Shown here piece after piece: positions 1 through 64,000 of a DNA stretch of 64,000 nucleotides. Under the pieces are notes generated by a model, which did no database searches, was not told the DNA's origin, and was given only the letters and a program-made list of their open reading frames with translations. Every line of letters begins with the position of its first letter. Within the stretch, counting starts at the first letter, position 1. Location of the stretch: assembly GCA_009772935.1 (NCBI GenBank), contig WOUR01000002.1, positions 62,001 through 126,000 of the forward strand. The letters are read 5' to 3'. The stretch comes from Rhodospirillaceae bacterium (GTDB taxonomy: Bacteria > Pseudomonadota > Alphaproteobacteria > Reyranellales > Reyranellaceae). A program made the translations under genes and the position numbers.

Positions 1-785
1 CCGACCGTAAAACGATGATGGGGCTGGCCGACCGCCACGGCGATCTCGACCGGATCGTCCACCTGGCGGCCCAGCCGGGCATCCGGCACTCCAAGATCGA
101 CCCCTATATCTATGTGCAGACCAACGTGATGGGGCATCTCGTCCTGCTGGAGCTGGCGCGCCGGCTGGGGCAGCAGATCCGGCACCTGGTCTATGCCTCG
201 TCGTCGTCGGTCTATGGCGGCAACGACAAGATCCCCTTCGCCGTCGGCGACCGGGTCGACCATCCGGTGTCCCTGTACGCCGCCACCAAGCGCTCCGGCG
301 AGCTGATGACCGAGACCTACGTGCACCAGTACGGGCTCAAGGCGACCGGCCTGCGCTACTTCACGGTCTACGGGCCGTGGGGGCGGCCCGACATGTCGCC
401 GTACATCTTTGCCCGGGCGATCCACGAGGGCCGCACCATCCCGCTCTATCACCACGGCAAGCTGAAGCGCGACTTCACCTATGTCGACGACATCGTGGCC
501 GGAACCCTGGCGGCGCTCGACCGGCCGCCGGAGACGGCCGGGCATCGGCTCTACAATCTCGGCGGGTCGCGCAGCGAGGAGATCCTCGACGTCATCGCCC
601 TGTTCGAGAAGGCGCTGGGCCGGAAGGCCGTCATCGAGCTGAAGCCCGGCGAGCCCGGCGACATGCAGGAAACCGCCGCCGACATCGACGCCACGACCCG
701 CGACTTCGGCTGGACCCCCAAGGTCACCGTCGCCCAGGGCATCCCGCTCTTCGTCGACTGGTTCAAGGCCTACAATCGTCTCTGA
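1..785 (+). CDS. NAD-dependent UDP-sugar epimerase, 5' truncated
   Basis: Extended short-chain dehydrogenase/reductase resembling UDP-glucuronate 4-epimerases, which interconvert UDP-sugars for surface polysaccharides. The reading frame is open to the window edge, so the N-terminal GxxGxxG Rossmann loop lies outside; the ATG at 15 is internal. Visible features are the VHLAAQPG strand typical of the family, a serine-rich YASSSSVYG stretch, the catalytic YAATK (YxxxK) motif and the LRYFTVYGPWGRPDM segment characteristic of UDP-glucuronate epimerases. The C-terminus looks complete. Exact substrate cannot be read from the sequence. Confidence 0.9.
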   Translation, partial: DRKTMMGLADRHGDLDRIVHLAAQPGIRHSKIDPYIYVQTNVMGHLVLLELARRLGQQIRHLVYASSSSVYGGNDKIPFAVGDRVDHPVSLYAATKRSGELMTETYVHQYGLKATGLRYFTVYGPWGRPDMSPYIFARAIHEGRTIPLYHHGKLKRDFTYVDDIVAGTLAALDRPPETAGHRLYNLGGSRSEEILDVIALFEKALGRKAVIELKPGEPGDMQETAADIDATTRDFGWTPKVTVAQGIPLFVDWFKAYNRL

Positions 786-802
786 GCCGAGCGAAGCTCG
801 GC
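786..802. repeat. Short perfect hairpin after the epimerase stop
   Basis: GCCGAGC, loop GAA, GCTCGGC: a 7-bp perfect stem beginning one base after the stop codon. It has no following T-run, so it is not a canonical intrinsic terminator. It lies just upstream of the inverted repeat pair at 817-935 and may belong to that element. Confidence 0.5.
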
Positions 803-816
803 GGCTGAAGAAGGCG

Positions 817-935
817 AAAGGTCTCTCGCTTACGCTCCAGGGGGGTACCCCGCCCGCGATGCCAATTTTGATGGGATTTGCGCAGTGCGCCGATCAAGCA
901 AACGGTGTCATCCCGAGCGTAGGCGAGGGACCTTT
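817..935. repeat. Inverted pair of an intergenic palindromic repeat (family 2)
   Basis: Two related copies face each other: 817-840 (AAAGGTCTCTCGCTTACGCT...) and 907-935, whose reverse complement reads AAAGGTCCCTCGCCTACGCT followed by CGGGATGAC. They differ at a few positions and flank about 65 bp. The arrangement is that of a REP/BIME-type element. It fills the gap between the epimerase and ATPase genes. Confidence 0.65.
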
Positions 936-960
936 ACCTCACGCGATCAGGGAAGACAGG

Positions 961-1506
961 ATGAGGAAGCGGCGGTTCATCCTCACCGGGGCGCCGGGGG
1001 CGGGGAAGACGGCGGTGGTGCGGCAACTCGAGATCGACGGTTTCTCCGTGGTCGAGGAGGCGGCGACTGACGTCATTGCCCTCGACCAGGCCAGGGGCGT
1101 CGCCGAACCCTGGACCGACCCGGGCTTCACCGACCGGATCGTGGCGCTGCAGCGGCAGAGGCGCCTGGCGGCGACCGGAGAGGTCCAGTTTCACGACCGG
1201 TCCGCCTTCTGCACCGAGGCGCTGGCGACGTTCCTCGGGCATCCGCTTCCCGCCCTGCTGCGTACTGAAATAGAGGAGTTGAAGCGTTCGGACTTCTACG
1301 AGCGCCGCGTCTTTTTTCTCCGCTTGATGGGCTTCATCGCTCCCACGGCGGCGCGGCGCATCGGGCTGGAGGACGCAAGGCGGTTCGAGGCGGTGCATGA
1401 ACGCACCTATCGTGCGCACGGCTTCGAGCCGGTCTTTCTCGAACCGGCAAGCGTGGTAGATCGGGTGGCCGCGATCCGCCGCCATCTCGAGGCCCGATCC
1501 CTCTAG
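961..1506 (+). CDS. AAA-type P-loop ATPase/kinase of unknown substrate
   Basis: Small (181 aa) single-domain P-loop NTPase. Walker A is GAPGAGKT at residues 10-17, directly after the first beta strand; a VQFHDRS stretch near residue 80 is in the position where kinases of this AAA_28-like group carry their catalytic aspartate. The start at 961 is chosen because the protein then begins immediately before the P-loop strand and a purine-rich GAAGACAGG precedes it; the longer frame to 859 runs back through the repeat element. Such proteins resemble NadR- and thymidylate-kinase-like enzymes, but the substrate is unknown. Confidence 0.75.
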   Translation: MRKRRFILTGAPGAGKTAVVRQLEIDGFSVVEEAATDVIALDQARGVAEPWTDPGFTDRIVALQRQRRLAATGEVQFHDRSAFCTEALATFLGHPLPALLRTEIEELKRSDFYERRVFFLRLMGFIAPTAARRIGLEDARRFEAVHERTYRAHGFEPVFLEPASVVDRVAAIRRHLEARSL

Positions 1507-1556
1507 CCACGTAGCAGGTCGCGCCCCATATCAGGGACGACGCAGGGAGTTTGTGG

Positions 1557-3326
1557 ATGAACGTTGTGCTGGGCGATCTGCCGACCTGGAATCTGGCCGA
1601 CCTCTATTCGAGCCCGGGCGGGACGGATCTCGACGCCGACCTGAAGCGTGCCGCCGCCGAGGCGGATGCCTTCGCCAAGGATTACGAGGGCAGGATCGTC
1701 GGCCTCGACGGCAAGGCGCTGGGCGGCGCGATCGTCCGCCTCGAGGCGATGAGCGACCTGCTGGGCCGGATCGGCTCCTACGCCCAGCTCTATTCCGCCC
1801 AGGACCTGTCCGACCCCGAGCGCAGTCGCTTCGCGCAGGACATTTCCGAGAAGCTGAACGATATCGGCTCGAAGCTCCTGTTCTTCCGGCTCGAAATCAA
1901 CAAGATCGAGGATGCCGATCTTGCCGAGAAGCTGAAGGCGCCGGAACTTGCCAAGTACGGGCCATGGCTGCGCGACGCGCGCCTGTTCCGGCCGCACCAG
2001 CTTTCCGACGAGCTGGAGAAGTTCCAGCATGACCAGTCGGTGGTCGGCAGCAGCGCCTGGTCGCGCCTGTTCGACGAGACGATCGCGCGGCTGCGCTACC
2101 CGTTCGGCAACGAGATGCTGACCGAGCCGCAGATCCTCGACAAGCTGTCGAACAAGGACGCCGCGGTGCGCAAGGAAGCCGCCAAGTCGTTCGGCAAGGT
2201 GCAGGGCGACAATATCGCGGTCTTCTCGCTGGTCACCAACACGCTGATCAAGGACAAGGAGATCGACGATCGCTGGCGCAAGTATGCCCGCCCGCAATCG
2301 TTCCGCAACCTGGCCAACGTGGTCGAGGACGAGGTCGTCGACGCGCTCGCGGCCTCGGTGAAGGCGGCCTACCCGAAGCTTTCGCACCGCTATTACAGGC
2401 TCAAGGCCAGGTGGTTCGGCGTCGAGACGATGCCCTACTGGGACCGCAACGCGCCGCTGCCCGAGCATGACGACCGCACGATCCCGTGGCCCGAGGCCGA
2501 GAAGATAGTTCTCGACGCCTACAATGCCTTCTCGCCCGAGCTGGCCGACGTCGGCCGCAAGTTCTTCGGCACCGGCTGGATCGACGCGCCGGCCCGGCCG
2601 GGAAAGTCGCCGGGCGCCTTCGCCCATCCCACGGTGCCGTCGGCGCACCCCTATCTGCTGCTGAACTACCAGGGCAAGGTGCGGGACGTGATGACGCTCG
2701 CGCACGAGCTGGGCCATGGCGTTCACCAGGTGCTGGCGGCCAGGCAGGGCCCACTGATGGCCGACACGCCGCTCACCCTGGCCGAGACCGCCTCGGTGTT
2801 CGGCGAGATGCTGACCTTCCAATCGCTGCTCAGGACCGCGCCCGACAAGGCGACGCGCAAGGCGATGCTGGCCGGCAAGGTCGAGGACATGCTGAACACC
2901 GTGGTGCGCCAGATCGCGTTCTACGACTTCGAGTCCCGTATCCACATGGCGCGCCGCGAGGGCGAACTCACGCCGGACGCGATCGGCGAGATCTGGATGG
3001 CGGTGCAGAAGGAGAGCCTCGGCCCGGCCTTCACCTTCGACGACGAGTACAGGCACTACTGGTCCTATATCGGCCACTTCATCCACTCGCCGTTCTACGT
3101 CTACGCCTATGCGTTCGGCGATTGCCTGGTGAACTCGCTCTATGCCGCCTATCAGGCCCAGCCCGACGGCTTCCAGGAGAAGTATCTCGACATGCTGCGA
3201 TCGGGCGGCGTGAAGCGTCACAAGGAGCTGCTGGCGCCGTTCGGCCTCGACGCCTCCGACCCCGCCTTCTGGGACAAGGGTCTCGACGTGATCTCGGGCT
3301 TCATCGACGAGCTGGAGAAACTGTAG
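1557..3326 (+). CDS. M3 family oligoendopeptidase (PepF-like)
   Basis: Cytosolic zinc metallopeptidase of family M3, 589 aa, expected to degrade short peptides. The zinc site is HELGH at residues 383-387, and the downstream LAETASVFGEM provides the third ligand glutamate. A tyrosine-rich Y-x-Y stretch near the C-terminus (FYVYAYAFGDCL) matches the substrate-binding region of PepF-type enzymes. ATG 1557 is preferred over TTG 1551 because GGGAG at 1545-1549 gives 7-nt spacing to the ATG. The next gene starts 6 nt after the stop, so the two are probably cotranscribed. Confidence 0.93.
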   Translation: MNVVLGDLPTWNLADLYSSPGGTDLDADLKRAAAEADAFAKDYEGRIVGLDGKALGGAIVRLEAMSDLLGRIGSYAQLYSAQDLSDPERSRFAQDISEKLNDIGSKLLFFRLEINKIEDADLAEKLKAPELAKYGPWLRDARLFRPHQLSDELEKFQHDQSVVGSSAWSRLFDETIARLRYPFGNEMLTEPQILDKLSNKDAAVRKEAAKSFGKVQGDNIAVFSLVTNTLIKDKEIDDRWRKYARPQSFRNLANVVEDEVVDALAASVKAAYPKLSHRYYRLKARWFGVETMPYWDRNAPLPEHDDRTIPWPEAEKIVLDAYNAFSPELADVGRKFFGTGWIDAPARPGKSPGAFAHPTVPSAHPYLLLNYQGKVRDVMTLAHELGHGVHQVLAARQGPLMADTPLTLAETASVFGEMLTFQSLLRTAPDKATRKAMLAGKVEDMLNTVVRQIAFYDFESRIHMARREGELTPDAIGEIWMAVQKESLGPAFTFDDEYRHYWSYIGHFIHSPFYVYAYAFGDCLVNSLYAAYQAQPDGFQEKYLDMLRSGGVKRHKELLAPFGLDASDPAFWDKGLDVISGFIDELEKL

Positions 3327-3332
3327 GCCGCG

Positions 3333-4682
3333 ATGGCAGACGAAGGCGATTCCTTCGGCGGGCGGCTCGGGCGCTATGCGCGGGTCGGCACGTCGGTCGG
3401 CGGGCTGGCGGTCAAGCTGGCGGGGCAGCGCTATCTCGGCTTCAACCTCGACCGTGACAAGCATGCCGGCGAGCTGAAGGCGGCGCTGGGCGGGCTGAAG
3501 GGCCCGCTGATGAAGGCGGCGCAGTTGCTCGCGACCATTCCCGACGCGCTGCCGCCGGAATATGCCCGCGAGCTGGCGCAACTACAGGCCAACGCGCCGG
3601 CCATGGGCTGGGCGTTCGTGCGCCGCCGCATGGCTTCGGAACTGGGGCCCGACTGGCAGGCGAAGTTCGCCCGCTTCAACAAGGAGGCGTCGTTCGCCGC
3701 CTCGCTGGGCCAGGTCCATCGCGCGACCTTGCTCGACGGGCGCGAAGTGGCGGCGAAGCTCCAGTATCCCGACATGTCCTCGGCGCTGGAAGCCGACCTC
3801 AACCAGCTCAAGCTCGTGTTCGCGATCGGTCAGCGCGTCGATCCGGCGATCCGAACCGACGAGATCCACGCCGAGATCACCAACCGACTGCGCGAGGAAC
3901 TCGACTATCGCCGCGAGGCAAAGCACGCGGCGCTCTATCGCCACATGCTGCGCGACGAGAGCCAGGTGCATGTGCCCGGCGTCGTCGCCTCCCATTCCAC
4001 CGAGCGGCTGCTCACGATGGACTGGCTGAACGGTGTGCCGCTGCTCGACTGGAAGACCCGCTCGCAGGAAGAGCGCGACGCGCTGGCCATCGCCATGTTC
4101 CGCGCCTGGTACGTGCCGTTCTATTTCTACGGCGCCATCCACGGCGATCCGCATCTCGGCAACTACTCGGTGCGGCCCGACGGTTCGGTGAACCTGATGG
4201 ACTTCGGCTGCATCCGCATCTTTCCGCCGCGCTTCGTGCGCGGCTCGATCGAGCTCTATCGTGCCCTGATGACCGACGACGAGGCGCGCGCCGTCGCCGC
4301 CTACGAGGATTGGGGTTTCACCGGCCTCAGCCGCGAGATGATCGCGATCCTCAACCGCTGGGCCGCGTTCCTCTATGGACCGCTGATGGACGATCGCCCG
4401 CGCCGTCTCACCGAGGGCATGGCCGAGGGCTATGGGCGTGAGATGGCGCAGAACGTGTTCGGCGAGCTGCGCAGGATGGGCGGGGTGCGGCCGCCGCGCG
4501 AGTTCGTGTTCATGGACCGCGCCGCGATCGGCCTCGGCTCGGTGTTCATCCATCTCCGCGCCTCGATCAACTGGCACCAGCTTTTCGAAAGCATGATCGA
4601 CGGCTTCGACGTGGACGCACTCGCCGAGCGACAGGACCTCGCGCTGAAAGAGGCCGGGCTCGAGGACGCGAGCCAGCCGTGA
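3333..4682 (+). CDS. ABC1/UbiB (ADCK) family atypical kinase
   Basis: 449-aa member of the ABC1 atypical kinase family, which includes UbiB and eukaryotic COQ8/ADCK proteins that support ubiquinone synthesis. The family KxGQ-type N-terminal motif appears as KAAQLL, followed by LPPEYARELAQLQ, the nucleotide-binding lysine in AAKLQYPD, the HGDPHLGN catalytic loop and MDFG (the DFG magnesium motif). No C-terminal membrane helix typical of UbiB itself is evident, so this is likelier an ADCK-like paralogue. Its stop overlaps the next gene's GTG start (GTGA), suggesting translational coupling. Confidence 0.92.
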   Translation: MADEGDSFGGRLGRYARVGTSVGGLAVKLAGQRYLGFNLDRDKHAGELKAALGGLKGPLMKAAQLLATIPDALPPEYARELAQLQANAPAMGWAFVRRRMASELGPDWQAKFARFNKEASFAASLGQVHRATLLDGREVAAKLQYPDMSSALEADLNQLKLVFAIGQRVDPAIRTDEIHAEITNRLREELDYRREAKHAALYRHMLRDESQVHVPGVVASHSTERLLTMDWLNGVPLLDWKTRSQEERDALAIAMFRAWYVPFYFYGAIHGDPHLGNYSVRPDGSVNLMDFGCIRIFPPRFVRGSIELYRALMTDDEARAVAAYEDWGFTGLSREMIAILNRWAAFLYGPLMDDRPRRLTEGMAEGYGREMAQNVFGELRRMGGVRPPREFVFMDRAAIGLGSVFIHLRASINWHQLFESMIDGFDVDALAERQDLALKEAGLEDASQP

Positions 4683-5593
4683 ACGTCCTGGTGACAGGGT
4701 CCTCAGGCTGGCTCGGCCAGACCCTGGTGCTGAGGCTTGCGCGCGACGGGCACAAGGTGGTGGGCCTCGATCCCGAGCCGGGCGCCACGACAAGCGTGGT
4801 GGGCTCGGTCGTCGATCGGGCACTGGTTCGCCGCGTCATCCGCGACGAGGGCATCACGGCGATCGTTCATGCCGCGGCGCGCCACAAGCCGCATATCGAG
4901 ACCCATGACAATTCCGAATTCGTCGCCGTCAACGTGCAGGGCACGCTGAATCTGCTGGAGGAGGCGGTGACGCCGGGCTCGCCCGTCGACCGGTTAGTCT
5001 TCACCTCCACGACTTCGCTCATGATCTCGCAGGAGATCCGCGACGGGAAGGCGGGCGGGGCGAAGGCGGCGGTCTGGATCGACGAGACCATGGCGCCGCT
5101 CCGGCCGCGCAACATCTACGGCGTCACCAAGCTTGCGGCCGAGGAGCTGTGCCGCCTGTTCAATCTCCTGCACCGGCTGCCGGTCCTCGTCCTGCGCACC
5201 TCGCGGTTCTTCCCCGAGGAGGACGACATGGCGCATGCCATCGCCCAGTCGGGCGAGAACACCAAGGCCAACGAATTCCTGTTCCGCCGCCTCAGCGTCG
5301 AGGATGCGGCCGAAGCCCATGTCGTGGCGCTGGCCCGGGCGAAGGAGATCGGCTTCGACACCTTCATCGTCTCGGCACCGACGCCGTTCCGGCGCGAGGA
5401 TTGCCACGACCTGATCACGGATGCCCCCGCGGTGGTCGCCCGCCTGTTCCCCGAGTATCGCACGCTCTATGAACGGCGCGGCTGGACGATGTTCGACACG
5501 ATCGACCGCGTCTACGACGCGGGAAAGGCGGAGCGTATCCTGGGCTTCCGGTGCCGCACGGACTTCCGGGCGATCCTCGCCGGGTTGAGCTAG
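4679..5593 (+). CDS. NAD(P)-dependent epimerase/dehydratase (extended SDR)
   Basis: 304-aa extended SDR. The N-terminal nucleotide loop TGSSGWLG is at residues 6-13, HAAARHKPHIE marks the fourth strand, and YGVTK is the catalytic YxxxK. A GTG start overlaps the ABC1 kinase stop by 4 nt, and the Rossmann strand begins at residue 2, which fixes the start. Substrate is unknown; the coupling to the ABC1 kinase is the only functional hint. Confidence 0.88.
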   Translation: MNVLVTGSSGWLGQTLVLRLARDGHKVVGLDPEPGATTSVVGSVVDRALVRRVIRDEGITAIVHAAARHKPHIETHDNSEFVAVNVQGTLNLLEEAVTPGSPVDRLVFTSTTSLMISQEIRDGKAGGAKAAVWIDETMAPLRPRNIYGVTKLAAEELCRLFNLLHRLPVLVLRTSRFFPEEDDMAHAIAQSGENTKANEFLFRRLSVEDAAEAHVVALARAKEIGFDTFIVSAPTPFRREDCHDLITDAPAVVARLFPEYRTLYERRGWTMFDTIDRVYDAGKAERILGFRCRTDFRAILAGLS

Positions 5594-5628
5594 CGGCAAC
5601 CGGAACCGCGCCTCGGCGTTAAGTTGCC

Positions 5629-5814
5629 ATGCGCACCAACATTTTTCCTAGGCTTGTGTCGGCCGCGGTGCTCGTCGGCGTCGCGGCCGCTTTGTCCGGA
5701 TGCGGCGCCGTCGCGTTTCCCGTCAGGGTCACCAGCGCGACAGCCAAGGTCGTTCCCGTGGCCGGCGACGTGGTCGCCTATCCGCTCGACAAGACTGCCG
5801 ATGCTATCGACTGA
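5629..5814 (+). CDS. Small lipoprotein
   Basis: 61-aa predicted lipoprotein. A basic start (MRTNIFPR) is followed by a hydrophobic stretch and the lipobox LSGC (residues 23-26), leaving a mature peptide of about 36 residues containing VTSATAKVVPVAGDVVAYP. The layout resembles short alphaproteobacterial lipoproteins (DUF6726-like), a recollection I cannot check here. It overlaps the convergent HAD gene by 11 nt at the 3' ends. Function unknown. Confidence 0.7.
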   Translation: MRTNIFPRLVSAAVLVGVAAALSGCGAVAFPVRVTSATAKVVPVAGDVVAYPLDKTADAID

Positions 5815-6466
5815 CGACTTGGCGAACGGCGTGCAGATCGGGCACGACCAGAGCGCATAGGTTCGCGATTTCGTCGGTTGCCTCGAGCAGGTCCGGTACC
5901 ATGACGGTGATCATGCCGGCTGCGGCGGCCGATCTGACGCCATTATGGGAGTCTTCCAAAGCAAGGCACATCATCGGATCGATGCCCAGCATCGCGGCCG
6001 CTCTCAGATACGGATCCGGAGCCGGCTTGCCCTTCTCATAGTCCCCACGGGCGACGACGTGGTCGAAGCGTTGTCCGAGGCCGTGGAGGGCAAGGTGGTG
6101 ACGGACCGTCTCGTGTGATGACGACGTGGCGATGGCGCGCGGCAAACCAAGTTCGTCCAGCAGGTCAAGAAGCTCAGGCACCCCCGGCTTCAGATCCAGA
6201 CGTGTATCAGCCATGACATGGAAGTGCGTACGCCATCCATCGAAGAACGCGTCGAGTGGAAAATCCGGACCGAAATGGTGACGAACACGAGCCCGACCGT
6301 CGGGTCCCGTGAGACCGATCAGGCTGCGGAACAACTCGCGTGTCATCGCATGCGAGAGATCGCGGGCAGCCATAATCGACGCTTCTTCATGAAGGGCCTC
6401 GGTATCGAAGATGAGGCCATCCATGTCGAACACGACGGCCTGCGGGCAGCGTGGAAGCTTCGTCAT
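5804..6466 (-). CDS. HAD-superfamily phosphatase (beta-phosphoglucomutase-like)
   Basis: 220-aa haloacid dehalogenase hydrolase, subfamily IA. All four motifs are present: nucleophile and acid DMDG (D14, D16), the serine motif in AIATSSS, the lysine in KGKPAPDPY, and the acidic ALEDSHNG. A helical cap lies between motifs I and II. Its ATG overlaps the TGA of the upstream ThDP enzyme (ATGA), so the pair forms an operon on the minus strand. Substrate is probably a small phosphorylated metabolite; not determinable from sequence. Confidence 0.9.
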   Translation of the reverse strand: MTKLPRCPQAVVFDMDGLIFDTEALHEEASIMAARDLSHAMTRELFRSLIGLTGPDGRARVRHHFGPDFPLDAFFDGWRTHFHVMADTRLDLKPGVPELLDLLDELGLPRAIATSSSHETVRHHLALHGLGQRFDHVVARGDYEKGKPAPDPYLRAAAMLGIDPMMCLALEDSHNGVRSAAAAGMITVMVPDLLEATDEIANLCALVVPDLHAVRQVVSR

Positions 6467-8088
6467 CCTCGTACTTTCGGCATCATGATCAGATCCCAGG
6501 GGCTGGGGACGTCGCCGTGCGGGACCCAGACGAGGGCGGGTGCATCGAGGGCGAAGGCCTTGTGCAGGGCATCTTCCAGCTGCCTGGCGTCGAGCGCCTT
6601 GAACGAGGCGATGCCGAAGGAATCGGCCAGCTTGCCGAAATCCGGGTTCTGCAGGTCCGAGGCGATCAGCCGGTTGCCGTAACGCTCCTGCTGGATGCGC
6701 TTCACGTTGCCGAAGGCACCGTTGTCGAACACCACGACGACCACCGCGAGATTGTGCCGGGCGGCGGTCGCCAGCTCGCCGACCTGGTACATGAAGCCGC
6801 CGTCGCCGGCGATCGCCAGCACCTTGCGGTCGGGCATCGCAGCCTTCGCGCCCAGCGCGGTGCCGAACCCCCAGCCGAGATTGTCCTGGTAACCGGGCGA
6901 CAGGAACGTGCGCGGCTTCTCGATGGGCAGCGCCACCCGCGAGGCGAAGCCCATCTGCGAGACCTCGTCGACGAAGATGCCGTCCTCGGGCAGGGCGTTG
7001 CGGATGGCCTTGAGGAACGAGACCTGCGGCTCGTGCTTCGACAGGCGCCCGGCCAACCAGGCGCGATGGCCGTCCAGCTCCTCGGCGCGCGAGGCCCGCT
7101 TGCGATTGTGGCGCGCGAGGGCCGCGATCAGCGCGCGAAGCTGCGGCGCGGCATCACCGACCAGGGCTACGTCGGGCTTGCGGAAGCGCTCCGGTTCGTC
7201 GGGATCGACGTCGACCCGCACGACTTTCAGCTTTTCGTCGATCCCCCAATTGCCGTTCTGGATGAAGAAGCGCGTGCCGACGGCGAGAACCGCGTCGGCG
7301 TCCTTCCACAGGCGATGGCCGACCGGCATGTCGACGGCCAGCCGGTGCGAGGAGGGAATGATACCGCGCCCGCGGCGGTAGGAACTCACCGGCGCTTCGA
7401 GCATCTCGGCGAGCCTGATGATCTCCGTAGACGCGTCCATCGCGCCACCGCCCAGCACGATGATCGGCCGCTCGGCCTGGCCCAGGATCTTCGCCGCCGT
7501 CTCGACCGCCTCGTCGTCGATCGACTCCGGCGGCAGGGGCAAGGGAGCGTCGGGTATCACCACCTCGCTGCGCTTCGCCCAGGTGTCGAGCGCGCATTCC
7601 AGGGCGACGGGACGAGGCCGGCCCGACGTGGCGTGCCAGATCGCCTGGCTGACCAGGGTCGGCGCTTCCTGCGGGCTGCGGATGCGCTCGGCCCATTTCG
7701 TGATATGGCGCATGAGGCCCAGCTGGTCGTGGATCTCGTGCAGGTGGCCGTGACCCTTGTCGATGTCGGCCTGCGGGATCTGGCCGATCAGGCCGATCAC
7801 CGGCGCGTTCATGCCGTAGGCGGTGAGGAGGGCGGCGCCGGCATTGAGAAGGCCGGGACCGGGCACGACCGCGAAGGCCTGCGGCTTGCCGGTCGCGAGC
7901 GCCGCGCCCAGCGCCATGTAGGCCGCCGTCTGCTCATGGCGCGGATGGATCACCCGCAGCCGGTCTGAAGCGTGATAGAAGGCGTCGAACAACGGATCCT
8001 GATGCAGGCCGGGCAGGGCATAGACCGTGTCGAGCCCGTGCAGCAGGAGGGTTTCGACCGTGGCTTCGGCGGTGCTGAGGCGGGGCAT
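6463..8088 (-). CDS. Thiamine diphosphate-dependent decarboxylase/synthase
   Basis: 541-aa ThDP enzyme of the acetolactate synthase/benzoylformate decarboxylase superfamily. The N-terminal pyrimidine-binding domain has HEQTAAYMA with the cofactor-activating glutamate; the middle domain is at about 190-330; the C-terminal domain carries the GDGGFMYQ...DNGAFGN ThDP-magnesium motif. It is not the biosynthetic IlvB, since no regulatory subunit is adjacent and the length is short. It may be a 2-oxoacid decarboxylase or lyase. It is coupled to the downstream HAD gene by a 4-nt overlap. Confidence 0.88.
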   Translation of the reverse strand: MPRLSTAEATVETLLLHGLDTVYALPGLHQDPLFDAFYHASDRLRVIHPRHEQTAAYMALGAALATGKPQAFAVVPGPGLLNAGAALLTAYGMNAPVIGLIGQIPQADIDKGHGHLHEIHDQLGLMRHITKWAERIRSPQEAPTLVSQAIWHATSGRPRPVALECALDTWAKRSEVVIPDAPLPLPPESIDDEAVETAAKILGQAERPIIVLGGGAMDASTEIIRLAEMLEAPVSSYRRGRGIIPSSHRLAVDMPVGHRLWKDADAVLAVGTRFFIQNGNWGIDEKLKVVRVDVDPDEPERFRKPDVALVGDAAPQLRALIAALARHNRKRASRAEELDGHRAWLAGRLSKHEPQVSFLKAIRNALPEDGIFVDEVSQMGFASRVALPIEKPRTFLSPGYQDNLGWGFGTALGAKAAMPDRKVLAIAGDGGFMYQVGELATAARHNLAVVVVVFDNGAFGNVKRIQQERYGNRLIASDLQNPDFGKLADSFGIASFKALDARQLEDALHKAFALDAPALVWVPHGDVPSPWDLIMMPKVRG

Positions 8089-8146
8089 GCTGGGCTCTCT
8101 TCAGGTGACGGCGGGGCGATGACGGGAGGGCGATCAGGGCGATGAC

Positions 8147-8803
8147 ATGCGGTTGATGTTGTACGCGGTGCTCGCGCTGGGCGCGATGGCCCTTCTGGTG
8201 TCGCTGCTGTCGTGGCTTGCCGAGCGTCGGCTCGAGACCCTGGCCGCGGCCTACATCACCGATGATCCGGCGAGGCTGCCCGACGTACCGGTGGCGCTCG
8301 TCCTGGGAGCGGCACCGATCGGCCCCGAGGGCGGGCCCAACCGCTACTTCGTCTACAGGCTCGATGCCGCGGCCGCGCTCTACAAGGCCGGCAAGGTGAA
8401 GTACCTGCTGGTGAGCGGCGACAACAGACGTCCCGACTATGACGAGCCGACGGCGATGCGCGAAGGCCTGATCCAGCGCGGTGTGCCGCCCGAGGCGATC
8501 TATCGAGACTTCGCCGGTCTTCGCACATTGGACTCCGTCCTGCGGGCGGAATCGGTCTTCGGCCAGACACACATGATCATCGTCTCCCAGCGCTTCCACC
8601 TCTCCCGCGCGATCTTCCTCGCCCGCGAGCAGGGCCTCGAAGCCTGGGGCTTCGAGGCCCAGGACGTGAAACGCGCCTACAGCCTCATGACCGAGCTGCG
8701 GCGATATCCGTCAGCGTTGCGCGCCTACTTTGACGTCTGGTTCGACACGCCGGCGAAACATACTGGGGCCAGTATCGTTATCGGAAAAGATCCGCCGAAT
8801 TGA
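8147..8803 (+). CDS. SanA/YdcF-like DUF218 membrane protein
   Basis: 218-aa inner-membrane protein with one N-terminal helix (residues 4-24) and a periplasmic DUF218 domain. The pattern ALVLGA...NRYFVYRLDAAAALYKAGKV...VSGDN...YDEPTAMREGL..RGVP...FAGLRTLDSV and IVSQRFHLSRA follows the SanA family, whose E. coli member affects envelope permeability to vancomycin. Divergent from the ThDP gene with 58 nt between starts. Specific activity unknown. Confidence 0.85.
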   Translation: MRLMLYAVLALGAMALLVSLLSWLAERRLETLAAAYITDDPARLPDVPVALVLGAAPIGPEGGPNRYFVYRLDAAAALYKAGKVKYLLVSGDNRRPDYDEPTAMREGLIQRGVPPEAIYRDFAGLRTLDSVLRAESVFGQTHMIIVSQRFHLSRAIFLAREQGLEAWGFEAQDVKRAYSLMTELRRYPSALRAYFDVWFDTPAKHTGASIVIGKDPPN

Positions 8804-8848
8804 TGTCTTACGACAGTGAAGCAACCATGCTTGAGGTCCAAGAAATGA

Positions 8849-8956
8849 CCTCCCCCTGAGGAGCATCGCGCAGCGATGCGTCTCGAAGGGAGGGAACGCG
8901 CACCTTGCCTGTTGCCGATCCTTCGAGACGGCCCTTCGGGCCTCCTCAGGATGAGG
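8849..8956. repeat. REP-like inverted pair (family 1, copy 1)
   Basis: Two facing palindromic units at 8849-8896 and 8911-8956. Unit A carries CTGAGGAG, the stem GCATCGC-GCA-GCGATGC and CGTCTCGAAGG; unit B carries CCTTCGAGACG, the stem GGCCC-TTC-GGGCC and CTCCTCAGG. Outer arms (CCTCCC with GGGAGG; CATCCT-type) also pair. Same family as 36848-36953, 38218-38327 and 53156-53265. It occupies the gap between the convergent SanA-like and hydroxyacid dehydrogenase genes. Confidence 0.85.
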
Positions 8957-8982
8957 CTGTAGGGCAACGGCACCCAGAAGCG

Positions 8983-9987
8983 CTAACGAGGCTTCGGCGC
9001 GTCCTTCGAGTGAGCCCACTCGCGCAGCTCGGGCACCGGGGAGACGACCGGCTTGCCGGCGAAATGATTGTCGAGGTTGCGGCAGACGAGGTCGGTCATG
9101 CGGCGCTGGGCGTGCTGCGTGCCGCCGCCGAAATGCGGCGTCATCACCAGCTTGTCGAGTTCCAGAAGCTCGGTGCCGGTGTAGGGCTCCTCGTCGAACA
9201 CGTCGAGCGCCGCGCCTTCGATTATGTCGTTGCGCAGGGCGTCGGCCAGCGCCGCCTCGTCGACCGCCCAGCCGCGCGAAATGTTGACCACGTGGCCGCG
9301 CGGCCCCAGCGCCTTCAGCACGTCGGTGTTGATGATGTGCCGGTTGGAGGCATCCGAGCGCAGGCAGACGATCAGGTAGTCGCACCAGGTGGCGAGCGCC
9401 ATTACGTCCGGAAAGTACTGGAAATCGACGTCGCTGCGCCGGTTGCGGTTGCAGTAGCCGATCTCGACGTCGAACCCCTTGAGACGCCGGGCGACCTCCA
9501 GGCCGATGGCGCCCAGCCCCAGGATGCCGACCCTGCCGCCGGTCAGGCCGGCGATCGGGCCGAAGCGGTTGGGGATGCGTTGTTTCCACTCGCCGCGGCG
9601 GATCATCTTGTCGGCGCGCACCAGGCGGCGCGTCGAAGCGAGCAGGATGCCGACCGCGAGCTCGGCGACATCCGGTGCATTGGCGTCGGCGCCGTGCGTG
9701 ACCATGATGTTGCGCCGCCGCGCCGCTTCGAGATCGACGCGCTCGTAACCCGTGCCATAGCAGCAGAACAGGGAGAGTCTCGGCAGGGCCGCCATCATCG
9801 CGTCCGAGATGCCGACACTGCCGGTGCTGACGATCGCCTGCACCGTGGCGGCGGTGCCGGGCGGGATGTCGGCCACGGTGGGCGTTGGACTGTCCATGTG
9901 CCCGATGATCCTGCAGCGCTCGCTAAAGGAAGCGAGCGTCGCTTTTGTGAAATGGAAGCCGGTCAGGATGTTTGGTTGGTCAGCCAT
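8983..9987 (-). CDS. NAD-dependent D-2-hydroxyacid dehydrogenase
   Basis: 334-aa enzyme interconverting 2-oxo and D-2-hydroxy acids with NAD(P)H (glyoxylate/hydroxypyruvate reductase-like). The nucleotide motif is GILGLGAIG; catalytic residues are the arginine in CLRSD, the glutamate in FDEEP and the histidine in TPHFGGGT. The fold is the usual split catalytic/cofactor domain arrangement. It is monocistronic, ending at the REP pair; no strong Shine-Dalgarno is visible before the ATG. Confidence 0.9.
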   Translation of the reverse strand: MADQPNILTGFHFTKATLASFSERCRIIGHMDSPTPTVADIPPGTAATVQAIVSTGSVGISDAMMAALPRLSLFCCYGTGYERVDLEAARRRNIMVTHGADANAPDVAELAVGILLASTRRLVRADKMIRRGEWKQRIPNRFGPIAGLTGGRVGILGLGAIGLEVARRLKGFDVEIGYCNRNRRSDVDFQYFPDVMALATWCDYLIVCLRSDASNRHIINTDVLKALGPRGHVVNISRGWAVDEAALADALRNDIIEGAALDVFDEEPYTGTELLELDKLVMTPHFGGGTQHAQRRMTDLVCRNLDNHFAGKPVVSPVPELREWAHSKDAPKPR

Positions 9988-10008
9988 GGTCGAGCCGTAG
10001 CATGGGAC

Positions 10009-10122
10009 ATGGGAGCGGGTAAGCCGAAGGCGTCCGCGCGGCGAAAAACCGGCTTGGCAAAGAACGGGTCGCTGTGCAAGGTGCAGCGCACGAAGCGTCC
10101 CGCCGCGGTCAAACGGATCTGA
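10009..10122 (+). CDS. Possible 37-residue basic peptide upstream of pntAA
   Basis: An ATG frame of 37 codons, rich in Lys/Arg/Ala (MGAGKPKASARRKTG...), ends 8 nt before the pntAA start. About 80 percent of its third codon positions are G or C, like real genes here, but it lacks a clear Shine-Dalgarno. It could be a small protein, a leader peptide, or chance. Reported at low confidence because it is too short to judge alone. Confidence 0.25.
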   Translation: MGAGKPKASARRKTGLAKNGSLCKVQRTKRPAAVKRI

Positions 10123-10130
10123 AGCGCCCC

Positions 10131-11279
10131 ATGAAAATCGCTATCGTCAAAGAACGCAGGCCCCACGAAACCCGTGTGGCCGCCACTCCCGAGACGGTCA
10201 AGAAGCTGAAGGCGCTGGGCGCGGAGATCACGATCGAGGCAGGCGCCGGAACGGTGGCCGCCTATACGGACCAGGCCTACAGCGAAGCCGGCGCGACGAT
10301 CGTGCCGGACGCTGCCTCGGCCCTCGCCGTGGGCGACATCGTCTTCAAGATCCAGCGGCCGATGACGGCGGAGGAAGGCCTCGACGAACTCGGCCTGCTG
10401 CGCCAGGGCCAGACCCTGATGGCGCCGCTCGGGGCGCTGACCAACAAGGACCTGGTGCAGGCACTCGCTTCGCGCGGCGTCACCTCGTTCGCGCTGGAGC
10501 TGATCCCGCGCATCACGCGTGCGCAGTCGATGGACATTCTGTCCTCGCAGGCCAATCTCGCGGGCTACAAGGCCGTGCTGGTGGCGGCGAACAACTACGG
10601 CCGCATCTTCCCGCAGATGATGACGCCCGGCGGCACCCTGGCGCCGTCGCGCAGCTTCATCATGGGCGTGGGCGTGGCCGGCCTGCAGGCGATCGCCACG
10701 GCGCGGCGCCTCGGTTCCGTCGTCACCGCGACCGACGTGCGCCCGGCCACCAAGGAGCAGGTCCAGTCGCTCGGCGCCAAGTTCGTGGCGGTCGAGGACG
10801 AGGAGTTCAAGGCGGCCGAGACCGCGGGCGGCTATGCCAAGCAGATGAGCCCGGAATACCAGGCCAAGCAGGCGGCGCTGGTCGCCGACCACATCAAGTC
10901 GCAGGACATCGTGATCACGACGGCGCTGATCCCCGGCCGCAAGGCGCCGGTGCTGGTCAGCGAGGAGATGGTCAGGACCATGAAGCCCGGCTCGGTGATC
11001 GTCGACATGGCCGTCGAGCAGGGCGGCAACTGCCCGCTGTCGGAGTTCGGCAAGGTGGTCGAGAAGTACGGTGTGAAGATCGTCGGTCCGGCCAACCTGC
11101 CCGGCGAGCTGCCGACCGACGCCTCGGCGCTGTTCTCGCGCAACCTGCTCAACTTCATCACGCCGATGGTCGACAAGGAGACCAGGGCGCTCACGATCAA
11201 CCTCGAGGACGAGGTCGTGAAGGGAACGCTGGTGACCCGCGACGGTCAGATCGTGCATCCCTCGCTGACCCAGGCTTAG
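10131..11279 (+). CDS. pntAA: NAD(P) transhydrogenase subunit alpha-1
   Basis: 382-aa soluble NAD(H)-binding component (domain I) of proton-translocating transhydrogenase, which uses the proton gradient to make NADPH from NADH. It starts MKIAIVKERRPHETRVAATPE, the family signature, and has the dinucleotide fold around GVGVAGLQA. ATG 10131 matches the conserved N-terminus. It heads a three-gene operon with the split alpha subunit typical of Rhodospirillum-type bacteria. pntAB starts 9 nt after this stop. Confidence 0.96.
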   Translation: MKIAIVKERRPHETRVAATPETVKKLKALGAEITIEAGAGTVAAYTDQAYSEAGATIVPDAASALAVGDIVFKIQRPMTAEEGLDELGLLRQGQTLMAPLGALTNKDLVQALASRGVTSFALELIPRITRAQSMDILSSQANLAGYKAVLVAANNYGRIFPQMMTPGGTLAPSRSFIMGVGVAGLQAIATARRLGSVVTATDVRPATKEQVQSLGAKFVAVEDEEFKAAETAGGYAKQMSPEYQAKQAALVADHIKSQDIVITTALIPGRKAPVLVSEEMVRTMKPGSVIVDMAVEQGGNCPLSEFGKVVEKYGVKIVGPANLPGELPTDASALFSRNLLNFITPMVDKETRALTINLEDEVVKGTLVTRDGQIVHPSLTQA

Positions 11280-11288
11280 GAGCGGCCC

Positions 11289-11711
11289 ATGGACGACAAG
11301 ATCGCAGGCGAGGCCTCCAAGCTCGCGACCCAGGCGCAGGACGTCGCCAGCCAGTTGAAGGCCCTGGCGCAGCAGATCACAGATGCCGCGGCGGCCAGCC
11401 CGGTGGCGGTGCCCGACGGCCACATGCCGTTCGTGGCGCTGCTGACGATCTTCGCGCTCTCGTGCTTCGTGGGCTACTACGTGGTCTGGCGGGTGACACC
11501 GGCGCTGCATTCGCCGCTGATGGCCGTCACCAACGCGGTTTCCTCGGTGATCATCGTCGGTGCGCTGCTGGCGGCCGGCCTCAAGGGGCTGGGGGCGGCG
11601 CAGCTGTTCGGCTTCATCGCCGTGGCGCTCGCTGCGGTGAACATCTTCGGCGGGTTCATCGTCACGCACCGCATGCTGTCGATGTTCAAGAAGAAGCCGG
11701 TCAAGAAGTAG
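11289..11711 (+). CDS. pntAB: NAD(P) transhydrogenase subunit alpha-2 (membrane)
   Basis: 140-aa membrane part of the split alpha subunit, forming part of the proton channel (domain II). The first 45 residues are a soluble, Ala/Gln-rich segment; then three to four hydrophobic helices follow (around 47-68, 77-97, 100-126), ending with a basic KKKPVKK tail. ATG follows a GGAG at 11279-11282 at suitable spacing. Lies between pntAA and pntB, with 18 nt to pntB. Confidence 0.95.
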
Positions 11712-11729
11712 CGGGCGGGAGCAGCAGGG

Positions 11730-13139
11730 ATGTTCACCCAGGAACTGGCCGCCTACGGCTATCTGATCGCCGCCATCTGCTTCATCATGGCGCTGCGGGG
11801 ACTTTCCTCGCCGACGACCTCGCGCGGCGGCAACCTCTACGGCATCGTCGGCATGGTGGTTGCCATCGGCGTCACCGTGCTCTCGCCGGGCGTCCTGTCG
11901 CCCTGGCTGATCCTGGCCGGCCTGGTGATCGGCGGTGCGATCGGCACCTTCGTTGCCCTGCGCATCCAGATGACGGCCCTGCCGCAGCTCGTGGCAGCCT
12001 TCCATTCGCTTGTCGGCCTCGCCGCGGTCTTCGTGGCCGCCGCCGCGTTCCTCTCCCCCGAGGCCTTCGGGATCGGCCTGCCCGGCAAGATCAAGGCCCA
12101 GAGCCTGATCGAGATGGGACTGGGCACCGCCATCGGCGCCATCACCTTCACCGGCTCGGTCGTGGCCTTCGCCAAGTTGCAGGGCCTGGTCTCGGGCTCG
12201 CCGCTGGTCTTCAAGGGCCAGCATCCGCTGAACGCGCTGCTGGGCATCGCGCTGGTCGTCCTGCTGGTCTGGTTCGCGATGCGAGGCCACACCTCGACCT
12301 TCGTGCTGCTGGTGGTGCTGTCGCTGGCGCTGGGCTTCCTGCTGATCCTGCCGATCGGCGGCGCCGACATGCCGGTCGTGGTCTCGATGCTCAATTCCTA
12401 TTCGGGCTGGGCGGCGGCCGGTATCGGCTTCACCCTGGGCAACACCGCGCTGATCGTGACCGGCGCGCTGGTCGGCTCCTCGGGCGCGATCCTGAGCTAC
12501 ATCATGTGCAAGGGCATGAACCGCTCGATCTTCAACGTGATCCTGGGCGGCTTCGGCACCGACAGCGCGGCGGCCGGCGGCCCGGCGGCGAAGAACGACA
12601 AGCCGGTCAAGGCCGGCTCCGCCGAGGATGCGGCCTTCCTGATGAAGAATGCCCAGTCGGTCATCATCGTCCCGGGCTACGGCATGGCGGTGGCGCAGGC
12701 CCAGCACGCGCTGCGTGAGATGGCCGACCTCCTGAAGAAGGAGGGCGTGCAGGTGCGCTACGCCATCCATCCGGTGGCCGGCCGCATGCCCGGCCACATG
12801 AACGTGCTGCTGGCCGAGGCCAACGTGCCCTACGACGAGGTCTTCGAGCTCGACGACATCAATCGCGACTTCGCCTCGACCGACGTCGCCTTCGTGATCG
12901 GCGCCAACGACGTCACCAATCCGGCCGCCAAGACCGACCCGAAGAGCGCGATCTACGGCATGCCGATCCTCGACGTCGAGAAGGCGCAGACCGTGCTGTT
13001 CGTGAAGCGCGGCATGGCCTCGGGCTATGCCGGCGTCGACAACGAATTGTTCTTCCGCGACAACACGATGATGCTCTTCGCCGACGCCAAGGTGATGTGC
13101 GAGAACATCGTGAAGTCGCTCGAGGGCTCCGCACACTGA
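11730..13139 (+). CDS. pntB: NAD(P) transhydrogenase subunit beta
   Basis: 469-aa beta subunit: about eight N-terminal membrane helices (residues 5-270) continuing the proton channel, then the NADP(H)-binding domain III with VPGYGMAVAQAQ (nucleotide loop), HPVAGRMPGHMNVLLAEA and FVIGANDVTNPAA, all diagnostic. The C-terminus is complete. The next gene's probable GTG start lies inside its 3' end. Confidence 0.96.
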   Translation: MFTQELAAYGYLIAAICFIMALRGLSSPTTSRGGNLYGIVGMVVAIGVTVLSPGVLSPWLILAGLVIGGAIGTFVALRIQMTALPQLVAAFHSLVGLAAVFVAAAAFLSPEAFGIGLPGKIKAQSLIEMGLGTAIGAITFTGSVVAFAKLQGLVSGSPLVFKGQHPLNALLGIALVVLLVWFAMRGHTSTFVLLVVLSLALGFLLILPIGGADMPVVVSMLNSYSGWAAAGIGFTLGNTALIVTGALVGSSGAILSYIMCKGMNRSIFNVILGGFGTDSAAAGGPAAKNDKPVKAGSAEDAAFLMKNAQSVIIVPGYGMAVAQAQHALREMADLLKKEGVQVRYAIHPVAGRMPGHMNVLLAEANVPYDEVFELDDINRDFASTDVAFVIGANDVTNPAAKTDPKSAIYGMPILDVEKAQTVLFVKRGMASGYAGVDNELFFRDNTMMLFADAKVMCENIVKSLEGSAH

Positions 13140-14068
13140 GCCGGACGGCGCTCCTTGGCATCGTGGCGACGCTACTGGCATCGCCGGTCCTCGGCCAAAC
13201 GCAGGACAGACCGAGTCCGCCCTGTAGCGGTTCAGGTCGTCCACCCGCCGTCATCGCTGCATGCAGCGCCTTTCTCGCTGACAAGTCACGGAGTGCTGCA
13301 GCTATCGCCGAGGCGTTGCGCTGGCGCGGCAAAGCCCTTTACGAGAGCAAGAATCCGGACGGAGCAATTGCTGACTTGAGTCTGGCCATCGGCTTCGATC
13401 CCCAAGACCGTATGGCACTCGTCACTCGGGGAAGCTCGTATGCAATGCTGGGCGCTTTCGACATGGCCGGCTCGGATTTCAGGGCCGCGTTGTCGATGGA
13501 CCGGGACGATTTCCATTCGTGGATGGGTCTGTTCGGTGTCTATGGACAGCAGAAGCGCTACGATCGTGCAGTAGAAGCGATCAACGAGGCCATCCGGATA
13601 CAGCCGCAGAATGGCGCGCTTTACCTGACACGGGGCTATTTCCACCGGAACATGGGTGATCTCGATCACGCAATCGCCGATTTCGACAAGGCAATCTCGG
13701 TGTTGCCGGAGTACAGCTACATGCTGACGGATCGATGCGTTCTGCTGTCGATGGTGGGACGGCATACCGAGGGACTTGCGTCATGCGAGGCGGCCATTGC
13801 CAAATGGCCCGATCAGGCAGGCGGCTACTTCGCCAGGGGAATCGTCAATCTGCACATGAAGCGCGCCGACGATGCGATTGCCGATTTCGACAAGGCCATC
13901 GCCATCGGATCGCCGGCTGCTACGACGCCGGCTTCGCCACTCTATGGCCGAGGCGTCGCCAAGCGTCTCAAAGGCGACTTTGCGGGCGGCGATGCGGACA
14001 TGGCTACCGCGCAGGCGGTCGACCCGCTTGTCGTCGAGAGAATGCAGAAGTCGGGAGTAAGACCCTGA
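13097..14068 (+). CDS. Secreted TPR-repeat protein
   Basis: About 323 aa. An N-terminal signal-like segment (basic n-region, LLGIVATLLASPVLG, cleavage before QTQD) precedes several tetratricopeptide repeats with recurring A-x-x-D-x-x-x-A-I-x-x-x-P spacing, for example GAIADLSLAIGFDP, AIADFDKAISVLP and AIADFDKAIAIG. The start is uncertain: GTG 13097 overlaps pntB by 43 nt and gives a complete signal peptide; GTG 13163 would remove it. It is probably a periplasmic interaction scaffold. Base composition is visibly less GC-rich than pntB. It opens the accessory operon running to 17945. Confidence 0.75.
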   Translation: MREHREVARGLRTLSRTALLGIVATLLASPVLGQTQDRPSPPCSGSGRPPAVIAACSAFLADKSRSAAAIAEALRWRGKALYESKNPDGAIADLSLAIGFDPQDRMALVTRGSSYAMLGAFDMAGSDFRAALSMDRDDFHSWMGLFGVYGQQKRYDRAVEAINEAIRIQPQNGALYLTRGYFHRNMGDLDHAIADFDKAISVLPEYSYMLTDRCVLLSMVGRHTEGLASCEAAIAKWPDQAGGYFARGIVNLHMKRADDAIADFDKAIAIGSPAATTPASPLYGRGVAKRLKGDFAGGDADMATAQAVDPLVVERMQKSGVRP

Positions 14069-14100
14069 CCACTGGCTGTCGCGCTGTCATCTTCTATATC

Positions 14101-14256
14101 GCCTTCGAAGGACTGTGGCGTGACGGTCGGCCCGTCGATCCCGAAGTGGCCCGACTCCAGGATCAGGAAAGATGGGTTTGCCTGTGGAATAGCGCCTCAA
14201 GGCCATTCGGAGACCGCTCTAGCGGTGTCGGAACGGCGAGATGTCGAAACCGGTGA
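14101..14256 (+). pseudogene. 3'-terminal remnant of a MORN membrane-protein gene
   Basis: This stretch encodes FEGLWRDGRPVDPEVARLQ...RWVCLW...GVGTARCRNR and a stop, closely matching the last ~50 residues of the intact gene at 14241-15596. The rest of the gene is missing: homology begins abruptly about 33 nt after the TPR gene stop. It has no start codon of its own, so it is a decayed third copy. Its stop overlaps the next copy's ATG by the same 16 nt seen at the other junctions, marking it as an original member of a tandem array. Confidence 0.8.
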
Positions 14257-15596
14257 TCGCCGCAACACCGGGAGAGGCACCTCGGACCGACCTGACCGAA
14301 CCGATCGCTGTTCGCCAAAAGGCGATGATCGGTTGGAAGGGAATTGCCACAGCTTTCGTGATTGCAGGATTCGGCGCCCTCGTGTGGTGGTCTACCGTCT
14401 CGACGGATCCGCTCGGCGCGTATGCCTACGGTGCGATTTTCATCGGCGGCGCGGCACTGGGACTTTGGAATGGGATAAAGGATGCGATTTGGCGTCCGAT
14501 CGCCCTTCTGATTTCCAGCGACGGGATCACGGTTTTGGGGAGGGATTCCACGGACCTCGTTCGGTGGTCCGATATAAGGGGCGCGCATACCGCCACCATC
14601 GGAAGCGGCCGGGTAAGCTTCGAGATCGTGGCATTGCAACTCGTCGATCCAAGATCCTTCTATGCTCGCCTCGAGAGCAGTAAGCGTCGGTGGCTCAGGC
14701 GCGATGCTGGGACACACCCCACTTATTATCCGATCTTTTCCGGCGAGCTGGACATCGTGCGACTGAATCTGGTCGCGCTTATCGATGACGGGATTCGTAG
14801 ATGGGGGATGGCGAATCCCGATCCGCGGCCAGAGAGGAGCTACTGGCTCGTCTTCAACCGGCTGCCTTTCCGGGTGCCCTCCGCCGTGGGAGTGATCCTG
14901 ATCGTCGCCCTGTTGACGGCGCCCTTTATCCTCCTGGCGGCGCCACGCTGGGTCAACGCGGGCAATCATTGCGACGTGCGCAATCCGTACAGCGGCAAGC
15001 AATGGAGGAGAGCCAAGCTGACCGCCACTTGGTCGGGTCCTTGCGTCGACGGTCGCGCTCAAGGTTCGGGTGTCCTGGAATGGTTCAGCGAGGGCAGGTT
15101 GAGCGTGCGCTACTCGGGGCAGATGGAGAATGGCCGGGTAACCGGACGCGGAGAGTGGATCGAGAACGGGGCCCGCTACGACGGCGTGTGGAACGATGGC
15201 GAACTGCGGGAAGGTGTTGCGACCTATCCCGATGGTCGCCGATACAGCGGCAGATGGGGCAGGGGACGCTGGATAAGGGGCGTGCTGACGGCGCCGGGCG
15301 GGTACAGTCTGGAAGAGCGCTGGTACGAAGGGCAACTCACGGGCAAAGGCATCGCGCGGGGACCGCAGGGCCAGTACGAGGGTAACTGGACCGAGGGGGT
15401 GCCTGAAGGGAGCGGTGTGTTCGTAACTCACGATGGCCGCCGTTTCGAGGGAAAGTGGCGCCACGGCAAACCCGTCGATCCCGAAGTGGCCCAACTCCAG
15501 GCTCAGGAAAAGTGGGATTGCCTGTGGGATGCGGCATCGAGGCGATTCGGCGACGGGTTCGCGTATGTCGGAACGGCGAGATGTCGGAACCAGTGA
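14241..15596 (+). CDS. Tandem membrane protein: PH-like domain plus periplasmic MORN repeats, copy A
   Basis: 451 aa, function unknown. Two hydrophobic helices (about 33-51 and 58-77), a soluble region (84-190, with VRWSDIRGAHTATIG and IVALQLVDP) that resembles bacterial PH-like domains, a third helix (212-235), then roughly seven MORN-type repeats (260-410) with recurring YxGxW and GxGxxxxxxG. Charge distribution suggests the PH-like part is cytoplasmic and the MORN part periplasmic. Four cysteines flank or follow the repeats (244, 268, 427, 448), conserved in copy B and so candidate disulfides. The ATG lies 16 nt inside the preceding remnant; no obvious Shine-Dalgarno. Confidence 0.8.
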   Translation: MSKPVIAATPGEAPRTDLTEPIAVRQKAMIGWKGIATAFVIAGFGALVWWSTVSTDPLGAYAYGAIFIGGAALGLWNGIKDAIWRPIALLISSDGITVLGRDSTDLVRWSDIRGAHTATIGSGRVSFEIVALQLVDPRSFYARLESSKRRWLRRDAGTHPTYYPIFSGELDIVRLNLVALIDDGIRRWGMANPDPRPERSYWLVFNRLPFRVPSAVGVILIVALLTAPFILLAAPRWVNAGNHCDVRNPYSGKQWRRAKLTATWSGPCVDGRAQGSGVLEWFSEGRLSVRYSGQMENGRVTGRGEWIENGARYDGVWNDGELREGVATYPDGRRYSGRWGRGRWIRGVLTAPGGYSLEERWYEGQLTGKGIARGPQGQYEGNWTEGVPEGSGVFVTHDGRRFEGKWRHGKPVDPEVAQLQAQEKWDCLWDAASRRFGDGFAYVGTARCRNQ

Positions 15597-16978
15597 TCGC
15601 CAGACCCCCCGGAGAGGGACCCCGGCGTGATCCGAGCGAGCCGATCGTCATTCGCCGCAAGGCGAGTGTCGGATGGAAGGTCGCCGGTGCCGGCGTCTTC
15701 TTTGGAGGCCTTGGCTGCATCATCTGGTCGATCTCGGTGTCGACCCATCCGATCGCGGCTTACGTCTATGGCGCGATGCTCATCGCCATCGCGATATTCG
15801 GGCTCTGGCATGGGATGGAAGAGGCGATTTGGCGACCGGGTGCCGTCGTGGTGTCCAGGGAAGGGGTCAAGGTCCTTCGCGGGCGCGCGCTGCACATTAT
15901 CCAATGGTCCGACATCAAGGGCGCTCATGCCGCTACCATCGGGGGTGACGAGATCGTCGCTTTGCAGCTTGTCGATCCGCAAGCGTTTCATGCCCGCTTC
16001 TATGGCAATAAGGGGCTCAGGCTTTGGCCCGGTTCCAGCAAGCGCCCCAACTGCTATCCGATCTCCTCCGGCGATCTGGATGTCTCGCGGCCTGAGTTGA
16101 TCGAGCTTCTCGACGACGGGATTCGACGGTGGGGGACCTACGATCCGGAACTGCGACCGCAAACGAGCTATGGGGTCTTCTCCGATTGGTCGCCGTTCCC
16201 CGTGCTTCTGATCGTCGTTGGATTGATCCTGTTCGTTGCTGTTTTCACGATGCCTTTATTCCTGGGGCCGCCGCGCTGGGTCGAGGCCGCGGATCAGTGC
16301 GACGTGAGCAATCCGTATGCGGGCAATTGGTGGCCGAGAAGAAATTCCGGCAATCCGTGGAGACGGATGCATGCCGTCTGGACGGGACCGTGTGCCGACG
16401 GGCGCGCCGAAGGCGAGGGCACTCTCGAGTGGTTCCGCGATGGAAAGAGGGTTGTTCGCTATTCGGGGCGAATGGAGGGTGGGCGAATCACGGGACACGG
16501 CGAGCGTACGGAATACGGGACCACATGGGGACTGGGGCAGCTCATAAAATTCGAGATCCGATACGACGGCCTTTGGAAGGACGGCGTCTTGCTGGAGGGG
16601 GCGGTGACATTCCCTGACGAGCGGCAGTACCAAGGAACGTGGAAGCTGGGGGAGTGGGCCACCGGGATGCTGACGATGCCGGGTGGTTGGCAGTGGGAGG
16701 GGCAGTGGCACGCAGGCAGGCTGACGGGCAAGGGAAGAGCAAAGGGTCGGCAGGGTGAGTTCAAGGGCAACTGGTTTGACGGAGTTCCGCAGGGTTCGGG
16801 TGTGTTCGTGACGCGTGATGGGCGGCGCTTCGAAGGTACGTGGAAGGACGGCATACCTGTCGACGCGGAGATGGCACACCTGCAGGAGCAAGAGAGGTGG
16901 GATTGTCTTTGGACGGTTCTCCCCGGGCGCTACGATACCCCTATCAGGAGCGAGCCGTGGGGATGTCCGATCCGATGA
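15581..16978 (+). CDS. Tandem membrane protein: PH-like domain plus periplasmic MORN repeats, copy B
   Basis: 465-aa paralogue of copy A with the same order: two N-terminal helices, a PH-like region (IIQWSDIKGAHAATIG, IVALQLVDPQAF), a third helix (VLLIVVGLILFVAVF), then MORN repeats and the same four periplasmic-side cysteines (CDVSNPYAG, GPCADG, WDCLW, WGCP). It has an insertion of about 14 residues before the first MORN repeats and another (GTTWGLGQLIKFE) within them. The last 20 residues diverge from copy A. ATG 15581 aligns with copy A's start and overlaps copy A's stop by 16 nt; its own stop overlaps the HAD-like gene. Confidence 0.8.
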   Translation: MSEPVIARPPGEGPRRDPSEPIVIRRKASVGWKVAGAGVFFGGLGCIIWSISVSTHPIAAYVYGAMLIAIAIFGLWHGMEEAIWRPGAVVVSREGVKVLRGRALHIIQWSDIKGAHAATIGGDEIVALQLVDPQAFHARFYGNKGLRLWPGSSKRPNCYPISSGDLDVSRPELIELLDDGIRRWGTYDPELRPQTSYGVFSDWSPFPVLLIVVGLILFVAVFTMPLFLGPPRWVEAADQCDVSNPYAGNWWPRRNSGNPWRRMHAVWTGPCADGRAEGEGTLEWFRDGKRVVRYSGRMEGGRITGHGERTEYGTTWGLGQLIKFEIRYDGLWKDGVLLEGAVTFPDERQYQGTWKLGEWATGMLTMPGGWQWEGQWHAGRLTGKGRAKGRQGEFKGNWFDGVPQGSGVFVTRDGRRFEGTWKDGIPVDAEMAHLQEQERWDCLWTVLPGRYDTPIRSEPWGCPIR

Positions 16979-17601
16979 GCCCCAGCAAGTCGACCTATCG
17001 CGCGGTCATCTTCGACATCGGCGGCGCGGTTGATCTCGAGTTCGCCTGGGAGATAGCGGTCGACGGCGCCATCGCGTCGGCCTGCGGGATGGAAGGTATC
17101 CGCGTCGATCCCGGGATGGTCGAGGAGGCGTCCGAGCAGGCGGTGGCCGCCTTCGCACCCGATGTCACGCTTCACATGATCGAGACGCTCTGTGGCGGCG
17201 AGCCCACGACGGTGGCGCGCGTGGCGCGACGTGTGGAGGCGATGACGGGGCAACTCGATGCCTTCCAACTGCGGCCCGGTATCGAGGACCTGCTGAAGCG
17301 CCTCAAGGACCAAGGCCTGGTGGTGGGCGCGCGCGAGCCGCGCTGGGAGCGGCTGGAGCGGGCTGGGATCGCGCCCCTGTTCGTCCGGCATCTCGCGATG
17401 GCCCCCGCCGAATGCATCCTGGTCGGCGACCGCATCGATCTGGACATCGCGCCGGCCAAGACTGCCGGCATGGCGACCATCCAGTTCCGCTCAGGCCGCT
17501 GGCGTCGGCAGCGCCCGCGCTCCGCTGCCGAGACTCCCGACGCCGTCGTGACCGATGTGGCCGAACTGGAAGCGGCTCTTAGGGAGTTACTTGGAGGATG
17601 A
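16957..17601 (+). CDS. HAD-like hydrolase fold protein, motif-poor
   Basis: About 214 aa. Motif I is FDIGGAV (nucleophile Asp followed by Gly instead of the acid Asp, a variant known in some HAD-IA members); motif II has VVGAREPRW instead of a clear Ser/Thr; motif IV is intact (ILVGDRIDLDIAPAKTAG). It may therefore have weak or altered phosphatase activity. GTG 16957 sits 6 nt after AGGAG (16946-16950); ATG 16963 is the alternative and overlaps copy B's stop by 16 nt. Its stop overlaps the next gene (ATGA). Part of the accessory operon. Confidence 0.7.
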   Translation: MGMSDPMSPSKSTYRAVIFDIGGAVDLEFAWEIAVDGAIASACGMEGIRVDPGMVEEASEQAVAAFAPDVTLHMIETLCGGEPTTVARVARRVEAMTGQLDAFQLRPGIEDLLKRLKDQGLVVGAREPRWERLERAGIAPLFVRHLAMAPAECILVGDRIDLDIAPAKTAGMATIQFRSGRWRRQRPRSAAETPDAVVTDVAELEAALRELLGG

Positions 17602-17945
17602 TGCGTCGGGCCATCGCCCTCGTCGCCAGCGTTACGTGGTGCTCGCAAGCTGCAGCCGAGCCCGCGGCTCAGGAGATGATGGGCACCTGGGCCAAGGACG
17701 GGAAAAGTTCGTTCCCGTCGGAGCGGCTGGTCGTGACGCCGACGACGGTGAGGATGGGCGAAGGCCGACCCGCCGAGATCGCCTTCTACACTCACGAAGT
17801 GAGTGGCCGGCAGTCGCTGCGGTGGAAGGCCCAGGGTGAAGCGGCGCACCTCCAGTATATCGAGCCGCCACAGGACACACTGGCCTTCTATGGACTGGGC
17901 TGGGGCATGGGCGGGCCGACGGCAATCTATCGTCGCTGCCCGTAG
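17598..17945 (+). CDS. Small secreted protein of unknown function
   Basis: 115 aa with an N-terminal signal peptide (MMRRAIALVASVTWCSQAAA, likely cut before EPAAQ). The mature part, about 95 residues, contains MMGTWAKDG and FYTHEVSG, rich in beta-strand-forming residues, and ends IYRRCP. I do not recognise a family. GGAGG at 17593-17597 and an ATGA overlap with the HAD-like gene show translational coupling. It is the last gene of the accessory operon. Confidence 0.7.
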   Translation: MMRRAIALVASVTWCSQAAAEPAAQEMMGTWAKDGKSSFPSERLVVTPTTVRMGEGRPAEIAFYTHEVSGRQSLRWKAQGEAAHLQYIEPPQDTLAFYGLGWGMGGPTAIYRRCP

Positions 17946-17953
17946 CGACTGCC

Positions 17954-17984
17954 CAAACAAAAACCCCCGGGGATGCCGGGGGTT
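17954..17984 (-). terminator. Intrinsic terminator of rpsU
   Basis: Read on the minus strand: AACCCCCGG, loop CATCC, CCGGGGGTT, then TTTGTTTG. The 9-bp GC-rich stem followed by a T-run lies 25 nt after the rpsU stop. On the plus strand no T-run follows, so termination of the accessory operon by the same hairpin would be weak. Confidence 0.9.
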
Positions 17985-18009
17985 GTCGTCTCGTGCGAGG
18001 AGGGGAGGA

Positions 18010-18213
18010 CTAGTAGCCCTCGCGCTCCATGCGCTTGCGCATCAGCTTGCGGGTGCGGCGGATGGCCTCGGCGCGCTCACGGGCGCGGCGCTCGGACGGC
18101 TTCTCGTAGTTGCGGCGGAGCTTCATCTCGCGGAAGATGCCCTCGCGCTGCATCTTCTTCTTCAGGACGCGCAGCGCCTGATCGACGTTGTTTTCACGAA
18201 CGAGAACCTGCAC
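18010..18213 (-). CDS. rpsU: 30S ribosomal protein S21
   Basis: 67-aa S21, which binds the small subunit near the anti-Shine-Dalgarno region. Sequence [20 protein letters not shown] and a very basic tail ([16 protein letters not shown]) are diagnostic. It starts with GTG, preceded by GGAAGGAAG. Monocistronic and followed by a strong terminator. It diverges from the COQ9-family gene, a pairing seen in many alphaproteobacteria. Confidence 0.97.
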
Positions 18214-18302
18214 TTCGATCGCTTCCTTCCAATGCGGCTTTGGCCCGCGGAACGTCCGGGGCCCGAATTCAGAGGCCCGGTAGGTATCACAGGCGGATAC
18301 CC

Positions 18303-18338
18303 TTGGGAACCCCCCGATTGGGGCCTATATTCCACGGA
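18303..18338 (+). promoter_or_regulatory. Promoter for a probably leaderless COQ9 transcript
   Basis: TTGGGA (18303-18308) and TATATT (18326-18331) are separated by 17 bp. A start site 7 nt after the -10 box falls on the A of the ATG at 18338. There is no Shine-Dalgarno before that ATG. Box spacing is seen; the start site is inferred. Confidence 0.55.
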
Positions 18339-19000
18339 TGACCGAGCAAAATACCCTGAATCTACCGGAAATGGACCCCGACACAGCCTTGCGGGATCGG
18401 CTGGCTGACGAGTTCATGGCCGAAGCGGCCTTCGATGGCTGGACGCGGGCCGCCCTGGCCGCCAGTGGCCGGGCGCTCGACCTGCCGGCGGGCGAGGCCG
18501 ACCGGCTGTTCCCGGGCGGGCCCCTCCAGGCGCTGACCTATGTCAGCGAGCGCGCCGACCAGCGCACCGTCGAGGACATGGAGAAGGAAGGAATCACGAC
18601 CCTCAAGATCCGCGATCGGATCAAGGGCGCCGTCCGCCTCCGGCTGGAGCGGCATGCCGGTCCGCGCGAGGCGGCGCGGCGGGCACTGTCGACGCTGTCG
18701 ATGCCGCTCAATGCCGGGCTGGCGCTGAAGCTGCTCTACAAGACGGTCGACGCCATGTGGTACGCGGCCGGCGACACCAGCACGGACTTCAATTTCTACA
18801 CCAAGCGCGCGACCTTGGCGGGGGTCTATTCCTCGACGCTGCTCTACTGGCTGAACGACCGGTCGCCGGGCGCCGAGGCGACCTGGGCCTTCCTCGACCG
18901 CCGCATCGACGACGTGATGAAGTTCGAGAAGCTGAAGGGGCAGGTCAGGTCGTGGACGGGCCCGAAGCGGCCGGGGGCGCGGCCGGCAGCACGTAGGTGA
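18338..19000 (+). CDS. COQ9-family ubiquinone biosynthesis protein
   Basis: 220-aa COQ9/TetR-like fold protein; in mitochondria COQ9 binds lipid and presents intermediates to COQ7. Family features include the N-terminal helical part, LKIRDRIKGAVRLRLE, and the lipid-binding region with DAMWYAAGDTSTDFNFYTKRATLAGVYSSTLLYWL. The ATG follows a -10 box by only 6 nt, implying a leaderless mRNA. The 3' end overlaps convergent purK by 56 nt. Confidence 0.93.
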   Translation: MTEQNTLNLPEMDPDTALRDRLADEFMAEAAFDGWTRAALAASGRALDLPAGEADRLFPGGPLQALTYVSERADQRTVEDMEKEGITTLKIRDRIKGAVRLRLERHAGPREAARRALSTLSMPLNAGLALKLLYKTVDAMWYAAGDTSTDFNFYTKRATLAGVYSSTLLYWLNDRSPGAEATWAFLDRRIDDVMKFEKLKGQVRSWTGPKRPGARPAARR

Positions 19001-20045
19001 CGTGGCCCATCTTGCGGCCGGGGCGGGCTTCCGCCTTGCCGTAGAGATGCAGCCGCGCCGTCGGCTCCGCCAGATAGCGCTGCCAACCGTCGGCCTCGCT
19101 GCCGATCAGATTTTCCATCCGCGAGGGCGCCAGCACCTCGACCGAGCCCAGCGGCAGGCCGCAGATGGCCCGCACCAGCTGCTCGAACTGGCTGGTGGCG
19201 CAGGCGTCGATCGTCCAGTGACCCGAATTGTGCGGCCGCGGCGCCATTTCGTTGGCCAGCACGCGCCCGTCCTTCGTGACGAACATCTCCAGCGCGACCA
19301 GCCCCACCAGATCGAGGCCCTGGCCGAGTTCGACGCCGAAGCGCTCCGCGGTCGCCAGGATCGTCGCCGGCAGGCCAGAGGGGACCTTCGTCGTACGCAG
19401 GATGCCGTCGCGATGCCCGTTGATGCCGATGGGGAAGCAGCGCGTGGCGCCGTCGAGCCCGCGGGCGACGATCGCCGAGACCTCACACTCGAAATCGACC
19501 ATCGCCTCGAGGATGCATTCGCGCCGGCCGAGCCTGGCCCAGGCGGCTGAGAGTTCGGCTTGGTCCGCGACGCGGGCTTGGCCCTTGCCGTCATATCCCT
19601 CGGTGCAGGTCTTCAGGATGCCGGGCAGGGCGGTGGCCGCCGCGATATCGGCCTCGGAGCGGATGGGCTGATAGTCGGCGGTGCCGATGCCGAGCGCGCG
19701 CAGGAAGTCCTTCTCGCGGAGCCGGTGCTGGGCAAAGTGAATGGGCTTCACCCCCGGGCGTACCGGTTTCAGCTTCCCGCATTCTAGGACCGCCACTTCG
19801 GGCACGTTCTCGAATTCGTAGGTGACCACATCGACCCGGGCGGCGAAGCTGGCGAGGGCCACGGCATCCTCGTAGGCCCCGCGGACGTGGCCGGCGCAGA
19901 CCTGGGCAGCGACAGGATCCTCGTCCGGCGCGTAGACGATGCAGGGGTAGCCCAGCCGTGCCGCCGCCATCGCCGTCATGCGGCCCAGCTGGCCGCCGCC
20001 CAGGATGCCGATGGTCGATCCCGGCGGGAGAGGGGAGGCCGGCAT
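18945..20045 (-). CDS. purK: N5-carboxyaminoimidazole ribonucleotide synthase
   Basis: 366-aa ATP-grasp enzyme converting AIR, ATP and bicarbonate to N5-CAIR in purine synthesis. It opens with GSTIGILGGGQLGRMTAMAAARLG and has the ATP-grasp core (EGYDGKGQARV, MVDFECEVS, LVGLVALEMFV, NEMAPRPHNSGHWT). Its ATG overlaps the purE stop by one base (TGATG), so purE-purK are coupled. The C-terminal coding region overlaps the COQ9 gene end-to-end. Confidence 0.96.
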   Translation of the reverse strand: MPASPLPPGSTIGILGGGQLGRMTAMAAARLGYPCIVYAPDEDPVAAQVCAGHVRGAYEDAVALASFAARVDVVTYEFENVPEVAVLECGKLKPVRPGVKPIHFAQHRLREKDFLRALGIGTADYQPIRSEADIAAATALPGILKTCTEGYDGKGQARVADQAELSAAWARLGRRECILEAMVDFECEVSAIVARGLDGATRCFPIGINGHRDGILRTTKVPSGLPATILATAERFGVELGQGLDLVGLVALEMFVTKDGRVLANEMAPRPHNSGHWTIDACATSQFEQLVRAICGLPLGSVEVLAPSRMENLIGSEADGWQRYLAEPTARLHLYGKAEARPGRKMGHVTYVLPAAPPAASGPSTT

Positions 20046-20575
20046 CAGCGATGGGCCGGAGCGTCGTCGGTCGGGATCTTGGCGACGGCCAGCGATTGCC
20101 GGGCCCGCCAGGCTTCCAATGCGGCCATGATCCTGGCGTCGCCAAGACCTACGATCGAGGCCGCCAGAAGCGCGGCATTGACCGATCCGGCGCGTCCGAT
20201 CGCCAGGGTGCCGACCGGAACACCGGCCGGCATCTGGACAATGGAAAGAAGGCTGTCCTGCCCCTTGAGGGCGGCACTTTCGACCGGGACGCCGAGAACG
20301 GGCAGCGGGGTCATGGCGGCGGTCATGCCCGGCAGGTGGGCGGCCCCGCCCGCGCCGGCAATGATGACCTTCAGGCCGCGTCCTTTCGCGCCCGAGGCGT
20401 AGTCCATCATGCGTTTGGGCGTGCGGTGCGCGGAAATGATGCGCGCCTCGAAGGGGACGCCCAACGCTTCCAAAGTCTCCGCGGCGTGTCGCATGGTCGA
20501 CCAGTCGGACTGGCTGCCCATGATGACGCCGACCACCGGCTTGGCGGCCGGGCGCTTGCTGGTTTTCTTGGCCAT
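20045..20575 (-). CDS. purE: N5-CAIR mutase
   Basis: 176-aa class I PurE, which moves the carboxylate to give CAIR after PurK. The phosphate/substrate loops [20 protein letters not shown] and [11 protein letters not shown] are present. An Ala/Lys-rich N-terminus ([13 protein letters not shown]) precedes the domain. It is followed by purK with a one-base overlap and preceded by a DUF465 gene 8 nt away, giving the operon DUF465-purE-purK. Confidence 0.96.
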
Positions 20576-20583
20576 GACTCTTC

Positions 20584-20808
20584 TCAGGCGATGATATCGG
20601 GGATGAGCTGACTTTCCAGCCGCAGGATCTGGTCCTTGAGTCCGAGCTTGCGTTTCTTGAGGCGCTGGAGCTGGAGCTGGTCGAAGGGCGGCTTCTCGAT
20701 CAGGCGATCGATCACCTCGTCGAGGTCGCGATGCTCGCTCTTCAGGGCCTCGAGCCTGGCCTTGATGGTCGGTGAATCAGGAGGGTCAGACGACGTCAGG
20801 TCATTCAT
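20584..20808 (-). CDS. YdcH/DUF465 family small protein
   Basis: 74-aa helical protein of the DUF465 (YdcH) family. Conserved features are [22 protein letters not shown], then [24 protein letters not shown]. Probably a coiled-coil hairpin; function unknown. First gene of the purE-purK operon, as in many alphaproteobacteria. A shorter relative is encoded at 21618-21794. Confidence 0.88.
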
Positions 20809-20915
20809 GCGGGGCGCACTCGTCCAGGCAGGCTAGCCACGTCGCTCCCGGCCGTGTACCCCGGAGCCCGCCCAAAGGGAAGCACGCAAAAGCCCCCAGC
20901 AAGTCATAGGCCACC

Positions 20916-21479
20916 GTGTCGGATTTTCTCCCCCACCCGTTCTGGAACTTCTCGCTCGAACTCTATGCCGGCGAAGGCGTCGCGGAGGCTTGCCTCGACC
21001 TCCAGGAGCGTCGCGGCTGCGACGTCAACATCCTGCTTTTCTGCTGCTGGCTGGGAGCCTCGGGGCGCCCGACCCTGACGGCCGAGCGGCTGCGCACCAT
21101 CCTGGCTGCGAGCGAGGCGTGGCAGGCGGACGTCGTGAAGCCGCTGCGCGAGATGCGGCGGCGATTGAAGGACAAGGTCTGGCCCGGTGCGCTGCCCGAG
21201 ACCGTCGATGCGGTCCGTCGACGGGTCGCCGATGCCGAACTGGCGGCCGAGCACGCCGAGCAGCTCAAGCTGGCGAGCCTGCATTCACCGCCCGCCGATC
21301 GCGAACGTTCGCTCGAGAAGCGGCTGCGGGCAGCGGTCGGCAATCTCGGCGTCTATGCGGTGTGCATCGGCGTCGTGCCGGACGAGGCCGATCGCCGGTC
21401 CGTTGCGGCCCTGATGCTTGCCACGTTTCCCGCCTTCGCGGCCGTCGAAGTCGCAGAGGCCGTCGGACTCGCCGCTTGA
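20916..21479 (+). CDS. TIGR02444 family protein
   Basis: 187-aa protein matching the TIGR02444 family: PFWNFSLELYAGEGVAEACLDLQERRGCDVNILLFCCWLGASGR and LREMRRRLKDKVW. It is helical and cysteine-containing; function unknown. GTG at 20916 is the start, giving MSDFLPHPFW. It is divergent from the DUF465-purEK operon. Confidence 0.85.
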   Translation: MSDFLPHPFWNFSLELYAGEGVAEACLDLQERRGCDVNILLFCCWLGASGRPTLTAERLRTILAASEAWQADVVKPLREMRRRLKDKVWPGALPETVDAVRRRVADAELAAEHAEQLKLASLHSPPADRERSLEKRLRAAVGNLGVYAVCIGVVPDEADRRSVAALMLATFPAFAAVEVAEAVGLAA

Positions 21480-21617
21480 GCGAATGGTTCAATACTGCTG
21501 ACGGGTTATTCACAAACTTCGCGTGACGGTTGGTTTACGGGTTGATTCGACGTGACTCGACCCAATGTCGGAGTCAGACTTCCATCGTCCCGCTAACAAA
21601 CTCGGAGGCATCCGACT

Positions 21618-21794
21618 ATGAGCACCGTGGACCACATCGAAGCTCTCAAGAACAAGCATGCGACTCTTGAGCACGCGATCCGTCAGGAGACGACGCGGCC
21701 GCATCCCGACGACGATGCGCTCTGCAGTCTCAAGAAGCGAAAGCTCATGATCAAGGACCAGATCGTCCGGCTCAGCGAGCCAACCTCCCACTGA
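21618..21794 (+). CDS. Short DUF465-like protein
   Basis: 58-aa open frame starting MSTVDHIEALKNKHATLE and containing SLKKRKLMIKDQIVRLS, which parallels the [15 protein letters not shown] of the 74-aa DUF465 protein 0.8 kb away. CGGAGG lies about 10 nt before the ATG. Family membership is clear from the motif. It stands alone, with its own 138-nt upstream region and a convergent azlD gene just downstream. Function unknown. Confidence 0.8.
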   Translation: MSTVDHIEALKNKHATLEHAIRQETTRPHPDDDALCSLKKRKLMIKDQIVRLSEPTSH

Positions 21795-21797
21795 TCC

Positions 21798-22106
21798 TCA
21801 GGTGAGGCCCGCCCAGCGGGCCAGCGCCACGGCGCCGACAGCGCCGAACAGGCCGGCGGTGAATCCTCCGACCGTTCTCGTGAGCGCGGCGCCGACCACG
21901 GCTCCCACGACGAAGGCGCCGCCGCCTTGCGTAAGCGGAACGACGGCGGCCGACACGAGCACCGCGCCCGGCGCGTGATCGAGGAGCGCGTTCACGAAGC
22001 GATGGCGGCCCAGCCATCGCATGGCGATGAAGCCGCCGCCTTTGGCGGCCATCGCGGCGAGTGCCATCACGAGAATGGCGACGAGATTCTCAGGACTGGC
22101 GGACAT
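21798..22106 (-). CDS. azlD: AzlD-type transporter subunit
   Basis: 102-aa membrane protein, almost entirely hydrophobic with three to four helices (MALAAMAAKGGGF, GAVLVSAAVVPL, GGAFVVGAVVGAAL, LFGAVGAVALARWAG). AzlD partners AzlC in branched-chain amino acid efflux. The start at 22106 is chosen over longer frames because it lies just inside the azlC 3' end (17-nt overlap), the usual azlCD arrangement. Confidence 0.88.
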   Translation of the reverse strand: MSASPENLVAILVMALAAMAAKGGGFIAMRWLGRHRFVNALLDHAPGAVLVSAAVVPLTQGGGAFVVGAVVGAALTRTVGGFTAGLFGAVGAVALARWAGLT

Positions 22107-22815
22107 GGCCGCTCCTGAGGTCTCGCAGTGCGCCGAAGAGGCCGCCGACCAGGCCACCGATGACGATGTACCAGTTGCCGCCGATCATCCACTTGGCCGC
22201 GAGCGCCGCGGCGATCGCCACCATCCAGGGCGCGATGTCGCGCTTGCCACGGAACAGGATGGTGGCCACCACGACGAACACGGCGACGCCCACAAAATCG
22301 AGCCCGAGACGCCGCGCCATCGACGGATCGGAGAGGATGCCGCCGGCGGCGAGGTGTCCGGCCAGGGTCGAGCCCGACCAGATGCACGCCATGACGAAGC
22401 CGCCGCCCAGGAACTTGCCGAGATCGCCCTGGCCGCGGCGATACTCCGCGATGTTCACCGCCCAGTTCTGGTCGACCGTCACGTACCAGACCGGCGGCTG
22501 CAGCCACCAGGGCAGGTGGGGCATATGTGGCTGCAGGGCCGCGCCCATCACGAAGTAGCGCAGGTTGGCCACGAACACCGATACGGCCAGCGCCACCAGC
22601 GGCAGCGGCTGGGCCCAGATGTCGAGCGCGACCATCTGGCTGGTGCCGGCCATCACGGTGAAGCTCATCATGGTCGTCTCGAAGGCGCTCAGTCCCTTCT
22701 GCGCGGCGGCGACGCCGAAGCCGATGCCGAAGGGAAGGGAAGCCAGGCCGGGCAGGATCATGCGCCAGGCGCCGGCCTGGAAACTGCGCCACGTCACGCG
22801 CGCGGAAAGGGACAC
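22090..22815 (-). CDS. azlC: AzlC-type branched-chain amino acid exporter
   Basis: 241-aa inner-membrane protein of the AzlC family. Signature stretches are LPGLASLPFGIGFGVAA near the N-terminus and MMSFTVMAGTSQMVALD, NLRYFVMGAAL. About five to seven helices. GTG start. It precedes azlD with overlapping ends, giving a two-gene exporter operon; the real substrate may be an amino acid or analogue. Confidence 0.9.
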   Translation of the reverse strand: MSLSARVTWRSFQAGAWRMILPGLASLPFGIGFGVAAAQKGLSAFETTMMSFTVMAGTSQMVALDIWAQPLPLVALAVSVFVANLRYFVMGAALQPHMPHLPWWLQPPVWYVTVDQNWAVNIAEYRRGQGDLGKFLGGGFVMACIWSGSTLAGHLAAGGILSDPSMARRLGLDFVGVAVFVVVATILFRGKRDIAPWMVAIAAALAAKWMIGGNWYIVIGGLVGGLFGALRDLRSGHVRQS

Positions 22816-22905
22816 GGAAGGTACCGGATGGGGAACGGGGCGGGCACTCTATGAGAGCCGTCGCAGCGCTGGAACCGAGTTTAGCTCAGCCGCGCATTAG
22901 GCGGG

Positions 22906-24270
22906 TCAGTTCAGCTTGTGCAGATTGACCGACCAGCGGACGGGTGCGCCGTAGGCATTGCGCGACTGGCCGCTGCAGATCGCCACGTTGTCGGCACCGC
23001 GCTGACAGACGAGCTGGTCGGCGAACCAGCGCGAGCCGTCGTTGCAGGTCGAATCGGCATCGCGCAGGCGCAGGACCGCGCCTTCGAACCGTGCCTGGGC
23101 GCGCGTCCGGCAGGCGGTGCGGCCCCGCCGCCACTCGAGCTGGCCCGCCCCGCTCGCATCGAAACAATAGGACGAGACACCCGGCTGCAGCTGGACGGTC
23201 TCATGACGGAACGGGTCGGTCCGCCAGCAGCCCTGCATGAAGGAGTAATCGTTGGTCGGCGCGGGAGGCAGGCGCAGGCGGTTGTCGGCCGGGTTGCGCG
23301 GCTGCGGCGCCGGCGGTGGCGCAGGTTTCGGTGGCGCGACTTTGGGAGGCGCGGGGGCGGGCGGCGGCGGCGCGACCGCGACCTGCGGCGGCTTCGGCGG
23401 TTCGGGTGGTTTGCAGGCGGCGATCCGCCGCTTCAGCTCGGCCTCGGCCAGGGCCAGCTCGACCTTCAGCACGCGCTCGCGCGACTGCTCGGCAGAAAGG
23501 GAAGCCTTCAGCGCCGGCAGCGGGTCGGGCGGAGCTTCCGGCGCCGGCGGGGCGTCCGGTCCCTCGCGCGTGGCAATGGCGACGTCGGGCGGGACGGGCA
23601 GCAGGCCGCGCAGGGCCCATGCGCCCGCGAGCAGCAGGAAGAGTAGCGGCAGGGCAGCGGCCAGCGTGCGCCACCAGGGAATGCCGGCTGCGGGAATGAC
23701 AGCCGGCAATGACGCTACCGGGGCTCGTTGCGCGGCCTCGAGCACGGGACGTCGTCCCGATACGTCCGGGGCCGGCGCGCGCGCATCGGGCACGCGGGGG
23801 AGGGTGAGCGGCAGCAGCGCGTTGGCGGCTTCCGTCTCGTAGCCCCAGGCGACGATGACGGGGCGGTCACCGACCAGGAAGACGAAGGCGGGAGAGGGCG
23901 CGCGCGCCGCGAGCTTCAGCGACAGGCCGACGACGCCGGTCTCTTCCTTGGGGCCATGGCCTGCGAGCAGGTCGCCCAGCCGGCGGATTTCCGCCAGCGT
24001 TCGCTCGACGCGGGCCAGCACCGCGTCCCGCTCTGCCGGCGGCAGGTCGGTGACGGCGCGAACCGGGCCCGACCAGCCGGCGTACCAGTCGATGCCCTGG
24101 TCGTTCTCATGGAGTTGCGGATCTGCCAGCAGGTCGGCGGCTTCGTTACCCAGGCGGCGGCGTACCACGCGACGAAGCTGCGGCGCGGCATTGTGCAACG
24201 GCTCGCCCCGTACGCCGAGCGGCCGCAGGCCGCTGCGGGTCGTCACGATGAGCGTTGTTTCGCCGGGCAT
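22906..24270 (-). CDS. Large proline-rich single-helix membrane protein, unknown function
   Basis: 454 aa. The N-terminal domain (1-170, TTLIVTTRSGLRPLG...) is followed by a membrane helix near 206-225 (LAAALPLLFLLLAGAWALRG), a short coiled-coil (LKASLSAEQSRERVLKVELALAEAELK, about 253-280), a proline/lysine-rich linker (290-335), and a Cys-rich C-terminal domain (MQGCWRTDP onward, six cysteines). This layout (cytoplasmic domain, helix, spacer, extracytoplasmic disulfide-like domain) recalls SrfA-type or envelope-spanning proteins, but I do not recognise it confidently. No related partners adjoin it. Confidence 0.6.
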   Translation of the reverse strand: MPGETTLIVTTRSGLRPLGVRGEPLHNAAPQLRRVVRRRLGNEAADLLADPQLHENDQGIDWYAGWSGPVRAVTDLPPAERDAVLARVERTLAEIRRLGDLLAGHGPKEETGVVGLSLKLAARAPSPAFVFLVGDRPVIVAWGYETEAANALLPLTLPRVPDARAPAPDVSGRRPVLEAAQRAPVASLPAVIPAAGIPWWRTLAAALPLLFLLLAGAWALRGLLPVPPDVAIATREGPDAPPAPEAPPDPLPALKASLSAEQSRERVLKVELALAEAELKRRIAACKPPEPPKPPQVAVAPPPPAPAPPKVAPPKPAPPPAPQPRNPADNRLRLPPAPTNDYSFMQGCWRTDPFRHETVQLQPGVSSYCFDASGAGQLEWRRGRTACRTRAQARFEGAVLRLRDADSTCNDGSRWFADQLVCQRGADNVAICSGQSRNAYGAPVRWSVNLHKLN

Positions 24271-24371
24271 GGGAGTCCGAACCTAGCCCGGCGATTATGG
24301 CGGCGCGATGGTTTGCGGTTGATACCAGAGTGGCCGCGTCAGTTTGGTCACTCGATGGCCACGCGTCGCCT

Positions 24372-26279
24372 CTACGCCGCTTTTGCCCATTCGCGCAGGA
24401 CGAACTTCTGTACCTTGCCGGTCGAGGTCATGGGCAGGTCGCGGAACACCACGTAGCGCGGGCACTTGTAACCGGCGAGGTTGGCGCGGCAGTGGGCGAT
24501 GATCTCCTCTGCGGATGCCGTGGCGCCGGGCTTCAGCATCACGAAGGCGCAGGGCGTCTCGCCCCATTTCTCGTCGGGCTTGGCGACCACGGCGGCGTTG
24601 GCGACGGCGGGATGGGCGATGATCACGCCCTCGACCTCGATGGTCGAGATGTTCTCGCCGCCCGAGATGATGATGTCCTTGGACCGGTCGCGCAGCTCGA
24701 TGTAGCCGTCCTCGTGCATCACGCCGAGATCGCCCGAATGGAACCAGCCGTGGGCGAAGGCGTCGCGCGTGGCGGCGGGGTTCTTGAGATAGCCCTTCAT
24801 GGTGATGTTGCCGCGGAACATGACCTCACCCATGGTCGTGCCGTCGCGCGGCACCTCCTTCATGGTCGTGGGATCCATCACGGTCACGCCGTCCTGGGCC
24901 GCGTAGCGCACGCCCTGGCGGGCCTTCAGCCGCGCGCGGTCATGGGCCGGCAAGGCATCCCATTCCTGGTGCCACGAGCAGATCGTGGCCGGGCCGTAGA
25001 CCTCGGTGAGGCCGTAGACGTGGGTCACCCGGAAGTTCTGCTTCTCCAGCGCCTCGAGCACGGCCGCGGGCGGCGGCGAGGCTGCCGTCATGAACTCGAC
25101 CTTGCGGCCGAGCGGCCGGCGTTCGGCGTCGCTCGCGCCGATGATGAGCTGCATGATGATCGGGGCGCCGCACATGTGGCTCACGTCATTGTCGGCCAGC
25201 GCGTCGAAGATCGGCCTGGCCGCGGGGCGGCGCAGGCAGACCGAGGTGCCGGCGACCAGCGCCAGCGTCCAGGGGAAGCACCAGCCGTTACAGTGGAACA
25301 TCGGCAGGGTCCAGAGATAGACCGGGTGCAGGCCGATCGGCCATTGCGTGGCGTTGCCGTAGGACGAAAGAGTTGCGCCGCGATGGCTGTAGACGACACC
25401 CTTGGGATTGCCGGTCGTGCCCGACGTGTAGTTGAGCGTGATCGCGTTCCATTCGTCCGACGGATAGGACCAGGCGAAGTCGGGATCGCCGTCGGCGATG
25501 AACTCCTCCCAGGTCGTGTCACCGATCTGCGCGCGGTCCTCGCATTCAGGATCGTCGATGTCGACGACCAGCGGCTGGGTCTTGGCGATCGCCAGCGCCT
25601 CGGTGACGACGCGATGGAACTCGCGGTCGACCAGCAGCACCTTGGTCTCGCTATGGTCGATGATGAAGGCGACCATCGCCGCGTCGAGGCGGGTGTTCAG
25701 CGAGTTCAGTACGCCGCCGGTCATCGGCACGCCGAAATGCGCCTCGTACATCTCGGGAATGTTGGGCGCCATGATCGCCACCGTGTCGCCGACGCCGATG
25801 CCGACCTTGACCAGCGCCGAGGCAAGCCGCCGGCAACGCGCGTAGGTCTCGGCCCAGGTCTGGCGGCGCTGGCCGTGGATCAGTGCGACATGATCGGGAT
25901 AGACGCTGGCGGTGCGCTCTATGAACTGCAGCGGGGTGAGCGCCGCGTAGTTCGCAGGCGTCCTGTCGAGGTCGCGCTCGTAGATGTTCTGCGCGGCGAG
26001 GGCGGTCTTGTGCGACACCGGACGCGGCGCGGCCAGGCGGGTCACCGAGGTACGGCTCTTGACCGGGCGACGCAGGCCCGGCCGGGCGATCGGCTTGGGC
26101 GCGAGCTTCTTGGGGGCAGGAACCTTCTTCGGAACAGGAGCCTTCTTCGGAGATGAGGCCTTCTTGGGCGCCGCCTTCCGCACGGCCCGCCGGACGACCG
26201 TCTTCTTCCTGGCGGCGACCTTGCGCTTGGCCGGAGCCTTCGACTTGCTGCTGCCTTTTCCCGTCTTGCGCTTGGCCAT
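24372..26279 (-). CDS. Acyl-CoA synthetase with histone-H1-like N-terminal tail
   Basis: 635-aa AMP-forming acyl-CoA ligase, activating medium-chain or related carboxylic acids. Residues ~100-635 are a normal ANL enzyme: YTSGTTGNPKGV, VYGLTEVYG, GWFHSGDLG and the C-terminal lysine motif TGKVQK. Residues 1-85 form a Lys/Arg/Ala/Pro tail with 29 basic residues in the first 74 and no acidic residue before position 101. Start at ATG 26279 (MAKRKTG). The next gene, on the same strand upstream, encodes a Bug protein, 54 nt away. Confidence 0.9.
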   Translation of the reverse strand: MAKRKTGKGSSKSKAPAKRKVAARKKTVVRRAVRKAAPKKASSPKKAPVPKKVPAPKKLAPKPIARPGLRRPVKSRTSVTRLAAPRPVSHKTALAAQNIYERDLDRTPANYAALTPLQFIERTASVYPDHVALIHGQRRQTWAETYARCRRLASALVKVGIGVGDTVAIMAPNIPEMYEAHFGVPMTGGVLNSLNTRLDAAMVAFIIDHSETKVLLVDREFHRVVTEALAIAKTQPLVVDIDDPECEDRAQIGDTTWEEFIADGDPDFAWSYPSDEWNAITLNYTSGTTGNPKGVVYSHRGATLSSYGNATQWPIGLHPVYLWTLPMFHCNGWCFPWTLALVAGTSVCLRRPAARPIFDALADNDVSHMCGAPIIMQLIIGASDAERRPLGRKVEFMTAASPPPAAVLEALEKQNFRVTHVYGLTEVYGPATICSWHQEWDALPAHDRARLKARQGVRYAAQDGVTVMDPTTMKEVPRDGTTMGEVMFRGNITMKGYLKNPAATRDAFAHGWFHSGDLGVMHEDGYIELRDRSKDIIISGGENISTIEVEGVIIAHPAVANAAVVAKPDEKWGETPCAFVMLKPGATASAEEIIAHCRANLAGYKCPRYVVFRDLPMTSTGKVQKFVLREWAKAA

Positions 26280-26333
26280 GATCTTTTCCGTTCGACTCCC
26301 TGTGCGGCGGCACTCTCTCACAGGGCGGCTCGC

Positions 26334-27302
26334 CTATTCCAGCTTGATATCCAGGTCTTTCAGCAGCTGCGCGAAATAGACCTGGTCGTCGCGGACCTGC
26401 CGCGCGAACTCGACGTTCGACTGGTATTCGACGTTCTGCGCCACCAGCAGCAGCTTCTCCTTCATCTCGGGCAGGGCAGCCGCCTGCGCGACCGCCTTGG
26501 ACAGGCGCGCGAGGACGGACTCCGGCGTTCCCCGGGGCGCGAACAATCCGAACCAGCTGCGGGCGCGGAAGCCTTTTAGATCGAGGCCGACCTCCGTCGC
26601 GGTCGGCGTGTTCGGCAGATCGGGCAGGCGTGCCGGCTGGTCGACCAGGGCGGCGAACACCTTGCCGGCCTTGGCGTAGGGCACGAAGGAGGGATCGAAC
26701 ACCATCTGGATGCGGCCATCGAATACGTCGCCGGTGGCATCCACGATGGTCTTGTAGGGCGAGTGCTGCATCTGGATGCCGGCGGCGCGCGTCAGCACCT
26801 CTCCGGTGAGGTGGGTGATGGTGCCGAGGCCGGAGGAGCCGAACCAGTATTTGCCCGGGTTGGCCTTCGCCAGCGCCACGAACTCCGCCCAGTTCCGGGC
26901 GCCCAGCGCATTGGTGAGGGTGACGACCAGGATCGGCGTCGAGAGTCGCGCGACGGCCACGAGGTCGTTGGGGTTGTACGGCACCTTCCGCGCGGCCGGC
27001 GTGATGGCCATGATCGCGGTCGGCGAGAGGAGGAGCGTGTAGCCATCGGCGGGCGCCGTCGCGACCATCTGCGCGCCGACGCCGCCCGAGGCCCCGGGCT
27101 TGTCCTCCACGATGATCTGCTGGCCGAGCGAGGCGCTCATCTTCTCGGCGTAGAGGCGGGCCACCTGGTCGGCCGAACCGCCGGGCCCGTAGGGCACGAT
27201 CAGGCGGATCGGCTTGGTGGGCCAGTTCGTGGATTGCGCCTGCACACGCGTCGACACCAGCGCGGCAAGCCCGCCCAGCGTCACCTCACGGCGACCGACC
27301 AT
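26334..27302 (-). CDS. Bug/TctC-family periplasmic binding protein
   Basis: 322-aa tripartite tricarboxylate transporter-type receptor. A Tat/Sec-like signal (MVGRREVTLGGLAALVSTRVQA) is followed by the Bug core: PIRLIVPYGPGGSADQVARL, VEDKPGASGGVGAQMVA, HSPYKTIVDATGDV. Start ATG 27302 is placed by GGGAGGG just upstream. Bug proteins typically bind carboxylates; no TctA/TctB membrane genes adjoin. Divergent from the CYP102 gene across 184 nt that contain no other obvious gene. Confidence 0.88.
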   Translation of the reverse strand: MVGRREVTLGGLAALVSTRVQAQSTNWPTKPIRLIVPYGPGGSADQVARLYAEKMSASLGQQIIVEDKPGASGGVGAQMVATAPADGYTLLLSPTAIMAITPAARKVPYNPNDLVAVARLSTPILVVTLTNALGARNWAEFVALAKANPGKYWFGSSGLGTITHLTGEVLTRAAGIQMQHSPYKTIVDATGDVFDGRIQMVFDPSFVPYAKAGKVFAALVDQPARLPDLPNTPTATEVGLDLKGFRARSWFGLFAPRGTPESVLARLSKAVAQAAALPEMKEKLLLVAQNVEYQSNVEFARQVRDDQVYFAQLLKDLDIKLE

Positions 27303-27486
27303 CGTTCCCTCCCGGGACCATTCTTGTTCCTGGAAGGATAGCCGCAATCGCACTGAAACGCTCGCGCGCGAATCTTCGCCGCAGGAACACGTCGACAAGA
27401 TGCGAGGGGACGGGCCATTTTAGGTCGAGTCACGATGTCGGCCGCTGGTCCTCGGGAACTCGAACTCTGTGTGAAGGCATCGCATC

Positions 27487-30400
27487 ATGTCGCTGAACGA
27501 ACCGGTTCCCCAGCCGCCCCTGAAACCCATCGTCGGCAATCTCACGGAGCTGCAGGGCGGCTGCCCGGTGCAGAGCCTGATGGCGCTTGCCCGCACCTAC
27601 GGGCCGTTCTTCAAGCTCACCATCATGGACCACGACGTCCATGTCGCGAGCTCGCAGGAGCTGGTCAACGAACTGTGCGACGAGACCCGGTTTGGCAAGC
27701 GCATCCAGGGAGCCCTGAAGGAAATCCGGGCGGTTGCCGGCGACGGTCTGTTCACGGCCTATAACCATGAGCCCAACTGGGCCAAGGCCCATCGCATCCT
27801 GGTCCCCGCGTTCGGGCCGATCGCGATCCGCGGCATGTTCGACCGGATGCTCGACATCGCCGACCAGATGTTCGTGCGCTGGGAGCGGTTCGGGCCGAGC
27901 GCGGTCATCGACGTCGCCGACAACATGACGCGGCTCACGCTCGACACGATCGCCCTCTGTGCGTTCGACTACCGCTTCAACAGCTTCTACCAGGACGACA
28001 TGCATCCCTTCGTTTCCGCCATGGTGGGAACGCTGCAGGAGGCCTCGAACCGGTCGCGCCGGCCGAAGCTGCTCAGCAACCTCATGTTGTCCAAGGCGCG
28101 TCAGTTCCAGGCGGACAAGGAGCTGATGGACAAGGTGGCGCGCGAGCTGATTGCCGAGCGCCGCCGCGACCCGAAGGGCAACGAGAAGAACGACCTGCTC
28201 AACCTGATGCTGAACGGGGTCGATCCTGTCACCGGCGAGAAGCTGAGCGACGAGAACATCGGCTATCAGATGATCACCTTCCTGATCGCCGGCCACGAGA
28301 CCACGAGCGGGCTCCTGTCCTTCGCGACCTATCTGCTGCTGAAGAACCCCGACGTGCTTCAGAAGGCGCGGGGACTCGTCGACGAGGCGCTGGGCGAGGA
28401 GGTGCCACGGGTCGAGCATCTGGCGCAGCTCCGCTACATCGAGCAGATCTTGATGGAGGCGCTGCGTATCTGGCCGACCGCCTCGGTCTTCTCCGTCAGC
28501 CCGCACAAGGACACGGTGTTGGCGGGAAAGTACCCGCTCACCACCCGCGACGTCGTGATGGTGCTCGAGCCGATGCTGCATCGCGACCCCAAGGTCTGGG
28601 GCGACGACGTCGAGGCCTTCAGGCCCGAGCGCTTTGCCCCCGAGAATGCCAGCCAGTTGCCGCCGAATGCCTGGAAGCCGTTCGGCAACGGCGCGCGGGC
28701 CTGTATCGGCCGACCCTTCGCCATGCAGGAAGCCCAGCTCGTCCTCATCCTGATGCTGCAACGCTTCGACTTCGTGCTCGACGACCCGTCCTACACGCTG
28801 AAGATCCACGAGACGCTGACGCTCAAGCCAGAAGGGCTGCGCATCCGCGCCCGGTCGCGCCGCACGGGAACGTCGCTGCGGCGCAGCGCCGTGCCTGCGA
28901 CGCCGCAGAAGCCGCTGACGCCGCAGCCCGCCCGGCGGCCCAGCTCGGATACCGGTACGACGCCGCTGCTCATTCTCTATGGCAGCAATACCGGTTCGTC
29001 GGAGGCCTTCGCCAACCGCATCGCCGACGAGGCGCCGGCCAACGGCTTCGCGCCGACCGTGGCGGCCATGGACGATTACGCGGGCAATCTGCCGCGCGAG
29101 GGCGCAATCGTCGTGGTCACCGCCTCCTACGAAGGCCAGCCGCCGGACAATGCCCGCCAGTTCGTCTCCTCTGTCGAATCGCTGCAGGAGGGCGCGCTCG
29201 CCGGCGCGCGCTTCGCGGTGTTCGGCTGCGGCAACCGGCAATGGGCGCGCACCTACCAGGCGATCCCCAAGCGGGTCGATGCCGCGCTCGCAAGGGCCGG
29301 CGCCACGCGGCTCGCCGAGCGGGGCGAGACCGACTCGGGCGGCGACTTCTTCGGCGCGTTCGACGAATGGTGGGCGGGCTTCCTGCCGCGCCTGCGCGAG
29401 GCGCTGGGCAAGGACGCCGCCGCGGCCCCGGCGGCGGCCGGCCTGCAGGTCGAGTACGTCAAGGACGGGCGCGAGGGCGCGCTGCGGCTGGGCGACCTGC
29501 AGCGCGGCACCGTGGTCGAGAACCGCGAGCTGGTCGACATGAGCGCGCCCAATGCGCGCTCCAAGCGGCACCTCGAATTCTCGCTGCCCGACGGGATGAC
29601 GTATCGGGCGGGCGACTATCTCGCCGTCCTGGCGACCAACCCGCAGGAGCTGGTCGACCGCGTGTTGCGGCGCTTCGGCCTGGCGCGCGACACGCTCGTG
29701 GTGCTTCGCCGCGAGGGAGCGGCCAGCCTGCCGATCGGCCGACCGGTCAGCTGCGGCGAGCTGCTGTCGAACTACGTGGAACTGGCGCAGCCCGCGACCC
29801 GCGCCCAGGTCGCCGCGCTTGCCGCGGCGACACCCTGTCCGCCCGAGCAGGCGGAGTTGGAAGCCATGGCGGGCGAGGCCTACGCCACATCGGTGCTCGA
29901 GCCGCGCTGCAGCGTCCTCGACCTGCTCGACCGCTTCCAGTCCTGTGCTCTGGGCTTCGGCGCCTATCTCGACATGCTGCCGCCGATGCGGGCGCGGCAA
30001 TACTCGATCTCCTCGTCGCCGCTGTGGAAGCCCGACCATGTCACCTTGACCGTCGCCGTCGTCGACTCACCGGCCTATTCGGGCAATGGCACCTTCCGCG
30101 GCGTCGCCTCATCCTATCTGGCGAATCTGCAACCCGGCGACCGCATCTCGCTGGCGGTCCGGCCGTCGAACGCGCGCTTCCATCCGCCGGCCGATCCCCG
30201 GACGCCGATCATCCTGATCTGTGCCGGCTCCGGCATCGCGCCGTTCCGCGGCTTCCTGCAGGAGCGGGCCACGCAGAAGGCGGGCGGCCAGGACGTCGGA
30301 CCGGCCTTGCTGTTCTTCGGCACCAACCATGCCGACGTCGACTATCTCTATCGCGACGAGCTCGCGCGCTGGGAGGCGGCGGGCGTCGTCACGGTGCTGC

Positions 30401-30663
30401 CGGCCTTCTCGCTGCAGCCGCGGGCCGAGGTCTCGTTCGTCCAGCATCGCGTATGGGAAGAGCGTGCCCGCATCGTGGAACTGTTCCGGAGGGGCGGCAG
30501 CGTCTTCGTCTGCGGCGACGGCCAGTACATGGCGCCGGCCGTGCGCGAGACGCTGATGCGAATCTATCGCGAGGCCTCGGGCGCCAGCGAGGCCGACGCC
30601 CAGAAATGGGCCGAGAACGTCGAACACGAGCACGGACGCTTCGTTTCCGACGTCTTCGCCTGA
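27487..30663 (+). CDS. CYP102-type self-sufficient cytochrome P450:reductase
   Basis: 1058-aa fusion of a fatty-acid hydroxylase P450 and diflavin reductase, the P450 BM3 layout. P450 domain (1-460): oxygen-binding AGHETTSG in the I helix, EALR (ExxR), heme loop FGNGARACIG with C406. FMN flavodoxin domain (~494-640) begins LLILYGSNTGSSEAFA. FAD/NADPH domain (~660-1058): RQYSISSSP, GSGIAPFRGFLQER. NADPH electrons pass FAD to FMN to heme. Known members hydroxylate medium- and long-chain fatty acids near the terminus. It sits next to acyl-CoA and beta-oxidation genes. Confidence 0.95.
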   Translation: MSLNEPVPQPPLKPIVGNLTELQGGCPVQSLMALARTYGPFFKLTIMDHDVHVASSQELVNELCDETRFGKRIQGALKEIRAVAGDGLFTAYNHEPNWAKAHRILVPAFGPIAIRGMFDRMLDIADQMFVRWERFGPSAVIDVADNMTRLTLDTIALCAFDYRFNSFYQDDMHPFVSAMVGTLQEASNRSRRPKLLSNLMLSKARQFQADKELMDKVARELIAERRRDPKGNEKNDLLNLMLNGVDPVTGEKLSDENIGYQMITFLIAGHETTSGLLSFATYLLLKNPDVLQKARGLVDEALGEEVPRVEHLAQLRYIEQILMEALRIWPTASVFSVSPHKDTVLAGKYPLTTRDVVMVLEPMLHRDPKVWGDDVEAFRPERFAPENASQLPPNAWKPFGNGARACIGRPFAMQEAQLVLILMLQRFDFVLDDPSYTLKIHETLTLKPEGLRIRARSRRTGTSLRRSAVPATPQKPLTPQPARRPSSDTGTTPLLILYGSNTGSSEAFANRIADEAPANGFAPTVAAMDDYAGNLPREGAIVVVTASYEGQPPDNARQFVSSVESLQEGALAGARFAVFGCGNRQWARTYQAIPKRVDAALARAGATRLAERGETDSGGDFFGAFDEWWAGFLPRLREALGKDAAAAPAAAGLQVEYVKDGREGALRLGDLQRGTVVENRELVDMSAPNARSKRHLEFSLPDGMTYRAGDYLAVLATNPQELVDRVLRRFGLARDTLVVLRREGAASLPIGRPVSCGELLSNYVELAQPATRAQVAALAAATPCPPEQAELEAMAGEAYATSVLEPRCSVLDLLDRFQSCALGFGAYLDMLPPMRARQYSISSSPLWKPDHVTLTVAVVDSPAYSGNGTFRGVASSYLANLQPGDRISLAVRPSNARFHPPADPRTPIILICAGSGIAPFRGFLQERATQKAGGQDVGPALLFFGTNHADVDYLYRDELARWEAAGVVTVLPAFSLQPRAEVSFVQHRVWEERARIVELFRRGGSVFVCGDGQYMAPAVRETLMRIYREASGASEADAQKWAENVEHEHGRFVSDVFA

Positions 30664-30750
30664 GCGCCTGCGAGTCGGTTTCACATAACCACATTGCGAC
30701 GGACCGGGGGCGGAGCTAAGCCAAGGGCGGAAACGCAGAGGATGCCGGTC

Positions 30751-32655
30751 ATGGCTGTTGGCGACACATATCGTGCGCTGCATGCGCGGTCGCTCCAGGA
30801 TCCCGAGGGATTCTGGGCGGAGCAGGCGGCGGCGATCGACTGGACGAAGCGCTGGGACAAGGTGCTCGACGGGACGAACCCGCCTTTCTATCGCTGGTTC
30901 GAGGGCGGGGAACTCAACGCCTGCCACAACGCGCTGGACCGGCACGTGGAGGGTGGCCGCGCGGAGCAAGCCGCGCTGATCTACGATTCGCCGCTCACCG
31001 ACACCAAGAAGACCTTCACCTACCGCGAGCTGCGCGACCAGGTGGCGCGCATCGCCGGGATGATCGCGGCCGAGGGCGTCGGCAAGGGCGATCGCGTCAT
31101 CCTCTACATGCCGATGATCCCCGAAGCGGTGATGGCGATGCTCGCCTGCGCGCGGCTGGGCGCCATCCATTCGGTGGTGTTCGGCGGCTTCGCTGCCAAG
31201 GAACTGTCGAGCCGCATCGACGATTGCGCGCCCAAGCTGATCCTCACCGCCTCGTGCGGCATCGAGCCGTCGCGCCTCGTGCAGTACAAGCCGCTGGTCG
31301 ACCAGGCGATCGAGCAGGCGAAGCACAAGGTGCCGCGGGTCATCCTGCTGCAGCGCCCGCAATGCGCGGCGACGATGGTGCCGGGCCGCGACCTCGACTG
31401 GAACGAGGCGATCGCCAAGGCGCAGCCCGCGGCCTGCGTGCCGGTCAAGGCCACCGATCCGCTCTACATCCTCTACACGTCGGGTACGACCGGCCAGCCC
31501 AAGGGCGTCGTGCGCGACACCGGCGGCTACTGCGTGGCGCTCGCCTGGTCGATGAAGAACCTCTACGGCGTGCAGCCGGGCGAGGTCTACTGGTGCGCCT
31601 CGGACGTGGGCTGGGTGGTGGGCCACAGCTACATCGTCTACGGGCCGTTGATTCACGGCGCGACCTCGGTCCTCTACGAGGGCAAGCCGGTCGGCACGCC
31701 CGACGCCGGCGCCTTCTGGCGCGTGATCTCCGAGCACAAGGCGATGGCGCTGTTCACCGCGCCGACCGCGTTCCGCGCGATCAAGCGCGAGGACCCGGAC
31801 GGCAAACTGCTGAAGAACTACGATCTCTCGCACTTCCGCACCCTGTTCCTCGCGGGCGAACGCGGCGATCCCCCGACCGTCGAATGGGCGCAGAAGCTTT
31901 TGGGCGTGCCGGTGGTCGATCACTGGTGGCAGACCGAAACCGGCTGGGCGATCTGTGGCAACTTCCAGGGCCTCGATCCGATGCCGGTGAAGCTCGGCTC
32001 GACCTCGGTGCCGTCGCCGGGCTGGCAGCTCGACGTGCTCGACGAGAACGGCCATGCGATGAAGCCGGGCGAGGTCGGCGCGCTGGCCGGCAAGCTGCCG
32101 CTGCCGCCGGGAACCTTCCCGACCCTGTGGAACGCCGACGAGCGTTACAGGCAGAGCTACATGAGCGAGTTCCCCGGCTACTACAAAACCGGCGATGCGG
32201 GCTTCATCGATCCGGACGGCTACGTGTCGGTGATGACGCGCGTCGACGACGTCATCAACGTCGCCGGCCATCGCCTCTCGACCGGACAGATCGAGGAGGT
32301 GCTGGGCGCGCATGCGGATGTCGCCGAATGCGCGGTGATCGGCATCGCCGACGATCTGAAAGGACAGGTGCCGCTCGGCTTCCTGGTGTTGAAGGCCGGC
32401 GTCAACCGGCCGCCGCAGGAGATCACCGCCGAGGTCGTGCAGATGGTGCGGGACCGCATCGGTCCCGTCGCCTTCTTCAAGAGCGCGCTTGTCGTGCAGC
32501 GGCTGCCCAAGACGCGCTCGGGCAAGATCCTGCGCGGGACGATGCAGAAGATGGCCGACAGCCAGCCTTGGACCCTGCCGGCCACGATCGAAGATCCAGT
32601 GGTGCTGGATGAAATCAAGGACGGTCTGAAGACCGCCGGCTTCGCAAACAAGTAG
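30751..32655 (+). CDS. prpE: Propionyl-CoA synthetase
   Basis: 634-aa acetyl-CoA synthetase-like ligase of the PrpE type. N-terminal domain DPEGFWAEQAAAIDW, AMP motif ILYTSGTTGQPKGVV, CASDVGWVVGHSYIVYGPL, and the C-terminal lysine motif TRSGKILRG. The PrpE start usually reads M-x(3-5)-Y-x(4)-SLxDPEGFW, which selects ATG 30751; GAGG at 30738-30741 is 9 nt upstream (ATG 30742 is the alternative). It feeds propionyl-CoA into metabolism. The 3-hydroxyacyl-CoA dehydrogenase starts 8 nt after its stop. Confidence 0.93.
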   Translation: MAVGDTYRALHARSLQDPEGFWAEQAAAIDWTKRWDKVLDGTNPPFYRWFEGGELNACHNALDRHVEGGRAEQAALIYDSPLTDTKKTFTYRELRDQVARIAGMIAAEGVGKGDRVILYMPMIPEAVMAMLACARLGAIHSVVFGGFAAKELSSRIDDCAPKLILTASCGIEPSRLVQYKPLVDQAIEQAKHKVPRVILLQRPQCAATMVPGRDLDWNEAIAKAQPAACVPVKATDPLYILYTSGTTGQPKGVVRDTGGYCVALAWSMKNLYGVQPGEVYWCASDVGWVVGHSYIVYGPLIHGATSVLYEGKPVGTPDAGAFWRVISEHKAMALFTAPTAFRAIKREDPDGKLLKNYDLSHFRTLFLAGERGDPPTVEWAQKLLGVPVVDHWWQTETGWAICGNFQGLDPMPVKLGSTSVPSPGWQLDVLDENGHAMKPGEVGALAGKLPLPPGTFPTLWNADERYRQSYMSEFPGYYKTGDAGFIDPDGYVSVMTRVDDVINVAGHRLSTGQIEEVLGAHADVAECAVIGIADDLKGQVPLGFLVLKAGVNRPPQEITAEVVQMVRDRIGPVAFFKSALVVQRLPKTRSGKILRGTMQKMADSQPWTLPATIEDPVVLDEIKDGLKTAGFANK

Positions 32656-32663
32656 GAGTAGAT

Positions 32664-34178
32664 ATGAGTCTCGACATCAACCGCCCCGACCTCACCGTCG
32701 GCGTCGTGGGAACCGGCGCCATGGGCCGCGGCATCGCCCAGGTCACCGCACAGGGCGGCATTAAAGCCATCATGTTCGATGCAGCGCCCGGCGGTGCGGC
32801 AAAGGCCAAGGCGGCGATCCTCGACACGTTGAAGGGTCTGGTCGCCAAGGGCCGGCTCAGCGAGGCCGACCTCGCCAAGGCGGAGTCCAATCTCGGCGTC
32901 GCCGAGAAGATCGAGGACCTCAAGGGCTGCCACGTCGTCGTCGAGGCGGTGTTCGAGAATCTCGAGGTGAAGCAGAAGCTGTTCGGCGAGCTCGAGGCGG
33001 TGATCGCCCCCGACGCCATCCTGGCCTCCAACACCTCGTCGATCCGCATCGCCTCGATCGCGCGCGCGCTGAAGCATCGCGACCGCGTCTGCGGCATGCA
33101 CTATTTCAATCCCGTGCCGCTGATGAAGCTGGTCGAGGTCATCCGCGCCGCCGATACCGCGCAGTGGGTGGTCGACGCCATGGTGGCGCTGGGCAAGCGC
33201 CAGACCCGCGTGCCCGTGGTCGTGGGCGACACGCCGGGCTTCCTGGTCAATCTCGGAGGTACCGCGATCGGCACCGAAGGCTTGCGCATCATGCAGGAGG
33301 GCAGGGCGACGCCGTCGCAGGTCGACGCCGTGATGCGCGACACCTGTGGGTTCCGCATGGGCCCGTTCGAGCTGATGGACCTCACCGGCATCGACGTGAA
33401 CTTCCCGGCGCGCAAGATCATCTACGAAGGCTTCTTCCACGATCGGCGGATGACGCCGAGCCCCTATCACGAGAGCCTCTATGCGGCGGGCAAGCTCGGC
33501 CGCAAGACCGGCGGCGGCTGGTACGCCTATGACGAGAAAGGCGCCAAGATCGACGCCGGCGCCGACCATCCTACCTCGCACGTGCCGGCGTCGAGCGTGG
33601 TCATCATGGACACCCACAACACCAAGCTGATGGGCCTGGTGAATGCCGACGGCGCCAAGATGCTGGCGGCCGACGACGGCAAGAGCCCGATCCTGGTGGC
33701 GCCGATCGGCAAGGACTGCACCACGACGGCGATCGAACTCGGGCTCGACCCGAAGCGGACCGTCGCGGTCGACCTGACGGGCGATGTCTCCAAGCGCATC
33801 ACCATCATGATGGCGCCAGGCTTCGATCCGGTGATCCGCGACGCCACCGTGGCGCTGCTCGCCAAGTCGGGCACCAAGGTGACGGTGATCAAGGATTCGC
33901 CCGGCTTCATCGCCCAGCGCATGTGTTCGATGATCGCCAACCTCGGCTGCGAGATGGCGATGATCGGCATTGCCTCGGCTGCCGACGTCGACACGGCGAT
34001 GACGCTCGGCCTCAACTATCCGCGCGGGCCGCTGGCGCTGGCCGACTGGCTGGGCGTCAAGGAGTGCCACGAGATCCTGGTGCAGATCCAGGCGATCACC
34101 GGCGACGACCGCTACCGCCCCAGCCAGTGGCTGCGCCGCCGCGCGATGCTGGGCCTGAGCGCGACGACGGTCGAATAA
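32664..34178 (+). CDS. 3-hydroxyacyl-CoA dehydrogenase, PaaH/PaaC type
   Basis: 504-aa NAD-dependent enzyme. N-terminal Rossmann GTGAMGRGIAQ, VVEAVFENLEVK and the catalytic His region MHYFNPVPLMKLVEV, followed by a second half containing another HCDH-like module (DSPGFIAQRMCSMIANLG, NYPRGPLALADWLG). This double-module length is typical of phenylacetate-type 3-hydroxyadipyl-CoA dehydrogenases, but a beta-oxidation role is also possible. AGGAG precedes the ATG. In operon with prpE. Confidence 0.9.
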   Translation: MSLDINRPDLTVGVVGTGAMGRGIAQVTAQGGIKAIMFDAAPGGAAKAKAAILDTLKGLVAKGRLSEADLAKAESNLGVAEKIEDLKGCHVVVEAVFENLEVKQKLFGELEAVIAPDAILASNTSSIRIASIARALKHRDRVCGMHYFNPVPLMKLVEVIRAADTAQWVVDAMVALGKRQTRVPVVVGDTPGFLVNLGGTAIGTEGLRIMQEGRATPSQVDAVMRDTCGFRMGPFELMDLTGIDVNFPARKIIYEGFFHDRRMTPSPYHESLYAAGKLGRKTGGGWYAYDEKGAKIDAGADHPTSHVPASSVVIMDTHNTKLMGLVNADGAKMLAADDGKSPILVAPIGKDCTTTAIELGLDPKRTVAVDLTGDVSKRITIMMAPGFDPVIRDATVALLAKSGTKVTVIKDSPGFIAQRMCSMIANLGCEMAMIGIASAADVDTAMTLGLNYPRGPLALADWLGVKECHEILVQIQAITGDDRYRPSQWLRRRAMLGLSATTVE

Positions 34179-34245
34179 CGATCGCCAGGGAACAGAGGGT
34201 GCTCAACCGCCGTTCACTTCCCTGCAGCCTTTGCAGGGGAACCCA

Positions 34246-34815
34246 ATGACGAAGCGGAGAAAGTGGACGGCGGTTGGTGTCGCCCTGATAGCCTTCATGG
34301 CCGGCGGGGCGGGGCAAGCACAGCAGCTCAAAAACGAGAACCTGCTCGTGGGCATGCCGCAGGGCTTCAAGCTCGGCTTCAAGGACTCGAAGAACGGCAT
34401 GAACATGCAGGAGTTCGTGCCGGCCTCGGAGACGGTGGAGAACTGGACCGAGATGGTTACCGTCCAGGTGTTCCTCGGCCGCAAGGATCTGGAACCGTTG
34501 CAGTTTCTGTCGCTGATGCAAAAGCAGTGGGCCGAAGCCTGCAAGGGCAGCACGGCGACGCCGGTCGCAACCGGCAAGGTGAACGGCTACGACGCCACCT
34601 CGATCCTGTTGCGCTGCCCGTTTCTGGCCTCCACGGGCAAGCCCGAGACCACGATGCTGAAGGCGATCAAGGGTAACGACAGCTTCTATGTCGTGCAGCG
34701 CGCCGTGCGGTCGGTCCCGACGCCGGAGCGTCTGGAGACGATGAAGAAGTACATCGAGAGTGTCAGCGTCTGCGATTCGCGGCTGCCGTCGCGGCCCTGC
34801 CCGACGGTCAAATAA
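34246..34815 (+). CDS. Secreted protein of unknown function
   Basis: 189 aa. Signal peptide MTKRRKWTAVGVALIAFMAGGAGQAQ is followed by a mature region with NENLLVGMPQGFKLGFKD, GYDATSILLRCPF and three cysteines, including DSRLPSRPCP at the end. ATG 34246 chosen because AGGGG precedes it by 6 nt; a longer start at 34231 has none. It abuts the convergent map gene tail to tail. Not recognised. Confidence 0.7.
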   Translation: MTKRRKWTAVGVALIAFMAGGAGQAQQLKNENLLVGMPQGFKLGFKDSKNGMNMQEFVPASETVENWTEMVTVQVFLGRKDLEPLQFLSLMQKQWAEACKGSTATPVATGKVNGYDATSILLRCPFLASTGKPETTMLKAIKGNDSFYVVQRAVRSVPTPERLETMKKYIESVSVCDSRLPSRPCPTVK

Positions 34816-35562
34816 TCAGGCCAAGGTCAGGATCAGCGGCCCGCGTCGCGTCGCGACCAGCGTGTGCTCGTACTGCACCGTCGCCTCGTGCCCGGGCGGG
34901 CGCAGCGTCCAGCCATCGTCCATCTCCTCGACGTGATCCGCGCCGAGCGACAGGAAGGGCTCGATCGTGAAGACGAGGCCTTCCGTGATGCGCCGGCGGT
35001 CGTGCTTCTCGTACCAGGTCGGGATTTCCGACGGCTCGTCGTGCAGCGAGCGGCCGACGCCGTGGCTGGCCAGATTGCGCACGAGGCTGTAGCCCTTCCT
35101 CTTCGCAAAGTTCTCGATCGACCGGCCGACCTCGTTCAGCCGGACGCCGGGCCTCACGGCGCGGATGCCGGCCCACATGGCACGCCGCCCGTCCTCACAG
35201 AGGCGTTCGATGCGCGGGCTGGTGGGCGGTACGGCGAAGCTCGCGCCGGTGTCGCCGAAGAAGCCATCCAGCTCGGCCGAGACGTCGATGTTGACCAGAT
35301 CGCCGGCCTTGATGACCGTTTCGTCGGGGATGCCGTGGGCGCAGTCGGGCCCTACCGAGATGCAGGTTGCGCCCGGAAAGCCGTAGGTGACTTCGGGGGC
35401 CGAGCGGGCGCCTTCCTTCTCCAGCAGGGCTCGGCCGAGATCGTCCAGTTCCTTGGTCGTCATGCCGGGCTCCAGCGCCTCGCCCATGGCGGCGAGGGTG
35501 CGGGCCACCAGCTGGCCGACGGCGCGCAGCTTCTCCAGCTGGTCTTCATTTTCGATGGTCAT
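34816..35562 (-). CDS. map: Methionine aminopeptidase, type I
   Basis: 248-aa metallopeptidase removing N-terminal Met. Metal ligands: aspartates in VNIDVSAEL and FFGDTGASF, His in SHGVGRSLHDEP, and the glutamates in FTIEPFLSLG and ATVQYEHTLV. GGAGG lies just before its ATG. Plus-strand neighbour acyl-CoA dehydrogenase is divergent across 131 nt holding the LiuR-like operator. This is probably the housekeeping or a second MAP copy; which one is not visible. Confidence 0.94.
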   Translation of the reverse strand: MTIENEDQLEKLRAVGQLVARTLAAMGEALEPGMTTKELDDLGRALLEKEGARSAPEVTYGFPGATCISVGPDCAHGIPDETVIKAGDLVNIDVSAELDGFFGDTGASFAVPPTSPRIERLCEDGRRAMWAGIRAVRPGVRLNEVGRSIENFAKRKGYSLVRNLASHGVGRSLHDEPSEIPTWYEKHDRRRITEGLVFTIEPFLSLGADHVEEMDDGWTLRPPGHEATVQYEHTLVATRRGPLILTLA

Positions 35563-35582
35563 GGTCAGCCTCCTAACCGCCG

Positions 35583-35611
35583 TTGACGTTTACGTAAAGG
35601 TAAACTACCTA
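35583..35611 (+). promoter_or_regulatory. Promoter with LiuR-like (MerR-type) operator
   Basis: GTTTACGTAAAGGTAAAC at 35588-35605 contains the perfect palindrome TTTACGTAAA and an inverted GTTTAC/GTAAAC pair. It overlaps the spacer between TTGACG (35583-35588) and TACCTA (35606-35611). MerR-family activators bind in such spacers; LiuR sites of branched-chain amino acid/fatty acid genes have this TTTACGTAAA core (family knowledge). Drives the acyl-CoA dehydrogenase operon. Confidence 0.6.
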
Positions 35612-35693
35612 CCTTGGGCTGGCGGACCAACCGCCGGCGGCCCACAGTCCCTTCAAGAAGACTGACCCTACCGATCGTTGGAGGACGATGCTC

Positions 35694-36836
35694 GTGACTG
35701 CCGCTCTGGCCGCGCATTACACGCAAGAACACCAGATGTTCCGTAAGACCTGCCGGCGCTTCTTCGAAAAGGAAGTGACCCCGTTCCACATGAAGTGGGA
35801 GGAAGAGGGAATCGTGCCGCGCGACCTGTGGCGCAAGGCGGGCGAGCAGGGGCTTCTGGGCATGACCATGCCTGAGGCCTATGGCGGCGCGGGCGCGGAT
35901 TTCCTCTACAGCGCGATCATGATCGAGGAGCAGGGACGGGCGCTGGCGTCCGGGCCGGCCTTCTCGCTGCACAACGACATCGTGGTTCCCTACCTGCTCC
36001 ACTACGGCACGGAAGAGCAGAAGAAGAAGTGGATTCCCAAGGCCTGCTCCGGCGAGCTGGTGACGGCCATCGCCATGACCGAGCCGGGCACAGGCTCCGA
36101 CCTTCAGGCGGTGAAGACGACGGCCGTCATGGATGGCAACGAGTGGGTCATCAACGGCTCCAAGACCTTCATTTCCAACGGCCAGCTCGCCGACCTGGTG
36201 ATCGTGGTCGCCAAGACCGATCCCAAGCTCGGCGCCAAGGGAACATCCTTGATTGCCGTCGAGACGAAGACCGAAGGCTTCAAGCGCGGCCGCAATCTCG
36301 AGAAGATCGGCATGAAGGCGCAGGACACGTCGGAGCTGTTCTTCCAGGACGTGCGCGTGCCGGCGGATCACCTGCTGGGCGGGCCGGGCATGGGCTTCGT
36401 CCAGCTGATGCAGCAGCTGCCGCAGGAGCGGCTGGTCATCGCCATCCAGGCGGTGGCGGCCATCGAGGCGGCGCTGGAGCATACGCTCGCCTACGTGAAG
36501 GAGCGCAAGGCGTTCGGGAAGCAGATCATCGATTTCCAGAACACGCGCTTCAAGCTGGCCGAACTCAAGACCAAGGCCCATATCGCGCGTGTCTTCGTCG
36601 ACGACTGCGTGGCCAAGCACCTCAAGGGCGAGCTCGACGTCGCGACCGCGGCGATGGCCAAGTACTGGACGACCGAGCTGCAGTGCGAACTGATCGACGA
36701 GTGCCTGCAGTTCCACGGCGGCTACGGCTACATGTGGGAATACCCGATCGCCCGCCTCTACGCCGACGCCCGCGTGCAGAAGATCTACGGCGGCACCAAC
36801 GAGATCATGAAGGAACTGATCGGGCGGACGCTCTGA
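35694..36836 (+). CDS. Acyl-CoA dehydrogenase
   Basis: About 380-aa FAD enzyme for the first beta-oxidation step (isovaleryl- or long-chain-type). The family motifs are AMTEPGTGSDL, NGSKTFISNG, and QFHGGYGYMWEYPIAR with the catalytic glutamate region; YGGTNEIMKELIGR at the end. GTG 35694 is preferred: GGAGGA (35680-35685) sits 8 nt before it but only 2 nt before ATG 35688. Followed by a REP pair and the thiolase gene. Confidence 0.95.
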   Translation: MTAALAAHYTQEHQMFRKTCRRFFEKEVTPFHMKWEEEGIVPRDLWRKAGEQGLLGMTMPEAYGGAGADFLYSAIMIEEQGRALASGPAFSLHNDIVVPYLLHYGTEEQKKKWIPKACSGELVTAIAMTEPGTGSDLQAVKTTAVMDGNEWVINGSKTFISNGQLADLVIVVAKTDPKLGAKGTSLIAVETKTEGFKRGRNLEKIGMKAQDTSELFFQDVRVPADHLLGGPGMGFVQLMQQLPQERLVIAIQAVAAIEAALEHTLAYVKERKAFGKQIIDFQNTRFKLAELKTKAHIARVFVDDCVAKHLKGELDVATAAMAKYWTTELQCELIDECLQFHGGYGYMWEYPIARLYADARVQKIYGGTNEIMKELIGRTL

Positions 36837-36847
36837 CCTTTCATCCT

Positions 36848-36953
36848 CATCCTGGGGAGCCGCGCTCTGCGCGGCGTCTCGAAGGATGGGCAACATCAAG
36901 ACTGGTTCCCACCCTTCGAAACGCGGTCCCCGGGACCGCTCCTCAGGGTGAGG
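36848..36953. repeat. REP-like inverted pair (family 1, copy 2)
   Basis: Unit A 36848-36893: CATCCTGGGGAG, stem GCCGCGC-TCT-GCGCGGC, CGTCTCGAAGGATG. Unit B 36908-36953: CCCTTCGAAACG, stem CGGTCCC-CGGGACCG, CTCCTCAGGG. The outer CATCCT of unit A pairs with AGGATG. Sits between acyl-CoA dehydrogenase and thiolase genes. Confidence 0.85.
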
Positions 36954-36989
36954 TCAAAGGGTAATCTGGACATCGAATAGGAGATCGAC

Positions 36990-38201
36990 ATGACCGACGC
37001 ATACATCTACGACGCCGTCCGCACCCCGCGTGGCAAGGGCCGCAAGGATGGCTCGCTGCACGAAGTGACGCCGGTGCGTCTGGCCGTCACCGCGCTGCAG
37101 GCCGTGCGGGACCGCAACCATCTCGACACGCACCTGGTCGACGACATCGTGCTGGGCTGCGTCATGCCGATCGGCGAGCAGGGCGCCGACATCGCGCGCA
37201 CCGCGTCGGTGATGGCGGGCTATGCCGAGACCGTCTCGGGCGTGCAGGTCAACCGCTTCTGCGCCTCGGGCCTCGAAGCCACCAACATGGCGGCGGCGCA
37301 GGTCATGTCGGGCCAGAGCCAGGCCGCGATCGGCGGCGGCGTCGAGAGCATGAGCCGCGTGCCGATGGGCTCGGACGGCGGCGCCTGGGCGGTCGACCCG
37401 GCCGTGGCGATCCCGATGTACTTCGTGCCGCAGGGCGTTTCGGCCGACCTGATCGCCACCAAGTACGGCATGAGCCGCGACGACGTCGACAGCTACGCCG
37501 TCGAATCGCAGAGGCGCGCCAAGGCCGCCTGGGACGCCGGCTACTTCAAGAAGTCGATCGTGCCGGTGCGCGACCAGAACGGCATCGAGCTGCTGGCCCA
37601 CGACGAGTTCCTGCGTCCGACCACGACCATGCAGACGCTGGCCGCGCTGGAGCCCAGCTTCAAGATGCAGGGCGAGATGATGCCGGGCTTCAACGCGGTG
37701 GCGCAGCAGCGCTATCCCGAGGTCGAGAAGATCAATCACGTGCACCATGCCGGCAACTCGTCGGGCATCGTCGACGGCGCCGCGGCCATCCTGGTCGGCA
37801 GCAAGGAGTTCGGCGAGAAGGCCGGCCTCAAGCCGCGCGCGCGGATCCGTTCGTTCGCCTCGATCGGCTCGGAGCCGGCGATCATGCTGACCGGCCCGGC
37901 GCCGGCCTCGGAGAAGGCGCTGAAGCGCGCCGGCATGTCGGTGGGCGACATCGACCTGTTCGAATTGAACGAGGCCTTCGCCGCCGTCGTGCTGCGCTAC
38001 ATGCAGATCCTCAAGATGCCGCACGACAAGATCAACGTGAACGGCGGCGCGATCGCCATGGGCCATCCGCTGGGCGCCACCGGGGCGATGATCCTCGGCA
38101 CGCTGCTCGACGAGCTCGAGCGCCGCAACCTCTCGACCGGCCTCGCCACGCTCTGCGTCGGCGGCGGCATGGGCACCGCCACCATCATCGAGCGCGTCTG
38201 A
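36990..38201 (+). CDS. Acetyl-CoA C-acyltransferase (thiolase)
   Basis: 403-aa thiolase cleaving 3-ketoacyl-CoA. Active site cysteine is in [10 protein letters not shown], the second histidine in [14 protein letters not shown], and the third in [11 protein letters not shown]. Full length for a FadA-type thiolase. It lies downstream of the acyl-CoA dehydrogenase gene and upstream of the multifunctional FadJ gene; REP elements separate all three, so cotranscription is plausible but not certain. Confidence 0.95.
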
Positions 38202-38217
38202 GAAACCTCGACCCATT

Positions 38218-38327
38218 GCCGACCCTTCGAGACGGCCGCTGCGCGGCCTCCTCAGGGTGAGGCAGTGGCTCTAGGAAAATCCTCACCCTGAGGAGCGAGC
38301 AGAGCGAGCGTCTCGAAGGGTGGCCAC
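38218..38327. repeat. REP-like inverted pair (family 1, copy 3)
   Basis: Here the order is reversed: unit B at 38218-38262 (CCCTTCGAGACG, stem GGCCGC-TGC-GCGGCC, CTCCTCAGGG), then unit A at 38281-38327 (CACCCTGAGGAG ... CGTCTCGAAGGGTG). The outer arms CACCCT and AGGGTG pair. The central sequence of this unit A (GCGAGCAGAGCGAGC) is a direct repeat, not an inverted one, so this unit is partly degenerate. Confidence 0.8.
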
Positions 38328-38349
38328 GGGAAGAAATCGGAGACCAACC

Positions 38350-40599
38350 ATGATCAACTACAACGTCGATTCGGACGGCATCGCGACCATCACCTGGGAC
38401 ATGCCCAACCGCGCGATGAACGTGCTGAACGAGGCCTCGATGACGGCCTATGCCGGCGCGCTCGAGACCGCGCTGAAGGACGAGAAGGTCAAGGGCATCA
38501 TCATCACGTCGGGCAAGGACAGCTTCATCGCCGGTGCCGACCTCGAGATGATCCTGGGCCTCGACACGTCCGACGCGTCGAAGCTGATGGAGCAGTTCAG
38601 CCAGCTGCAGAAGATGTTCCGCCGCCAGGAGACCGGCGGCAAGCCGATCGTGGCCGCGATCAACGGCACGGCGCTGGGCGGCGGCTTCGAGATCTGCCTC
38701 GCCACCCACTATCGCATCGCCGCGGCCAACCCGAAGACCAAGGTCGGCCAGCCCGAGGTCAAGATCGGCCTGCTGCCGGGCGGCGGCGGTACGCAGCGCA
38801 TTCCGCGCCTGATCGGCGTGCAGAACGCGGCGCCTATCCTGCTCGAAGGCAAGGACCTCACGGTCGACGCCGCCAAGGGCCTGGGTCTCATTCACGAGGT
38901 CGTGCCGGCGGACGAGCTGCTGGTCCGCGCCAAGGCCTGGCTGACGGCGCCGGCGACCGAGCAGGTCGTGCCGGAATATGCCGGCAAGGGCGCCAAGGCG
39001 ATCGACGGCCGCGCCGTGCAGCCGTGGGACCGCAAGGGCTTCAAGGTGCCGGGCTTCCCCGGCGGCCAGGTCTGGAGCCCGCCGGGCGTCATGACCTTCA
39101 TCGGCGGCAGCGCCATGGTGCGCGGCAAGACCAACGGCGTCTATCCGGCGCCGAAGGCGATCATGAGCTGCGTGTACGAGGGCCTTCAGCTGCCGTTCGA
39201 TGCCGGCCTCAAGGTCGAGACCCGCTACTTCGTCTCGCTGCTGCGCGACCCCGTCGCCAAGAGCATGATCCGCACCCTGTTCTTCGGGCTGCAGGAAGCC
39301 AACAAGCTGGTGCGCCGGCCGAAGGGCGTTCCGAAGCAGGAGTACAAGAAGATCGGCGTGCTGGGCGCCGGCCTGATGGGCGCCGGCATCGCCACCGTCT
39401 CGGTGCAGGCCGGGCTCGACATCGTGCTGATCGATCGCGACCAGGCGGCGGCCGACAAGGGCAAGGCGCACATCGCCGACGAGCTGGGCAAGCTGGTGAA
39501 GCGCAAGCGCCTCGACCAGGCGAAGGCCGACGCCATGCTGGCCAAGGTCACGGCGACGCCGGACTTCGGCGCGCTCAAGGACTGCGACCTCGTGATCGAG
39601 GCGGTGTTCGAGAACCGCGAAGTGAAGGCCGAGGCCACGAAGAAGGCCGAGGCTGCGCTGCCGAAGACCGCGGTGTTCGCGTCGAACACCTCGACCCTGC
39701 CGATCACCGGCCTCGCCGAAGCCTCGGCGCGGCCCGACCAGTTCATCGGCCTGCACTTCTTCTCGCCGGTCGAGAAGATGCCGCTGGTCGAGATCATCGT
39801 CGGGCAGAAGACCTCGCAGGAGACGCTCGCGCGGGCTCTCGATTACGTCCAGAAGATCCGCAAGACGCCGATTGTCGTGAACGACAGCCGCGGCTTCTTC
39901 ACCTCCCGCGTCTGCGGCGCCTTCATCAGCGAAGGCCATCGCATGCTGAAGGAGGGCGTCCCGGCCGCCATGATCGAGAACTGCGCGCGCTATGCCGGCA
40001 TGCCGGTCGGCCCGCTGTCGCTCAACGACGAGGTCGCCATCGACCTGTCGTGGAAGATCATGGACCAGACCCGGCGCGACGCCGAGGCCGCGGGCCAGAA
40101 GTTCGAGGGCGGGGGCACCGAGGACATCCTCGAGCTGATGGTCAAGAAGCTGGAGCGCTTCGGCCGCAAGAACGGCAAGGGCTTCTACGAGTATCCGGCC
40201 GACGGCAAGAAGCGCCTGTGGCCGGAGCTGCAGAAGTACTTCCCGGCCGATCCGGCGCTGCTCTACGGCGAGGGCGAGGAGAAGCGCGCCAAGGAGGACG
40301 AGATCAAGAAGCGCCTGCTCTACGTGCAGGCGGTCGACACCGCGCGCTGCCTCGAGAGCAACGTGCTGACCAACCCGCAGGACGGCGACGTCGGCTCGAT
40401 CATGGGCCTGGGCTTCGCGCCGCAGACCGGCGGCGCCATCAGCCTGATCGACCAGGTCGGCATCAAGACGTTCGTCGCCGAGTGCGACGAGTTCGCGAAA
40501 AAGTACGGCCCTCAGTTCGAGGTGCCGAAGCTGCTGCGCGACATGGCCGCCAAGGGCGCAAGCTTCTACGGCAAGTACCAGCCCGCCAAGGCAGCCTGA
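38350..40599 (+). CDS. fadJ: Fatty acid oxidation multifunctional enzyme (enoyl-CoA hydratase/3-hydroxyacyl-CoA dehydrogenase)
   Basis: 749 aa. The N-terminal crotonase domain (1-~190) has GSKDSFIAGADLEM-like motif (SGKDSFIAGADLEM) and GGGFEICLATHYRIA; the second domain (~330-620) has the NAD motif GVLGAGLMGAGIA and FFSPVEKMPLVEI with the catalytic His region. Domain order is FadB/FadJ. ATG 38350 follows a GGAGA. Ends 72 nt before the next gene. Completes the beta-oxidation set. Confidence 0.95.
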   Translation: MINYNVDSDGIATITWDMPNRAMNVLNEASMTAYAGALETALKDEKVKGIIITSGKDSFIAGADLEMILGLDTSDASKLMEQFSQLQKMFRRQETGGKPIVAAINGTALGGGFEICLATHYRIAAANPKTKVGQPEVKIGLLPGGGGTQRIPRLIGVQNAAPILLEGKDLTVDAAKGLGLIHEVVPADELLVRAKAWLTAPATEQVVPEYAGKGAKAIDGRAVQPWDRKGFKVPGFPGGQVWSPPGVMTFIGGSAMVRGKTNGVYPAPKAIMSCVYEGLQLPFDAGLKVETRYFVSLLRDPVAKSMIRTLFFGLQEANKLVRRPKGVPKQEYKKIGVLGAGLMGAGIATVSVQAGLDIVLIDRDQAAADKGKAHIADELGKLVKRKRLDQAKADAMLAKVTATPDFGALKDCDLVIEAVFENREVKAEATKKAEAALPKTAVFASNTSTLPITGLAEASARPDQFIGLHFFSPVEKMPLVEIIVGQKTSQETLARALDYVQKIRKTPIVVNDSRGFFTSRVCGAFISEGHRMLKEGVPAAMIENCARYAGMPVGPLSLNDEVAIDLSWKIMDQTRRDAEAAGQKFEGGGTEDILELMVKKLERFGRKNGKGFYEYPADGKKRLWPELQKYFPADPALLYGEGEEKRAKEDEIKKRLLYVQAVDTARCLESNVLTNPQDGDVGSIMGLGFAPQTGGAISLIDQVGIKTFVAECDEFAKKYGPQFEVPKLLRDMAAKGASFYGKYQPAKAA

Positions 40600-40625
40600 A
40601 CGGACTGCATCGCTTGCACTGACGC

Positions 40626-40680
40626 GGCGTCCACGGCAATTATCCCTTCCTCAAATCTGGAGGGAATTGCCGTGGACGCC
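40626..40680 (+). promoter_or_regulatory. Perfect hairpin covering the hydratase Shine-Dalgarno and start codon
   Basis: Arms GGCGTCCACGGCAATT (40626-40641) and AATTGCCGTGGACGCC (40665-40680) are exact inverse complements, 16 bp. After a two-base bulge, CCCTTC (40644-40649) can pair with GGAGGG (40659-40664). GTG start (40672-40674) and Shine-Dalgarno are both inside the fold. No T-run follows. A translation-control structure is inferred. Confidence 0.65.
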
Positions 40681-41460
40681 AAGGAAATCGCCGCACTCGC
40701 CGACCGTATCGTCGAAGGCCGCTGCTCGAAGACGACGATGGACTGGCTTGCGGATGCCACGGCGAGCCTCTCCGAGGCCGATGCCTACAAGGTCCAGTTC
40801 GCGGTTCACGACAAGCTCGAGGGCGCTGGCTGGAAGCTCGCCGGCTGGAAGGTCGCCTTCGCCGTTCCGGCCCAGTACGAGCCGCTGAAGCTCTCGGGTC
40901 CGGCCTTCGCCGGCATCTACACGAGCGGCATCCGCCAGAGTGGCGCGGTGTTCGAGAAGGGCTGGCCGCTCAAGGCCGGCGTCGAGTGCGAGATGGTGGC
41001 GCGCATGGCCAAGGACGTGCCGGTCGGCACGGAATACACCGCCCAGTCGATCCAGGACTTCGTCGCCAACCTCTATTGCGGCATGGAAGTCGTCGAGAAC
41101 CGCTACGGCGACGCCTCCAAGCTGGGCGGCCCGGGCCGGATTGCCGACGACGTGCTGCAGGCCGCCTGCATCGTCGGCACCGAGATCAAGGACTGGCAGA
41201 AGACCGACTTTGCCAACGTGAAGGGCCGCTCCGAGTTCGAGGGCAAGGAGATCGGCGCCGGTCCCGGCAGCAACGTGATGGGCGGCGCGATGATCTCGCT
41301 CGCGTGGCTGGCCAACAGGCTGATCGCCAACGGCAAGCAGTTGAAGGCCGGCGACATGATCCTGACCGGCTCGGTGCACCCGCCGCAGTTCCTGCCGGGC
41401 GCCGGCGTTGCGAAGACCGAGTTCGTCGGGCTGGGCGGGGCGGAGATCACCGTCAAGTAA
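40672..41460 (+). CDS. 2-oxopent-4-enoate hydratase/fumarylacetoacetate hydrolase-like protein
   Basis: 262 aa, FAH superfamily (MhpD/HpcG-like). N-terminus DAKEIAALADRIVEGRCSKTTMDWLADAT matches hydratases; metal-binding glutamates in AGVECEMVARMA and GMEVVENRYG; LKAGDMILTGSVHPP near the end. Likely hydrates a 2-hydroxy-dienoate from meta-cleavage of aromatics. GTG start with GGAGGGA 6 nt upstream, all inside a hairpin. Cotranscribed with the cupin gene, 25 nt downstream. Confidence 0.85.
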   Translation: MDAKEIAALADRIVEGRCSKTTMDWLADATASLSEADAYKVQFAVHDKLEGAGWKLAGWKVAFAVPAQYEPLKLSGPAFAGIYTSGIRQSGAVFEKGWPLKAGVECEMVARMAKDVPVGTEYTAQSIQDFVANLYCGMEVVENRYGDASKLGGPGRIADDVLQAACIVGTEIKDWQKTDFANVKGRSEFEGKEIGAGPGSNVMGGAMISLAWLANRLIANGKQLKAGDMILTGSVHPPQFLPGAGVAKTEFVGLGGAEITVK

Positions 41461-41485
41461 GACATCCTTCGATCAGGAGGCTGGC

Positions 41486-41971
41486 ATGGCAAAGCCGATC
41501 GCGAACCTCGACGACGTGGCCTTCGACGACGTCGAGGAGGACGGCCTCTACACCTCCCGCCGCGCCCGCTTCAGCGACGCGATCGGCGCTCGCAACCTAG
41601 GCTACAACCTCACGCTCCTGCCGCCCGGCAAGGCGCAGTGCCCGTTCCACAGCCATCACGGTGAGGAGGAGATGTTCCTCATCCTGGAGGGCGAGGGCGA
41701 ACTGCGGTTCGGCGAGGAGCGGCATCCGATCCGCAAGCACGACGTCATCGCCTGTCCGCCGGGCGGGCCTGAGGTGGCGCACCAGATCATCAACACCGGC
41801 ACCGAGACGATGCGCTATCTCGCCGTCTCGACCCGCGTCCCGCTCGATTCCTGCGAGTATCCGGACTCCGGCAAGATCTCGATCGTCGCCGGCAACGGCA
41901 ATGCCACGACGCTCTGGAAGATGTTCCGCGCGGAGACCACGGTCGACTACTACGACCGCGAGAAGAAGTAG
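41486..41971 (+). CDS. Cupin-domain protein
   Basis: 161-aa single-domain cupin. Motif 1 CPFHSHHGEEEMFLILEGEGELRFG carries His, His and Glu ligands; motif 2 region is PPGGPEVAHQIINTG. May bind a metal and act in catabolism with the neighbouring hydratase. AGGAGG precedes ATG 41486. Substrate unknown. 22-nt tail overlap with the convergent gene. Confidence 0.85.
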   Translation: MAKPIANLDDVAFDDVEEDGLYTSRRARFSDAIGARNLGYNLTLLPPGKAQCPFHSHHGEEEMFLILEGEGELRFGEERHPIRKHDVIACPPGGPEVAHQIINTGTETMRYLAVSTRVPLDSCEYPDSGKISIVAGNGNATTLWKMFRAETTVDYYDREKK

Positions 41972-42333
41972 CCGCGGTCGGCAATCAGCAGACGATCGAG
42001 ATGCGCTGTCTCCTCTGACCAGCCGCCCGGCGGCCAGGGCGCCGACGGATCGATCGGCTCGCGCAGAGGGTAGGACGGCACCTCGTTGCCCTCCAGCATC
42101 TCGACGTCGATCCTGAAATCCTCGTCCTGCTCGAAGCCGTGCCAGTGCAGGAACTCGCCGTAGGCCCGGCGGCCGTCGCGCAGGCAGAGGACGAAGCCCG
42201 CCGCGCTGTCGTGCATGTCGCCATAGGCCCAGAAGCGCTCGACCTTCTGGATGTCGGTCGGCGCGAAGCCATGGCTCTCGACGTCGATGACCTCGAGCGC
42301 ATGGCCCAACTCGTAGAAGCCGCGAATCTGCAT
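41950..42333 (-). CDS. Conserved-looking hypothetical protein
   Basis: 127-aa soluble protein, no signal or membrane helix. Sequence features: VIDVESHGFAPTDIQKVERFWAYGDMHDSAAGFVLCLRDGRRAYGEFLHWHGFEQDEDFRIDVE with aromatic and acidic patches. It overlaps the cupin gene by 22 nt tail to tail. I do not recognise a family. It is monocistronic. Confidence 0.6.
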   Translation of the reverse strand: MQIRGFYELGHALEVIDVESHGFAPTDIQKVERFWAYGDMHDSAAGFVLCLRDGRRAYGEFLHWHGFEQDEDFRIDVEMLEGNEVPSYPLREPIDPSAPWPPGGWSEETAHLDRLLIADRGYFFSRS

Positions 42334-42546
42334 CCTACCATCGTATCAAATGTTTCAGCTCAGCCCTGAGCACTTGCCTCGAATTCAGAGGGAACATATC
42401 ATGAACAAAGACATGAGGAGGAAGCCTTGGGCGTATCTTTCGCAAGGACGGGCGCGACATTCGCAGCAGGCCGGACCGTGCCGCACTGGCCGCAGCCGGG
42501 CCTGTCGCGACTGGCGGTCGACCGGCTCGGTCGCCACCATGCCGGG

Positions 42547-43086
42547 ATGCGCCGGACGGCGCCGAGGCTCACCGACCGGCTGTTCTTTGCCGTTCTTCCG
42601 GACGCCGAGACGGCGGACAGGATCGCCGAGCGCGCCGCCGCCTGGCGGGCGCGGCACGGGCTGACGGGACGGCTGCTCAAGGCGGCGCACTTCCACGTCA
42701 ATCTGGCGCCGGTGCACGAGGGCATCGGCCTGCCCGAGGCCTCGGAGATCGAGGACTGGGTGGCGCGGGCGCGCGAGATTCCGATGCCGTCGTTCCGCGT
42801 CGGCTTTGACCGGCTGACGAGCTTCGCCAACGGCGCCCTGGTCCTGACGGGAGAGGAGGCGACCATCGGCCTCGAGGTGCTGCAGCAGCGCCTGAGCGAT
42901 GCGCTCGACGATACGCCGCGGCCGGCACGACGCTACACGCCGCACGTGACCCTGCTTCACGACGGCCGCCACGTCGAAACCGAGCCAGTCGAGCCGATCG
43001 CCTGGACGGTCCGCGACGTCGCGCTGGTGCACGGTCGGGCCGGCCGGACGGCGCATCGCTGCCTGGTGCGGCTGCCGCTGGGCTGA
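42547..43086 (+). CDS. 2H phosphoesterase (LigT/2'-5' RNA ligase-like), first copy
   Basis: 179 aa. LigT-type fold with two repeats, each normally bearing HxTx. First motif here is HFHVNL, where Asn replaces the Thr (HxN); the second, PHVTLL, is intact. Start taken at ATG 42547 by homology with the tandem paralogue at 43117; TTG 42427 with GAGGAGGA 5 nt upstream would add 40 residues. Predicted phosphodiesterase or RNA ligase activity. 30 nt before the second copy. Confidence 0.75.
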   Translation: MRRTAPRLTDRLFFAVLPDAETADRIAERAAAWRARHGLTGRLLKAAHFHVNLAPVHEGIGLPEASEIEDWVARAREIPMPSFRVGFDRLTSFANGALVLTGEEATIGLEVLQQRLSDALDDTPRPARRYTPHVTLLHDGRHVETEPVEPIAWTVRDVALVHGRAGRTAHRCLVRLPLG

Positions 43087-43116
43087 GCCTTCCCCGGAAG
43101 ACGTTCTCGACGCGCC

Positions 43117-43686
43117 ATGATTTCGGTGAGGCCGACCGACCGGCTGTTCTTCGCCGTGCTGCCCGACGCAGAGGCTGTGGAGGCGATCTGCAGCCTTCGG
43201 CGCAAGCTCAGCGAGAGGGCGGGCCTGTCAGGATCGGAAGTCCCGCCCGAGCATCTTCACGTCACGCTGTGGCGGGTCGGCGACTATGTGGTGCCCCCGA
43301 CGGCGGAGGACGTCGACGCCATCGTGCGGCAGGCCGGCACCGTCGAGAGGCCGCCGTTCCGTCTCTCGTTCGGAGGGGCGAAGTCGCTCAGCCGAGGCGC
43401 ACTCGTGCTCTGTCCCGGCAGGGGCAGCGCCGAACTGGAAGGCCTTTCGACCGAGCTGCGCGATGCCCTGACCGAGCCTGGCACGGAAGTTAAGCACGCC
43501 CTCCGACCTCACATGACGCTGATGAGGAGCGAGAAACTCCTGCCCGAGCGCCGCATCGGCGCGATCGGCTGGACGGTGCGCGAGATCGTCCTCGTCCACA
43601 GCCTGCTGGGCAAGGCGACACACCGTGTCGTGGGACGCTTGCCGCTGCGGGGACGGCAGTTGTCGCTGCCGGGACTGGATTTCTGA
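43117..43686 (+). CDS. 2H phosphoesterase (LigT/2'-5' RNA ligase-like), second copy
   Basis: 189-aa paralogue of the preceding gene. Both catalytic motifs are intact: LHVTLW and PHMTLM. The shared start TDRLFFAVLPDAE shows tandem duplication. It has a C-terminal extension (GRQLSLPGLDF). The next gene begins 27 nt downstream. Confidence 0.82.
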   Translation: MISVRPTDRLFFAVLPDAEAVEAICSLRRKLSERAGLSGSEVPPEHLHVTLWRVGDYVVPPTAEDVDAIVRQAGTVERPPFRLSFGGAKSLSRGALVLCPGRGSAELEGLSTELRDALTEPGTEVKHALRPHMTLMRSEKLLPERRIGAIGWTVREIVLVHSLLGKATHRVVGRLPLRGRQLSLPGLDF

Positions 43687-43713
43687 TCGACCGGCTTGGG
43701 TTATGATGCGCGC

Positions 43714-44418
43714 ATGAAGCCCTATATCCTCTGCCACATGGTCTGCAGCGTCGACGGTCGCATCTGGGGCAGCCGCTGGCGGCCGAAGGCCAATGTCGTG
43801 CCCAACCTGTTCGAGCGGCTGCACGATCAGATGGGTGGCGGGTCTTGGCTGTGCGGGCGGGTGACGGCGCAGGAATTCGCCAAGGGCACGGAACCGCACT
43901 ATCCGCCGACCGACCAGGCGTTCCCGCGCGAGAACTGGTTCGCGCAGCGCGAGGCCAAGGCGTGGGGGATATTCCTCGACGGGCATGGCAAGGCGGTCTG
44001 GGCGCGACGCGACATAGGTGGCGATCCGATCCTCGTGATCCTGACGGAGGCCGTGCCGGACCGGCACCTCGCGGGTCTGCGCGCCGACGGTGTCTCCTAC
44101 ATCTTCGCCGGCAAGGCCGAGGTCGATCTGGCGGCGGCGCTGCAGACACTCAACCGCGAGCTGGGCATCGAACGGATCATGCTGGAGGGCGGGGGTGGCG
44201 CGAACGGCGCCTTCCTGCGGGCGGGGCTGATCGACGAGTTGAGCCTTGTCATCTGCCCGGTGATCGACGGCAGCACCGGCGGCCCGATCGTATTCAACTC
44301 GGGCGACGTGGATCTGGGACCGGCGCCGATCGAGAGCATGACGCTCGTGAGCCACGACGTACTCGAAGGCGGCACGATGTGGCTGCGCTACCGGTTGCGC
44401 TCGACGGCCGTCGGATGA
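43714..44418 (+). CDS. RibD C-terminal/dihydrofolate reductase-like protein
   Basis: 234-aa protein of the RibD-C superfamily, which includes NADPH-dependent riboflavin reductases. N-terminus ILCHMVCSVDGRI matches the substrate strand, LGIERIMLEGGGGANGAFLRAGLIDELSLVICPVIDG the C-terminal motif. No deaminase domain, so likely an oxidoreductase of unknown substrate. Start ATG 43714 fits the family. Same strand as the 2H pair. Confidence 0.82.
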   Translation: MKPYILCHMVCSVDGRIWGSRWRPKANVVPNLFERLHDQMGGGSWLCGRVTAQEFAKGTEPHYPPTDQAFPRENWFAQREAKAWGIFLDGHGKAVWARRDIGGDPILVILTEAVPDRHLAGLRADGVSYIFAGKAEVDLAAALQTLNRELGIERIMLEGGGGANGAFLRAGLIDELSLVICPVIDGSTGGPIVFNSGDVDLGPAPIESMTLVSHDVLEGGTMWLRYRLRSTAVG

Positions 44419-44895
44419 TCAGTCCGCGGCCTTCCGGTCGAGGAACTCGAGCGTGCCGTCGCTGCGCTCGCCCTTGAGATAGCGGAATGTGCCGGCGCCG
44501 GTGGCGAGCAGCTCATTGGCCTGGTTGTAGATCTCGGTCTCGGCGGCAAAGGTGCTCTGGCTGGTCGAAGGCCGCCAGGCGCCCAGGATCGTGAGTACGT
44601 CGCCCTCGCGGCCGGCCTTGATGAACTGCGTGGTGAAGGCCAGCGTCACGGAAAGACGCCGCGCCGTCGCCGTCTCGTTGAAGGTGCAGGCAAAGCCACT
44701 GGCCGAGTCGAGCAAGGTCATCAGCACGCCGCCATGCAGCAGGCCGTTGGCGTTGCACAGTTCCGGCCGCACCTCGAGGCGCATCTCGACGAAGCCGGGA
44801 CGCCACGCCACGACCTGATGGCCGATCACGCCATTGAAGCCGCGGAACACATAAGGAGCGACCGGCCGAGCGTCGGCCGGTCGTTGGATCGCCAT
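44419..44895 (-). CDS. PaaI-family hotdog thioesterase
   Basis: 158-aa hotdog-fold acyl-CoA thioesterase. The core CNANGLLHGGVLMTLLDSASGFACTF contains the usual HGG motif. Activity likely on aromatic or short acyl-CoA. Ends immediately before the RibD-C-type gene's stop (convergent). Downstream of the IclR gene on the same strand, 30 nt apart. Confidence 0.85.
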   Translation of the reverse strand: MAIQRPADARPVAPYVFRGFNGVIGHQVVAWRPGFVEMRLEVRPELCNANGLLHGGVLMTLLDSASGFACTFNETATARRLSVTLAFTTQFIKAGREGDVLTILGAWRPSTSQSTFAAETEIYNQANELLATGAGTFRYLKGERSDGTLEFLDRKAAD

Positions 44896-44925
44896 GTCTC
44901 AAATGCCTCGGAAGGAGGGGCGCGC

Positions 44926-45858
44926 CTAGCGGCGCGCCATCGCCGACATCGGCGGCCGATGACCGTTGCTCATCATTGGACGCATGGCCGGGCCGGCCGA
45001 GGCCGTGATGGCCGGCTGGGCCGCCATGCCGGTACGGATATCCCGCGCAACCTTGACCAGGCGCGGGCCCCAGTCGGCTTCGAGACGGTCGCGGCTGATC
45101 TGGTAGATCGGCGCCGAGGCATTGACGGCATAGGCCGCCGTACCATCGGAATTGCGCAGGGGAGCGCCGACGCCGCAGAGCTCGGGCAGCCACTCGCCCC
45201 AGGTGACGCAGAAGCCGCGGTCGGCCAGTTCCTTGAACGAGCGCTCGAGGCCGGTCTTGACCTTGGTCCAGTCGTCGCGCCAGCGGCGGCGGATCGCGTC
45301 GATCTGCTTGTTGCGGTCGACGTCCGGCAGCGTGAACAGGTAGGCGCGGCCCATCGCCGTGCTGGCCATCGGGACGCGGGTGCCGACATCGTGGGTGATC
45401 GCCACCACGGACGGGCCGCGGCAGGCTTCGAGGTAGATCATCGAGTGACGGTCGCGCCCACCCAGCGCGGTCGAGGCGTTGAGGGCATGCGCGAGCTGCT
45501 CCAGCGGCTGACGCGAGGCACGGCGGACGTCCATGCTCGAGATCGCAGCATAGCCCAGCGCCAGGACCGAGGCGCCCAGCTCGTACTTCCGGAAGCGGCG
45601 GATGTAGTTGAGGTAACCCAGCTCGGTCAGCGTGTGGGTGAGGCGGGCGACGGTCGGCTTCGGCAAGCCGGTGCGGTGGGCGATTTCCTGATTGCCCAGC
45701 ATGCCCTCGCCGGCGTGGAAGGCGCGCAGGATGTCGAGGCCGCGGGCCAGCGCCGTGACGAACTGGCGATCCTTGCTGCTCGAACCCTCGGCGAGGCCGT
45801 TTTCGACCGAGCTCTGGAAAGCCGCGGTTCGCGTTACGAGATGACTGACGTTGCCCAT
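44926..45858 (-). CDS. IclR-family transcriptional regulator
   Basis: 310 aa. N-terminal winged helix (about 31-90: QFVTALARGLDILRAF, GNQEIAHRTGLPKPTVARLTHTLTELGYL) and C-terminal effector domain (VVAITHDVGTRVPMASTAMGRAYL, LRNSDGTAAYAVNAS). The tail after residue 280 is low-complexity and Met/Pro-rich. IclR regulators commonly control aromatic or short-acid catabolism and may govern the thioesterase gene behind it. Confidence 0.9.
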   Translation of the reverse strand: MGNVSHLVTRTAAFQSSVENGLAEGSSSKDRQFVTALARGLDILRAFHAGEGMLGNQEIAHRTGLPKPTVARLTHTLTELGYLNYIRRFRKYELGASVLALGYAAISSMDVRRASRQPLEQLAHALNASTALGGRDRHSMIYLEACRGPSVVAITHDVGTRVPMASTAMGRAYLFTLPDVDRNKQIDAIRRRWRDDWTKVKTGLERSFKELADRGFCVTWGEWLPELCGVGAPLRNSDGTAAYAVNASAPIYQISRDRLEADWGPRLVKVARDIRTGMAAQPAITASAGPAMRPMMSNGHRPPMSAMARR

Positions 45859-46137
45859 CGGCGTCTGCTCCTTTTGGTAAATGGCCGTTTATTTCTTTGC
45901 GGGGCGGAACGTGCCATCGCCTCACTTGTACCGCAATGCGCCAGAGCGGGTTTTGACCTGCGAACGTGCAAAGCCGCCATGTCAGAGATGCGTGAATTGT
46001 GTATCGACAGTTGCACTTGCGAAGCTCCGCTCTCTGAATCGGGAATTTTCGGCCTATTTACGTGACGCGGCCGGCATTTTTCGACATGTTCGCCGCCGCC
46101 GGTTACCATTCAGACCAACCCCTTCGAGAGGCAAGAA
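45859..46137. promoter_or_regulatory. Divergent intergenic region, IclR regulator and xseB
   Basis: 279 bp with no gene I can support. It contains GTGCAA near 45966 and TTGCAC near 46011, an inverted 6-bp pair ~40 bp apart, and is AT-richer than its surroundings (TTTATTTCTTT, GGGAATTTTCGG). It presumably holds promoters for both genes. No reliable boxes identified. Confidence 0.35.
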
Positions 46138-46392
46138 TTGGCCAAAGAACCCACACTGCCAAAGGACATTGCGGCGCTCTCCTTCGAGGATGCGCTCAAG
46201 GAACTGGAAGGCATCGTCCAGCAGCTGGAACGCGGCCAGGTGAAGCTCGACGAGGCGATTTCGGCCTATGAACGCGGCGCCCTGCTGAAGCGCCACTGCG
46301 AGCAGCGACTTTCCGAGGCGAAGATGAAGGTCGAGAAGATCGTCTTCTCGGCCGACGGTTCGGTCGCGACCCAGCCCGCAGATCTCGGCTGA
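46138..46392 (+). CDS. xseB: Exodeoxyribonuclease VII small subunit
   Basis: 84 aa, matching XseB: LSFEDALKELEGIVQQLERGQVKLDEAISAYERGALLKRHCEQRLSEAKMKVE. It partners XseA (not in window) to degrade single-stranded DNA. Start is TTG (46138, AKEP...), preceded by GAGAGG. It begins the xseB-ispA-dxs operon common in bacteria. Confidence 0.94.
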   Translation: MAKEPTLPKDIAALSFEDALKELEGIVQQLERGQVKLDEAISAYERGALLKRHCEQRLSEAKMKVEKIVFSADGSVATQPADLG

Positions 46393-46403
46393 TTCCCACC
46401 CCC

Positions 46404-47312
46404 ATGCCGTTGTCGTCGCACACCCGGTTTGGCGCTGCGCTGTCGTATGCCGCCGAATCGGTGGAACGCACCATGGAGCGGCTGCTGCCGAGCGGCGCCT
46501 CCGGCGAGGCGCGCGTCTTCGAGGCGATGCGCTATTCGAGCCTGGGCGGCGGCAAGCGGCTGCGGGCCTTCTTCGTGCTGGCCGGCGCCACCCTGTTCAA
46601 GGTCGGAACCGTGCCCGCCCTGCGGACCGCCAGCGCCATCGAATTCGTGCATGCCTATTCGCTGATCCACGACGACCTGCCGGCGATGGACGACGACGAC
46701 CTGCGGCGCGGCAAACCTTCCTGCCATCGACAGTTCGACGAGGCGACGGCCATCCTGGCCGGCGATGCGCTGCAGGCGCTGGCCTTCGAGGTGCTCGCCC
46801 ACGAGGATACCCATGGCGATCCCGCCGTTCGTGTGGCGCTGGTTGCCGAATTGGCGAAGGCCGCCGGCGCTCGCGGCATGGTCGGCGGGCAGATGCTCGA
46901 CCTGTTGGCGGAGGAAGAGGGTTCCGACCAGTCGATCGGCGCCATCACCCATCTGCAACGATTGAAGACCGGCGCGTTGATCTCGTTCTCGTGCACTGCC
47001 GGGGCCATCCTCGGCAAGGCGAGCGACCACGCTCGGTCGGCGCTTTCGATGTATGCTCACGATCTTGGCCTCGCCTTCCAGATCGTCGACGATCTGCTCG
47101 ACATCGAGGGCGACGCGGCCGAACTCGGCAAGGCGACGGGCAAGGACGAGGCGGCGGGGAAGGCGACGTTCGTGTCCATCCTGGGCGTCGAACGCGCCCG
47201 GGCTCAGGCGGCGATTCTGGCGCGACAGGCGGCCGCGCATCTGGAGTCGTTCGGCGAGGCGGCGGATTTGCTAAGGCAAGCCACAGAATTCGTCGTGGCG
47301 CGTCGCAGCTGA
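46404..47312 (+). CDS. ispA: Farnesyl diphosphate synthase (geranyltranstransferase)
   Basis: 302-aa short-chain polyprenyl synthase. First Asp-rich motif [10 protein letters not shown], second DDLLDIEGD, and GGKRLRAFF at the N-terminus. Uses IPP and DMAPP to make FPP for quinones and undecaprenol. 11 nt after xseB. Start ATG 46404 ([10 protein letters not shown]). Confidence 0.95.
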
Positions 47313-47352
47313 AGTTGGGGCACGGACCGCCGTGCGGGAGTATGATAGTTCA

Positions 47353-49269
47353 ATGACTGGCCAGAGTACGACGCCGCTGCTCGATACCGTCGACGTTCCC
47401 GCCGACATCCGTCGCCTGCGCGCCGACCAGTTGCGCCAACTCGCCGACGAACTGCGCCAGGAGACGATTTCGGCCGTTTCGGTCACTGGCGGCCATCTTG
47501 GCGCGGGTCTCGGTGTCGTCGAGCTGACCGTGGCGCTGCACTACGTCTTCGAGACGCCCAAGGACCGGCTGATCTGGGACGTCGGCCACCAGGCCTATCC
47601 GCACAAGATCGTCACAGGGCGCCGCAGCCGAATCCGCACGCTGCGCCAGGAGGGTGGTCTTTCCGGTTTCACACGCCGGTCCGAAAGCGAGTACGACCCG
47701 TTTGGCGCTGCCCATTCCTCGACCTCGATCTCGGCCGGCCTCGGCATGGCGGTCGCGCGCGACCTGGCGGGTGGCTCCAACAACGTAATCGCCGTGATCG
47801 GCGACGGCGCGCTCAGCGCCGGCATGGCCTACGAGGCGATGAACAATGCGGGCGCGCTGCGCTCGCGGCTGATCGTGGTGCTGAACGACAACGACATGTC
47901 GATCGCGCCGCCGGTCGGTGCCCTCTCGGGCCATCTCTCGCGCCTCCTGTCGGGCAGGCCCTACGTCACCTTGCGCAATCTCGGCCGCACCTTCGCCGAG
48001 AGCCTGCCCAAGCCGCTGGAACTCGCGGCCAAGCGCGCCGAGGAATTTGCCCGCGGCTTCGTCGCTGGCGGAACCTTGTTCGACGAACTGGGCTTCTACT
48101 ATGTCGGCCCGGTCGACGGTCACAATCTCGACCATCTGCTGCCCGTCCTGAAGAACGCCCGCGACAGCGATCTCGACAAGCCGATCCTGGTTCATGTCGT
48201 CACCAAGAAGGGCAAGGGCTATGCCCCGGCCGAAGCGAGCGCGGACAAGTACCACGGTGTCGTGAAGTTCGACGTCATCACCGGCAAGCAGTCCAAGCCG
48301 ATCGCCAACGCGCCGCAATACACGGCAGTTTTCGCCAAGGCGCTGATGGCAGAGGCCGAGGCGGACAAAAAGATCGTGGCCATCACCGCGGCGATGCCGT
48401 CGGGTACCGGCCTCGACAAGTTCGCCGAGCGCTTCCCCGAACGCACCTTCGACGTGGCGATCGCCGAGCAGCACGGCGTCACCTTCGCCGCCGGTCTGGC
48501 GACCGAGGGAATCAAGCCGTTCACCGCGATCTATTCCACCTTCCTGCAGCGCGCCTTCGACCAGGTCGTCCATGACGTCGCCCTCCAGAAGCTGCCGGTG
48601 CGCTTCGCCATCGACCGCGCCGGGCTGGTCGGCGCCGACGGCGCGACGCATGCCGGCTCGTTCGACGTGGCGTATCTCGGCTGCCTGCCTGATTTCGTCA
48701 TCATGGCGGCCGGCGACGAGCTCGAGTTGATGCACATGGTGGCGACGGCGGCCGCGATCGACGACCGGCCCTCCGCCTTCCGCTATCCGCGCGGCGAGGG
48801 CGTCGGCATCGAGCTGCCGGCCAGGGGCACCCCGCTGGAGATCGGCAAAGGGCGGATCGTGCGCGAGGGCACCAAGATCGCGATCCTGAACTTCGGCGCG
48901 CGCCTGCAGGAGTGCCTGGTGGCGGCCGAGGATCTCGGCGCCAAGGGGCTGAGCACCACGGTGGCTGACGCGCGCTTTGCCAAGCCGCTGGACACCGACC
49001 TGATCCGCCGCCTGGCGCGCGAGCACGAAGTGCTGATCACGATCGAGGAGGGTTCGGTCGGCGGCTTCGCGAGCTTCGTGCTGCAGTATCTCGCAACGTC
49101 CGGCCTGCTCGACGCCGGACTCAAGGTGCGGCCGCTGGTCCTGCCCGACCGCTTCCTCGATCACGGGGCACCGGCCCGGCAGTACGAATGGGCCGGCCTC
49201 AACGCGCCGCAGATCGTGGCGACCGCGCTGGCCGCGCTGGGCCAGCAGTCGGAGCGAGCGCGCGGTTAA
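47353..49269 (+). CDS. dxs: 1-deoxy-D-xylulose-5-phosphate synthase
   Basis: About 638-aa ThDP enzyme beginning the MEP isoprenoid pathway from pyruvate and GAP. Signature [21 protein letters not shown], ThDP-Mg motif [18 protein letters not shown], and [18 protein letters not shown] in the second half. Start: ATG 47353 with GGGAG 12 nt upstream; GTG 47332 would add seven residues. Convergent with the amidase gene, overlapping by 4 nt. Confidence 0.96.
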
Positions 49270-50672
49270 TCGCGCGGGTCGATGGGCGTGAGACGCGGGG
49301 CGTGGGCCTCGACGATCTCCGCGGCATCGAGGCAGAGATCTTCCCGGAAGCGGGCCGCGATCACCTGCACGCCGACCGGCGTGCCGTTGGCGAGGCCCGT
49401 GGGCACCGAAACCGAAGGATAGCCCAGCACGGGCGTCGCGAGCAGGCTGTGCTGAGCGGCCATCATGCGATCGACCACCGGCTGGTCCTGCAGATCGAGC
49501 CCGTCCGGAAAGGGCAGGACGTGCGACACCGGCACGACTGCCACCGCATATTCCGCGAAGAACAGCGACCAGGCCCGCATGAGGGCGAGGCGGGGACCGA
49601 AGGCGTCGAGCAGGCCACCGGCATCGACCTCCGGCACGTAGCGCAGATGGCCCTCGACGTTACGTCGCGCCGCGGCGTCGCCCAGCGCCTGCACCATGGC
49701 GACGAAGCCCCGTCGCTCGTCGTTGACGACCATGCGGTGCCAGAGTTCGGCGGCTTCGGCGAGGTGGGGCGGGGCGGTCTCCACGACTTCGTAGCCCGCA
49801 GCTTCGAGCGCCTTGCCGGCCGCGACGATCGCGGCGCTCACCTCGGGCACGACGTCCCCGAACGGGGCCGGTGCGATCGCGGCGCGCAAAGGCCTTGGGG
49901 GCGCGGGACCGGTGAGCGGGGCCGGCACCCAGTTGGGATCACGCGCGTCGCCCATCGCCATGGCGGCGAAAGCGAGACGCAGGTCGGCGATGGAACGCGC
50001 CAGCGGTCCCTGCACGGACATGAGCTGCGCCGTGATGGGCCGCTCGGCGCTGGCAGACGGATTGAACGCCGGCACGCGGCCGGGCGTCGGCCGCAGGCCC
50101 GCGACGCCGCAGGCATAGGCGGGATAGCGGATCGAGCCGCCATAGTCGTTGCCATGCGCGATGGTGCCCATGCCGGAGGCAAGGGCTGCTGCCGCGCCGC
50201 CGCTCGATCCGCCGGGCGTCAGGCCCTTGCCCCACGGGTTGCGCGTCGGCCCATGCAGCTCGTTGTCGGTGAACCAGCGATGCGAGAACGCCGGCGTGTT
50301 GGTGCGGCCGACGATAATCGCACCAGCCTTGCGCAGGTTGGCCACGACCGGGCTGTCTTCGGTCGCTACCAGACCGCGAAAGGCTACGACGCCGTTGGTG
50401 GTGGCGCGGCCCTTGGTGTCGACGTTGACCTTCACCGTCACCGGCACGCCGTGCAGCGGGCCGCAGGCCGAGCCGTTGCGGCGCGCGGCGTCGGCCTCGC
50501 GCGCGGCCTGCAGCGCTTCGTCGGCCAGAACGTCGACAACGGCGTTGACCTTAGGATTGACGGCCTCGATGCGTGCCAGCACGGAGCGCGTCGCCTCCTC
50601 GCTCGAAACCGCGCCCTGTGTGATGGCCCGTGCCAAGTCGACTGCCGACCGGCGCCAGAGTTCGTCCGTCAT
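49266..50672 (-). CDS. Amidase-signature family hydrolase
   Basis: 468 aa. Catalytic Ser-cisSer-Lys triad: lysine in [26 protein letters not shown] and [13 protein letters not shown]. Likely hydrolyses amides of unknown structure; not GatA since gatB/gatC are absent. First opposite-strand gene within the dxs-tlyA gap. Downstream of the peroxiredoxin gene across 238 nt with a repeat element. Confidence 0.9.
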
Positions 50673-50748
50673 AGCCGCATCTCCCCGAGGACCGTGAGAG
50701 ATCGAGAATAAGGTGAGATGATTTGAGGTTCGACGCCCAAATCTTTCG

Positions 50749-50897
50749 CCTCCCCCGTCTTACGGGGGAGGCCGGGAGGGGGAAAGCAACGCGATGAATT
50801 CTTGATGAGGAGAGAGGTTGGGATTTGTAGCATTCCCCCTCCGGCCAAAGGCGCTGTAAACAGCGCCGGGGCCACCTCCCCCGTATGCCGGAGGAGG
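50749..50897. repeat. Intergenic palindromic repeat (family 3)
   Basis: Hairpin CCTCCCCCGT-CTT-ACGGGGGAGG (50749-50771) followed by CCGGGAGGGGG; then an inverted copy starting ~50834 (CCCCCTCCGG), hairpin GGCGCTGT-AA-ACAGCGCC (50850-50867), and CCACCTCCCCCGTATGCCGGAGG. Two facing units, sharing the CTCCCCC and GGGAGG blocks. The style differs from families 1 and 2. Fills the peroxiredoxin-amidase gap (50673-50910). Confidence 0.75.
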
Positions 50898-50910
50898 AGA
50901 CTAATCTTTT

Positions 50911-51573
50911 TCAGTCCTTGGGCTGGGGAACGATGCGGAGGTAGGGCTTGGGCGCCTTCCAGCCGTTCGGGTACTTGGCCTTGGCGGCTTCGTCGGAGAC
51001 GGCCGGCACGATGATCACGTCCTCTCCCTTCTTCCAGTTCACCGGCGTCGCGACCTGGTGCTTCGCGGTGAGCTGGCAGGATTCGAGCAGGCGCAGCACC
51101 TCGTCGAAGTTGCGGCCGCTGCTCATGGGATAGGTGAGCATCGCCTTGATCTTCTTGTCCGGGCCGATGATGAACACCGAACGCACCGTGGCGTTGTCGG
51201 CGGCGGTGCGGCCATCGGACGACGTGCCCGCGCCTTCGGGCAGCATGTCATAGGCGGTCGCGACCTTCAGTTCGGGATCGCCGATCATCGGGAAGGTGAC
51301 GGCATGGCCCTGGGTCTCCTCGATGTCCTTCGCCCACTTGGAGTGGTTGGTCACCGGATCGACCGAGAGGCCGATGATCTTGGTGTTGAGCTTGTCGAAC
51401 TGGGGCTTGAGACCGGCCATGTAGCCCAGTTCGGTCGTGCAGACCGGCGTGAAGTCCTTGGGGTGGGAGAACAGGATCGCCCAGCTGTCGCCGATCCACT
51501 TGTGGAACTCGATCGGACCCTGGGTCGTCTCGGCCTTGAAATCGGGCGCGGTCGAATTGATGCGAAGCGTCAT
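50911..51573 (-). CDS. Peroxiredoxin (Prx6/AhpC-TSA type)
   Basis: 220-aa thiol peroxidase reducing hydrogen and organic peroxides. Peroxidatic Cys45 lies in HPKDFTPVCTTELG; the arginine and Thr of the active site are normal; LTYPMSSGRNFDEVLRLLESCQ is the family's C-terminal half with another Cys. GGAGGA is 7 nt before its ATG. Divergent from nothing; SDR gene lies upstream on the same strand across 52 nt. Confidence 0.94.
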   Translation of the reverse strand: MTLRINSTAPDFKAETTQGPIEFHKWIGDSWAILFSHPKDFTPVCTTELGYMAGLKPQFDKLNTKIIGLSVDPVTNHSKWAKDIEETQGHAVTFPMIGDPELKVATAYDMLPEGAGTSSDGRTAADNATVRSVFIIGPDKKIKAMLTYPMSSGRNFDEVLRLLESCQLTAKHQVATPVNWKKGEDVIIVPAVSDEAAKAKYPNGWKAPKPYLRIVPQPKD

Positions 51574-51625
51574 GGTGAAGTCCTCCAGTTTGCGGCCCGC
51601 ACCTCAACCCTTCCGTCGAGCGAGG

Positions 51626-52378
51626 TCAAGCCTTGGCAGGAATCCAGCTCGCGAGGCCCAATCCACCATCAACTTCTACTGTCGTACCCACCAAATAGCG
51701 GCCAAATCTTTCCGAGAGAATCGCGACGGCGACCTGGGCGATGTCGTCGGGGGTGCCGGCGCGGCCGAGCGGGATCTGCGCGACAAGCTCGGCGAGATTG
51801 TCCGCCACGAAGCCACCGCCCGGGATCGCGCCTGGCGCGATCGCGTTCACGCGGATGCCGTCCGGTGCGAGCACGCGCGCGAGTTCCTTCATCACCATGG
51901 TCATGCCGGCCTTCGAGGCACTGTAGTGCGGGAGGTTGCGCGGCGTCTCGCGGTGCTGCGAGGTGACCAGGATCATGCGGCCCTTGATCCCGTTGTCGCG
52001 CATGTGGCGCCCGACCTCGCGGGAAAGGAAGAACCCCGACCGCAGGTTGATGCCGGTCATCAGGTCCCACGTCTCCTCGCTGACCGACAGCGGCGTATCG
52101 ACTTCGAGGCGGCGCGGGCTGGCGGCATGGACGAACAGCGAGATCGTGCCGAGCTTCTTCACCGCACCATCGAGGAGAGTCCTCCAGCCGTCGCGCTTCG
52201 AGAGGTCGGCGGCAAGGAAGTCGATGCCGTCCTCGGCGGGCGGGGCGGCGATGTCGCTGCCGAGCACGATCGCGCCCTCGGCCTTCAGTGCCCTGGCGAT
52301 GCCGCGGCCGATGCCGCCGGCGCAGCCGGTGATCAGGGCGTGCTCGCCCTCCAGAAGTTTCATGCTCATGCCCGTCAT
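51626..52378 (-). CDS. Short-chain dehydrogenase/reductase
   Basis: About 250-aa classical SDR. Cofactor loop TGCAGGIGRGIA, NLRSGFFLSR, catalytic serine and YSASK, IRVNAIAPGAIPGGG. Start choice: ATG 52378, with alternatives 52369 and 52363; no strong Shine-Dalgarno. Divergent from tlyA across 29 nt. Substrate unknown. Confidence 0.88.
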   Translation of the reverse strand: MTGMSMKLLEGEHALITGCAGGIGRGIARALKAEGAIVLGSDIAAPPAEDGIDFLAADLSKRDGWRTLLDGAVKKLGTISLFVHAASPRRLEVDTPLSVSEETWDLMTGINLRSGFFLSREVGRHMRDNGIKGRMILVTSQHRETPRNLPHYSASKAGMTMVMKELARVLAPDGIRVNAIAPGAIPGGGFVADNLAELVAQIPLGRAGTPDDIAQVAVAILSERFGRYLVGTTVEVDGGLGLASWIPAKA

Positions 52379-52407
52379 GCTAGCAGGACGCTCGAAGGGA
52401 GACAGTA

Positions 52408-53166
52408 TTGGCGAAAACACGGCTGGACGTGGCGCTGGTCGAGCGCGGGCTGGTGGAAACACGGGCGGCGGCGCAACGGCTGGTCATGGCCGGGCTGGTC
52501 TTCTCGAACGACCGGCGCCTGGACAAGGCGGGGCAGGCCGTCGCCGCCGACACGCCACTGGAAGTGCGTGGCCAACTGCATCCCTATGTCTCGCGCGGCG
52601 GGCTGAAGCTCGAGAAGGCGCTGGATCATTTCGCCATTCCCGTGACGGGTCGCATCGCCCTCGACGTCGGCTCCTCGACAGGAGGGTTCACCGACTGCCT
52701 GCTGCAGCGCGGTGCGGCGAAGGTCTATGCCGTCGATGTCGGCACCAACCAGCTCGCCTGGAAACTGCGCACCGACCCGCGCGTCGTGTCGATGGAGAAG
52801 ACCAACATCCGGGACGTCACGCGGGCGGAGATTCCCGACCCGATCGATCTCGTCGTCTGTGACGCCTCGTTCGTCGGCCTGCGGCTCATCCTGCCGGCCG
52901 CGCTCGCGCTCGCCGCCCCGGGGGCGCATCTCGCGGCGCTGATCAAGCCTCAGTTCGAGGTGGGCAAGGGCCGCGTCGGCAAAGGCGGTATCGTGCGCGA
53001 GCCCGACCTGCACGCCGAAGTCGTCGAGACGATTTCGTCCTGGCTGACCGAACAGGAGGGCTGGCACGTGCTCGGTGTGACGGAAAGCCCGATCACAGGT
53101 GCGGAAGGGAACAGGGAGTTTCTGATCGCCGCCAAATTTTTATCGACCACCCCAACCTCATCCTGA
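52408..53166 (+). CDS. tlyA: TlyA-family rRNA 2'-O-methyltransferase
   Basis: 252 aa. N-terminal S4 RNA-binding domain (1-65, LDVALVERGLVETRAAAQRLVMAGLV), then FtsJ-like methyltransferase with LDVGSSTGGFTDCLLQRGA, and the catalytic K-D-K-E set (DVVC DASFVG, KPQFE). TTG start after GAAGGGAGAC. In many alphaproteobacteria tlyA follows dxs; here three genes intervene. The final codons and stop lie within a REP unit. Confidence 0.92.
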   Translation: MAKTRLDVALVERGLVETRAAAQRLVMAGLVFSNDRRLDKAGQAVAADTPLEVRGQLHPYVSRGGLKLEKALDHFAIPVTGRIALDVGSSTGGFTDCLLQRGAAKVYAVDVGTNQLAWKLRTDPRVVSMEKTNIRDVTRAEIPDPIDLVVCDASFVGLRLILPAALALAAPGAHLAALIKPQFEVGKGRVGKGGIVREPDLHAEVVETISSWLTEQEGWHVLGVTESPITGAEGNREFLIAAKFLSTTPTSS

Positions 53167-53265
53167 GGAGGTCGCGCAGCGACCGTCTCGAAGGATGGGC
53201 AACTGACGCTGTGCTCGTGCCCACCCTTCGAGACGCGCACCTTCGGCGCGCTCCTCAGGGTGAGG
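53156..53265. repeat. REP-like inverted pair (family 1, copy 4)
   Basis: Unit A 53156-53202: CATCCTGAGGAG, stem GGTCGC-GCA-GCGACC, CGTCTCGAAGGATG. Unit B 53220-53265: CCACCCTTCGAGACG, stem GCGC-ACCTTCG-GCGC, CTCCTCAGGGTG. Unit A contains the tlyA stop codon TGA (53164-53166). Confidence 0.87.
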
Positions 53266-53310
53266 TCGTTCTTGAATGCTGCAATTGCCTTGGTCGCGCC
53301 GGCAATGACC

Positions 53311-54273
53311 TTAGCGGACCGCGTGTGTCACTCTGAACTTGTTGTTGTCGGCCAACGTCTCGAACGACGCGAAGTTCGCCTTCAACAGCGGCTCGTAGGG
53401 CAGGCCGCGGTTGGCGACCATGTAGAAGCGGCCGCCGGGTTTGAGGGCGCGGGCCGCGACGGCGATGAAGCCCTGGCCGAGCGCCGGTTCGGCGGCGCGG
53501 CCGGCGTGGAAGGGCGGGTTGCAGACGATCGCGTCGTAGGTCGCGGGCGCAGCCTCGTTGATCAGATCGAGCCAGTGGAACGTCGCGCGCGGGTCCGTGA
53601 CGTTCGCCCGGCTCGCTTCGACCGCACGATGCTCGGCGTCGATACCGTCGACCTTCGTGACGGCAGGACCGGTGGCGAGGACGTGCCGCGTCAGGAAGCC
53701 CCAGCCGCAGCCGAAATCGGCCACATGGCCTGAGAGGTCGTGCGGAAGATGGGTCGCCAGGAGAGCGGACCCGTCGTCGACGTGATCCCAAGAGAAGATC
53801 CCAGGCTGGCTCAGCCAGGAGCCATCGCCGACCGGCTGCAAGGTCGCAAGCTTCTGCCAGTAATCGGGTGGTGTGCGGTCGCCCTTCGCGAACCAGAAAA
53901 CGCGGCTATGGAACTTCGAGAGCGTGTCGACGCCGCCGAAAGCCTTGCCGACATGCTTCTCGAGGCTCGCCGCCCCGTCGTCGTTGGCGCCGGCACAGAC
54001 CAGCGTGCCGCCCGGCGCGAGCAGTGCCCAGCCGCGCGCGATGTTGGCGAAGTTCTCTTCCTTGTGCTTGGTCAGCAGCACGAGACCCAGTTCGTGCCCA
54101 CCGCCCTCCAGCCGGGGCACGGCGTGCTTCAGGCGCAGATAGGCCGGCCGGAACGACTGCTCCGCGTCGATTTCCGCGAACGGCGGATCCTCGGCGCGCA
54201 GGAAGAACGCCCGCCTCTCGGTGAGCGCTCCGGTATCGAAGGCGTGGGCGAGGGCGCGTGTCGCCTGGCTCAC
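53311..54273 (-). CDS. Class I methyltransferase, RsmC-like
   Basis: 320 aa. Two-domain RsmC-like layout: an N-terminal pseudo-methyltransferase region and a C-terminal catalytic domain with VADFGCGWGFLTRHVLA (motif I) and the NPPF motif in VCNPPFHAG. RsmC methylates G1207 of 16S rRNA; actual target here is inferred. GTG start overlaps the alcohol dehydrogenase stop (GTGA), so the two form an operon. Confidence 0.88.
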   Translation of the reverse strand: MSQATRALAHAFDTGALTERRAFFLRAEDPPFAEIDAEQSFRPAYLRLKHAVPRLEGGGHELGLVLLTKHKEENFANIARGWALLAPGGTLVCAGANDDGAASLEKHVGKAFGGVDTLSKFHSRVFWFAKGDRTPPDYWQKLATLQPVGDGSWLSQPGIFSWDHVDDGSALLATHLPHDLSGHVADFGCGWGFLTRHVLATGPAVTKVDGIDAEHRAVEASRANVTDPRATFHWLDLINEAAPATYDAIVCNPPFHAGRAAEPALGQGFIAVAARALKPGGRFYMVANRGLPYEPLLKANFASFETLADNNKFRVTHAVR

Positions 54274-55322
54274 GGTACGAGGACGGCCCGCCCCATGATC
54301 AGGCCCTTGCGCAGTTCCTGTAGCGTCGAGTCGGCCTCGTCGAGCGCGCGCTTGACGACCGGCACCGGCGTCACCTTGCCGGCGGTGACGAGGTCCATCA
54401 TCTCCTTCATCTCACCCGGGCTGCCGGTGACGGAACCCACGATCTGGCAGCCGGTGAAGGCGAACATCGGCATGGGCAGCGAAAAGGTGCCGCCGAACAG
54501 GCCGACGACGATCAGCCGGCCGCCGCGGGCCAGCGCCTTGACGCCGAACTGCGCAGTGCTCTCGGCGCCGACGAAGTCGATCGCCGCGCCCACGCCGGTG
54601 CCCCCAGTCAGCTCGAAGACCTTCTTGCGGGCGTCCTTGTCGCGCGGATCGATCGCGGCGACCGCGCCGTTGTCGAGCGCCAGCTTGCGCTTGTTCTCGT
54701 CGATGTCCGCCACGATCGGCGCACGGCCCAGCACCGATTGGGCGAACTTCACCCCCATCAGGCCGACGCCGCCGGCGCCGATCACCAGGATGGGCTTGCC
54801 GGCATCCTCGCCGACGGCCTTCTTCACCGCGCTGAAGGCGGTGATGCCGGAGCAGGCATAGAGGCAGGCCAGCTCGGTCGGGATGTCGCCGTAGGGATAG
54901 AGATACCTGGCGTCCGGCACGAGGACATGGTCGGCATAGCCGCCATCCTTGTTGACGCCCAGCGCCCGCGGGGCGGGGCAGAGATGCTCACGGCCGTTGG
55001 TGCAGTACCAGCAGGTACCGCAGCCGATCCACGGATAGACCACGGCCTTGTCGCCGACCTTGGCGCCCTTGGCGTCGGGGCCCAGCGCCACGACCTCGCC
55101 CACGATCTCGTGGCCCATGGTGCGCGGCGGATTCATCGTCTTCTGCGTCGACACCTTGTTGCCGCCGCCCATGTCGAAGAAGCCTTCCCACAGGTGCACG
55201 TCGCTGTGGCAGACGCCGGCGGCCGTGACCTTGACCAGAACTTCGGCACCCTGCGGCGCCGGATTGCTCTCTTCGACCTTCTGCAGGGGCTGGCCGAACT
55301 CGACGACCTTGTAGCTCTTCAT
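54270..55322 (-). CDS. Zinc-dependent alcohol dehydrogenase
   Basis: 350-aa medium-chain dehydrogenase. Catalytic zinc site CHSDVHLWEG and GHEIVGEV; structural zinc cysteines IGCGTCWYCTNGREHLC; NAD loop VIGAGGVGLMGVK. ATG 55322 preceded by GGAGAAG. Divergent from the transporter operon across 203 nt with tandem palindromes. Confidence 0.92.
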   Translation of the reverse strand: MKSYKVVEFGQPLQKVEESNPAPQGAEVLVKVTAAGVCHSDVHLWEGFFDMGGGNKVSTQKTMNPPRTMGHEIVGEVVALGPDAKGAKVGDKAVVYPWIGCGTCWYCTNGREHLCPAPRALGVNKDGGYADHVLVPDARYLYPYGDIPTELACLYACSGITAFSAVKKAVGEDAGKPILVIGAGGVGLMGVKFAQSVLGRAPIVADIDENKRKLALDNGAVAAIDPRDKDARKKVFELTGGTGVGAAIDFVGAESTAQFGVKALARGGRLIVVGLFGGTFSLPMPMFAFTGCQIVGSVTGSPGEMKEMMDLVTAGKVTPVPVVKRALDEADSTLQELRKGLIMGRAVLVP

Positions 55323-55425
55323 TGGGACTTCTCCGTTGCGAACCCGGGCGGAGAATAGGCCGAAAGACGCGCCGCGTCTGCGTGGACCATGAGGCCTCGA
55401 ATCCCGCAGAACGAGACGGTTCAAT

Positions 55426-55446
55426 AGTTTCGAAAGTTTCGAAAAT
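55426..55446. promoter_or_regulatory. Tandem TTTCGAAA palindromes, candidate operator
   Basis: Two perfect TTTCGAAA palindromes at 55428-55435 and 55437-55444, centres 9 bp apart, in the gap between the alcohol dehydrogenase and transporter genes. The spacing of roughly one helical turn suits a dimeric regulator such as a GntR or LacI type. Regulator not identified; the GntR gene at 60056 is a candidate. Confidence 0.45.
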
Positions 55447-55525
55447 CCAATTTACTTACGAGGATCGATGCGCCACGATCCGTTTCAACGACGCCAGAAC
55501 AAACAAGCGTCGAAGGAGGAAACAG

Positions 55526-56746
55526 ATGCGCGAGCGGATGGGCTCATGGCCTCGTCGCCATGTCTTGGCTGGATTGATGGGCGCGACGGCAATGCTTGCG
55601 GCCCCGGCGATCGTCCGGGCGGCGCCCTCGGGCAAGCCGGTGAGGGTGGGCGGCACGCTCTCGCTGACGGGGTTCCTTGCGCAGACCGCGGTCATCCACA
55701 AGATCGCCTCCGAGATCATGGTGGAGGAGATCAACAGCCGCGACGGCTTCCTCGGCCGGCCCGTCGAGTACGTGCTGCTCGACGACCAGTCGAAGCCCGA
55801 CGTGGCGCGCAGCCTCTACGAGAAGCTGATCACCGTCGACAAGGTCGACCTCATCCAGGGCCCCTATGCGACGGCGCCGATCCTGGCGGCAATGGGCGTG
55901 GCCCAGCGCTACGGCAAGGTCATCATCCAGAGCAGCATGGGCATCCCCAAGCTGCAGACCTACGACATGGCCTTTCCGGCGACGCCGTTCGGGCCGGAGC
56001 CCGACAAGAGCTATCCCAACGTGATCCTGGATGCGATGGCGAGCCTCCCGGCACCGCCCAAGACCATGGTGGTCCTGACCAGCAAATTCCCGTCGGCGCA
56101 GTTCATGGCGCAGGGCATGAAGACCGAGGCCGAGAAGCGTGGCGTGAAGGTGCCCCTCTATCTCGAATATGAGGCCGGCAACCGCGACTTCGGCGCCATC
56201 GCCGCGCGCGTGAAGGAGGCCAACGCCGACTTCCTGTGGGTCGGATCGCTGGGTCTGGAGAGCAACCAGATCCTCGAGGCGCTGCGCAAGCTCGACTACA
56301 CGCCCAAGGGCAGCTTCCATCTCTATCCTGCGCCGGGGCCGCTGGCATTGTCGCCCGACGGCAATCTCGCCTGGTCGTCGACCTTTCTCGAACCGGACGA
56401 GCCGTTCATGAGCCGGCCGGGTGTCGCCAGGATCGCGGCGGCCTACAAAGAGCGCGCCACCAAGGCGAACCTGCCCTATCCGCACATCGATGCGCAGGCT
56501 GCCGGCATGGTCTCGGAGTGGCAGATCCTCGAGCAGGGCGTGAACGGCGCCAAGAGCCTCGAGGACAAGCAGATCGCGGCGTTCCTGAAGAAGAACGTGG
56601 TCACCACGATCTACGGGCCGCTCAAGTTCGACGGACTCTACAATCACGGCGCGCCGGCGCAGCTCATCCGGCAGGTGCAGAACAAGCAATGGAAGGTCGT
56701 CTGGCCCAGGGAGTTCGCGGCGCCCGGCGTGAAGCTGCTGCCGTAG
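55526..56746 (+). CDS. Branched-chain-type ABC transporter substrate-binding protein
   Basis: 406 aa. Twin-arginine-like signal MRERMGSWPRRHVLAGLMGATAMLAAPAIVRA precedes a periplasmic Leu/Ile/Val-binding-type domain (VGGTLSLTGFLAQ, DDQSKPDVARSLYEKLI). GGAGGA sits 5 nt before ATG 55526. It starts a transporter set: livH (6 nt later), livMG, livF. Ligand is probably an aromatic or other carboxylic acid, not necessarily leucine. Confidence 0.9.
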   Translation: MRERMGSWPRRHVLAGLMGATAMLAAPAIVRAAPSGKPVRVGGTLSLTGFLAQTAVIHKIASEIMVEEINSRDGFLGRPVEYVLLDDQSKPDVARSLYEKLITVDKVDLIQGPYATAPILAAMGVAQRYGKVIIQSSMGIPKLQTYDMAFPATPFGPEPDKSYPNVILDAMASLPAPPKTMVVLTSKFPSAQFMAQGMKTEAEKRGVKVPLYLEYEAGNRDFGAIAARVKEANADFLWVGSLGLESNQILEALRKLDYTPKGSFHLYPAPGPLALSPDGNLAWSSTFLEPDEPFMSRPGVARIAAAYKERATKANLPYPHIDAQAAGMVSEWQILEQGVNGAKSLEDKQIAAFLKKNVVTTIYGPLKFDGLYNHGAPAQLIRQVQNKQWKVVWPREFAAPGVKLLP

Positions 56747-56752
56747 CGACTG

Positions 56753-57604
56753 ATGCCAAGTGCCACGCTTCTCGGCCAGGCGCTGATCTCGGGCGTGCTG
56801 GCGGGCGGTATGTATGGATTGCTGGCGCTGGGCCTCAGCCTGAGCTGGGGCCTGCTGCGGCTGGTCAATCTCAGCCATTTCGCGCTGGCCTTCCTCGCGG
56901 CCTACCTGACCTACGAGCTGGGCACGACCTATCACGTGGCCCCATGGTGGTCGGTGCTGCTCATCGTGCCGGCGATGTTCGCCATCGGCCTGGCGCAGCA
57001 CTGGGTGTTCGTCCGCTTCAAGGTGAACGAGCTGGGCTCGCTGCTGATCACCTTCAGCTTCGCCGTCATGCTCGAGGTCGGCATCCAGCTCTACTGGACG
57101 GCGGACTACCGCCGTTTCGAGACTCATTATGCGACCTGGTCGATCAAGGCCGGGCCGTTCTACATCCCGGTGCTGGAGCTGATCCTGTGCCTGGTGGCGG
57201 GCGTGCTGGCCTGGGGCACCTGGCTGTGGTTGCGCAGGACCTATGTCGGCAAGGCGTTGCGGGCTAGCGCGGAGGATGCCGACATCGCCGCCGCCTACGG
57301 CGTCGATCATCGCAGGCTCGCCTATCTGCTCTCGGGTATCGGAGCGGCTTATGCCGGGGTCGCCGGCACCTTCATCGCGCTGATCGCGACCCTCGCACCA
57401 GCCCAGATCTGGGCGTGGCTCGGAGTCGTCTTCGCGGTGGTGATCATCGGCCGGCTCGGCAATCCGCTGGGCGCACTGCTCGCCGGCCTGCTGATCGGTG
57501 CCAGCGAGTCGATCGCCATGGCGGTCCTCAGCCCCGCCTGGGCGCCGGTCGTCTCCTTCTCCGTGCTGATCGCCATCCTGCTGTGGGATCCGGAATGGTC
57601 ATGA
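56753..57604 (+). CDS. livH: Branched-chain-type ABC permease LivH
   Basis: 283-aa integral membrane permease with about eight helices. The LivH motifs include LAGGMYGLLALGLSLSWGLLRLVNLSHFAL, GLAQHWVFVRFKVNE, and the cytoplasmic ALRASAEDADIAAAYGVD (EAA-like loop). Its stop overlaps the next gene's ATG (ATGA). Confidence 0.93.
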   Translation: MPSATLLGQALISGVLAGGMYGLLALGLSLSWGLLRLVNLSHFALAFLAAYLTYELGTTYHVAPWWSVLLIVPAMFAIGLAQHWVFVRFKVNELGSLLITFSFAVMLEVGIQLYWTADYRRFETHYATWSIKAGPFYIPVLELILCLVAGVLAWGTWLWLRRTYVGKALRASAEDADIAAAYGVDHRRLAYLLSGIGAAYAGVAGTFIALIATLAPAQIWAWLGVVFAVVIIGRLGNPLGALLAGLLIGASESIAMAVLSPAWAPVVSFSVLIAILLWDPEWS

Positions 57605-59349
57605 CGGCCGGGCAGACCCTTCCCAAGGCCGCCGCGGCGCTGGGCATCGTGGCCTTCGCGATCCTGCCGACAGCGGGGCTGCCGGCCTTCTACGATTCGT
57701 TCTTCTATCTCGTCTTCTTCTGGATCTCGCTGTCGACGAGCTGGGCATTGCTCTCGGGCTTCGCCGGCTATTTCAGCCTGGGCCATGCCGCCTTCTTCGG
57801 CGTCGGCATGTATACGACCGCGACGCTGACGACCAAGGCGGACGTGCCGTTCCTCATGACGGTGCCGATCGCCGCGGCGATGGCGGCCCTGCTGGGCGTC
57901 GGCATCGGCGCGGTGGTGTTCCGCATGAAGCGGCTGCGGGGCGAACTGTTCGCGCTGCTCACGCTCGCGGTCACCTTCGTGATCGCCACTATTACCCTCA
58001 ACACGCCGATCGACGGCGGCGCCGGCGTGTTCATGAGCGCCGTGCCGATGCCGCACCTGATGCCAACCCAGACCAGCACGATCTACGTGCTGGGCTTCGC
58101 GATGTGCGTGCTCACGCTCGGCATCGCCTGGTGGGTGGCTCACTCACGTCTCGGGCTCGGCCTCTTCGCGATCCATGACGACGAGGACGTCGCCGAGGCC
58201 AAGGGCGTGCCGACGTTTCGCTACAAGCTGATCGCCTTTGCCCTGTCGGCCGGCATTGCCGGTGCGGTGGGCGGCATCCACGCGATGTATGTCGGCTTCC
58301 TCACGGTTGCCGGCACGTTCGAACTCACGGTGCCGCTCTATGTCGTGCTGATGAGCGTGCTGGGCGGCTCGCGCAGCTGGTTCGGTCCGGCGATCGGCGC
58401 CACGGTCATCACGGCGCTGCTTTATGCCTTCATCAGCGGCGGCGAGGCGATGGTTGGTCGCGCCGTGGTCGGCCTGATCCTGATTCTCGCCATCCTGTGG
58501 CTGCCCGACGGCGTCGTGCCGGCGATCCAGGCGTGGCTGAAGCGCCGACGGCCCGTCGAGGAGAAGGTGCATGCCGCCGTGGTGCCCGTCGTGCCGGCCA
58601 CGCTACCGCAGATCGGCACGCGCAACATCCTCGAGGCGAGGGGAGCGGCCAAGCGGTTCGGCGGCCTGCAGGCGCTGGCGGGCGTCGATCTCGACGTGCG
58701 CGAGGGGGAAATCCTCGGGTTGGTTGGACCGAATGGTTCCGGCAAGACGACCCTGATCAACGTCATCTCGGGCTTCTATCCGCTGACCGGCGGCACGATC
58801 ACGGTCGACGGGGCGGAGATCGGCCATCTGCCGGCACACGAGATCGCCCGCCGCGGCGTGGCGCGCACCTACCAGATCCCGCGACCGTTCGCGAACATGA
58901 CCGTGCTCGACAACGTGTCGATGGCCGCGACCTTCGGCGGGCCGCCGCGCATGGCGGCCGAGATCAGCGACGAGGCGCTGCACTGGATCGGCTTCACCGG
59001 CCTCGCCGGCAAGGAAGAGGCGCTGCCGGCCGAGCTGAACCTGCACGAGCGCAAGTTTCTCGAACTGGCCCGCGCGCTGGCGGCCAAGCCCAAGCTGCTG
59101 CTGCTCGACGAGGTCCTGTCGGGGCTCAATCCCGCCGAGGTCGACAATGCCATCCGGCTGGTACGCGCGATCCGGGCACAGGGCGCCACGATCGTGTTCG
59201 TCGAGCACCTCATGCGGGCCGTGGTCGAGCTTTCGGACCGGGTTGCCGTCCTGAACGAGGGCAAGCTCTTCGCCCTGGGCGCCCCGCGCGAGGTCATGCG
59301 AGATCCAAGGGTTGTCAGCATCTATCTCGGCAAAGCCTATGCTGCTTGA
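57601..59349 (+). CDS. Fused LivM permease and LivG ATPase
   Basis: 582 aa. Permease (1-~310) with WALLSGFAGYFSLGHAAFFGVG and the LFAIHDDEDVAEAKGVP coupling loop; ATPase (~340-582) with Walker A GPNGSGKT, Walker B LLLLDEVLSGLNPAE and switch EHLMR. The signature loop is LNLHERK, with no LSGGQ, a variant known in this ATPase group. Fusion of LivM and LivG in one chain is less common than separate genes. ATGA overlap upstream; livF overlaps by 11 nt. Confidence 0.92.
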   Translation: MTAGQTLPKAAAALGIVAFAILPTAGLPAFYDSFFYLVFFWISLSTSWALLSGFAGYFSLGHAAFFGVGMYTTATLTTKADVPFLMTVPIAAAMAALLGVGIGAVVFRMKRLRGELFALLTLAVTFVIATITLNTPIDGGAGVFMSAVPMPHLMPTQTSTIYVLGFAMCVLTLGIAWWVAHSRLGLGLFAIHDDEDVAEAKGVPTFRYKLIAFALSAGIAGAVGGIHAMYVGFLTVAGTFELTVPLYVVLMSVLGGSRSWFGPAIGATVITALLYAFISGGEAMVGRAVVGLILILAILWLPDGVVPAIQAWLKRRRPVEEKVHAAVVPVVPATLPQIGTRNILEARGAAKRFGGLQALAGVDLDVREGEILGLVGPNGSGKTTLINVISGFYPLTGGTITVDGAEIGHLPAHEIARRGVARTYQIPRPFANMTVLDNVSMAATFGGPPRMAAEISDEALHWIGFTGLAGKEEALPAELNLHERKFLELARALAAKPKLLLLDEVLSGLNPAEVDNAIRLVRAIRAQGATIVFVEHLMRAVVELSDRVAVLNEGKLFALGAPREVMRDPRVVSIYLGKAYAA

Positions 59350-60046
59350 GGTCCGCAACCTCCATGTCGGATACGGCGACGCATCTGCCGTCTGGGACGT
59401 CTCGCTCGACGTCGATGCCGGCGAGATCGTCTCGGTGATCGGGCCCAACGGCGCCGGCAAGACGACCCTGATCAATGCCATCGCCGGCATGCTGCGCTGC
59501 CGGCAGGGCGAGCTGCGCTTCGACGGCGCCGACATGAAGCGCGTGCGCGCCCACGGCTATTGCGGCCACGGCATCGCCCTCGTGCCCGAGGGCCGACGGC
59601 TGTTCACCAAGATGACGGTCGAGGAGAATCTCGAACTGGGCTGCTATTTGCCCGGGCCGCGGGCGGCGCGGGCGCAGTCGCTGGAACGTGTCTACGATCT
59701 TTTCCCGATCCTGCGCCAGAAGCGCAGCCAGCCGGCCGGTGAGCTGTCCGGCGGGCAGCAGCAGATGGTGGCGATCGGGCGGGCCCTCATGGCGCAGCCC
59801 CGCATCGTCCTGTTCGACGAGCCGTCACTGGGCCTCGCGCCGACCATCGTCGACGACATGTTCGACATCATCGTCCGTGTGCGCGACGAGGGCGCCGCCG
59901 TGCTGCTGGTCGAGCAGAACGTGGTGAAGGCCCTGAGCGTCGCCGACCGCGCCTATGTGCTGGAGCAGGGGCGTATCGTGGCCACTGGGCTGCCCGATGA
60001 GCTACTGAAGCAGCCGCACATCCGCGAAGCCTACCTGGGAGTTTGA
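59339..60046 (+). CDS. livF: Branched-chain-type ABC ATPase LivF
   Basis: 235-aa second ATPase. Walker A GPNGAGKTTL, Walker B IVLFDEPSLGLAP, full LSGGQQQMVAIGRAL signature. ATG 59339 lies inside the previous gene's end (11-nt overlap), coupling translation. Pairs with the fused ATPase to power uptake. Confidence 0.94.
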   Translation: MLLEVRNLHVGYGDASAVWDVSLDVDAGEIVSVIGPNGAGKTTLINAIAGMLRCRQGELRFDGADMKRVRAHGYCGHGIALVPEGRRLFTKMTVEENLELGCYLPGPRAARAQSLERVYDLFPILRQKRSQPAGELSGGQQQMVAIGRALMAQPRIVLFDEPSLGLAPTIVDDMFDIIVRVRDEGAAVLLVEQNVVKALSVADRAYVLEQGRIVATGLPDELLKQPHIREAYLGV

Positions 60047-60055
60047 GGAGCCTTC

Positions 60056-60838
60056 ATGCCCAAAGTTCTGCCCGCCACCCCGTTCGAAGGCGCCAACGAG
60101 AACCTGGCGGCGACCACTGCGCCGCAGGATGTCAGCCGCGAGGATGCCGCGACCTTCGATGTCCTGCGCAAGATGCGCGAGGACATCCTGTGCTGCGTGC
60201 TGAAACCCGACCAGAAGCTGAAATTCGGCGAGCTGCGCCAGCGCTACGACACCAGCGTCGGCACGCTGCGCGAGGCCCTGTCGCATCTCGTGTCGGAAGG
60301 CCTTGCCCGCACCGAGGCGGGGCGCGGGTTTCAGGTTTCGCCGATCTCGCTGGCCGACTTCCTCGATCTCTCCGAACTTCGGGTCTACCTCGAGACCAAG
60401 ACCCTGGCCGACGCCATCCGCCATGGCACCGATGCCTGGGAGGCGGAGATCGTCAGCTCGCACTTCCTGCTGAGCAAGCTCGCCGCGCCCAGGCCAGACG
60501 ATCCTCTCTCGGTGAAGCAGGAGTGGGGCAAGCGCCACAAGCGCTATCACGACGCGCTGGTGGCGACCTGCCGTTCGCCCTGGTCGCTCCATTACCGCAG
60601 CGAGCTGTTCGACCAGGCCCGCCGCTACCACTGGCTGACCATGATCCACAGCCGGCTGCATCGCCGGAACGAGCATCTCGAGATCCGCGATGCCGTGCTG
60701 GCGCGCGATTCCGATCTCGCCTGCTCCCTGCTGGCGCAACACATCCGCACCACCGTCGAGCAGGCGGTGGCCGACGTCCCCGGATTGATCCGCGGCAATG
60801 CAAGGGTGCTCAAGCCCGGAAAACGCCGCAAGAGCTAG
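60056..60838 (+). CDS. GntR-family (FCD domain) transcriptional regulator
   Basis: 260 aa. Winged helix (about 38-110) with LKFGELRQRYDTSVGTLREALSHLVSEGLARTEAGRGFQVSPIS, then an FCD effector domain (LSELRVYLETKTLADAIRHG...) with conserved metal-binding histidines. Likely repressor of this cluster, sensing its substrate. It is the gene after livF, 9 nt away. Confidence 0.9.
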   Translation: MPKVLPATPFEGANENLAATTAPQDVSREDAATFDVLRKMREDILCCVLKPDQKLKFGELRQRYDTSVGTLREALSHLVSEGLARTEAGRGFQVSPISLADFLDLSELRVYLETKTLADAIRHGTDAWEAEIVSSHFLLSKLAAPRPDDPLSVKQEWGKRHKRYHDALVATCRSPWSLHYRSELFDQARRYHWLTMIHSRLHRRNEHLEIRDAVLARDSDLACSLLAQHIRTTVEQAVADVPGLIRGNARVLKPGKRRKS

Positions 60839-60849
60839 GAGGAAAAGCC

Positions 60850-62079
60850 ATGGACACGATTCAGAAGGCAGCGAGCTACGACGTCGGCGGCGTGCGCTAT
60901 CCGCGACCGTTCAAGATCCGCCGTCTCGGCCATTTCGGCTTCAACGTCGGCGACCTCGGGAAGGGGCTCGATTTCTATTCGCGGCTGCTCGGGTTCCGAG
61001 TCACCGACACACGCGATTTCTCCAAGGTGCCGGGGCGCGAGGAGATGGCGAAGCGAATGGCCGACCCGCGCATCGTCTTCATGAGCCACAACTCCGACCA
61101 TCACGCCTTCCTGCTGGCGCACAAGTCGCTGGGGGCGATCTTCGGCGACGACGCGGTCTCGCGAGACGTTACGGTCAACCAGATCACCTGGCAGGTCGGC
61201 ACGATGGACGAGGTCTTCGCGGCCGCCGACTATTTCCGCGAGCGCGACGTCGAGATCCGCCGGGTCGGCCGCGACATGCCGGGCAGCAACTGGCACACCT
61301 ACATCCGCGACCCCGATGGCCATACGGTCGAACTCTACTATGGCATGGAGCAGATCGGCTGGGACGGCCGGTCCAAGCCGGAGTCGATGTACTACCGCGC
61401 CTTTCGCGAAACGCCCGAGCTGCCGCAGATCTCCGAAGAGCAGGAGGTGCGCGACGCCATCGCCAAGGGCATCGACATCAATGCCGGCAACGTCATCCAG
61501 GACCGGACCGGGGAAGAGTACATCGTCGCCGGTACGCGGCTGCCGCGACCGTTCAAGATCACCAGCATCGGCCCGATGAGCCTGTTCGTGGCCGATGTCG
61601 GCGCATCGGAGGCCTTCTACACGCAGACGATGGGCTTCATCCGCACGGAGACCGTGACGTGGAAGGGCCATCGCTGCGTCTTCCTGCGCAACGGCAGCGA
61701 GCACCATTCGCTCTCGCTCTTCCCCAAGGCGCTCCGCGGCGAGCTGGGGCTGAACCCGGAGACGAGCTGCGCCTCGATGGGCGTCGAGGTCGGAAGCTAC
61801 CAGCAGCTTCGCGACGCCGTTTCCTTCCTGAAGAAGCACGGCGTGCAATTCACCGATTCCATCCCGCCCGAGCTCTATCCCGGCGTCGATTACGCCGCCC
61901 ACATCCTCGATCCGGCCGGCCATTGCATCATGCTGCATTACTACATGGAGCGCATCGGTTGGGACGGGAAACCGCGCCCGGCCGAACTGCGCCGCAAGGT
62001 CGGCAAGGAGTGGCCCGAGGCGATCGAGCCGATGAGCGATACCTACGCCGATCAGACGTTCATGGGACCGCTGGGATAA
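60850..62079 (+). CDS. Two-domain vicinal oxygen chelate (extradiol dioxygenase-like) protein
   Basis: 409 aa with two VOC modules. First module (~22-190) has a full H-H-E metal triad: H28 in RRLGHFGFNV, His in SDHHAFLLAH, Glu in HTVELYY. In the second (~235-390) the first ligand is replaced (SIGPMSLFV) though EHHSLSLF remains. In classical BphC-type enzymes the C-terminal module is catalytic, so this looks reversed. May cleave or isomerise a catechol-like compound. ATG 60850 preceded by AGGAGGA. Confidence 0.85.
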   Translation: MDTIQKAASYDVGGVRYPRPFKIRRLGHFGFNVGDLGKGLDFYSRLLGFRVTDTRDFSKVPGREEMAKRMADPRIVFMSHNSDHHAFLLAHKSLGAIFGDDAVSRDVTVNQITWQVGTMDEVFAAADYFRERDVEIRRVGRDMPGSNWHTYIRDPDGHTVELYYGMEQIGWDGRSKPESMYYRAFRETPELPQISEEQEVRDAIAKGIDINAGNVIQDRTGEEYIVAGTRLPRPFKITSIGPMSLFVADVGASEAFYTQTMGFIRTETVTWKGHRCVFLRNGSEHHSLSLFPKALRGELGLNPETSCASMGVEVGSYQQLRDAVSFLKKHGVQFTDSIPPELYPGVDYAAHILDPAGHCIMLHYYMERIGWDGKPRPAELRRKVGKEWPEAIEPMSDTYADQTFMGPLG

Positions 62080-62115
62080 CGACGGCCCAAAAGAAGGAAA
62101 GCAGGAGGAGGAAAC

Positions 62116-63081
62116 ATGAAACGCAGGACTTTGCTGATGTCTGCCGCGGCGGCGGCGGTTGGTGCACCCGCGATTGCGCGTGCGCAGGCCTACCCGTCGC
62201 AGACCATTCGCCTGATGCACGGTTACGACGCCGGCTCCAACCCTGACACGATCGCCCGTCACCTCAGCGTGCCGCTGACCGAGATCCTGGGCCAGCAGAT
62301 CGTCATCGAGCCGCGGCCCGGAGCGGCGGAGCGGCTGGCGGCCAGCCAGATCGCGCGCATGAAGCCGGACGGCTACACGCTCTACCTGATGACGGGCGGG
62401 CAGGCCGTGGTGTCGGCCACCGACCGGAGCCTCAGCTACGATCTCCTGAAGGATTTCGACTTCATCTCGATCGTCACACGCTTTCCCTTCGTGCTCTGCG
62501 TGGCGCCGGACTCGCGCTTCAAGACGGTGCAAGCCTACTTCGCGGAGGCGAAGAAGGAGCCGGGCAAGATCACCTACGGGACATCGGGTGTCGGCTCGAC
62601 GCTGCACATGGCGATGGAGCTCATCCTGGAGAAGACGGGGACCAAGATGGTCCACGTTCCGTACAAGGGTGGCATGGGAGCGCCGTACAACGACCTGGTC
62701 GGCGGCCGGCTCGACATGCATGTCGCGACTTTCTCGAGTGCGCAGCCGCTGATGAAGACCGACAAGATGCGCGCGCTCGCGGTCACCTCCAAGGAGCGGC
62801 ATCCAGGCTTCAAGGATGTCCCGACGATCGCCGAAACCCTCGTGCCGGACTACGACGTCGTGTCCTGGCTGGGCTTCACCTCGCCAGCCGGCCTGCCGCC
62901 CGCCATCCGGGATCGTCTCTACGAGGCGTTCAAGCAGGCGATGGCACGGCCCGAGGTGAAGGCCAAGCTGGAAGAGCTGGGCAACGACACGCGCGTCACC
63001 AGTCCGGCCGAGTTCCGGGCGCGGGTGGAAGCCGACATGGCGCGGTGGCGCCCGCTCGCCCACGTCGTCAGCCAGTCCTAG
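62116..63081 (+). CDS. Bug/TctC-family periplasmic binding protein
   Basis: 321 aa. Signal MKRRTLLMSAAAAAVGAPAIARA, then TIRLMHGYDAGSNPDTIARHL, IEPRPGAAERLAASQIARM and HVPYKGGMGAPYNDLVGG, the Bug pattern with a less canonical N-terminal loop. AGGAGGAG precedes its ATG. It may bind the cluster substrate or act as a sensor; no TctA/B genes are nearby. Confidence 0.88.
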   Translation: MKRRTLLMSAAAAAVGAPAIARAQAYPSQTIRLMHGYDAGSNPDTIARHLSVPLTEILGQQIVIEPRPGAAERLAASQIARMKPDGYTLYLMTGGQAVVSATDRSLSYDLLKDFDFISIVTRFPFVLCVAPDSRFKTVQAYFAEAKKEPGKITYGTSGVGSTLHMAMELILEKTGTKMVHVPYKGGMGAPYNDLVGGRLDMHVATFSSAQPLMKTDKMRALAVTSKERHPGFKDVPTIAETLVPDYDVVSWLGFTSPAGLPPAIRDRLYEAFKQAMARPEVKAKLEELGNDTRVTSPAEFRARVEADMARWRPLAHVVSQS

Positions 63082-63113
63082 AGTCAGTTCGAGCGTTCGC
63101 GGGAGAGAGCTTC

Positions 63114-64000
63114 ATGAGCAAGTATGGAATCGGCCAGCCGGTGTTGCGTTTCGAGGACCCGCGCTTGCTGCGCGGGCAGGGCCGCTTCGTCAACGACGTG
63201 AACCTGCATGGACAGACCTACGCCGTGTTCGTTCGCTCTCCGCACGCCCATGCGAAGATCCGGTCGATAGACACCGAGGCCGCGAAAGCGGCGCCCGGTG
63301 TTCTCGCCGTCTACACAGGCCACGATGTGATGGCCGACGGGCTCGGCATGCCGAAGGCCAACATGCCGAGGAAGCGGCCCGACGGTAAGCCGATGTTCGC
63401 GCCGCAGCGGCCGGCGTTGGTCTCCGATCGCGTGCGCTACGTCGGCGATCCGGTGGCGATGGTGGTCGCCGATACGCTGGCCCAGGCCAAGGACGCGGCC
63501 GAGCTGGTCGAGATCGACTATGAGCCCATTCCCTCGGTGACGCTCACCGAGGACACGGTGAAGCCTGGCGCGCCGGCGGTCTGGGACGATTGTCCCGACA
63601 ACATCTCAAATTTCATCGAGCGCGGGAACAAGGCAGCGACCGACGAAGCGATCAAGGGCGCCGCGAAGGTCATCAAGCGCCGCTACGTCATCACGCGCGT
63701 GCATGCCCAGTACATGGAGCCGCGCGGCACCTTGGGCGTCTACGACCAGGGCGAGGATCGCATGACGCTCTATGCGGACGTGCAGTATCCCCACCGCGTG
63801 CGCAACATGCTGGCGCAGAACGTGTTCAAGGTGCCCGAGAGCAAGATGCGGGTGATCACCGGCGATGTCGGCGGCGGTTTCGGCACCAAGGGCTGGCAGT
63901 ATGTCGAGCATCGGCTGACCCTGTGGGCCGCCCGCAAGCTGCTGCGGCCGGTGAAGTGGTGCTGCGAACGCTCGGAAGCGGTGATGGCCGACGAGCATGG
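63114..64000 (+). CDS. Molybdenum hydroxylase large subunit, 3' truncated
   Basis: At least 295 residues, running off the window. Start MSKYGIGQPVLRFEDPRLLRGQGRFVNDV is typical of xanthine dehydrogenase/CO dehydrogenase (CoxL-like) large subunits. RVHAQYMEPRG and VGGGFGTKGWQ are molybdopterin-binding motifs. Hydroxylates heterocycles or aldehydes; small [2Fe-2S] and FAD subunit genes would be expected downstream. GGGAGAGAG precedes ATG 63114. Last gene of the apparent catabolic cluster. Confidence 0.92.
   Translation, partial: MSKYGIGQPVLRFEDPRLLRGQGRFVNDVNLHGQTYAVFVRSPHAHAKIRSIDTEAAKAAPGVLAVYTGHDVMADGLGMPKANMPRKRPDGKPMFAPQRPALVSDRVRYVGDPVAMVVADTLAQAKDAAELVEIDYEPIPSVTLTEDTVKPGAPAVWDDCPDNISNFIERGNKAATDEAIKGAAKVIKRRYVITRVHAQYMEPRGTLGVYDQGEDRMTLYADVQYPHRVRNMLAQNVFKVPESKMRVITGDVGGGFGTKGWQYVEHRLTLWAARKLLRPVKWCCERSEAVMADEH

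Follow-up and report, generated by a model that had tools for sequence, protein, structure and literature searches.

A conserved hairpin over the start of an alphaproteobacterial hydratase gene holds a putative promoter and may silence read-through mRNA

Introduction

Internal promoters are common in bacterial operons, and transcription that reads through from genes upstream is usually thought to add to expression. In the transposase genes of IS10 and IS50, read-through mRNA from outside folds at the end of the element and hides the ribosome-binding site (RBS), and the element's own promoter starts transcription inside. In enterobacterial pyrC, the C-rich initiation region of the transcript pairs with the Shine-Dalgarno (SD) sequence, and the position of the start decides whether the mRNA folds. 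An RBS hairpin with a promoter embedded in it has been described in phages and would, to our knowledge, be unusual for a chromosomal metabolic gene. For phage T4 I-TevI, the accessible part of PMC2988022 describes a hairpin that hides the RBS in transcripts from upstream promoters, with a promoter at the gene giving open mRNAs; the same part lists I-TevII, I-TevIII, segB and Aeh1 mobE as of the same kind, along with RBS hairpins in T4 e and soc. An SD hairpin combined with short and long transcripts is described for the Yersinia yopN RNA thermometer in the accessible part of PMC8612567.

Here we analyse a hairpin at the start of a hydratase gene in a 64,000-nt stretch of DNA (the window, to which all positions refer unless another record is named). 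The hairpin is real, is conserved in part of the genus, within the Reyranella group of bacteria, and is probably functional. Among the open PMC papers listed for this topic, none dealt with this hydratase gene or its hairpin, and 8 of 409 papers on Reyranella appear from their titles to be surveys of communities or studies of hosts.

Results

The hydratase gene follows three genes of beta-oxidation type and is itself followed by a cupin gene:

35688-36836, + strand: acyl-CoA dehydrogenase-like protein (all models below cut-off)
36990-38201, + strand: acetyl-CoA C-acetyltransferase (thiolase; NF006090 over cut-off)
38350-40599, + strand: FadJ-like enoyl-CoA hydratase/3-hydroxyacyl-CoA dehydrogenase (FadJ models below cut-off), presumed source of read-through
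40672-41460, + strand: hydratase/decarboxylase of the 2-keto-4-pentenoate hydratase kind (FAH superfamily; PF01557 at 23.8 bits against a cut-off of 23.9)
41486-41971, + strand: cupin-domain protein of the gene that follows, counted from its ATG (PF07883 at E 3.9e-17 in a scan that began one codon earlier)
44926-45858: IclR/PcaR-type regulator gene (PcaR/PcaU-like models below cut-off)

NCBIfam DmpH/DmpE models match the hydratase far below cut-off. The stop codon of fadJ lies 72 nt upstream of the hydratase GTG on the same strand, and the order of the beta-oxidation genes and the hydratase is retained across much of the genus. A scan of 40400-40800 revealed no terminator-like site between fadJ and the hydratase, and the hairpin was accordingly rejected as an intrinsic terminator, which calls for a T run after the GC stem.

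The hairpin spans the RBS and the start codon:

40626-40641, + strand: left outer arm GGCGTCCACGGCAATT, found as an inverted-repeat match
40644-40652, + strand: inner left arm (anti-SD) CCCTTCCTC, doubling as discriminator between the putative -10 and the predicted start
40659-40664, + strand: SD, GGAGGG
40665-40680, + strand: right outer arm AATTGCCGTGGACGCC, holding the GTG start and the first codons

The original prediction had described a perfect 16-bp inverted repeat that includes the GTG, extended by six pairs between CCCTTC and GGAGGG, and held that folding would hide the SD and the start codon. Both statements hold: the outer arms of 16 nt each are 100% complementary across 23 intervening nucleotides, CCCTTC (40644-40649) faces the SD as an inner stem, the GTG (at 40672) lies within the right arm, and SD and start codon are both paired in the predicted fold of the long transcript. 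The folding energy that it proposed to compute is likewise in line with a stable structure, with -50.5 kcal/mol for the RNA of 40600-40710 (z -5.45; 0 of 200 dinucleotide shuffles equally stable) and -23.6 kcal/mol predicted for the core hairpin alone. Only two perfect inverted repeats of at least 14 nt (loop 3-40) are present in the window, the start-site hairpin and one other. The other lies within a dispersed REP/REPIN-like palindromic repeat between thiolase and fadJ (38215-38320; 78 matches in its own genome). The start-site hairpin is single copy: a search of its own genome returned nothing below E 0.01 besides the hairpin itself and its reverse complement, and it was therefore rejected as a dispersed REP-type repeat.

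Comparison with the nearest relatives separates parts of this structure. The GGCAAwT part of the left arm is kept in core relatives (defined below) and the window alone has a perfect GGCGTCC part; in the window's ungapped register, the nearest hairpin-bearing relatives form 10 contiguous pairs (L082 and L060) or 10 including one G-T (L083). By this comparison, the outermost of the 16 pairs are window-specific. The window reads GGCGTCCAC, the perfect complement, at a place where L082 and L060 read GGCGACAC; this perfecting change comes with a promoter spacer of 18 rather than 17. The perfected outer pairs of the window resemble what quasi-palindrome correction would leave.

We read the regions upstream of 65 hydratase genes, comprising orthologues and second tandem copies, and assigned 20 of the 65 loci to a hairpin class in which an SD-facing left arm directly follows an xAxxAT hexamer, mostly behind the same beta-oxidation genes. 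Class membership and hexamers were curated by eye, and a 21st locus (L042), whose upstream region is identical to that of L043, was counted as a duplicate. Twelve core loci share a layout of CTTGC (12/12), 17-18 variable bases after TTGCnn, hexamer, anti-SD arm, loop, SD, TGCC and start codon, in which the outer arms GCAA...TGCC are conserved in their letters at a spacing of 26-32 nt. Across the loci compared, the conserved portion of the hairpin is the inner, SD-pairing stem.

This inner stem covaries in homologues, a check that the original prediction had proposed: pairing is better between the two arms of one locus than after arms are exchanged between genomes. Mean duplex energy in nine core loci was -14.4 for own arms versus -12.3 for swapped arms (p = 0.004, between-genome permutation), and in seventeen loci -13.1 versus -11.1 (p = 0.0004). 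With only one locus per clade (10 clades, 200 draws with 1000 permutations each) the median p was < 0.001 and the worst 0.010. The range of letters is illustrated by the arm pairs CCCTCCCGAT/ATCGGGAGGG in L092, TCCTTCCGGT/ATCGGGAGGA in L094, GTCTTCTGG/CCGGAGGAC in L040 and CCCTCCGAC/GTCGGAGGG in L041. Since the paired letters vary while the SD is kept, these data favour single-strand pairing over a protein-bound DNA palindrome. MAFFT placed the right arms out of register, and pair counts were therefore taken elsewhere than from its alignments. Tests at single loci are weak: the 8-nt SD block scored p < 0.05 against shuffled left sides in 13 of 64 loci (8 in the hairpin class and 5 outside it, L090, L102, L079, L084 and L051), and the window's own SD block, compared with shuffles of its C-rich left side, is not significant alone (p = 0.15). 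We thus rely on the between-genome permutation, and the significance of the window's SD block comes from conservation rather than from a single-locus shuffle test.

The hexamer next to the anti-SD arm suggests a promoter within the hairpin:

40614-40619, + strand: putative -35, TTGCAC, just 5' of the left arm (TTGC in 12/12 core loci)
40638-40643, + strand: putative -10, AATTAT, in the left arm and bulge (xAxxAT in 20/20 curated loci)
40649-40652, + strand: predicted transcription start, 6-9 nt past the -10, from promoter geometry

An xAxxAT hexamer stands immediately 5' of the inner left arm in all 20 class loci, with positions 2 (A), 5 (A) and 6 (T) invariant and positions 1, 3 and 4 varying, a 20/20 figure that is descriptive because the hexamers were chosen by eye. 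The -10 consensus is TATAAT, and invariant A2, A5 and T6 are the pattern expected of a -10 box. In the core loci, TTGCnn is followed at 17-18 nt by AATTAT, AAATAT or AATGAT (12/12), and the spacer letters change; in the eight divergent loci the hexamer is CACAAT, CACTAT or TATGAT and the -35 is poor (8 of the 20 class loci). The putative promoter is weak, as TTGCAC/AATTAT agrees with the consensus at 7 of 12 positions by our own count, and a strict sigma-70 scan of 40400-40800 called no promoter. We also considered a heat-shock type promoter, for which the upstream regions of two groES genes in the same genome show CTTGAC or TTGACA elements (by eye), and dropped this reading as the comparison was not decisive. 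If the hexamer serves as a -10, transcription would start inside the hairpin (around 40649-40652) and the gene's own mRNA would lack the left arm. The original prediction had taken a transcription start inside the hairpin, or an absence of conservation together with a lack of effect of stem mutations, as speaking against translational control; the conserved promoter-like elements predict just such a start, whereas the inner stem is conserved.

Upstream regions that fall outside the class have features of their own. Many hairpin-less orthologues show another promoter-like pair farther upstream, TTGAgc-N16-TACAAa (by eye). In L089-L091, CTTCCTC (CTTCCTCTTC in L089) lies 5' of a TACAAC/TACAAG hexamer and can form pairs with AGAGGAG, the SD; this may be the same principle in a different geometry.

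We modelled the cost of opening the SD in long and short transcripts. For the window, opening is predicted to take 12.5 kcal/mol in fadJ read-through mRNA versus 5.1-5.4 in an mRNA that starts 6-9 nt after the -10. The median for the hairpin class is likewise 12.5 (18 loci), compared with 3.8 for 41 orthologues that do not belong to it (the duplicate L042 included) and with 3.7, 2.5 and 2.9 for 27, 37 and 43 starts of the three upstream genes, respectively. Costs of at least 9 kcal/mol occur in 15 of 18 hairpin loci versus 1 of 109 other-gene starts; with L042 moved to the hairpin class, the figures are 16 of 19 against 2 of 40 orthologues outside. With the leader shortened to 22 nt, the cost falls by a median of 7.5 in the hairpin class and by about 0 elsewhere, and moving the start from 6 to 9 nt after the -10 shifts it by at most about 2.1 kcal/mol in 20 loci. 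The pattern has exceptions within the class: the read-through effect is absent from L063 (2.9 and 2.9) and only modest in L059, L052 and L097 (L097: 7.4 long, 4.1 short). The own-promoter mRNA, at about 5, also remains somewhat harder to open than typical genes, at about 3. In these folding models, translation is predicted to depend on the origin of the transcript. Separately, SD opening at the fadJ start of L095, an Enhydrobacter aerosaccus-like genome, is unusually costly (20.8 kcal/mol).

The hairpin class was found in 18 of 43 loci with fadJ at most 800 nt upstream versus 0 of 14 without (Fisher p = 0.0025), a link that is not significant after kinship correction (sign test median p 1); this count omits three second tandem copies, the duplicate L042 and 7 loci short of upstream sequence, one of which (L097) is of the hairpin class. 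The remaining 25 of the 43 loci with fadJ nearby stand outside the class. The gap between fadJ and the hydratase did not differ significantly in length (medians 124 for 18 hairpin loci and 192 for 32 others, p = 0.10; three second tandem copies and L042 omitted).

On the protein tree, the distribution of the class requires 11 changes, of which well-supported branches force at least 6. The at least six changes show that the hairpin is not essential, and the 11 changes point to a cassette that has been gained, lost or exchanged separately from the coding sequence. In G014, the module sits between two tandem hydratase copies, the first having another upstream region and the second the hairpin, and in G044 it is the first tandem copy that bears the hairpin.

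Other arrangements were observed around these genes. The second tandem copies L048, L059 and L060 have 67-70% identity to the window gene, and upstream regions differ between copies and species. An insert of ~170 nt lies between fadJ and the first hydratase copy at L080, L081, L048, L059 and L083; it has nested inverted repeats, CCTCTCCGCCCGC...GCGGGCGGAGAGG around GGTAGGTGAGGTGGGT...ACCCACCTC, and 4 of these 5 relatives are without a hairpin promoter there. In L085, L054 and L077, also without a hairpin promoter, the short gap to fadJ is taken up by long GC-rich palindromes with T and A runs on their flanks.

Further copies of the module were sought with a sequence pattern and with a covariance model. 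The promoter-half pattern was derived from the core loci themselves, so that only its rarity elsewhere is informative. It gave 14 matches in 13 of 75 genomes, compared with 1 match for a reversed control pattern, and 8 matches in 46 genus genomes (the window's own genome among them), 7 at this hydratase gene and the eighth in G004:C142. With 7 of the 8 genus matches at one gene, the pattern cannot be called a general motif, and a regulon of one operator was rejected because the pattern is almost confined to hydratase loci in the genus. A covariance model built on the 12 core loci was searched in 65 genus genomes with strict filters. Among the matches listed, only the 12 training loci have E values below 1e-10. 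They are followed by 6 additional hydratase starts from the divergent hairpin group and by 9 matches at another gene (27-30 bits), and lower matches include hairpin-less hydratase starts, which implies that the model scores the SD and first codons as much as structure. No second strong copy of the module at other genes appeared among the listed matches of this model.

Eight of the nine weaker matches were read (L161-L168) and are near-identical in sequence. L161 (record G000:C37:15204-15253, minus) precedes an ORF that we take to encode an aminotransferase of the serine-glyoxylate kind. At L161 (around 2740-2810, reverse strand) and its equivalents L162-L168, a stem with varying letters, TCCGCC/GGTGGA or variants of it, overlaps the SD. 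Its SD-hiding effect is milder (predicted opening 3.9-8.5 in the long versus 3.8-5.7 in the short transcript), and these loci have no xAxxAT hexamer, with TTGTTT-N17-CACAGT, a doubtful promoter-like pair, at the corresponding place. This aminotransferase-like gene is a possible, milder and weak second case of the same design.

Discussion

We lean, though only slightly, towards reading the hairpin as a promoter-embedded silencer of read-through mRNA. Transcripts running on from the beta-oxidation genes would hold both arms, fold and hide the SD and start codon, so that the hydratase, and perhaps the cupin too, would not be translated from read-through mRNA. RNA polymerase at the embedded promoter would start inside the hairpin, and the resulting mRNA would lack the anti-SD arm and be translatable. 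The stretch between -10 and start would thus be an untranscribed discriminator for the gene's own transcript, present as an anti-SD arm only in read-through RNA. Because this stretch would be absent from the own mRNA, selection for its complementarity to the SD points to read-through RNA as the target. We infer from sequence the use of the promoter, its start position, the occurrence of read-through and its silencing. Among the suggestions of the original prediction, concerted action of the hairpin with the upstream beta-oxidation transcript is the one favoured here, with silencing as its proposed consequence.

The most direct competitor is a DNA operator, a palindrome binding a repressor or activator (e.g. 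the IclR/PcaR-type regulator encoded at 44926-45858), with RNA folding as a by-product. Conserved outer arms that flank the inner stem and overlap the putative -10 would suit such a site, as would the nearby gene for a PcaR/PcaU-like regulator (below cut-off) in a gene family that is catabolic. Yet the inner stem changes its letters and keeps its pairing, the 26-32 nt between the outer arms of the 12 core loci do not vary in helical steps, and neither pattern nor covariance model (among the matches listed) found a second module copy at other genes, so that we regard an operator as unlikely. Still less probable is a classical leader switch, in which a riboswitch, thermosensor or RNA-binding protein would act on an upstream-started transcript that always holds both arms. 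The predicted pairing of SD and start codon in the long transcript fits it, and the original prediction had raised both riboswitch and thermosensor; against the former, an Rfam scan of the window gave 0 matches at gathering score and the alignments revealed no separate conserved ligand-binding part or other extra structure, and against both, the stability of the core hairpin leaves little room for opening by ligand or heat, being judged too great for melting at growth temperature. Nor would a leader switch account for a -10-like hexamer conserved within the arm.

A further alternative is a pyrC-like start-site switch, in which the C-rich run past the -10 would permit starts at C or at a following G: transcripts starting at C would keep part of the anti-SD and be silent, later starts would be translated, and nucleotide levels would set expression. 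We consider this improbable as well: C-C-G does end at position 7 or 8 past the -10 in L092, L093, L094, L097, L099, L041 and L043, but in the window, L082, L083 and L060 the first purine comes only at position 10, and the choice between starts 6 and 9 alters SD opening by at most about 2.1 kcal/mol in the 20 loci modelled. The structure might finally have no function, a quasi-palindrome made by template switching that overlaps the start and is tolerated because the gene is translated enough. The outer pairs specific to the window look recently perfected (GGCGTCCAC versus GGCGACAC in L082/L060), and the module has been gained or lost often; inner-stem covariation across clades and the fixed place of the hexamer would, however, be left unexplained, and we give this account little credence.

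For silencing of read-through mRNA, a broader and distinctly tentative extension is that the module is a reusable chromosomal cassette in which the discriminator is the anti-SD and translatability depends on where the transcript originates, and possibly on its exact start nucleotide. Such a cassette would be swapped among tandem paralogues and neighbouring species separately from the coding sequence, and would keep an independently controlled gene in a transcribed operon without a terminator. If the preferred reading is true, silencing of read-through mRNA by a hairpin that holds an internal promoter would be a phage trick in a chromosomal metabolic gene cluster, and would caution against taking read-through coverage in RNA-seq as a measure of expression. 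It would also supply a simple signature to seek in other genomes, a -10 box with an anti-SD directly after it.

Compared with the known systems, the locus differs from pyrC, which has one promoter and a switch of start nucleotide, in that its main contrast would be between read-through and its own promoter. With IS10/IS50 it would share an RBS hidden in read-through mRNA and an own start inside the structure, whereas no mobile element is seen at the window locus and the upstream gene is a conserved neighbour. The proposed combination of two transcript forms and an SD hairpin is also found in Yersinia yopN, whose hairpin, unlike that proposed here, forms in both transcripts and melts with heat according to the accessible part of PMC8612567. 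The closest resemblance in working is to T4 I-TevI, although we claim no membership: SD and start codon are predicted to be paired in the upstream-initiated transcript, and a gene-proximal, here putative, promoter would yield mRNA without the hairpin-forming sequence. In place of a phage late promoter, the window has a putative promoter of housekeeping type, and in place of a phage gene, a chromosomal metabolic gene within an alphaproteobacterial gene cluster.
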